Virus record (IMG/VR): IMGVR_UViG_3300026484_000266
Coordinates: 1-23,886 of that record
DNA length: 23,886 bases
Direction: 5' to 3' (one strand)
Origin: a virus
In this document: piece by piece, positions 1 to 23,886 of the stretch
How positions within the stretch are numbered: the stretch's first letter is position 1
How the letters are laid out: each line of letters starts with the position of its first letter
Notes under the pieces: model-generated
The model's database searches: none
What the model was told of the DNA's origin: nothing
The model's input: the letters and a program-made list of their open reading frames with translations, nothing else
Made by a program: the position numbers and the translations under genes

Positions 1-62
1 CTATAAAAGAATAAAAGACGCTTAGAAGACGAATTAGATAGTTGTATAGAGTATTGTATAGA
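1..62. repeat. 62-bp direct terminal repeat, left copy
   Basis: Bases 1-62 are identical to bases 23825-23886. This fits a circular molecule read past its own start, or short direct terminal repeats. The repeat lies in non-coding AT-rich DNA and includes the first iteron-like motif at 45-54. Its motifs also recur inside the adjacent region, so collapse or false closure on a repeat during assembly is possible. Confidence 0.95.
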
Positions 63-143
63 ATATAGATATATTATAGTTGTATAGAGTATAGATAATA
101 GTAACTATATAGAATATAGATATATTATAGTTATATAGAATAT
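45..143 (+). repeat. Iteron-like array of TATAGARTAT
   Basis: The 10-mer TATAGARTAT occurs five times on the + strand, at 45, 57, 83, 108 and 134. The spacings are 12, 26, 25 and 26 bp. Copies at 57 and 108 belong to a 25-bp exact repeat (57-81 and 108-132). Opposite-orientation cores (CTCTATA at 23776, CTCTATT at 23788) lie across the junction. The array sits between the divergent early and late blocks. A replication origin or regulator-binding array is the natural reading, but no initiator gene is visible here. Confidence 0.6.
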
Positions 144-213
144 TATAATTGTATAATATCAATAATAACTATATATGATATGGTTTTCCGCACTTTTTTA
201 TCATTAAAAATTA

Positions 214-242
214 TTGACTTTATACCGATTTTATGGTATAAT
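214..242 (+). promoter_or_regulatory. Sigma70-type early promoter with dyad
   Basis: TTGACT (214-219) and TATAAT (237-242) are separated by 17 bp, and TG at 234-235 makes an extended -10 element. The dyad TATACC (221-226) / GGTATA (235-240) lies between and overlaps the -10 box, so a repressor could bind here. Transcription would start near 249, inside the longer reading frame that opens at 180. This is the main reason for starting the first gene at 273. Confidence 0.8.
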
Positions 243-272
243 TTAAAAATTACTTATAACAAAGGAGAAGAA

Positions 273-494
273 ATGAAACAGAAATATATTTCAGAAAAAA
301 TAGTAGAAGAAAATGGGGAAATTAATATCCCCTACGAAGAAGTTGTTTTTGAAGAGCAAGAAAAAGTAACAGGTGGAGTAAAAGTTACATATACTTTTAC
401 TGATTATAGTAGCATTACAATTTTATACACCAAAGATAAAGATTATATTTTGAAAAGAATGAGAGGCGTACCTACTTTGGGTATGCGTGAATAA
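273..494 (+). CDS. Hypothetical early protein, 73 aa
   Basis: I do not recognise the family. The frame stays open from an ATG at 180, but a strong promoter at 214-242 and a good ribosome-binding site (AAAGGAG, 7 bases upstream) place the start at the ATG at 273, giving 73 residues. The protein is acidic in its first half (several Glu around IVEENGEINIP and EEVVFEEQEK) and basic at its end (KRMRG). A run of alternating hydrophobic and polar residues (KVTYTFTDYSSITILYT) suggests beta strands. No transmembrane segment or known motif is visible. It is the first gene of the rightward operon and ends 9 bp before the RuvC-like gene, so it is probably co-transcribed with it. A small regulator or early accessory protein is possible but not shown. 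Confidence 0.75.
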   Translation: MKQKYISEKIVEENGEINIPYEEVVFEEQEKVTGGVKVTYTFTDYSSITILYTKDKDYILKRMRGVPTLGMRE

Positions 495-503
495 GGAGGC
501 AGT

Positions 504-995
504 ATGAAATGTGATGTAGTATTAGGATTAGACATTAGCTCAACTAATACAGGAGTCTGTCTTCTTGATTTAGAAGGCAATTATCTTTTTAGCTATTTGA
601 TTAAAAGTAAAAAGAAGGATTTTGAAGAAAGAGTAATTGATATAGGTGAAGAATTATTTATTATAGTAGATAGTATAGGAGATAAAATAAAAGCAATAGG
701 GATTGAAAGTGTTAGTTTTTTTAGTAAGGGTAAAGTAGCACAACTTGCAATGCAAAATGGTTATTACTTTTATACATTGAAAAATAAAGGTTATAATGTT
801 AAAACATATACTCCAAGTAGTATAAAAAAATTTTATTGTGGAAATGGTAGAGCTAAAAAAGAAGATATGTTAAAAAATACACCAAAAGATGTTATAGAGG
901 ATTTTTTATTAGTTGATAATAAAAAGATTGATGATTTAGTAGATGCTTATGCAATTGCAAAATTGACATTAAAAAGTTATAAGGAGAATGTATGA
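504..995 (+). CDS. ruvC: RuvC-like Holliday junction resolvase
   Basis: This is a 163-aa RNase H-fold endonuclease of the RuvC type, the usual length for the family. It would cut four-way DNA junctions during recombination or clear branched DNA before packaging. The acidic catalytic set is visible: D10 in LGLDISSTNTG, E69 in IGIESVSFF, and D144 and D147 in KIDDLVDAYAIA, which match the D-E-D-D arrangement of RuvC. The segment TPSSIKKFYCGNGRAKKEDM corresponds to the DNA-contacting region with its conserved G-x-G-x-A-x-K pattern. Start: ATG at 504 with GGAGG upstream. Its last four bases (ATGA) overlap the start of the metallophosphoesterase gene, so translation is coupled. Family assignment is from motifs; whether it acts on phage or host DNA is not shown. 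Confidence 0.88.
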   Translation: MKCDVVLGLDISSTNTGVCLLDLEGNYLFSYLIKSKKKDFEERVIDIGEELFIIVDSIGDKIKAIGIESVSFFSKGKVAQLAMQNGYYFYTLKNKGYNVKTYTPSSIKKFYCGNGRAKKEDMLKNTPKDVIEDFLLVDNKKIDDLVDAYAIAKLTLKSYKENV

Positions 996-2251
996 AGGAA
1001 ATTATAAAAAGAATAGAAGAACATTATCAAATAAAAATAGATGATTTTTTAGAGTTATATGAACTTGGTTATGGTAGAGAAGATATTGCTCTAAAATTAG
1101 GTATAGGGGTTATGCCTGTTAGACAAATAGCCGCAAGTTTAGGTTTGAGATTAAAGAAAAAGCATAGAAGTACTGATTTAGATATTTTAAAAAGAAGATT
1201 AGAAAACGAAAATGATTTGATAGTTCAACTTACAAATGATTTAGAGTTTATGAATGAAAAAGCTTTAAAATTACATAAAAGTTTAATTAAATGTAGAGAT
1301 GAAAATAGTTTTTTAAGAAAACAAATTAGATTAAGTGCAAGAGAGGAGAAAGTATTAGAAGAAATAAAAGAAGAATTAAAAAAGATAACAGAAGTAAAAG
1401 TAGAACCTATTATTTTGGAACATAATTCTCCATACTTTATACCTAATGGTTTAAATTTAGTTGTACTAAGTGACTTACATATAGGTGCAAAAGTGGAAAA
1501 AGAAAATGTGGGAGATATGAATGAATTTAATTATGAGATAGCTATAAAAAGAATTGATATTGTTTTTGATAGATTAGTAAGAATGTCTTATCAAAGTGAA
1601 AACTTAACAATTGCTATTTTAGGTGATATATTTGATGGGATAATCCATGGAAGTCAATTGATTGCTGAAATGCCTGTAACAAAAGCAATTGCTCAATTTT
1701 CAGCTTATATAGTAGCAAAGGTGAAAAGTTTAAGTAAGATATATAAAAATATAACATTAGAAATTATTTCAGGTAATCACGAAAGATTATTTGATAATCC
1801 TGTTACTATCCACAAACCTTATGATTTTAGTCATATATTTTATGAATTAGTTAAAACACAATTAATTAATGTAGCAGAGGTTAATTATGCTTTTAAAGGG
1901 TATCATAGAATAAAATTACCAAATAACAAATGGGCTTTTGCATTTCATGGAGATATGAATAGAAAATATTCACCTTTTAAAGAAGCAGAAGTATTAAAAG
2001 CTATACAATTAGCAAAACAAGTGTTTGGGATAGAGCCTTATTTGATTTTATCAGGACATTTACATAAATATATGAAAAGTATGCTTCCGAACGGAGGTTT
2101 TGCAATAGGTGTAGGGAGTTTAATGGGGACTAATCAATATAGTTACAATAATGGATGGCTATCAAGTATTCCTTCACAAGTTATTTTATTTTTAAACGAA
2201 GAAGGGGAAGTTGAAAAGGAAAAAGTAATAATTTTAGATAAAATCTCTTGA
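992..2251 (+). CDS. HTH plus metallophosphoesterase protein
   Basis: This 419-aa protein has three parts. Residues about 20-56 look like a helix-turn-helix (GYGREDIALKLGIGVMPVRQ), about 64-135 is a charged coiled coil, and about 150-400 is a calcineurin-like metallophosphoesterase. The metal-binding motifs appear in order: D161-x-H163 (SDLHIG), G211-D212 (GDIFDG), G261-N-H-E264 (SGNHER), H319-G-D321, and G355-H-x-H358 (SGHLHK). The set is complete, so the enzyme is probably active as a phosphodiesterase or nuclease. The HTH suggests it is brought to DNA, and the coiled coil suggests it oligomerises. It overlaps the RuvC gene by 4 bp (ATGA) with AAGGAG upstream. Its stop codon overlaps the -35 box of the next gene's promoter. 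The exact substrate is not evident; an SbcD- or Mre11-like role in DNA processing is one option. Confidence 0.88.
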   Translation: MKEIIKRIEEHYQIKIDDFLELYELGYGREDIALKLGIGVMPVRQIAASLGLRLKKKHRSTDLDILKRRLENENDLIVQLTNDLEFMNEKALKLHKSLIKCRDENSFLRKQIRLSAREEKVLEEIKEELKKITEVKVEPIILEHNSPYFIPNGLNLVVLSDLHIGAKVEKENVGDMNEFNYEIAIKRIDIVFDRLVRMSYQSENLTIAILGDIFDGIIHGSQLIAEMPVTKAIAQFSAYIVAKVKSLSKIYKNITLEIISGNHERLFDNPVTIHKPYDFSHIFYELVKTQLINVAEVNYAFKGYHRIKLPNNKWAFAFHGDMNRKYSPFKEAEVLKAIQLAKQVFGIEPYLILSGHLHKYMKSMLPNGGFAIGVGSLMGTNQYSYNNGWLSSIPSQVILFLNEEGEVEKEKVIILDKIS

Positions 2252-2276
2252 CAAAAAGAAAAGTTTTGTGTATAAT
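2248..2276 (+). promoter_or_regulatory. Perfect consensus sigma70 promoter for the Csx20-like gene
   Basis: TTGACA (2248-2253) and TATAAT (2271-2276) match both consensus boxes exactly with a 17-bp spacer. The -35 box overlaps the upstream stop codon. ACAAAA (2251-2256) and TTTTGT (2264-2269) form a small dyad within the spacer that could be an operator. The expected start near 2283 gives a short leader with AAAGGAG before the ATG at 2309. Confidence 0.88.
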
Positions 2277-2308
2277 ACCATTACAAAAACAAAACAAAAG
2301 GAGTTTGA

Positions 2309-2710
2309 ATGAAAAAAGCATTAATCATCTTGAACCATAACCCAGCAAAAGAGCTTACAGAAGATTTATATAAAAACTATGGTGTAGAAGAGGTGGCAAC
2401 TTTAAAGGAAGTTGCGCCTGAATTGTCTATAAAATTTTCCCAAATTCCAGTGGAGTATAAAACTCCATATGAATTACAAAATTATATTATTAATGATATA
2501 GTTAGGTTAGTAGACGATAAGGGATATGATTTAGTTGTAGTTTCTGGTGAACCAGTGACTTGTAAATGGCTTACAATTACTCTTGAAGAGGGACTTGGAG
2601 TGAAAAGTTACGCCCCTCTTAGTAGGAGAGAAAGTGTAGACGTAGAGCAACCGGATGGTTCGGTTGTAAAAAAATCAGTGTTTAAATATGCTGGTTTGAG
2701 AGAGTTTTAA
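2309..2710 (+). CDS. csx20: Csx20-like protein, putative ring nuclease (anti-CRISPR candidate)
   Basis: This 133-aa protein resembles Csx20, a family associated with type III CRISPR and predicted to degrade cyclic oligoadenylate second messengers. Three segments support this. The N-terminus KKALIILNHNPAKELTEDL leads into YGVEEVATLKE. A central strand-turn reads YDLVVVSGEPVTCKWLT (residues 73-89). The C-terminus has ARRE-like LSRRESV (104-110), then PDGSVVKKSVFKYAGLREF (115-133), which I compare from memory with a family ending near SVFKHVRFREY. Here Y replaces His and G replaces Arg in that motif, so the protein is divergent and activity is unproven. Context is telling: a perfect consensus promoter, its own terminator, and no cas genes nearby. 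Inference: a phage counter-defence enzyme. Start: ATG at 2309 with AAAGGAG upstream. Alternative: an unrelated Rossmann-like protein. Confidence 0.65.
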   Translation: MKKALIILNHNPAKELTEDLYKNYGVEEVATLKEVAPELSIKFSQIPVEYKTPYELQNYIINDIVRLVDDKGYDLVVVSGEPVTCKWLTITLEEGLGVKSYAPLSRRESVDVEQPDGSVVKKSVFKYAGLREF

Positions 2711-2723
2711 ACTCTCTGTTTTT
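2699..2723 (+). terminator. Intrinsic terminator after the Csx20-like gene
   Basis: AGAGAGTTT (2699-2707) pairs with AAACTCTCT (2709-2717), and TTTTT follows at 2719-2723. The hairpin overlaps the stop codon at 2708-2710. Together with the promoter at 2248 it makes this gene a self-contained unit. Confidence 0.75.
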
Positions 2724-2758
2724 AATTTTATAAAATTTTATAATAAAAGGAGAGATAA

Positions 2759-2965
2759 ATGCTTTTACAAAAATTGGAAAAAATAAAAGAAATTGTGGAA
2801 AAAAGCCATAGTGAAATATATGAATTAAAAGAACTTGTAGAAGAAAGGGAAAATTTGTGGGAAGAATTATATAAAAACGAAAGCATTATAAATTTAGAAA
2901 AATTAGAAAAATATTTAAATTACGCATTAGACGAGATAGAAGAATTTCTGTCTAAGAATTCTTAG
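2759..2965 (+). CDS. Small coiled-coil protein, 68 aa
   Basis: I do not recognise the family. The protein is almost entirely helical and charged, with a heptad-like pattern of Leu/Ile among Glu and Lys (for example LQKLEKIKEIVEKSHSEIYELKELVEE). This suggests a coiled coil that dimerises or binds a partner. It has no transmembrane segment or cysteine. The start at 2759 has AAAGGAGAGATAA directly before ATG. The upstream palindrome TATAAAATTTTATA (2729-2742) and this ribosome-binding site are nearly the same as those before the tail chaperone gene at 16290. Its TAG stop (2963-2965) lies in the palindrome that also holds the stop of the converging endolysin gene. It is the last gene of the rightward block. 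Confidence 0.75.
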   Translation: MLLQKLEKIKEIVEKSHSEIYELKELVEERENLWEELYKNESIINLEKLEKYLNYALDEIEEFLSKNS

Positions 2966-2970
2966 ACAGA
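2947..2970. terminator. 24-bp palindrome between converging operons
   Basis: TCTGTCTAAGAA (2947-2958) is followed directly by its exact reverse complement (2959-2970). The centre contains the overlapping stop codons of the rightward and leftward blocks (TAG 2963-2965 on +, TAA 2964-2962 on -). T-rich sequence follows on the + side (attgttttcttttatt). It is probably a bidirectional terminator. Confidence 0.7.
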
Positions 2971-3597
2971 GTAATTGTTTTCTTTTATTTCCGCTATCTT
3001 TTTAAGGCTTTTATTAATTCTGTTTTTCCATGCTTGATAAAATACAATCTTTTGAGGCTTATTTAAAATTTCTTCCAATAATTCTTGTTCTTGTAAAAGA
3101 GTTAACCATTTTAAAATAAAATCTTCATTTAATTTATTTAACTCTTTTAAAGTGCCTCTGCCAATAATACCATCTTCTTTAATCAAAGGATAGTCATTTA
3201 ATCTTTCTTTTTCTAAATTAATTGCTTTTTGTAAGTGTAATGCACCTTTTCTTCCTGTCCCAAGTAAAACACTCTGTTCTAATAATTTTGCTCCAATTTT
3301 AAAAGGAAGTTTATCACCATTAAATTTATTCCAATAATTCTTTTTATAAAAATTTTTTACCATTTCTTGTAATTCGTAATTTAAAACTAATTGTTCATTC
3401 AATTCTTTTTTGGATTTTTTACTACCATCATACCCCATGTATGTTTTTATACTATCTATAATATCCCATCCTTCCCAAGTAGGATACCACCTTCTACTAA
3501 TCCCCTTGTATGTTTCTTTCCCTTCATCCAGAGGATTGTCTGCGTATCCACCTTCCGCAAGTTCTAAAATTTTAAAAGCTAAATTAAATTTATTCAT
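2962..3597 (-). CDS. Endolysin, glycoside hydrolase family 108 muramidase
   Basis: This 211-aa protein would cleave the glycan backbone of peptidoglycan at the end of infection. The GH108 signature is at the N-terminus: ILELAEGGYADNP (residues 10-22) with E15 in the catalytic position, then DEGKETYKGIS. A C-terminal peptidoglycan-binding region follows (about 117-160), including ALHLQKAINL and IKEDGIIGRGTLKELN. The length fits complete family members. No signal peptide is visible, so release to the periplasm should need the holin. The gene starts 8 bp inside the 3' end of the holin gene, giving a coupled holin-endolysin pair at the end of the late operon. Its stop lies in the palindromic terminator at 2947-2970. 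Family identification is confident; specificity was not tested. Confidence 0.92.
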   Translation of the reverse strand: MNKFNLAFKILELAEGGYADNPLDEGKETYKGISRRWYPTWEGWDIIDSIKTYMGYDGSKKSKKELNEQLVLNYELQEMVKNFYKKNYWNKFNGDKLPFKIGAKLLEQSVLLGTGRKGALHLQKAINLEKERLNDYPLIKEDGIIGRGTLKELNKLNEDFILKWLTLLQEQELLEEILNKPQKIVFYQAWKNRINKSLKKIAEIKENNYSV

Positions 3598-3952
3598 CGC
3601 ATTTCTCCTTTTTATTTTCTATTGTTTCTTTACTTTTACCACTTTTTAATTTTTCTATAAAAAATAATTCAAGAAAATATATTGTTTTTGTTCCTTGGTG
3701 TGCCGCTACTCCACTAACACCGACGGCTAATAGTTCATTAAATCCATATCCTACTAATGTTAAAAAAGTAATACAAGCAATTCCTCCCGAACTTAATAAA
3801 TCAATACAAAAATAAGTTATTTTTTGTGTAATTGATATATTAGTATCTAACTCACTTCTATGCACAAAATTTACTAATGCTCCCCATAAACCCATCAAGA
3901 AAACTATGACACCTGTTAATGGGGGTATATCATTAAGATTTTTATATGGCAT
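3590..3952 (-). CDS. Holin
   Basis: This 120-aa membrane protein has three hydrophobic stretches: about residues 11-30 (PLTGVIVFLMGLWGALVNFV), 44-68 (KITYFCIDLLSSGGIACITFLTLVG) and 70-95. A short charged tail follows (KLKSGKSKETIENKKEKCDE). The order, the Gly-rich segments and the G-T pair after the third hydrophobic region (AAHQGTKTIYF) resemble LydA-type phage holins (holin superfamily III). It would form the membrane lesion that times lysis. The position directly upstream of the endolysin, with an 8-bp overlap, supports this. Start: ATG at 3952 with AAGGAAAAAG upstream. The exact holin class is uncertain. Confidence 0.85.
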   Translation of the reverse strand: MPYKNLNDIPPLTGVIVFLMGLWGALVNFVHRSELDTNISITQKITYFCIDLLSSGGIACITFLTLVGYGFNELLAVGVSGVAAHQGTKTIYFLELFFIEKLKSGKSKETIENKKEKCDE

Positions 3953-3961
3953 CTTTTTCCT

Positions 3962-4249
3962 TTATACTAAATTTTTTACATCTAAAATTTCTGTAAGAAT
4001 ATATTGTCCATATCCAATATCTTCGTTATAGAGTAATACAATTAATTTATAATTTCCTTCAAGTTTATTCATTTCATCAGTTGTAATGTTTAGTAAAAAG
4101 CTTGTTGCGTCTTCGCTAACATCAAGTTCTTTTTCAAATAAAAAATCATCTTTAATTAATTTCATTTTTGCTTTATAACCATCAGGAATTACCCCTTCTG
4201 TGTATTCAAATAAAATATTTAAACTTTCATCTTTATGTCTTACAATCAT
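3962..4249 (-). CDS. Hypothetical tail-region protein, 95 aa
   Basis: I do not recognise the family with confidence. The sequence is rich in beta-type alternation (KAKMKLIKDDFLFEKELDVSED, SFLLNITTDEMNKLEGNYKLIVLLYNED). Its pattern of a measured strand, then a response to T-x-x-E-x-x-x-L-x-G-x-Y, resembles the immunoglobulin-like N-terminal folds of baseplate or fibre attachment proteins such as BppU. That comparison is only structural intuition. The start ATG at 4249 has AAAGGT nearby and lies 17 bp inside the 3' end of the preceding small gene. It is the last structural-type gene before the holin. No membrane segment or signal peptide is seen. Confidence 0.7.
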   Translation of the reverse strand: MIVRHKDESLNILFEYTEGVIPDGYKAKMKLIKDDFLFEKELDVSEDATSFLLNITTDEMNKLEGNYKLIVLLYNEDIGYGQYILTEILDVKNLV

Positions 4250-4406
4250 CTTCTACCTTTATTAAAAAATGTTTTTTAATGATATTTAATTTAAATTTAT
4301 AATTTATAATTTTTTTTGAAAAAGAAAATTTATCCTTTTTTAATTTAAATTTTTGTGAAAATTCACAAACACCCTCTTCTCCAAATCCTTGTAGGATTAA
4401 ACTCAT
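4233..4406 (-). CDS. Small phage protein with LILQGFG N-terminus, 57 aa
   Basis: This short gene starts at ATG 4406 and ends at TAA 4233-4235. Its first four bases form an ATGA overlap with the stop of the preceding gene, AAAGGG stands upstream, and its end overlaps the next gene by 17 bp, so the spacing argues strongly for translation. The product begins MSLILQGFGEEGVCEF and continues with a very Lys-rich, Ile/Phe-rich stretch. Short phage proteins starting with an LQGFG or LQGYG motif are common next to tail-fibre genes, and their function is unknown. A single Cys stands at residue 14 and another near the end (DDCKT). I cannot assign a role. Confidence 0.72.
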   Translation of the reverse strand: MSLILQGFGEEGVCEFSQKFKLKKDKFSFSKKIINYKFKLNIIKKHFLIKVEDDCKT

Positions 4407-4666
4407 ATTTTTACCCTTTTAGTAACATTTTTATTTGTTTTATTACCTAATCTGTTATATAGATTAAAACGCATAATTTCATTACCTTCTAAATCATAAA
4501 ATATCATTTGTGTATCAGTTATTTCCCAATTCCCCATTTGAATATCAACAAGTAATTTTAAATTAATTTTAATTTCTTCAAAATCAAGTTTTAATTTTTT
4601 TACAATTTCATCAATTTCAATTACTTTTTTCTCAATATTTGTAATATAGTCTTTAACTGTTCTCAT
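4403..4666 (-). CDS. Small tail-region protein, 87 aa
   Basis: The first half (residues 1-40) is a helical coiled coil (IEKKVIEIDEIVKKLKLDFEEIK). The second half has the pattern NWEITDTQMIFYDLEGNEIMRFNLYNRLGNKTNKNVTKR. Proteins with this 'W-x-I-x-x-x-Q-M-I-x-x-D-x-x-G-N-x-x-x-x-F-x-L-Y' arrangement are often seen in tail-fibre regions of tailed phages. I infer a tail or fibre accessory protein, with function unknown. Start: ATG at 4666. It overlaps the LQGFG gene by 4 bp (ATGA), so the two are probably translated together, and a conserved pair is likely. Confidence 0.78.
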   Translation of the reverse strand: MRTVKDYITNIEKKVIEIDEIVKKLKLDFEEIKINLKLLVDIQMGNWEITDTQMIFYDLEGNEIMRFNLYNRLGNKTNKNVTKRVKI

Positions 4667-4684
4667 TCTTACCCCTTAAAAGAG

Positions 4685-4705
4685 AAAAAGAGTTAAATCT
4701 CTCTT
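4685..4705 (-). terminator. Possible intrinsic terminator after the 270-aa fibre protein
   Basis: On the - strand AAGAG (4705-4701) pairs with CTCTT (4692-4688) across an 8-base loop, and Ts continue to 4685. It overlaps the stop codon of the gene at 4693-5505. The stem is short and AT-rich, so termination is probably partial. Confidence 0.45.
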
Positions 4706-5505
4706 ATATTGTTATTCAAGTCCGTTAATGTAAAATGTACTTTTCTTCTATCATAAGTTATTAAAATTGTTGCTGGAAAACTACACCCATCACAACTTCC
4801 ATCATATCCTACATTATCTTCTGCAAAATACCTTAAATCAATAGCATAAATTTTAGCACTTTTTTCATCAATTTTTTCTACTACAAGATGAGCTGGTACT
4901 CTTGTATTTTTACTAACTGCAATTGTATAGTCATCAGTACTTGTAAAATTATAAGCACTTAAATCAATTTCAACTTCTCCATTTGCGTTGAAATTTACTT
5001 CAAAACTATCTATTACTTTTTTATCTTCATTCCAAGCATTTGCAAGTGTAATTAATGCATCAAAAATATCATTAGCACTTCCCTCTTTATTGAAGATTTC
5101 CTCAATAGCATTAAATGTTTTTTGAATTTCTTCAAAGTCAATTTTAGGAAGTATATGAAGTTCTGTACCACTTACAAAATTACTAGTTAAAGCAGGTTCT
5201 ATTGTTAAAATATTCTCATTTTTATCTTTAATTGTATAAATAGTATCATCGCTATCAAGTTTAAATTTTGCTCCAATTGTTGCGTATTCAGGATTGCTTA
5301 CTTTAATAGTTGTAGCGCCTTTACTTGCATCTTCTGCAAGAGTAGTATTATACCCTAAAACTCCATAAATATTTTCTTGAAGTTGATTTAAATCATTTTG
5401 AATTTCATCAAGTGAATTATTATGTTTACTCACAATTTCTAAAACTGCTTCCTTAATTCTTGGTGTTGGTTGCAATGTAATTTTTCCACTACTTAAATCA
5501 AACAT
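4693..5505 (-). CDS. Tail fibre or receptor-binding candidate, 270 aa
   Basis: Three regions are visible. Residues about 13-48 are helical (IKEAVLEIVSKHNNSLDEIQND). Residues 51-120 form a repeating beta pattern (TTLAEDASKGATTIKVSN, then FKLDSDDTIYTIKDKN, then GTELHILP) seen in many phage fibre and attachment proteins. Residues 165-270 form a second beta-rich domain with GSCDGCSFPATILITYD near the end. The CxxC at C238 and C241 could bind a metal or form a disulphide. It sits among fibre genes in the tail block. Start: ATG at 5505 with AAGGAAGGG upstream. I infer a fibre or adhesin component; the receptor is unknown, and baseplate accessory protein is an alternative. Confidence 0.72.
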   Translation of the reverse strand: MFDLSSGKITLQPTPRIKEAVLEIVSKHNNSLDEIQNDLNQLQENIYGVLGYNTTLAEDASKGATTIKVSNPEYATIGAKFKLDSDDTIYTIKDKNENILTIEPALTSNFVSGTELHILPKIDFEEIQKTFNAIEEIFNKEGSANDIFDALITLANAWNEDKKVIDSFEVNFNANGEVEIDLSAYNFTSTDDYTIAVSKNTRVPAHLVVEKIDEKSAKIYAIDLRYFAEDNVGYDGSCDGCSFPATILITYDRRKVHFTLTDLNNNIREI

Positions 5506-5514
5506 TTCCCTTCC

Positions 5515-6015
5515 TTAAATTACTAAAATATTTACTTTTACAGGATTTTTTGAACAATCAAGCCTAACTTTGTCTTCATCAAAATATTCTCCATCATATA
5601 AAACAACGAAAAACCCATTTTCATTTTGTCCTTCAACCCGTGCAATAGCTCTTAGGCTATCTTCAACCTGTAAAAATATTTTTGCATTTTTATTTTTATA
5701 CTCAATCCATTTGCTACCATCTGGTGTATCAATTATTATTTCTTGTGTAAAGGGTGAAGTCTGAATAACACCAGTTATTTTTTCACCATTTTCACAAATA
5801 TAATAATTTTGAATATCTCTATTTATAGTAGCAATATCACTAAAAATTTTCCAACTTTTATTTGTACGACTATCATAGAGGTCGGCGTAATATTCAACTT
5901 CCCTATTTTTTTCTTGCCGAGTATTTACCCAATTTTTTACCCACCTTATAGCATCATCTTGTGAAATAGTTGAATTGCCTCGTACTATTACATCAAGTCT
6001 ATAAAGTTTTGACAT
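5515..6015 (-). CDS. Hypothetical tail-region protein, 166 aa
   Basis: No family is recognised. Residues 1-35 read as a beta-alpha start (SKLYRLDVIVRGNSTISQDDAIRWVKNWV). The centre and end are beta-rich (ITGVIQTSPFTQEIIID, AKIFLQVEDSLRAIARVEG, KVRLDCSKNPVKVNILVI). It ends with a strongly hydrophobic strand and has no membrane helix. The gene starts 9 bp upstream of the next fibre gene, has AAAGGA upstream, and follows a hairpin terminator at 6030-6065. Position between fibre-like genes suggests a virion or fibre-assembly protein, which is inference from context only. Confidence 0.7.
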   Translation of the reverse strand: MSKLYRLDVIVRGNSTISQDDAIRWVKNWVNTRQEKNREVEYYADLYDSRTNKSWKIFSDIATINRDIQNYYICENGEKITGVIQTSPFTQEIIIDTPDGSKWIEYKNKNAKIFLQVEDSLRAIARVEGQNENGFFVVLYDGEYFDEDKVRLDCSKNPVKVNILVI

Positions 6016-6029
6016 GTTCTTCCTTTAAT

Positions 6030-6065
6030 AAAAAGAGGGATTAAAGGGTTGCCCCGTCTCCCTCT
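6030..6065 (-). terminator. Intrinsic terminator after the EF-hand coiled-coil gene
   Basis: On the - strand AGAGGGA (6065-6059) pairs exactly with TCCCTCT (6040-6034) around an 18-base loop, then Ts run to 6030. The loop contains the stop codon of the gene at 6041-6613. The next gene starts only 15 bp downstream, so partial read-through is likely. Confidence 0.65.
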
Positions 6066-6613
6066 TCTGCATTAAATCCAAATATATCTTCTACTTCTTT
6101 TATAACAGCTTCATAATTTACATTTACAAGTGTTTCTATATCACTTTTTGTAAAATAGTTAGTTGAAAGTTCTGCTTTAACACCTGCAACATCATCTTCA
6201 ACTCTACTAACTCTAATTTCAAGAGCTTTAACTCTTTCAATTACATCGTCAATTGCTTTGTTAAGCGCTTCTTCAACACTTTTAATGTTTTCAGCATTTG
6301 TTGCTACGTCTTTTGCTACTGCATCAATATTAGATTGTAGCGCTGTAAATTTAGCAAGAATTTCCTCAGGAGTAATTTCCCCATTTTCATCTATGTCAAA
6401 TACTTTTGCAAAAGAATCAGCGTACGCTTTTATTTTTTCAAGTTCTTCACCAAGTCCTTCAATTCCACTTAGCTCGTCAACAATTGCTTGTTTCAATTCT
6501 TCTTTTGTTGTATTAATTTGTGCGTCTGTGTAGCGTTTTGATGCGTTTGCAATCCCTTTCGCTACGTAGATTAATTTTTCTTGTAGTAATGCTTGTAATT
6601 CTTCTCTTGTCAT
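6041..6613 (-). CDS. Coiled-coil tail fibre protein with EF-hand loop, 190 aa
   Basis: Most of the protein is coiled coil (residues about 4-65 and 88-155, e.g. IKSVEEALNKAIDDVIERVKALE). This is typical of fibre shafts. Between them is a clear EF-hand loop: D73-I-D75-E-N77-G78-E-I80-T-P-E-E84, flanked by helical sequence. It matches the 12-residue calcium-binding pattern at positions 1, 3, 5, 6, 8 and 12. The last 35 residues (FTKSDIETLVNVNYEAVIKEV) are shorter helices. I infer a trimeric fibre or stalk whose bend could be stabilised by calcium. Start: ATG at 6613 with AAAGGAG. It is flanked by terminators on both sides, suggesting its level is set separately. Confidence 0.75.
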   Translation of the reverse strand: MTREELQALLQEKLIYVAKGIANASKRYTDAQINTTKEELKQAIVDELSGIEGLGEELEKIKAYADSFAKVFDIDENGEITPEEILAKFTALQSNIDAVAKDVATNAENIKSVEEALNKAIDDVIERVKALEIRVSRVEDDVAGVKAELSTNYFTKSDIETLVNVNYEAVIKEVEDIFGFNAEEGDGATL

Positions 6614-6636
6614 TTAAACTCCTTTATTTTTTAATT

Positions 6637-6675
6637 AGTGGGTACACCCACTAAAAAGAAGGCAAAACCTTCTTT
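6637..6675 (-). terminator. Tandem hairpins, intrinsic terminator
   Basis: Read on the - strand, AAAGAAGG (6675-6668) pairs with CCTTCTTT (6662-6655) around TTTTG, followed by TT. A second perfect hairpin follows: AGTGGGT (6652-6646) / ACCCACT (6643-6637). The first should terminate transcripts from the upstream late genes. The second may add stability or mark the 5' end of a downstream transcript. Confidence 0.7.
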
Positions 6676-6685
6676 ATGGTAAGTG

Positions 6686-6898
6686 TTAATCTAAAAGCTT
6701 TAAAGCTTCTTCTAATACTTCTTCTCTTAAATTATTTCTTTTTGATTTTACAACTTTTTTTAAGATTTCTTTTGTAGTTTTATTATCCACTCCATCTTTT
6801 TTACAGTTTAATAATACATCTAATCCCTCCGTTATTAAATATTTTACAAGGATAGGATTATTTTTTATTAATTGTAAGATAAAATTTATAATAAACAT
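6686..6898 (-). CDS. Hypothetical protein, 70 aa
   Basis: No family is recognised. Residues 1-30 are hydrophobic and helical (FIINFILQLIKNNPILVKYLITEGLDVLL). They are too interrupted for a clear membrane anchor but could associate with the membrane. The rest is Lys/Glu-rich helix (KEILKKVVKSKRNNLREEVLEEALKLL). It has a strong ribosome-binding site (GAGGAG, 8 bases before the ATG at 6898). It is followed by the terminator at 6637-6675 and preceded by the DUF1353 gene. It may be a small lysis- or tail-associated protein, but nothing in the sequence decides this. Confidence 0.65.
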   Translation of the reverse strand: MFIINFILQLIKNNPILVKYLITEGLDVLLNCKKDGVDNKTTKEILKKVVKSKRNNLREEVLEEALKLLD

Positions 6899-6917
6899 TT
6901 TATTCTCCTCAAATATT

Positions 6918-7250
6918 TTATTTTTTATACCTAACTTTGTGGTATATCCTAACTGCGTAGTAAAACAGACATCTTGTAATTTTACTAATTCCTATTTCTT
7001 CTAAACATTCTTTTAAATACTTGTCTGCTTTCTTAAACTCTCTTTTATCACAAAGATAATCATGTATTATTACACAAGGCAAATAATCTGTACGATTTGG
7101 AGGGTAAATACACCAAAAAAATCGGGGTATTGTAGCTCCGTCTGTTTTAAAATTTTTTGGAATTATTAAATCTTTATATTTAACTTCTTTTAAAAGTTTA
7201 AATTTATGGTTTTTTAATGGTTGTAATTTAAAGTCACTATATTTAAGCAT
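6918..7250 (-). CDS. DUF1353 family protein, 110 aa
   Basis: The family signature is clear: IIPKNFKTDGATIPRFFW (residues 29-46), then a Pro-Pro-Asn-Arg segment, then VIIHDYLCD (60-68). The matched pattern is 'vP-x-gF-x-T-D-x-A-S/T-I-P-R ... H-D-x-L'. The family is common in tailed phages and small mobile elements near lysis or tail genes, and its biochemical role is not established. Conserved D37, R43, H63 and D64 could form an active or metal site, which is inference. The gene begins 2 bp after the stop of the preceding gene with a weak AAGTGAG site, so translational coupling is likely. Confidence 0.85.
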   Translation of the reverse strand: MLKYSDFKLQPLKNHKFKLLKEVKYKDLIIPKNFKTDGATIPRFFWCIYPPNRTDYLPCVIIHDYLCDKREFKKADKYLKECLEEIGISKITRCLFYYAVRIYHKVRYKK

Positions 7251-7252
7251 TA

Positions 7253-7702
7253 TTACTCACTTAATAACTTTATCAGTTCATTCACACTTTGTGCTTCAAG
7301 TGTTTTACCAATTTTTTCTGAATAACTTGCAATATTGTTTATTACCGCATCTAATACATTATTTAAAAGCTTACTATCACTATAACCTGCATTTGCAAGC
7401 GCTAACATTTTGTTATATGCATTTTTCTCTAAATCTGTCAAATTGTCTAAATTAGGACTTTGCGCATTTATAATTTTTACAAGCAGAGTAATAGCTTTTG
7501 AGTTAGACGCAGATAAACCTGTAAAATTTTTAGCAGTTTTTTTTACTTCTTGTCCTATTAACCAATTAAAAGTATCTATTGTAGCTGCTCTTAACTCCTC
7601 TAAATCAGAAGGAATATTCCAATTTTTGTTTCCTTCTTCATCGTAATAATAAGGTTCTATATTTGTATGAATTAAATTGTTTAATTTTATTTGTTTAATC
7701 AT
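7253..7702 (-). CDS. Hypothetical tail-region protein, 149 aa
   Basis: No family is recognised. An N-terminal 35 residues are beta-like and aromatic (IKLNNLIHTNIEPYYYDEEGNKNWNIP). The rest is helical and Ala/Leu/Asn-rich (LEELRAATIDTFNWLIGQEVKK, DNLTDLEKNAYNKMLALANAG). The pattern could be a chaperone or fibre-attachment protein with a helical bundle. Start: ATG at 7702 with AAGGAGAG. It sits between the beta-helix fibre gene and DUF1353, a usual place for fibre-assembly proteins in siphoviruses. I infer a virion or assembly role with low certainty. Confidence 0.7.
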   Translation of the reverse strand: MIKQIKLNNLIHTNIEPYYYDEEGNKNWNIPSDLEELRAATIDTFNWLIGQEVKKTAKNFTGLSASNSKAITLLVKIINAQSPNLDNLTDLEKNAYNKMLALANAGYSDSKLLNNVLDAVINNIASYSEKIGKTLEAQSVNELIKLLSE

Positions 7703-7712
7703 TTACTCTCCT

Positions 7713-8570
7713 TCATGAACTGAAATTAATATTTGAGATTACATTTATAGGGTTTCCACTATCAGAATCTCTTTTAAGTCCGTGAAGTAAATCTAAATAA
7801 GATAATGATGAACCATCTCGCTTGTTTCCCAAAGAGTAATTTGTAAATGATACTCTATATGTTCCATCATCATTTCCTATTAAATAACTATCAGTATTCT
7901 CCCCGTTACACAATACACTATAATCTTCATTATAATAGTCATTTTTATAATAATGTATTAAATCATACATTTGCCTATTTGAAGCCTTAGCAAATGGGGT
8001 ATCTCCTATTTTTACTGTGCAATGTTCCAAAGTTATTTGTCCACCAGTTGTACCTCCCCATCTTAAAAAGAGACCAACTTCGTGCGATGATGACAGTGAA
8101 GCATCTATATAATTAGCAGTTTGGAACGTTACTCTATAAGCAAAAAATGCTGCATTTTGTAATATTATTCCGTTTGTAGCATTATAATTTGTACCATAAT
8201 AATCCTGAACGTAGCACTTATTTCTAACCACTGGTTTGGTAGTCGTGTCCGTAGAACTACCAAATAACCTTATAAGTTTATTTTTTATAAAAATATTATC
8301 ATCTATTATAAAATCTTCACTGCCAAGCAGATAGATTTCACCACATCCTCCAACAGGAATACTATCAATTGCTTTTTTTAGTGTTTTGAAAGGCTTATCT
8401 TTGCTACCATCATTATCATCATTTCCATTTCCAGCATCCACATAAAATGTTTTGTCCATATTCTCTGTGAGAGTCAATCCATGAATTAAATCAGCATCAA
8501 GTCCGCTTCCCACACCACCATCACTCCAAGTTCCATCTGCTCTTTTCATTAAAGTTTTATTTTGTCCCAT
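7713..8570 (-). CDS. Tail fibre with right-handed beta-helix-like domain, 285 aa
   Basis: The N-terminal part (ADGTWSDGGVGSGLDADLIHG, residues 11-31) matches the repeat found before 'LDADLLDG' in many phage fibres. Residues about 41-80 read TFYVDAGNGNDDNDGSKD, then FKTLKKAID and GGCGEIYLLG. This is the entry signature of pectate-lyase-like beta-helices, where a 'YVd...G-x-D-x-x-D-G...P-F-x-T-l-x-x-A' segment precedes parallel beta coils. The middle has more coil-like repeats (e.g. GLFLRWGGTTGGQITLEHC). It could bind or cleave surface sugars. No catalytic residues can be named, so depolymerase activity is only possible. SD GAGGTG precedes the ATG at 8570, and the start overlaps nothing but abuts the previous stop. 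Confidence 0.78.
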   Translation of the reverse strand: MGQNKTLMKRADGTWSDGGVGSGLDADLIHGLTLTENMDKTFYVDAGNGNDDNDGSKDKPFKTLKKAIDSIPVGGCGEIYLLGSEDFIIDDNIFIKNKLIRLFGSSTDTTTKPVVRNKCYVQDYYGTNYNATNGIILQNAAFFAYRVTFQTANYIDASLSSSHEVGLFLRWGGTTGGQITLEHCTVKIGDTPFAKASNRQMYDLIHYYKNDYYNEDYSVLCNGENTDSYLIGNDDGTYRVSFTNYSLGNKRDGSSLSYLDLLHGLKRDSDSGNPINVISNINFSS

Positions 8571-8571
8571 A

Positions 8572-9051
8572 TTACACCTCTTCTATTCCAAGATTTCCAT
8601 CGTCTATAAATAAACGCCATTTTTTAGTGTTATCATTTCTATCTATAATAATAAGCCCATAAATATCTTTTGTAAATTCTATATCCCCATAAACTTGTCC
8701 GCCATTTGTTGTTAAAATTTGTATCCATTTATCAGAAGTATCTGGTTGTTCACCAGTATTATCTTCTATTGCAAAATAAGGTTTTTCATTATAAACTACA
8801 CTATCTCCTTTATAATAATTTATTTCACTACTCCATTTTCCTTTAAAGTTTATAGATGTAAGTGCATTTGTAGCACTTACATTTATCCATTTAATAGCTG
8901 TATTCATTTGTGCTATGAATGAATTTAATTCCCCCGCCCAATTTGGGAGTGTATTTAAAAATTTATCAGCAGTGTCTATAAAGTCAGTATCATATCTACC
9001 TGCTACAATAGGTAAAGGAGAGATAGTTTGTACTAATAAAGGTAAACTCAT
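8572..9051 (-). CDS. Tail fibre or tip protein with carbohydrate-binding module, 159 aa
   Basis: Residues 1-60 resemble the N-terminus of short fibres that start 'MSLPLLVQTISPLPIVAGR' and then 'FIDTADKFLNTLPNWAGELN', a helical attachment region. Residues about 70-112 match a ChiC/CBM5/12-type carbohydrate-binding motif: GKWSSEINYYKGDSVVYNEK then PYFAIEDNTGEQPDTSDKW, with the typical W...Y-x-x-G-x-x-V-x-Y order. The last 45 residues form a beta-rich tail. The gene overlaps its upstream neighbour by 4 bp (ATGA), so it is probably expressed with it. I infer a receptor-contacting fibre component; the sugar is not predictable. Confidence 0.8.
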   Translation of the reverse strand: MSLPLLVQTISPLPIVAGRYDTDFIDTADKFLNTLPNWAGELNSFIAQMNTAIKWINVSATNALTSINFKGKWSSEINYYKGDSVVYNEKPYFAIEDNTGEQPDTSDKWIQILTTNGGQVYGDIEFTKDIYGLIIIDRNDNTKKWRLFIDDGNLGIEEV

Positions 9052-9920
9052 ATTAATCCCCTTAATGTTAAATTTAAATCAGTTACCACTGGGGTATTGA
9101 TTATAAAACTAAAATTTTCATAATAACCATATAGAAATAATTCTCTATAATCTTCACAAGAAGTCGCTAAATATAAAACAGGTTTAGCTCTTATTTTGAT
9201 AAGTCTTTGTTTTGTTGTATTAAAATCTGTATTTTTTAACAAAACTTTACAATCTATTGTATCTCTATATTTTCCTTGTTTTAAATAAATATTACCATTT
9301 TCATCTACTTCTTTTTTACTATAATCATCAATCCCACTTCTAATCCCTGTTAACGTTATTCCTAAATCTTGTTTATAACCAATAAGAACAACACCAACAC
9401 TTGCTTTCTCTGCTCTTTTAATTACTAGTTTTATTTTTCCTTGAAAGACAAAAGGAAAATCTGAATAAAATTTTGTTTTATATTCTAAATCAGTAAAAAA
9501 GTAATCTTTCCAATTACTAATACCTGCAATTGCACTTTCTTCTTTTGTCATAATAAGATTATCATTTGCATCATAGAGTTCTAAATAAACACTACTAGCA
9601 GTTACATTTATTAATCCAATCCCATTTGCTTTGTTTATTTCAAACCACATTTCTAAATCATTTTCATCATCTTCTGTTGTAGTATTAATATATTCATCAA
9701 TACACCTATAAGGATTGGTATAACTTATAAACGCCCAATTAATATTATCGTCTGCTGGTTCAGTATCGTTTTCATCAATTACACTTTCCCAAATTTTGTT
9801 TTTGTAGATGACTTTATCCCCTTTATTATAAGTAGTATCTGCATCCCAATCTGGGTAATCTTCAACAGGAGCAGAAGAGGAGAGTAAAGTAAATCTATTT
9901 TCACAATTAAGATAATACAT
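9048..9920 (-). CDS. Carbohydrate-binding distal tail protein, 290 aa
   Basis: The N-terminus carries another carbohydrate-binding module: DWDADTTYNKGDKVIYKNKIWES then DTEPADDNINW (about residues 23-63). The middle (about 85-200) is beta-sandwich-like. The C-terminal region (VLLKNTDFNTTKQRLIKIRAK, then PVLYLATSCEDY and LFLYGYYENFSFIIN) is a common end for proteins encoded just after the tape measure in siphoviruses, where they form or decorate the tail tip. It overlaps the tape measure gene by 14 bp. I infer a distal tail or tail-tip protein that contacts cell-surface glycans. The family position is well supported; the exact tip role is not. Confidence 0.78.
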   Translation of the reverse strand: MYYLNCENRFTLLSSSAPVEDYPDWDADTTYNKGDKVIYKNKIWESVIDENDTEPADDNINWAFISYTNPYRCIDEYINTTTEDDENDLEMWFEINKANGIGLINVTASSVYLELYDANDNLIMTKEESAIAGISNWKDYFFTDLEYKTKFYSDFPFVFQGKIKLVIKRAEKASVGVVLIGYKQDLGITLTGIRSGIDDYSKKEVDENGNIYLKQGKYRDTIDCKVLLKNTDFNTTKQRLIKIRAKPVLYLATSCEDYRELFLYGYYENFSFIINTPVVTDLNLTLRGLI

Positions 9921-12900
9921 TTATTCCTTCCTCCTCAATTTTTTGTAAAAGTCTATGCATTTTTTGTTGCACTATCAATTGTTCTTTTAATAATGTATTT
10001 GTTGTTTGTAATTCTTTAATGCTTAATTCATAGGACATTAAATTTACTTGTACTGGTTGTGTTACAATTGTAGGAATTTGTAAATTTCCATTTATCCTTC
10101 CATTTTCTAACCATTTAAATAATTCAGGATACCTTTTTAGCATCCATTTAGGAGCAACCCATTCATTTTCATGAACTACCCCCGCAACTTTTTCTCCTGT
10201 TGCATCTTTATAAGTCCCCGCTCCTGTATATCCACCTTCTGCAAAGCCGAATTTATGAAATACTCTATGGATACCATGTGTAACTGAATGTGTAAGACTA
10301 TGTACATTTTTAATTGCATTTGTTACAATATGTCCTGTTAATGCTAAAACATTTCCTCCAATATTTGCTAAACCTCCTTGCAACGTGCTTAAAGAATTTT
10401 TAATAATACCTATTGCACTTTGTACTACTGTTTTTAACAAATCATCAAATTTCCCACTAAAAGTACTTAACATAGTAGATAAAGTAGAAGTTATTTTTCC
10501 ACCAATATTATTTAATCCTAAAAACAAAGGCTTAAACCAACCAAAGAAACCTCTTAACATAGTAGATAAAGTAGAAGTTATTTTTCCACCAATATTATTT
10601 AATCCTAAAAACAAAGGCTTAAACCAACCAAAGAAACCTCTTAATGTATCTAAAATAGCACGAGTAATGTCTAACATAGGGAATAAAATATTAACAATAT
10701 CAGTCATTTGTGAATTTAAAGTTGTAGTTAAAAATCCTAATAACTTTTCTACTAAATTTCTTGTGTCTTTTATTACTTCCAAAGTTTTTAACTCAGGGTC
10801 TTGTAATGCCTCAACTTGTGCGTCTGGTAAAGCAATAGCATTTGAAGTATTTTCCATAATTGCTTTCAAATAGTCTTTTGTACTCATTTGTTTTATATTT
10901 TCTAACGCTGTAATAATCTTATCATTAGCTTTTATTCCGGCCGCTTCTTGATAAGCTTTAACTCTATTTAAAAGCTCATCATAACTAATACTTCCTTTTT
11001 CATACTCTTGAATTGCTTTTGCGGCATCTGCTTGTAATGTTATTTCATCAGAACTTGTATCTTCTCCAATACCTTTTTTTAAAGTTACGATATATTTTGT
11101 TAATGAAATATTAGCCTTATTTTGTTGTGTAATTAATTTAGATACTATTTGTATGCTTTCTTTTAATTTAGAATTTAATGCATCAACAGCAATACCATAT
11201 TTGTTTAAATTTTTAAAATCTGTCAATTTATTTATATCTTGTGTAGTTGCTATTATGCTTTCTACTGCTTTTTTACTTTGTGCTAAAATATTTTGAACCA
11301 ATTCCGTTAAACCATTTTTACTTAAATCATCAGTGTATTTTTTTACTTCTTCAATAGCTTCTTTTCTTCTTTGTAGAGCATAAGTATTAGTGCCTGTAAT
11401 TTCATCATAAATATTACGATAATCATCTATATTCTTATAAATAGAATTTGCTAAGTCTACTAAATCATCAACAAAAGTTTGAAGCGCTTGTTTCATATTT
11501 TCAACAGATTGTACAAATTCTTTTTGAAAAGTAGTAAATCCCGTAGCTTCATCCGCCCATTTTTGAGCGTTCATAGCCATGTTTAAACCTTGTAAAACAG
11601 CCCCACCATCAAACCAAGCCGAAGCTGTAAAACCAGCGGCAATACTTCCAGTCTCCAAAGCAGTTTGAATATTTTCTTTATATTTTTTTGAACGCTTCAT
11701 TAATTCATAATTTTGTAAATATGTTTCTTTTTTAGCGTAAAAATCTTTCAAATCACTTTTAAGTTTTGCTAATTGTCCAAAGCCCTCATAACCAAAAAGA
11801 GTATACACTTTACTTCTAAATTGTTCATCTCTACTTTGTTTGTTATACATATCAATATGTGGTTGATAATGTTTTCTAATTAAATTGTATTGATTTTCAA
11901 ATAATGTACTTAATAATTTTTGTGTATTAGTTACTAAAAAACCAGCTATTGCACCTTCTTTTCCATAATTTTTAGCTAAGTGTTTACTTACCCCAGTAAA
12001 AAATGAATTAAAATCATTACTATTCATAAAAATCATTAAAGCAGAAGCAAAATTCTTTGCACTTTCTTTTCCAAAGGACTTAGCTAAATCTTTATAAGCT
12101 TTATAAGTGTTATCATCAAACCCTAATTGTTTTTGTTCTATTTTTTCTAATTGCCTAGTATTCCAAGCATCCAAATCTTTCAAAGCTTGTTTCAATTTTT
12201 CCCCACTAAAACCAGCTTCAATTGCTTTTTTCTTTATCTCATATGCTTTTGCTTGTGCTCCATATAAATCAGTAGGGGTTAAAGCTTTCTGAATTTCTTT
12301 ATAAGCTTTTTGAGCTTTCTTATATAAGTTATCATAAGCTTTATTTTGTTTATTTAAAATTTCAACTTTTTTACTTTCATAAACAAGATTTAATTCATTT
12401 AATGCTTTTTGTCTTAATAAAACATCTTGAATTTGATTTACTTTTTTTAGTTGTTGTTGATACCATTCTTTTATTTTTTCATTATCAGGCAATACATTAA
12501 TATAAAGATTATGAATTTGTTGATATAATGCTAAATCATTATTTTTTGTATTTTTTATAGTACTTCTTGTATGCCTTGCACTTTTTTGTTTTTCATGTAA
12601 TCTTAATCTTAATTGCTCTAATTTAACAATTTTTTGATAAAAAGAATATAATTTTTCAACAACAATTAATTCTTCTTTATTTAAAGATTTCCCTTTAAAT
12701 ACTCCTGTTGTTAAAATTTTTTGTAATTCCGTTGAAGCTTTTAAAGGGTCTTTACTTTTTACATCCTCATACAAAGAAGTTTTAAAATGCTTACTAACTT
12801 CTTTTATTTCTGTTAAATATTTACTAATAGCTTTTTGTTGTCTATTTATAAATTTATCTAAAATACTATTTAATTCAACAATTTCTTTTTTATCAATCAT

Positions 12901-15225
12901 ATGTAAATTAATTTGTTGTTTTGCAAGTGCAATTAATTTTTGTGCTTTATTTATTTCACTATCAGTAACAAAATTAATTGCCTGTTTATAAGATAATTGT
13001 TTAGTAGCAACTTGATTTGTTGCTGTTAAATACTCTCTTAATTTTTGTTTAACACTTTCAGCAAGTTCTTTATTATTTAAAAGCTGTCGTCCAAGTTGCT
13101 TATTAGTAGCAATAATTCTTAACAATTCATCTCTTAAAATTTTAGTATTTTTTATACCTAAACCACTCCAATCATATAAAGCACTATCAGAAAATAACCA
13201 ATTTAAAGTTTTTGCTGGGTTTTCAATAAAGTTTTTTTTCAACATATCTGCTTGATAATAATTCATATTATGCATTTTTTGTACTAACTCATAAGCTTGC
13301 GCTAAGGATAAAACTTCTTCTTTTTCTCTTTTTAGAGATTTTATTTTTACACCAAGCGCTTCAATTTCCTTATTAATTTGTTCTACTCTACCATGATAAT
13401 GAATATTCTCATAATATTTTTTTAGCTCTATTAATTTTTTATACTTCTCACTTAATGCAATTAATTTCTTAGTTTTATCATCAGCAAATAATTCCATGAA
13501 ACCAGCTATTGCATTAGCACCTGCTTTTACAATTGCATCAAATTTTAAAGCAAGTTCTCCTAATAAGTTTTTAAATCTTTGCCATATATTAACATAACTT
13601 TCAGCAATAACACTTGCTTCTTGTAATCCATCAGTAGAAACTTTTTTTAGTTTAAAAAATTGATTAATAACCTCACTTGATGTATTTCTTAACGCCGCTA
13701 ATGTTTGTCTATCTAAAACTTGTAATTGTCCAATTAAATTATTAAAATCAGTATTATTTAATTCTTGTAATCTTTTAATAACTTGAAGGAAAGCTTCTTC
13801 TGCTTCTTTACCACCCTTTTGCAATTTGCTAATAAGAATTTTTTGGTTTATACCGATTGCATCAAAAAATTCTCTTATTTTAGCTTTATTTGTAACTAAT
13901 AAAGTAGCAAATCTTCTTATTTCTGTACCAACAGTAGAAGCGTTATTACCTGCGTTATTCAATGCAATAGCTAATGCCCCTACCATATCAACTGTCAAAC
14001 CAACCGATTTAGCAGTAGCCAAAGCATAGTTTGCAAAAGTAGAAATATCTTCAACACTCATTCTTGAAGCATTTGCAATATAAGCAATTTTATTTCCTAA
14101 AACAACTATGGGGTCAATACCTTTATAAACAGCTTTTATCATTTCTTCATAGTTTTCTTTAAAAGTAACAATAGTATTTGTAGCGGCTTCATAACTATCA
14201 CCTGTTAACATTGCCAATTCAACAACAACTTTTGTAGCTTCTTTGACTTGTGATGGGTCAATACCAGCCCTTCCTAAATCAAGAGCCGCTTTATTTATTT
14301 CTTCCAAACTCCCACCAAAAGTTTTAGCTAAACTTAAAAAAGAATGTTCTAATTGTCCTGCTGATACAGAAGTTAAACTTAAAATAGCTTGTAATCTTCT
14401 TGTAGTTAAATCTACTTCTGATATATATGTAACAGCATTTTTTAGAACTTGTATCAATCCATAAATACTTGCATAAACACTTGCATAAGCTACTGCTCTT
14501 TTACTGATTTCTTTAAACCAAGCAATGCTATCTACTTTTTTTAATTCAATACTTATATTTTTTACTTTTGTTTCATATGTTTTAAATGCATCAATTTCTT
14601 GTTTTAAAAGGGAATTTCGTTTAGCAATAGCCGCATGTACTTTATTTAGCTTATTTATATCCCCTTCTGCTAATGCTTTTTCTCTTTCCATTAATAATCT
14701 ATTATATTTTAGAATTAATTTAGATATTCTTTTTTCTTCTTCCTCTAAAACATCTTTTACATATTCTTTTGCCGCCTTAATTGTTTTTGAGGAAGCCCAC
14801 TTTTCTTGTGTTTCTATTAATTGTTCTAAATTAAATTTAAGTTTATCATAAGCTTCTTGTAGTTTTAAATAATCTTTTAAATGACTTTTTACATTTTGAG
14901 ATTGTAAATCTTTCCTTAAAGATTTAAAAACACTTTCTGAATATGCAACTGTTTGTGCTAATTTCTGTAAAGCTTTTATACTTTCATCAATATTTTGTTT
15001 ATTAAATTTGGTCTCTTTTGATATATCAGCTAAATTTTTTGCAAAATTTTTTAAAATAGTTGCTTGTGTTTCTTGTCCTATTGAAGCAAACAAAATTGAT
15101 AGTTGTTCCATTTTTGGAAGCAAAGTATTAACATGTGATTTCAAAGCGGCTAAACTTTTTTCTAATTGTTTCGTATTACCCTTAAAATCTAATAAAATTT
15201 CTGAGTGAAAACTTGTATTATTCAT
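9907..15225 (-). CDS. Tail tape measure protein, 1772 aa
   Basis: This is the largest gene, placed where tape measure genes sit, between the chaperone region and the distal tail genes. Residues 1-250 are coiled coil (LEKSLAALKSHVNTLLPKMEQ). A TP901-type core follows at about 275-500 (SFLSLAKTFGGSLEEINKAALDLGRAGIDPSQV). Helical regions continue to about 1480. The end (about 1680-1740) has AEGGYTGAGTYKD then VAGVVHENEWVAPKWML, a common C-terminal motif of tape measures. It sets tail length and is extruded during DNA entry. Using the usual 0.15 nm per residue, it predicts a tail near 260 nm, long for a 24-kb genome. Residues about 1528-1587 contain a perfect 29-aa tandem duplication. It overlaps the previous stop by one base (TAATG). 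Confidence 0.93.
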   Translation of the reverse strand: MNNTSFHSEILLDFKGNTKQLEKSLAALKSHVNTLLPKMEQLSILFASIGQETQATILKNFAKNLADISKETKFNKQNIDESIKALQKLAQTVAYSESVFKSLRKDLQSQNVKSHLKDYLKLQEAYDKLKFNLEQLIETQEKWASSKTIKAAKEYVKDVLEEEEKRISKLILKYNRLLMEREKALAEGDINKLNKVHAAIAKRNSLLKQEIDAFKTYETKVKNISIELKKVDSIAWFKEISKRAVAYASVYASIYGLIQVLKNAVTYISEVDLTTRRLQAILSLTSVSAGQLEHSFLSLAKTFGGSLEEINKAALDLGRAGIDPSQVKEATKVVVELAMLTGDSYEAATNTIVTFKENYEEMIKAVYKGIDPIVVLGNKIAYIANASRMSVEDISTFANYALATAKSVGLTVDMVGALAIALNNAGNNASTVGTEIRRFATLLVTNKAKIREFFDAIGINQKILISKLQKGGKEAEEAFLQVIKRLQELNNTDFNNLIGQLQVLDRQTLAALRNTSSEVINQFFKLKKVSTDGLQEASVIAESYVNIWQRFKNLLGELALKFDAIVKAGANAIAGFMELFADDKTKKLIALSEKYKKLIELKKYYENIHYHGRVEQINKEIEALGVKIKSLKREKEEVLSLAQAYELVQKMHNMNYYQADMLKKNFIENPAKTLNWLFSDSALYDWSGLGIKNTKILRDELLRIIATNKQLGRQLLNNKELAESVKQKLREYLTATNQVATKQLSYKQAINFVTDSEINKAQKLIALAKQQINLHMIDKKEIVELNSILDKFINRQQKAISKYLTEIKEVSKHFKTSLYEDVKSKDPLKASTELQKILTTGVFKGKSLNKEELIVVEKLYSFYQKIVKLEQLRLRLHEKQKSARHTRSTIKNTKNNDLALYQQIHNLYINVLPDNEKIKEWYQQQLKKVNQIQDVLLRQKALNELNLVYESKKVEILNKQNKAYDNLYKKAQKAYKEIQKALTPTDLYGAQAKAYEIKKKAIEAGFSGEKLKQALKDLDAWNTRQLEKIEQKQLGFDDNTYKAYKDLAKSFGKESAKNFASALMIFMNSNDFNSFFTGVSKHLAKNYGKEGAIAGFLVTNTQKLLSTLFENQYNLIRKHYQPHIDMYNKQSRDEQFRSKVYTLFGYEGFGQLAKLKSDLKDFYAKKETYLQNYELMKRSKKYKENIQTALETGSIAAGFTASAWFDGGAVLQGLNMAMNAQKWADEATGFTTFQKEFVQSVENMKQALQTFVDDLVDLANSIYKNIDDYRNIYDEITGTNTYALQRRKEAIEEVKKYTDDLSKNGLTELVQNILAQSKKAVESIIATTQDINKLTDFKNLNKYGIAVDALNSKLKESIQIVSKLITQQNKANISLTKYIVTLKKGIGEDTSSDEITLQADAAKAIQEYEKGSISYDELLNRVKAYQEAAGIKANDKIITALENIKQMSTKDYLKAIMENTSNAIALPDAQVEALQDPELKTLEVIKDTRNLVEKLLGFLTTTLNSQMTDIVNILFPMLDITRAILDTLRGFFGWFKPLFLGLNNIGGKITSTLSTMLRGFFGWFKPLFLGLNNIGGKITSTLSTMLSTFSGKFDDLLKTVVQSAIGIIKNSLSTLQGGLANIGGNVLALTGHIVTNAIKNVHSLTHSVTHGIHRVFHKFGFAEGGYTGAGTYKDATGEKVAGVVHENEWVAPKWMLKRYPELFKWLENGRINGNLQIPTIVTQPVQVNLMSYELSIKELQTTNTLLKEQLIVQQKMHRLLQKIEEEGINVLS
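10466..10644. repeat. Exact 87-bp tandem duplication in the tape measure gene
   Basis: The block 10466-10552 repeats without mismatch from 10553, continuing to 10644, where the copies diverge. The period is 87 bp, or 29 codons, so the frame is kept. The protein shows RGFFGWFKPLFLGLNNIGGK twice. Perfect identity at DNA level points to a recent event. Confidence 0.95.
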
Positions 15226-15872
15226 TATTTATCCTTTTCAATCTCCCTTGCTTCCAATTCTTTTATAAGTGAAGAAATTTTAGAACTATACTCAATAAAT
15301 CCCAACGTCTGATCGTAAACACTACCATTTTCTGGTAATATTCCTTTATCAAAATACCTATATGCTTCAAATGCATTATTTAACAATTCTTTATTTATTT
15401 CTACTTCATAAATAGGACAATATGTCCATAGTTTTCCAGCGGCGTAAATTTGTGTTATCTCTCTTTCTTCTTCCTTTAAAAATTTACACCCTCTACTTTC
15501 TTGTAATCCAAGTTCTTTACAAGCCTTACAATTCCAAGTATCAGACTTTAAATTTTTATCATTTAATAACCAAAACAAATCTTCAAGTTTTTGTAATTCT
15601 TCTTCTGAAACTACTGATTTATTAATTATTTCTTCAAATAAATTATCAATATCACTATCAGCTAAATAATCTATAATAGTTTTATCTGATAAAGCAGTTT
15701 CTACTATTTTTAACTTATATAAAGGAGTAACCCTATTTCCTTTTAAATAAAGAGAAGCTAAATCTAATAGCTCTCTTTTAGTTAATACTCTATAATAAGC
15801 TACGTCGTAACGTAAATCATTTTTATTATTATAAACTTCAACAGGATATTTTTCTTTATAAATAGGTGTCAT
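15225..15872 (-). CDS. Tail protein between chaperone and tape measure, 215 aa
   Basis: It lies where the second tail assembly chaperone (T or GT) is expected. It has its own ATG at 15872 directly after TAA, so it is not made by frameshift from the preceding gene. Residues 1-110 are helical. Cys at 115, 118, 129 and 152 are spaced like a zinc-binding site (NCKACKELGLQESRGC, later YCPIYEV). The rest is helical to the end. It may help fold or load the tape measure. It overlaps the tape measure start by one base (TAATG), so coupled translation is likely. The cysteine arrangement is seen; metal binding is inference. Confidence 0.72.
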   Translation of the reverse strand: MTPIYKEKYPVEVYNNKNDLRYDVAYYRVLTKRELLDLASLYLKGNRVTPLYKLKIVETALSDKTIIDYLADSDIDNLFEEIINKSVVSEEELQKLEDLFWLLNDKNLKSDTWNCKACKELGLQESRGCKFLKEEEREITQIYAAGKLWTYCPIYEVEINKELLNNAFEAYRYFDKGILPENGSVYDQTLGFIEYSSKISSLIKELEAREIEKDK

Positions 15873-15882
15873 TTACCGCTCT

Positions 15883-16290
15883 TTACTTTGCTTCCTCTAC
15901 ATTACCTAAATAAATATCAGCATTTTGTGGGTCTTTTGAAACTGCTATAATAACATTCCCAACTTCTTGAATAAAATCATCAGGCAACATTTCAATAAAT
16001 TCTTGTGATAAAACTCCATGTTCCTTTTTTGGTTTTATTTCATTACCATTTTCATCTATTAATCCTTGAATATCAATAACTGCTGTCTTAAATACTTCTA
16101 AAATATAAGTTGCATTAGCAACAGTTATTGTTTGGTCCGGGTTAATTCTAATTAATTTATCTTCTAACGCCGCTCTTTCAGCCTTAGTTAAAGGTTTAAA
16201 AATAACTTTAACAGGATTTTCCTTGCCTCTCTCTTCTACTGGAATATATGTAAATTCTTTTTTTTCTTGTTTAATTACTTTAATTGCCAT
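15883..16290 (-). CDS. Tail assembly chaperone, 135 aa
   Basis: This is a small acidic protein placed between the tail tube and tape measure genes, as are gpG-type chaperones. Residues 1-30 are beta-like (KVIKQEKKEFTYIPVEERG). Next comes the segment VIFKPLTKAERAALEDKLIRI (about 28-48), a pattern often seen in these chaperones ('f-x-p-L-t-x-a-e-r-a'). The C-terminal half is helical (SQEFIEMLPDDFIQEVGNVII). It probably protects the tape measure before tube assembly. Start: ATG at 16290 with AAAGGAGAGATAA; the leader matches that of the gene at 2759. A hairpin at 16318-16353 separates it from the tube gene. Confidence 0.75.
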   Translation of the reverse strand: MAIKVIKQEKKEFTYIPVEERGKENPVKVIFKPLTKAERAALEDKLIRINPDQTITVANATYILEVFKTAVIDIQGLIDENGNEIKPKKEHGVLSQEFIEMLPDDFIQEVGNVIIAVSKDPQNADIYLGNVEEAK

Positions 16291-16303
16291 TTATCTCTCC
16301 TTT

Positions 16304-16317
16304 TATAAAATTTTATA
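16304..16317 (-). repeat. Palindromic leader TATAAAATTTTATA, second copy
   Basis: The perfect 14-bp palindrome is followed on the - strand by AAAGGAGAGATAA and ATG. A second copy at 2729-2742 on the + strand is followed by the same sequence with three extra bases, then ATG at 2759. The two leaders belong to unrelated genes in opposite operons. It may be a shared promoter -10 (TATAAA) or translation module. Confidence 0.65.
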
Positions 16318-16353
16318 GGCTATAATAAACAACCTTAATTATTTATTATAGCC
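16318..16353 (-). other. 12-bp-stem hairpin between tail tube and chaperone genes
   Basis: GGCTATAATAAA (16318-16329) pairs exactly with TTTATTATAGCC (16342-16353) across a 12-base loop. It lacks a strong T tract on the - strand (TATAAAATTTTATA follows), so it may be a weak attenuator, an RNA-processing site or an mRNA stabiliser that sets tube protein above chaperone levels. Confidence 0.6.
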
Positions 16354-16368
16354 CATAAGGGCAAAGTG

Positions 16369-17394
16369 TTAAGATTTAACACCTAAATAGAAAACTTCAT
16401 TTCTTGTACTATCTTTTTCTGCTTTAAATGATACAGTAACCTCAATAAGGCCATTTGAATTATCATTAATTTGTACTTCTGTAACTTTAATTCTTGGACA
16501 ATATGCACCAATATGTTGACTTCCTTTTGGTATATCAAGGAATATTTGTCCAATAGTTTGATTTGTCAAGTCATCAAGATAACTGAAATCTTCAAATAAT
16601 ATCGTAAATTGTCCAGTAATTGTTTTTTCAACAAACACTTTATCTACATAACCTTCTGATGTAATACTTTCAACCGAAGTAATCTTATTTTCAATATTTA
16701 TAGTTAAATTATGTGCATTAGTTGTTGTATTATTATAAGTAAATTTAGCATTTTTACCTACAAAAGGTGTATCACTTGGTGGTGTACAAGCTGGTTTTGT
16801 TTGTCCTGTTTCTGTTTCATACCCCGCACCTTCAAGAGAAAAAGATGCTAAGAGAATATCAGCTTGTGTAAAATTCAAATCCATTTTGCTAACAACAAGC
16901 CCAGTAGCTACAAGAACAGCATCACCACTATCATAAAATTTCTTAACAGCTACTGATGTTTTATCACCATCTTTAACTTTGTAAATTGTTGCATCTCCTG
17001 CATGATCTGCATCTGCTTCATTTATTTCATTTACATCTGTTGCTCCATCAGCAGTTTTTCCTATAAAACCACCTGTTCCTTTATCCCCAGTTGCTACATT
17101 TTTTTCACCCATAGCGGCAACATATAAAACATCTGCATACATTTGTGGATGACCATCAGCATCTTTATCTGGTATCATTTCTACATCAATTGACCCACTT
17201 GCTGTGAACCTCACAGGAATTCCTGCTTCTGAAATTAATGAACAAGGAACTGATTTACGTTCAATAATGTCAACTTTTGGTGCAACATCTGCTTTTGCAG
17301 TCAATACAATATCACTATCTGAAAAAGCCGGTGCAACATTGTAAGTAGTCTCTTCTTTAATAAGAGTAATTATCCCTCTTGTTTTTCTTGCCAT
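16369..17394 (-). CDS. Major tail tube protein, 341 aa
   Basis: The N-terminus (MARKTRGIITLIKEETTYNVAP) and the overall beta-rich sequence match tail tube proteins of siphoviruses. The position between the tail terminator and the chaperone agrees. The protein is large for the family (often 200-300 aa). Residues about 100-160 (MGEKNVATGDKGTGGFIGK, ADGATDVNEIN) look like an inserted surface loop, and the last 100 residues (IFLDIPKGSQHIGAYCPRIK, then LIEVTVSFKAEKD) complete a beta fold. It would polymerise into the tube through which DNA passes. Start: ATG at 17394 with AAGGAG. It is followed by a 12-bp stem hairpin, consistent with high expression of a major virion protein. Confidence 0.85.
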   Translation of the reverse strand: MARKTRGIITLIKEETTYNVAPAFSDSDIVLTAKADVAPKVDIIERKSVPCSLISEAGIPVRFTASGSIDVEMIPDKDADGHPQMYADVLYVAAMGEKNVATGDKGTGGFIGKTADGATDVNEINEADADHAGDATIYKVKDGDKTSVAVKKFYDSGDAVLVATGLVVSKMDLNFTQADILLASFSLEGAGYETETGQTKPACTPPSDTPFVGKNAKFTYNNTTTNAHNLTINIENKITSVESITSEGYVDKVFVEKTITGQFTILFEDFSYLDDLTNQTIGQIFLDIPKGSQHIGAYCPRIKVTEVQINDNSNGLIEVTVSFKAEKDSTRNEVFYLGVKS

Positions 17395-17403
17395 TTATTC
17401 TCC

Positions 17404-17811
17404 TTATATATTTTGTCTATAATAAGCAATTATTGTTAATTCAGCAAGTTGATAAGGATACAATATTCCTCCATCTTGCTGAATTTTATCAACATATATG
17501 TCTAAAACCAATGTCTTCAAAACCTCATCTCGTTGAATTACTTGCTCTACATTTTCTATTAAATCACTTAAAACATCTGTATAATTAGTAGAACCAGCTT
17601 TTGCATAAATCATAGCCGTTATTTTTAAAGTATTTTGAAAAATACAACTTGTAACTTCTACTCTATTTCTTTTTTCTTCATCTATAACAACCGCAATAGT
17701 TGGAAAAGTTTTTACATTCGGAACAGGTGGTAATACGCCATTTAGTACTTTTTTAAAAATACCTGATTTTACTAATGCATTAATTAATGCATTTATCACT
17801 TTTTTTCTCAT
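17404..17811 (-). CDS. Tail terminator protein, 135 aa
   Basis: A short alpha-beta protein placed directly before the tail tube gene, as are gpU-like tail terminators. It begins with a basic helix (RKKVINALINALVKSG). It then has PTIAVVIDEEKRNRVEV and CIFQNTLKITAMIYAKAG, typical strands of this family, a helix (VLSDLIENVEQVIQ), and a final strand QLAELTIIAYY. It caps the completed tail and joins it to the head. Start: ATG at 17811 immediately after the stop of the previous gene, with AAGGA upstream. The assignment depends on gene order and fold pattern more than on exact motifs. Confidence 0.7.
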   Translation of the reverse strand: MRKKVINALINALVKSGIFKKVLNGVLPPVPNVKTFPTIAVVIDEEKRNRVEVTSCIFQNTLKITAMIYAKAGSTNYTDVLSDLIENVEQVIQRDEVLKTLVLDIYVDKIQQDGGILYPYQLAELTIIAYYRQNI

Positions 17812-18333
17812 TTAAATTGTCCTTATTAACCTCTGTAATTTGCTTGTTTTAAAAAAATTATGCAATAATTGTTTAGCAGATACAACACCATTACCACCAC
17901 TAACTAACGTTCTTGTAGTCCATCCTTTCCACCCGGGGGTATCTTTACTATTCCACGCTTCATTAGTATATAAAGCATGTTTTGATAAAAAGTTAAACCA
18001 TACATCTAAAACAACACTATGTTTTCTTAGAGTATCTATTTGTATAACTTCTGTTTTAACAGAATTTCTTAATTCTCCTGAATTTAAATATGGAAATTTT
18101 CTACTTCTTGGATAACGCTTTTTATGTAACATTTGTTTAGGAATTACATCACTCAATCTTTGTTTAACTTCTTCCACCCATTTTTGTTGTTCTTGTTCTA
18201 AGGCAGTTTTAATTGACCTAACAATAACATTAGTAAATTTTTCACTAAATACCCCCTCTATTTCTACCAAAATTATTTGAGTTAACTCCGTAGTATCTGT
18301 ATTTACAAAATCAATTTTTTTAATTTTAGTCAT
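17812..18333 (-). CDS. Head-tail joining / HK97 gp10-like protein, 173 aa
   Basis: It lies between the connector and tail terminator genes, the usual place for HK97 gp10-like completion proteins. The N-terminal half is helical (TELTQIILVEIEGVFSEKFTN, then IVRSIKTALEQEQQKWVEEV). Next comes PRSRKFPYLNSGELRNSVKTE, where 'sG-x-L-r-x-S-v' is common in gp10-like proteins. The C-terminus contains W and G-rich segments (NSKDTPGWKGWTTR). It should help join head to tail. Start: ATG at 18333 with AGGAG. The match is pattern-level; a minor tail protein is possible. Confidence 0.72.
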   Translation of the reverse strand: MTKIKKIDFVNTDTTELTQIILVEIEGVFSEKFTNVIVRSIKTALEQEQQKWVEEVKQRLSDVIPKQMLHKKRYPRSRKFPYLNSGELRNSVKTEVIQIDTLRKHSVVLDVWFNFLSKHALYTNEAWNSKDTPGWKGWTTRTLVSGGNGVVSAKQLLHNFFKTSKLQRLIRTI

Positions 18334-18342
18334 TTATTGCTC

Positions 18343-18876
18343 CTATATAAATATAGCTCTATAAGGAGCAATAAGCATAAAAAATTCAGGAGGTATATTT
18401 TTCAACATTTTTATTCTACCTCCCAAAGGATCTGTCATATACTCCATTTCTTCCCCAGAATTTTCAGCACTTTGTGACAATTTAGAAGTTAATATAAATA
18501 CAGCAATTTTCAAATCATAAGGTATTTCATCAAACCCTAATTTATATGTTACCTCCGCATTTTTTATACCCTTAGGAAAAGGATTATTTATAGATTTTAG
18601 CACATTTCCTTTTAGATATAAATCATCTAAATCCCACTCTTTATCATTTATAACAACTTTTGTAACCTCTATATTATTACTTGGTAATAATATTGTATTT
18701 CCTAATACCGAAAACTTTTCTGTTATTTCATTAGTTTTCTTTAAATAAATACCATAAGTTTTGTTTAAAAACTTTTCAACAGATGATAACATCATAGATA
18801 TTTTATCGTCTTTATCTGCATCATTTAAATCAATATCTTTATATAATTTAAATTCATCCAATAAATAATGAGCCAT
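18343..18876 (-). CDS. Head-tail connector (adaptor) protein, 177 aa
   Basis: The first 40 residues (LLDEFKLYKDIDLNDADKDD then KISMMLSSVEKFLNKTYG) show the mixed helical start of gp6-like adaptors. Those adaptors add a ring below the portal. Residues about 55-110 are beta-rich (FSVLGNTILLPSNNIEVTKV, then KEWDLDDLYL). The rest returns to a helix (IPYDLKIAVFILTSKLSQSAE) and ends with DPLGGRIKMLKNIPPEFFML. The longer insert between helices is a family feature. The gene starts one base inside the previous stop (TAATG), implying coupled translation. Assigned from fold pattern and gene order. Confidence 0.75.
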   Translation of the reverse strand: MAHYLLDEFKLYKDIDLNDADKDDKISMMLSSVEKFLNKTYGIYLKKTNEITEKFSVLGNTILLPSNNIEVTKVVINDKEWDLDDLYLKGNVLKSINNPFPKGIKNAEVTYKLGFDEIPYDLKIAVFILTSKLSQSAENSGEEMEYMTDPLGGRIKMLKNIPPEFFMLIAPYRAIFI

Positions 18877-19109
18877 TATTTATCCTTTGTTTTGCCTCTC
18901 GTCCTTTTAGCAGGCTCTTTTGTTACTACAACCTTTTCTTCTTTTAAAGCAGTTGGTTTAGTTTTTTCTTCTTCAAACTCAAACATATTACTAAAATTAG
19001 TTTTTAGATATTCATACATCTCTTTTGAAACTTTTACCCTTTGCTTAAATATAAAGGTCTTACCTTTTGATTCCATCTGTCCCTTTGTCTTCTTTGTAAC
19101 ATAAAACAT
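18876..19109 (-). CDS. Hypothetical basic protein, 77 aa
   Basis: Not recognised. It is short, rich in Lys and Glu, with a basic last third (KVVVTKEPAKRTRGKTKDK). Residues 1-40 may form a small fold with several aromatic residues (VSKEMYEYLKTNFSNMFEFEE). A basic tail suggests contact with DNA or an acidic partner. It has an excellent ribosome-binding site (GAGGAGG, 6 bases before ATG 19109), and its start follows a 17-bp stem hairpin and a tRNA-like gene. Small proteins at this place in head operons often help join head parts, which is inference. Confidence 0.65.
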   Translation of the reverse strand: MFYVTKKTKGQMESKGKTFIFKQRVKVSKEMYEYLKTNFSNMFEFEEEKTKPTALKEEKVVVTKEPAKRTRGKTKDK

Positions 19110-19120
19110 AATACCTCCTC

Positions 19121-19167
19121 AAAATATTTTATTGTAACAATTTTAAGTTCTTACAATAAAATATTTT
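19121..19167 (-). other. 17-bp-stem hairpin next to the tRNA-like sequence
   Basis: AAAATATTTTATTGTAA (19121-19137) pairs perfectly with its complement at 19151-19167 across a 13-base loop. On the - strand it starts at the last base of the tRNA-like CCA and ends 2 bases before GAGGAGG of the 77-aa gene. It may be a 3'-processing or mRNA-stabilising structure, or a weak terminator ending in ATTTT. Confidence 0.7.
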
Positions 19168-19238
19168 GGCTGGGTAAGTCTCTAACCTACGACCTAATGG
19201 TTAACAACCATTCGTTCTACCAACTGAACTACTACCCA
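19167..19238 (-). tRNA. tRNA-Asn (GTT)-like sequence, T-arm/acceptor damaged
   Basis: The - strand reads as a tRNA-Asn. D-arm stem GTTC/GAAC has the usual AGTTGGTA loop. The anticodon stem AATGG/CCATT holds a TTGTTAA loop with anticodon GTT. CCA is encoded at the end, and TGGGTAG can pair with TTACCCA. It is 72 nt with CCA, about 4 nt short. If the acceptor pairs fully, the T-stem GTAGG/CTTAC cannot form as well, because they share TTAC. The loop TTAGAGA also lacks the usual C56. A slip deletion between TACC repeats would explain this. It may be a pseudo-tRNA or an unusual functional one. It is in late-operon direction, between capsid and connector genes. Confidence 0.6.
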
Positions 19239-19287
19239 CTAAAATAGATTAAACTACTATAAAATTAATTATATCCACTCATTCTTT

Positions 19288-19313
19288 AAAAAGGTAAGGG
19301 GGAATAATCCCCT
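19288..19313 (-). terminator. Likely terminator after the major capsid gene
   Basis: On the - strand GGGG (19312-19309) pairs with CCCC (19302-19299) around ATTATT, and TTTTT lies a few bases later (19292-19288). The stem is short but GC-rich in an AT-rich region. A TATAAT box (19273-19268) lies between it and the tRNA-like sequence, so the latter may have its own promoter. Confidence 0.5.
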
Positions 19314-19324
19314 ATTAACTAATT

Positions 19325-20542
19325 TTAGTCACCGATATTTACAATTTCAGCAATTGCAGTATCTTCAACAGCTACTTTTTTAAAGTCTCTATATACTCTA
19401 CCACTATAAAGAATTGTATCTGATACAATATTTCTATCTTGTTCAAATTCAACTATATTTCTTTTTCCAACTTTAAATGCTTTTGTATTAACAAGAATAG
19501 CCGCTGTTTTAGTTGAACTAGCTTCACCATCTTCTTTACCTTCTGCATTAAGGTCATTTGGAATATAATCTGATACAATTACTTCCATACCCATAATCAT
19601 ACCAATAACACCAGTTTTTAAAACAGCACTATTACCAATTTTGTCAACAGTTTGAAATTCTTCTACACCAAGTAGCTGTCCATATACTCTTGGATTTACA
19701 ATTAACTTAACTTCTGATGGATTAACTCCATAAACACCCATACTCACAAGTGCTTTTCTAATGCTTTCAAGTGTAATAGAAGCACCACCATTATCAATAG
19801 TGTTTGCAAGACCATATTTTCTAAGTCCATCAAATGCATTTCTTACATCTGTTGCTGGTGGATTGTTATTAATATCACCAGTTGTGTCACCATTAACTAA
19901 TGCACTTTCAATAGCAGATGCAAGTGAATATGCAATATCCTGTCTAACAACATCAAGTAATGCACCAATAACAACTTCATTTTTAGCCTCATCAGCAACT
20001 ACAACAAGTGTTTTAAGTTTTACAGGCTCAAATTTTACTTTATCTCCTGTTAGCATACTTTCAATAGCATCTTGTGCTGGTTGAATTAAATACGCCGAAG
20101 TTCTACCTGTTTTTCTTGGAAATGCAAGTGAGCCTACACCACTAGGAACTACAACACTTCCAAATTGCTTTTCAACTTTAAGGTCATATTCCATAAGGTC
20201 TATAATTTGATTACTAAATTGTTCGTCAATCCAATTTTCAATTGAACTTGGTGTAATTGCTTTTTCAATTACAGGAGCAACTTCTTTAAATTCAGCAAAC
20301 GATTTGTAATCTCTGCCAAGCAATTTAGCTTTCAATGCAAGGTCTGCCGCTTTTTTTGCAACTTTTTTCACAGTAGCTTCATCTACACTTGTGACATCAA
20401 AGGTTTTTTTTCTTTGTGCTTCAATTTCATCAATTCTTGCTTCAATAGCTTTAATTGCCTCACTTGTAGATTTAGCGCTATCAAGGTCTTTTTTAAGTGC
20501 CTCAATTTCTGCTTTCATATTTTTAATAACTTCAATACTCAT
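19325..20542 (-). CDS. Major capsid protein, HK97 fold
   Basis: A 405-aa protein of the HK97 major capsid family. Residues 1-50 form a coiled coil (MKAEIEALKKDLDSAKSTSE) that acts as a built-in scaffold (delta domain), normally cut away during maturation. The mature part probably starts near residues 85-105 (VIEKAITPSSIENW). Family-like segments include GVGSLAFPRKTGRTSAYLIQ, a DVVRQDIAYSLASAIESALVN helix and the NPRVYGQLLGVE region. The last 60 residues (VGKRNIVEFEQDRN then GRVYRDFKKVAV) match the C-terminal axial domain ending. The gene overlaps the protease stop by one base (TAATG), with AAGGAG upstream, fitting strong coupled expression. The family is clear; the cut site is inferred. Confidence 0.93.
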   Translation of the reverse strand: MSIEVIKNMKAEIEALKKDLDSAKSTSEAIKAIEARIDEIEAQRKKTFDVTSVDEATVKKVAKKAADLALKAKLLGRDYKSFAEFKEVAPVIEKAITPSSIENWIDEQFSNQIIDLMEYDLKVEKQFGSVVVPSGVGSLAFPRKTGRTSAYLIQPAQDAIESMLTGDKVKFEPVKLKTLVVVADEAKNEVVIGALLDVVRQDIAYSLASAIESALVNGDTTGDINNNPPATDVRNAFDGLRKYGLANTIDNGGASITLESIRKALVSMGVYGVNPSEVKLIVNPRVYGQLLGVEEFQTVDKIGNSAVLKTGVIGMIMGMEVIVSDYIPNDLNAEGKEDGEASSTKTAAILVNTKAFKVGKRNIVEFEQDRNIVSDTILYSGRVYRDFKKVAVEDTAIAEIVNIGD

Positions 20543-20754
20543 TATTCATCTCCTTCTAAAATTTTTGTTAATTTAGCATTTAAATGTTTTCCAACTTCCT
20601 CATAAAGTCCTAATAAACCATCAACATCACCACTTTCAATTTCTTTTAAAAGAAACTCTTTAACTTCATCAAGTGATAAAGTTTTTTGTTTTTTTAATTG
20701 AGCTTCTAATTCAGCAATTTTTGCTTCAAGCTCTTTTACTTTCTCATCAATCAT
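20542..20754 (-). CDS. Possible nested scaffold protein, 70 aa
   Basis: An in-frame ATG at 20754 (residue 479 of the protease) begins an almost pure coiled coil (MIDEKVKELEAKIAELEAQL), the typical content of a capsid scaffold. AAAAGGAA lies about 10-13 bases upstream, usable but not ideal. In lambda, Nu3 is made from such an internal start within the protease gene. I infer possible parallel use here. It could equally be only the C-terminal scaffold domain of the fusion. Confidence 0.35.
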   Translation of the reverse strand: MIDEKVKELEAKIAELEAQLKKQKTLSLDEVKEFLLKEIESGDVDGLLGLYEEVGKHLNAKLTKILEGDE

Positions 20755-22188
20755 ACTCTTTGATTCCTTTTCTTTGGTATATTTCCTGCTATTTACAAAT
20801 GAGGAAACTACATCAGAATATTTATCCATTAATTTCACAACGCTCTTAAATTTTAATAAATTATCAAGCGTTATACCCATCGTATTAAAAAACCAAGCTT
20901 CTGCAAAAGTTCTTGATGTTAATAATTGTTCTTCTTTATTCCCATCATCTGTTTTTACATAAGTATCATAAATCCAAGCACTTGCTCTTGAAATGCTTGA
21001 TAATGCCAAACTTTTCATTATTTCAGTAAAAGCATTTCTTTCTCTATCACTTTTATATTCTTCTTTCATTTGTTTCAAAACAGAGTATAAATCTTCATAC
21101 CAAGTATTTTTTCTAATCTTATATTTTTCAGCAAATTTTGTAAGTGTTCCATCCTTTTTAAAAATAGCAAAATTCATAAACAACAACATTTTGATAACTT
21201 CTTCTTCTGAAACACCTGATTGTTTTGCTATTTCAGCAACAATATTATCAACTGTTAATTCATTATTCTGATTTTTTGTTTCTTCTTTCATGTCTAACAC
21301 TTCCTTTAATTTTTCTGGTATATCATTTATTACCCCAGCTTCAAATAATTGTTTATAATGCTTTGCAATATGTTTATAAGCTTTATTTAAATCCTCGGCA
21401 GGAATATTAGGTTTAGTACCATGTGCCCCCTCTAACGCCTGATATGCCGCAATAACGCCATTTTTATTTAAAACCAAAGTGTTATCTTCTAACTCATGAT
21501 GAGGACAGCACCAAGTACTTCTTTCATCATAATCTTCAATATATAAGTAAGCTTCATTTATAACTTTTTTATCTCCAATATCTTCAAGTTTCTGTGCCAT
21601 TGTTGTTTTATCAACATCAGACCATTTTCTATCAGAAATTTTTGAATTATCAATTTTTATTTTTCCTTGACCTTTTAAAGTTTTTGAAAAATTCCTTTGT
21701 GCTAAACAAAAACCATCACCACAAGGAGCTTGTAAAACTTCAAATACACTATCTCTATTACTTGGAACTGATACAACACTTACCTCAAACAATTCAATTT
21801 TCTTAAAAAAGAATGTATCAGTTTCATTATCATATTCACCATCTAGTGCTATAAAACCAATTGAAAAAGTTTTTAAAACACCTAATTTAACAGCGTTGTA
21901 AGCTTTTTCATGTAAAGCTTTATATATTCTTGCTTTAACATAAAGCCCATCAGAACGCAACTCAATATTCATAGCTTTACCACAAGGCTCTTTTTGGTTA
22001 TGTTGATATAAAATAATAGGATTTTTCTTATAATGAGATAAATCAATTCCTGAGGGTATTATAATATCCCCATCTCTATCTTTTGATAGGTAATTTGCGT
22101 AACCTTCAACCTCTACATATTCATCATTTGTTGAAAGGGTTTTTGTCTCACAAGCTAAAAACCCTTTCACCTTTTCTTTTAATTCCAT
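20542..22188 (-). CDS. Prohead protease with extra domains, 548 aa
   Basis: Residues about 18-155 are an HK97-type prohead protease (peptidase U35 type). H63 (YQHNQKEPCGKAM), S109 (TFSIGF) and the ELFEVSVVSVPSN segment (132-144) are the expected catalytic and core elements. Residues about 175-300 form a second domain (SDRKWSDVDKTTMAQKL, CCPHHELEDN, VIAAYQALEGAHG, HIAKHYKQLF) seen fused to or beside phage proteases. Residues 300-480 are mostly helical. The last 70 (MIDEKVKELEAKIAELEAQL) are a coiled coil like a scaffold. It cuts the capsid scaffold and itself during maturation. It is about 2.5 times the usual protease length. An internal ATG at 20754 may give a separate scaffold protein. Confidence 0.88.
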   Translation of the reverse strand: MELKEKVKGFLACETKTLSTNDEYVEVEGYANYLSKDRDGDIIIPSGIDLSHYKKNPIILYQHNQKEPCGKAMNIELRSDGLYVKARIYKALHEKAYNAVKLGVLKTFSIGFIALDGEYDNETDTFFFKKIELFEVSVVSVPSNRDSVFEVLQAPCGDGFCLAQRNFSKTLKGQGKIKIDNSKISDRKWSDVDKTTMAQKLEDIGDKKVINEAYLYIEDYDERSTWCCPHHELEDNTLVLNKNGVIAAYQALEGAHGTKPNIPAEDLNKAYKHIAKHYKQLFEAGVINDIPEKLKEVLDMKEETKNQNNELTVDNIVAEIAKQSGVSEEEVIKMLLFMNFAIFKKDGTLTKFAEKYKIRKNTWYEDLYSVLKQMKEEYKSDRERNAFTEIMKSLALSSISRASAWIYDTYVKTDDGNKEEQLLTSRTFAEAWFFNTMGITLDNLLKFKSVVKLMDKYSDVVSSFVNSRKYTKEKESKSMIDEKVKELEAKIAELEAQLKKQKTLSLDEVKEFLLKEIESGDVDGLLGLYEEVGKHLNAKLTKILEGDE

Positions 22189-22209
22189 TTTTACCCCTTA
22201 AACATATAT

Positions 22210-23559
22210 TTACCGACTAACACCATCTTGTTTGCCTCCTTCTGAATTTGCACTTCCATTAGGACTAGGTTGTTGATTAGTAGGTGTTAAATTAACAACT
22301 TTACCAGTCATCAAATCCAAAGGCTCAGTACCATATAAGTAACTTGGTGCTAAATGACTATCCATTAGTTGACCTTCAAGTCTCCTATAACCAAGAACTT
22401 CTCTACCTTCATTTTGACTTAATAAACCTAAACTAACTGCGGTTTTAACACTCTCTATTTTTTCTTCTAGCGCAGTATTAACTTCTGGGATTGAACTATA
22501 ATCTGGCAATAAAACTAAATTTTGATCTTTAAGAATTCTTCTAAAAGAAGTTTCCCATTGTTTTAGCATTCTATTTATTATTGGACGGATAAAATTATTT
22601 ATATAAATTTTCTTTTGTTCTTTTAAACTTGTTCCTGTATTACTACTATGTTTATTTCCTACTCCTAACAAAATAGGGTTAATTCTAAATACTTTATAAA
22701 TTCTTTCTTCCGTAATACCCAAAGCCTCTAAAAGCATCCCATCTTTTGGAGATAATTTTAATGGTTGATATTTTAAATTACTTGGTGCAATAATGTGACC
22801 GTATCTTTCTTCTCCTCCTCTTCCATACAATGCTCTAAATTGTTCCCTAAGTGCTTCTATTTGTGATTTTGTTAAAGGATATTCACTCGTAAATATTCCT
22901 TGTGCTACTAAGGAATTTGAAAAAAATGATTTTAAATCATCAATAGCATAGCCTTCAATAGCTAATGGGTCAATTAATGAAGCTAAGTAACTTTGTCCAT
23001 AAAACTCATTACCTAAATAACTATTTTTAAATTGTATTACTTCATTTAATTGATAGGCTATTTGCTCATCATAAATATAACCTTTTATAAATTGTTTAAC
23101 ATCAGGAACAATTTTTGTTTTAACAGGATTTAAAACCCATCCTTCAAATTTACTTCCTACTTTTTCAAAAGTAACATAAGCATTACCAGTTAAAAAATAA
23201 CTTTGTCCATATAAATATAAAATATCTGACATACTTTGAAACGGATTTGGCTGTTGTAACCAATCTAACAACTTAGAATTCTTATATTCTATAAGCTCAC
23301 CTTTATTATTTCTTGAAAAAGCATTTATTTTTATTTGTGAAATAATATCAGCCGCATAACTAACACAGGAAAATACTAAATCTGCATTACTATAAGCATT
23401 TATATAACCTTGTGTTGCAGTATTAGTATCTGCTTGTTCCATAAATAATCTATTAGCTTTTGTTGCTTTTGTTTCTATGGGTTGCTTTAAATAACTATCT
23501 GTTGGGGGAGAGGTGTTATTTGGCAACTTTTTTGAAAATAAACTTGTCACATTGAACAA
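22210..23559 (-). CDS. Portal protein, HK97 type, 449 aa
   Basis: This is the ring protein at the head vertex that DNA passes through. The N-terminal part has AYSNADLVFSCVSYAADIIS, the segment 'a-x-V-x-x-C/a-i-x-x-i-a' of HK97 portals. LLDWLQQPNPFQSMSDILY (about 97-115) fits the conserved 'L-x-x-x-P-N' region, and YLTGNAYV-like YFLTGNAYVTFEKVG follows. Residues about 275-310 (LLEALGITEERIYKVFRINP, LLGVGNKHSS) match the clip and stem part. The tail (PTNQQPSPNGSANSEGGKQD) is flexible. The start is TTG at 23559, chosen because AAGGAG ends 5 bases before it and no good ATG is near. It is the first gene of the leftward block; no terminase precedes it. Confidence 0.92.
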   Translation of the reverse strand: MFNVTSLFSKKLPNNTSPPTDSYLKQPIETKATKANRLFMEQADTNTATQGYINAYSNADLVFSCVSYAADIISQIKINAFSRNNKGELIEYKNSKLLDWLQQPNPFQSMSDILYLYGQSYFLTGNAYVTFEKVGSKFEGWVLNPVKTKIVPDVKQFIKGYIYDEQIAYQLNEVIQFKNSYLGNEFYGQSYLASLIDPLAIEGYAIDDLKSFFSNSLVAQGIFTSEYPLTKSQIEALREQFRALYGRGGEERYGHIIAPSNLKYQPLKLSPKDGMLLEALGITEERIYKVFRINPILLGVGNKHSSNTGTSLKEQKKIYINNFIRPIINRMLKQWETSFRRILKDQNLVLLPDYSSIPEVNTALEEKIESVKTAVSLGLLSQNEGREVLGYRRLEGQLMDSHLAPSYLYGTEPLDLMTGKVVNLTPTNQQPSPNGSANSEGGKQDGVSR

Positions 23560-23824
23560 TGTTTCTCCTTTATCTCTCTTTCTATATATAAATTGCTTTT
23601 TTTTTAAAGTAACTTTTTAAATAAGGCTAAATTGCCATAAATATGGGATTTTTATAATAGGTATTTATATATGCTATCTATATTATATGCTATTAATATA
23701 TTTTTTATCTTATTTTAAGACATCAACTACTTTAATAGTTTTTTATTACCTTATTCAAAATATACCTCTAAAACGCTCTATAAGCCGCTCTATTGAAAGA
23801 AAATAAGTTTTAGGTATAAACATA
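23560..23824. other. Gene-free control region, late side
   Basis: No convincing gene is seen. A 22-codon frame on the - strand from 23823 lacks a ribosome-binding site. CGCTCTAT occurs twice (23774-23781, 23786-23793), 12 bp apart, matching inverted iteron cores. TATAAT-like boxes occur on the - strand (e.g. 23686-23681), but no good -35 box is seen, so the late promoter is unassigned. An AACTA/TAGTT stem with a T run (23724-23745) is weak. The region adjoins bases 1-272 across the presumed junction. Confidence 0.6.
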
Positions 23825-23886
23825 CTATAAAAGAATAAAAGACGCTTAGAAGACGAATTAGATAGTTGTATAGAGTATTGTATAGA
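23825..23886. repeat. 62-bp direct terminal repeat, right copy
   Basis: Identical to bases 1-62. Removing one copy gives a circle of 23,824 bp. The text stops inside the iteron region, so the second motif (57 in the left copy) is cut short here. Confidence 0.95.

What the first reader, a model, noticed from the sequence alone, without database searches (positions are those of the whole stretch)
2309..2710. Phage-carried Csx20-like protein: candidate anti-type III CRISPR ring nuclease
Seen: a 133-aa protein whose N-terminus (KKALIILNHN), centre (VVVSGEPVTCK) and C-terminus (SVFKYAGLREF) follow a pattern I associate with Csx20, and no cas genes nearby. Known: Csx20 is a type III CRISPR accessory predicted to degrade cyclic oligoadenylates, and viruses use the unrelated AcrIII-1 for this. 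Inference: a second, independently recruited phage ring nuclease. The C-terminal motif differs at a His and an Arg position (as I recall the family), so it could be inactive or have altered specificity.
Basis: partly seen in the sequence, partly recalled or inferred. Interest (0 to 1): 0.9.

Follow-up and report, generated by a model that had tools for sequence, protein, structure and literature searches.

The report
Phage-carried relative of ring nuclease Csx20
A bacterial virus carries, on its own switch-on unit, a small gene related to Csx20, an enzyme that bacteria use to turn off a CRISPR alarm signal; the virus probably uses it to silence that alarm, an idea already published for a few other phages.

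Summary
It falls below the family's curated cut-off (41 of 70 bits), so I file it as a viral branch of the Csx20 superfamily, not as Csx20 proper. It keeps the residues invariant in all 49 aligned relatives (H10, G80, R107, F125). The gene is a moron-like unit: the window's only perfect sigma-70 promoter precedes it, a terminator follows it, and a phage about 80% identical in most structural proteins lacks it. No Cas10 gene is present. Relatives occur in Campylobacter and Fusobacterium phages and at 40 IMG/VR loci. Best reading: a cA4 ring nuclease acting as an anti-type III CRISPR protein; activity is untested. Novelty is limited: Csx20 was shown to cleave cA4 and was reported in four phage genomes in 2025 (PMC12409355). 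'Independently recruited' is not supported: on the tree the viral proteins lie together.

The parts
2248..2276 (+). perfect sigma-70 promoter TTGACA-17 bp-TATAAT, driving the Csx20-like gene
   Evidence: 12 of 12 match; the only one in 23.9 kb, 0.03 expected by chance
2300..2303 (+). ribosome binding site GGAG
   Evidence: read from the sequence, 5 bases before the ATG
2309..2710 (+). viral Csx20-like protein, 133 aa; candidate cA4 ring nuclease / anti-type III CRISPR
   Evidence: NF040559 E=1.8e-10, PADLOC Csx20 E=1.2e-9, hhalign to CRISPR-linked Csx20 96.7%, AF2 pLDDT 96
2699..2722 (+). intrinsic terminator overlapping the stop codon (stem 2699-2717, then T run)
   Evidence: -9.0 kcal/mol, z -2.0
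2759..2965 (+). 68-aa coiled-coil-like ORF of unknown function; lies in the same stretch that relative G300 lacks
   Evidence: only weak library hits; G300 comparison
2946..2971 (.). strong hairpin at the convergent boundary, probably a bidirectional terminator
   Evidence: z -3.5
992..2251 (+). left neighbour: metallophosphoesterase/exonuclease-like phage protein
   Evidence: phrog_284 E=3.9e-38, PF00149
2962..3597 (-). right neighbour: GH108 endolysin
   Evidence: PF05838 E=2.1e-15, phrog_315

Best explanation
The gene is a phage accessory ('moron') gene encoding a viral member of the Csx20 superfamily. Most likely it is made early from its own consensus promoter, forms a CARF-like dimer, binds cyclic tetra-adenylate made by a host type III CRISPR Cas10, and cleaves it to linear products, so that cA4-activated effectors (Csx1, Can/Card and the like) stay off and infection proceeds. 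Shown here: homology, conserved core residues, a confident Rossmann/CARF-like model, autonomous transcription signals, gain/loss among close relatives, no Cas10. Inferred: dimerisation, cA4 binding and cleavage, early expression, anti-CRISPR role, and a host with a cA4-signalling type III system.
For: Csx20 family hits and profile-profile matches. H10, G80, R107 and F125 are kept and invariant in 49 relatives, and R131, invariant in cellular Csx20, is also kept. AF2 model pLDDT 96, pTM 0.86; its PDB neighbours include cA4-bound Cam1 CARF and Csm6, and a viral relative's model also matches ring nuclease Sso2081/Crn1, all at weak E-values. Csx20 cleaves cA4 in vitro (PMC12409355). Own promoter and terminator. 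Absent from a relative about 80% identical in most structural proteins. No Cas10 in the window or in 43 related records. Related genes in a Campylobacter Mu-like element just after a MuB-like gene (L013), a C. fetus phage/plasmid beside holin and endolysin (L006, L012), large Fusobacterium phages and many IMG/VR contigs.
Against: Score below the NF040559 cut-off (41.2 of 70 bits). Y127 and G129 differ from cellular Csx20. Foldseek matches to CARF proteins are not significant (E 0.01-0.04), and general Rossmann folds score alike or better. The host and its defence content are unknown. No activity data.
Confidence: 0.6

Rival explanations
1. cOA sponge: the protein binds cA4 tightly but cleaves it slowly or not at all because of the altered C-terminal motif, and protects the phage by sequestration.
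For: Y127 and G129 replace H/F and R; Csx15, a CARF relative, is a good cA4 binder and a very slow nuclease (PMC13148439).
Against: Phe at 127 in five of eight cellular Csx20s; R107 and H10 kept; PMC13148439 argues that sponging is ill suited to the large amounts of cOA made by type III systems.
Confidence: 0.15
2. It degrades or binds another defence nucleotide (such as cA3 of CBASS) rather than type III cA4.
For: Csx20 at high concentration also degrades cA3 (PMC12409355); the viral branch has a distinct pocket signature (A/E81-P82, S105, G129).
Against: Cellular relatives are linked to type III loci; no evidence of CBASS linkage was sought or found.
Confidence: 0.12
3. A phage protein of the same fold with an unrelated nucleotide-binding or regulatory role, not counter-defence.
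For: Weak structural matches to many Rossmann folds; the viral branch is widespread and divergent.
Against: Retention of the core motif residues; isolated accessory cassette with its own promoter, absent from a close relative.
Confidence: 0.13

Closest known systems
Csx20 (NCBIfam NF040559), CRISPR-associated cA4 ring nuclease
   Same: Full-length homology, CARF-like topology, H10/G80/R107/F125, C-terminal F-x-[HF]-x-x-[FL]-R-x-[YF] frame
   Different: Below the curated cut-off; Tyr at 127 and Gly at 129; encoded by a phage with no Cas10 gene
Csx20 in four phage genomes (Hoikkala et al. 2025, PMC12409355)
   Same: Same kind: phage-borne Csx20 homologue
AcrIII-1 / Crn2 (DUF1874, PF08960)
   Same: Proposed role: viral cA4 ring nuclease
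   Different: Unrelated family; PF08960 has no match in the window or in 24 related records
AcrIII-2 (viral SAVED) and Crn4b
   Same: Other viral ring nucleases, so the strategy is known
   Different: Different families per the published reports (PMC12751052, PMC12830947)

Membership tests
Csx20 (NF040559 equivalog) | score over the curated cut-off of 70 bits | tested here: not met
   41.2 bits, E=1.8e-10; the viral relatives scored are also below it
Csx20 superfamily | significant full-length profile homology to CRISPR-linked Csx20 | tested here: met
   hhalign P0001 vs A5 96.7%, E 4.6e-10; clade A6 vs A5 98.5%, E 1.7e-15; 25.3 bits vs 7.5 for the best of 2000 shuffles
Csx20 superfamily | residues invariant across the family (H10, G80, R107, F125) | tested here: met
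Csx20 (cellular) | H or F at position 127, mostly R/K at 129, R131 | tested here: not met
   window has Y127 and G129; R131 met
Csx20 (CRISPR-associated) | gene lies in a type III CRISPR locus | tested here: not met
   no Cas10; neighbours are phage genes
CARF/Rossmann ring nucleases | CARF-like fold | tested here: inconclusive
   confident Rossmann-like model but Foldseek E to Cam1/Csm6/Crn1 0.01-0.04
Ring nuclease | cleaves cyclic oligoadenylate | not testable with these tools
   needs an HPLC assay
AcrIII-1 (PF08960) | PF08960 domain | tested here: not met
   no match in the window
Anti-CRISPR | protects phage or plasmid from a type III system | not testable with these tools
   needs a plasmid-challenge or phage assay

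The most novel reading that the evidence does not exclude
The window protein belongs to a large, mostly unrecognised viral branch of the Csx20 superfamily, including an 'NLTQH...AMIGGAP...DGSVxKxxVFxHxGF' clade at 40 IMG/VR loci (contigs of 402 kb and 269 kb, and one 150-kb contig with two copies), with no matching PHROG for the members tested and scores below the Csx20 cut-off; it may be a widespread class of viral cA4 ring nucleases missed by current models, with the cellular Csx20 possibly derived from it or the reverse.
Probability: 0.45. Interest if true: 0.65.

Novelty: new variant of a known kind. Interest (0 to 1): 0.5.

Why it matters
If active, it adds a viral branch of Csx20 to the few known phage enzymes that erase the type III CRISPR alarm, and it suggests that such enzymes are more common in uncultivated phages than the four Csx20 cases reported. 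The branch gives concrete, small, testable proteins, and shows that current family cut-offs miss viral members.

Tried and rejected
Single-protein pattern scans of viral and genome contigs with the window or Fusobacterium protein found nothing; alignment or clade-specific queries worked. Pfam and PHROGs give no family for the protein. No solved structure is a sequence relative. AcrIII-1 rejected. 'Inactive because His is missing' rejected as a conclusion, because five of eight cellular Csx20s have Phe there. 'Independent recruitment by this phage' rejected on the tree, with the caution that several branches are long. Host: 13 of 18 phage records with the tail protein name Campylobacter, Helicobacter or Nitratiruptor, which suggests but does not prove a Campylobacterota host. 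An alignment mixing cellular and viral sequences (A1) was too diverse for a contig scan.

Full report
Observation. The ORF 2309-2710 (+) encodes 133 aa and contains the three motifs quoted. It matches NCBIfam Csx20 NF040559 over residues 5-133 with E=1.8e-10, 41.2 bits, under the curated cut-off of 70, and PADLOC Csx20 with E=1.2e-9, plus the Csx15/20 and CARF-HEPN-Csx20 models. Against an HMM built only from eight cellular Csx20s it scores 25.3 bits, against 7.5 for the best of 2000 shuffles and 6.9 for the best other window protein. The similarity is real.

Context. The window is a virus record with portal, protease, capsid, tail, holin and endolysin genes and no Cas10. The gene lies between a RuvC/metallophosphoesterase pair and the lysis genes. 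It has its own consensus promoter, TTGACA-17-TATAAT at 2248-2276, the only perfect one in 23.9 kb (0.03 expected), and a terminator hairpin over its stop codon. A related 60.8-kb phage (G300) is about 80-90% identical in most head proteins and in the two left-hand neighbours (lower in some head-tail and tail proteins). It has no match to P0001; its metallophosphoesterase gene ends 28 bases from its holin-like gene, where the window has the Csx20-like gene, a 68-aa ORF and the endolysin. This is the anatomy of a moron gene.

Relatives. Fusobacterium phages JD-Fnp4, 6 and 7, a C. fetus phage/plasmid element with the gene near holin, endolysin and DUF1353 as in the window, and a Campylobacter Mu-like element with the gene just after a MuB-like ATPase gene carry homologues at 25-35% identity. 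A clade with an NLTQH start is found in Rhodothermus phage RM378, a Phocaeicola MAG contig with phage genes, plasmids of Azotobacter, Aromatoleum and Caminibacter, and 40 IMG/VR loci, some of them duplicates of one another. No Cas10 was found in 43 of these and related records. Profile comparisons join the window clade and the NLTQH clade to cellular Csx20. In the tree the window groups with the Campylobacter phages (99/96) and all viral proteins fall on one side of a branch (87/84) from the cellular ones; long branches make the deeper placement unsure.

Active-site reading. In 49 aligned sequences H10, G80, R107 and F125 are invariant and kept in the window protein. Position 127 is His in three and Phe in five of eight cellular Csx20s, His in the NLTQH and Fusobacterium groups, Phe or Tyr in Campylobacter phages, and Tyr here. 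R131 is invariant in cellular Csx20 and kept here, though lost in nearly all other viral members. Of the five Phe-type loci, four have cas or type III effector genes beside them by PADLOC (Cmr6 for L027, Csm5 and Cas6 for L029, a CARF-PDDEXK effector for L030, Cas1 for L031); L028 showed none. So the Tyr is not evidence of inactivity; specificity may differ.

Structure. AlphaFold2 with 25 permitted relatives gives pLDDT 96 and pTM 0.86, a Rossmann-like sheet with a long C-terminal hairpin. PDB neighbours are weak but include the CARF proteins Cam1 and Csm6; the model of a viral NLTQH relative (pLDDT 97) matches Cam1 and ring nuclease Sso2081/Crn1 among its first five hits, also weakly. This agrees with the published DALI match of Csx20 to Sso2081 but does not prove the fold family on its own.

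Prior knowledge. Csx20 degrades cA4 in vitro and, at high enzyme, cA3; it is the commonest ring nuclease in type III loci and was reported in four of 28,114 phage genomes (PMC12409355). AcrIII-1, AcrIII-2 and Crn4b are other viral ring nucleases (PMC12751052, PMC12830947). The idea in the finding is therefore already in print in outline; what is added is a new divergent member with moron anatomy and evidence for a broader viral branch.

Verdict. A viral Csx20-superfamily protein, most likely a cA4 ring nuclease used against type III CRISPR (0.6). Not Csx20 proper by the curated cut-off and genomic linkage. Activity, host and role are untested.

Noticed in passing
window 1-62 and 23825-23886: A 62-bp exact terminal direct repeat makes the record look complete, yet no terminase or replication gene was recognised, and a relative about 80% identical in most structural proteins is a 60.8-kb contig; the record may be a fragment or misassembly.
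   Followed up: partly
window 19166-19238: A tRNA-Asn (GTT) gene on the minus strand inside the head gene cluster.
   Followed up: no
window 10436-10609: An 87-nt tandem duplication inside the tape-measure gene.
   Followed up: no
L047, L048 (IMGVR_UViG_3300016457_000282): One 150-kb viral contig carries two copies of the Csx20-like gene in opposite orientation.
   Followed up: no
L069, L071, L016: Viral Csx20-like genes with an apparent internal deletion (L069), a frame break (L071) and an N-terminally shortened, unannotated copy in Pasteurella phage Pm86 (L016).
   Followed up: no
L073:4001-4486: An NLTQH-clade viral protein that keeps the cellular-type C-terminal motif (FRHLRFREC), a possible bridge between the branches.
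   Followed up: partly
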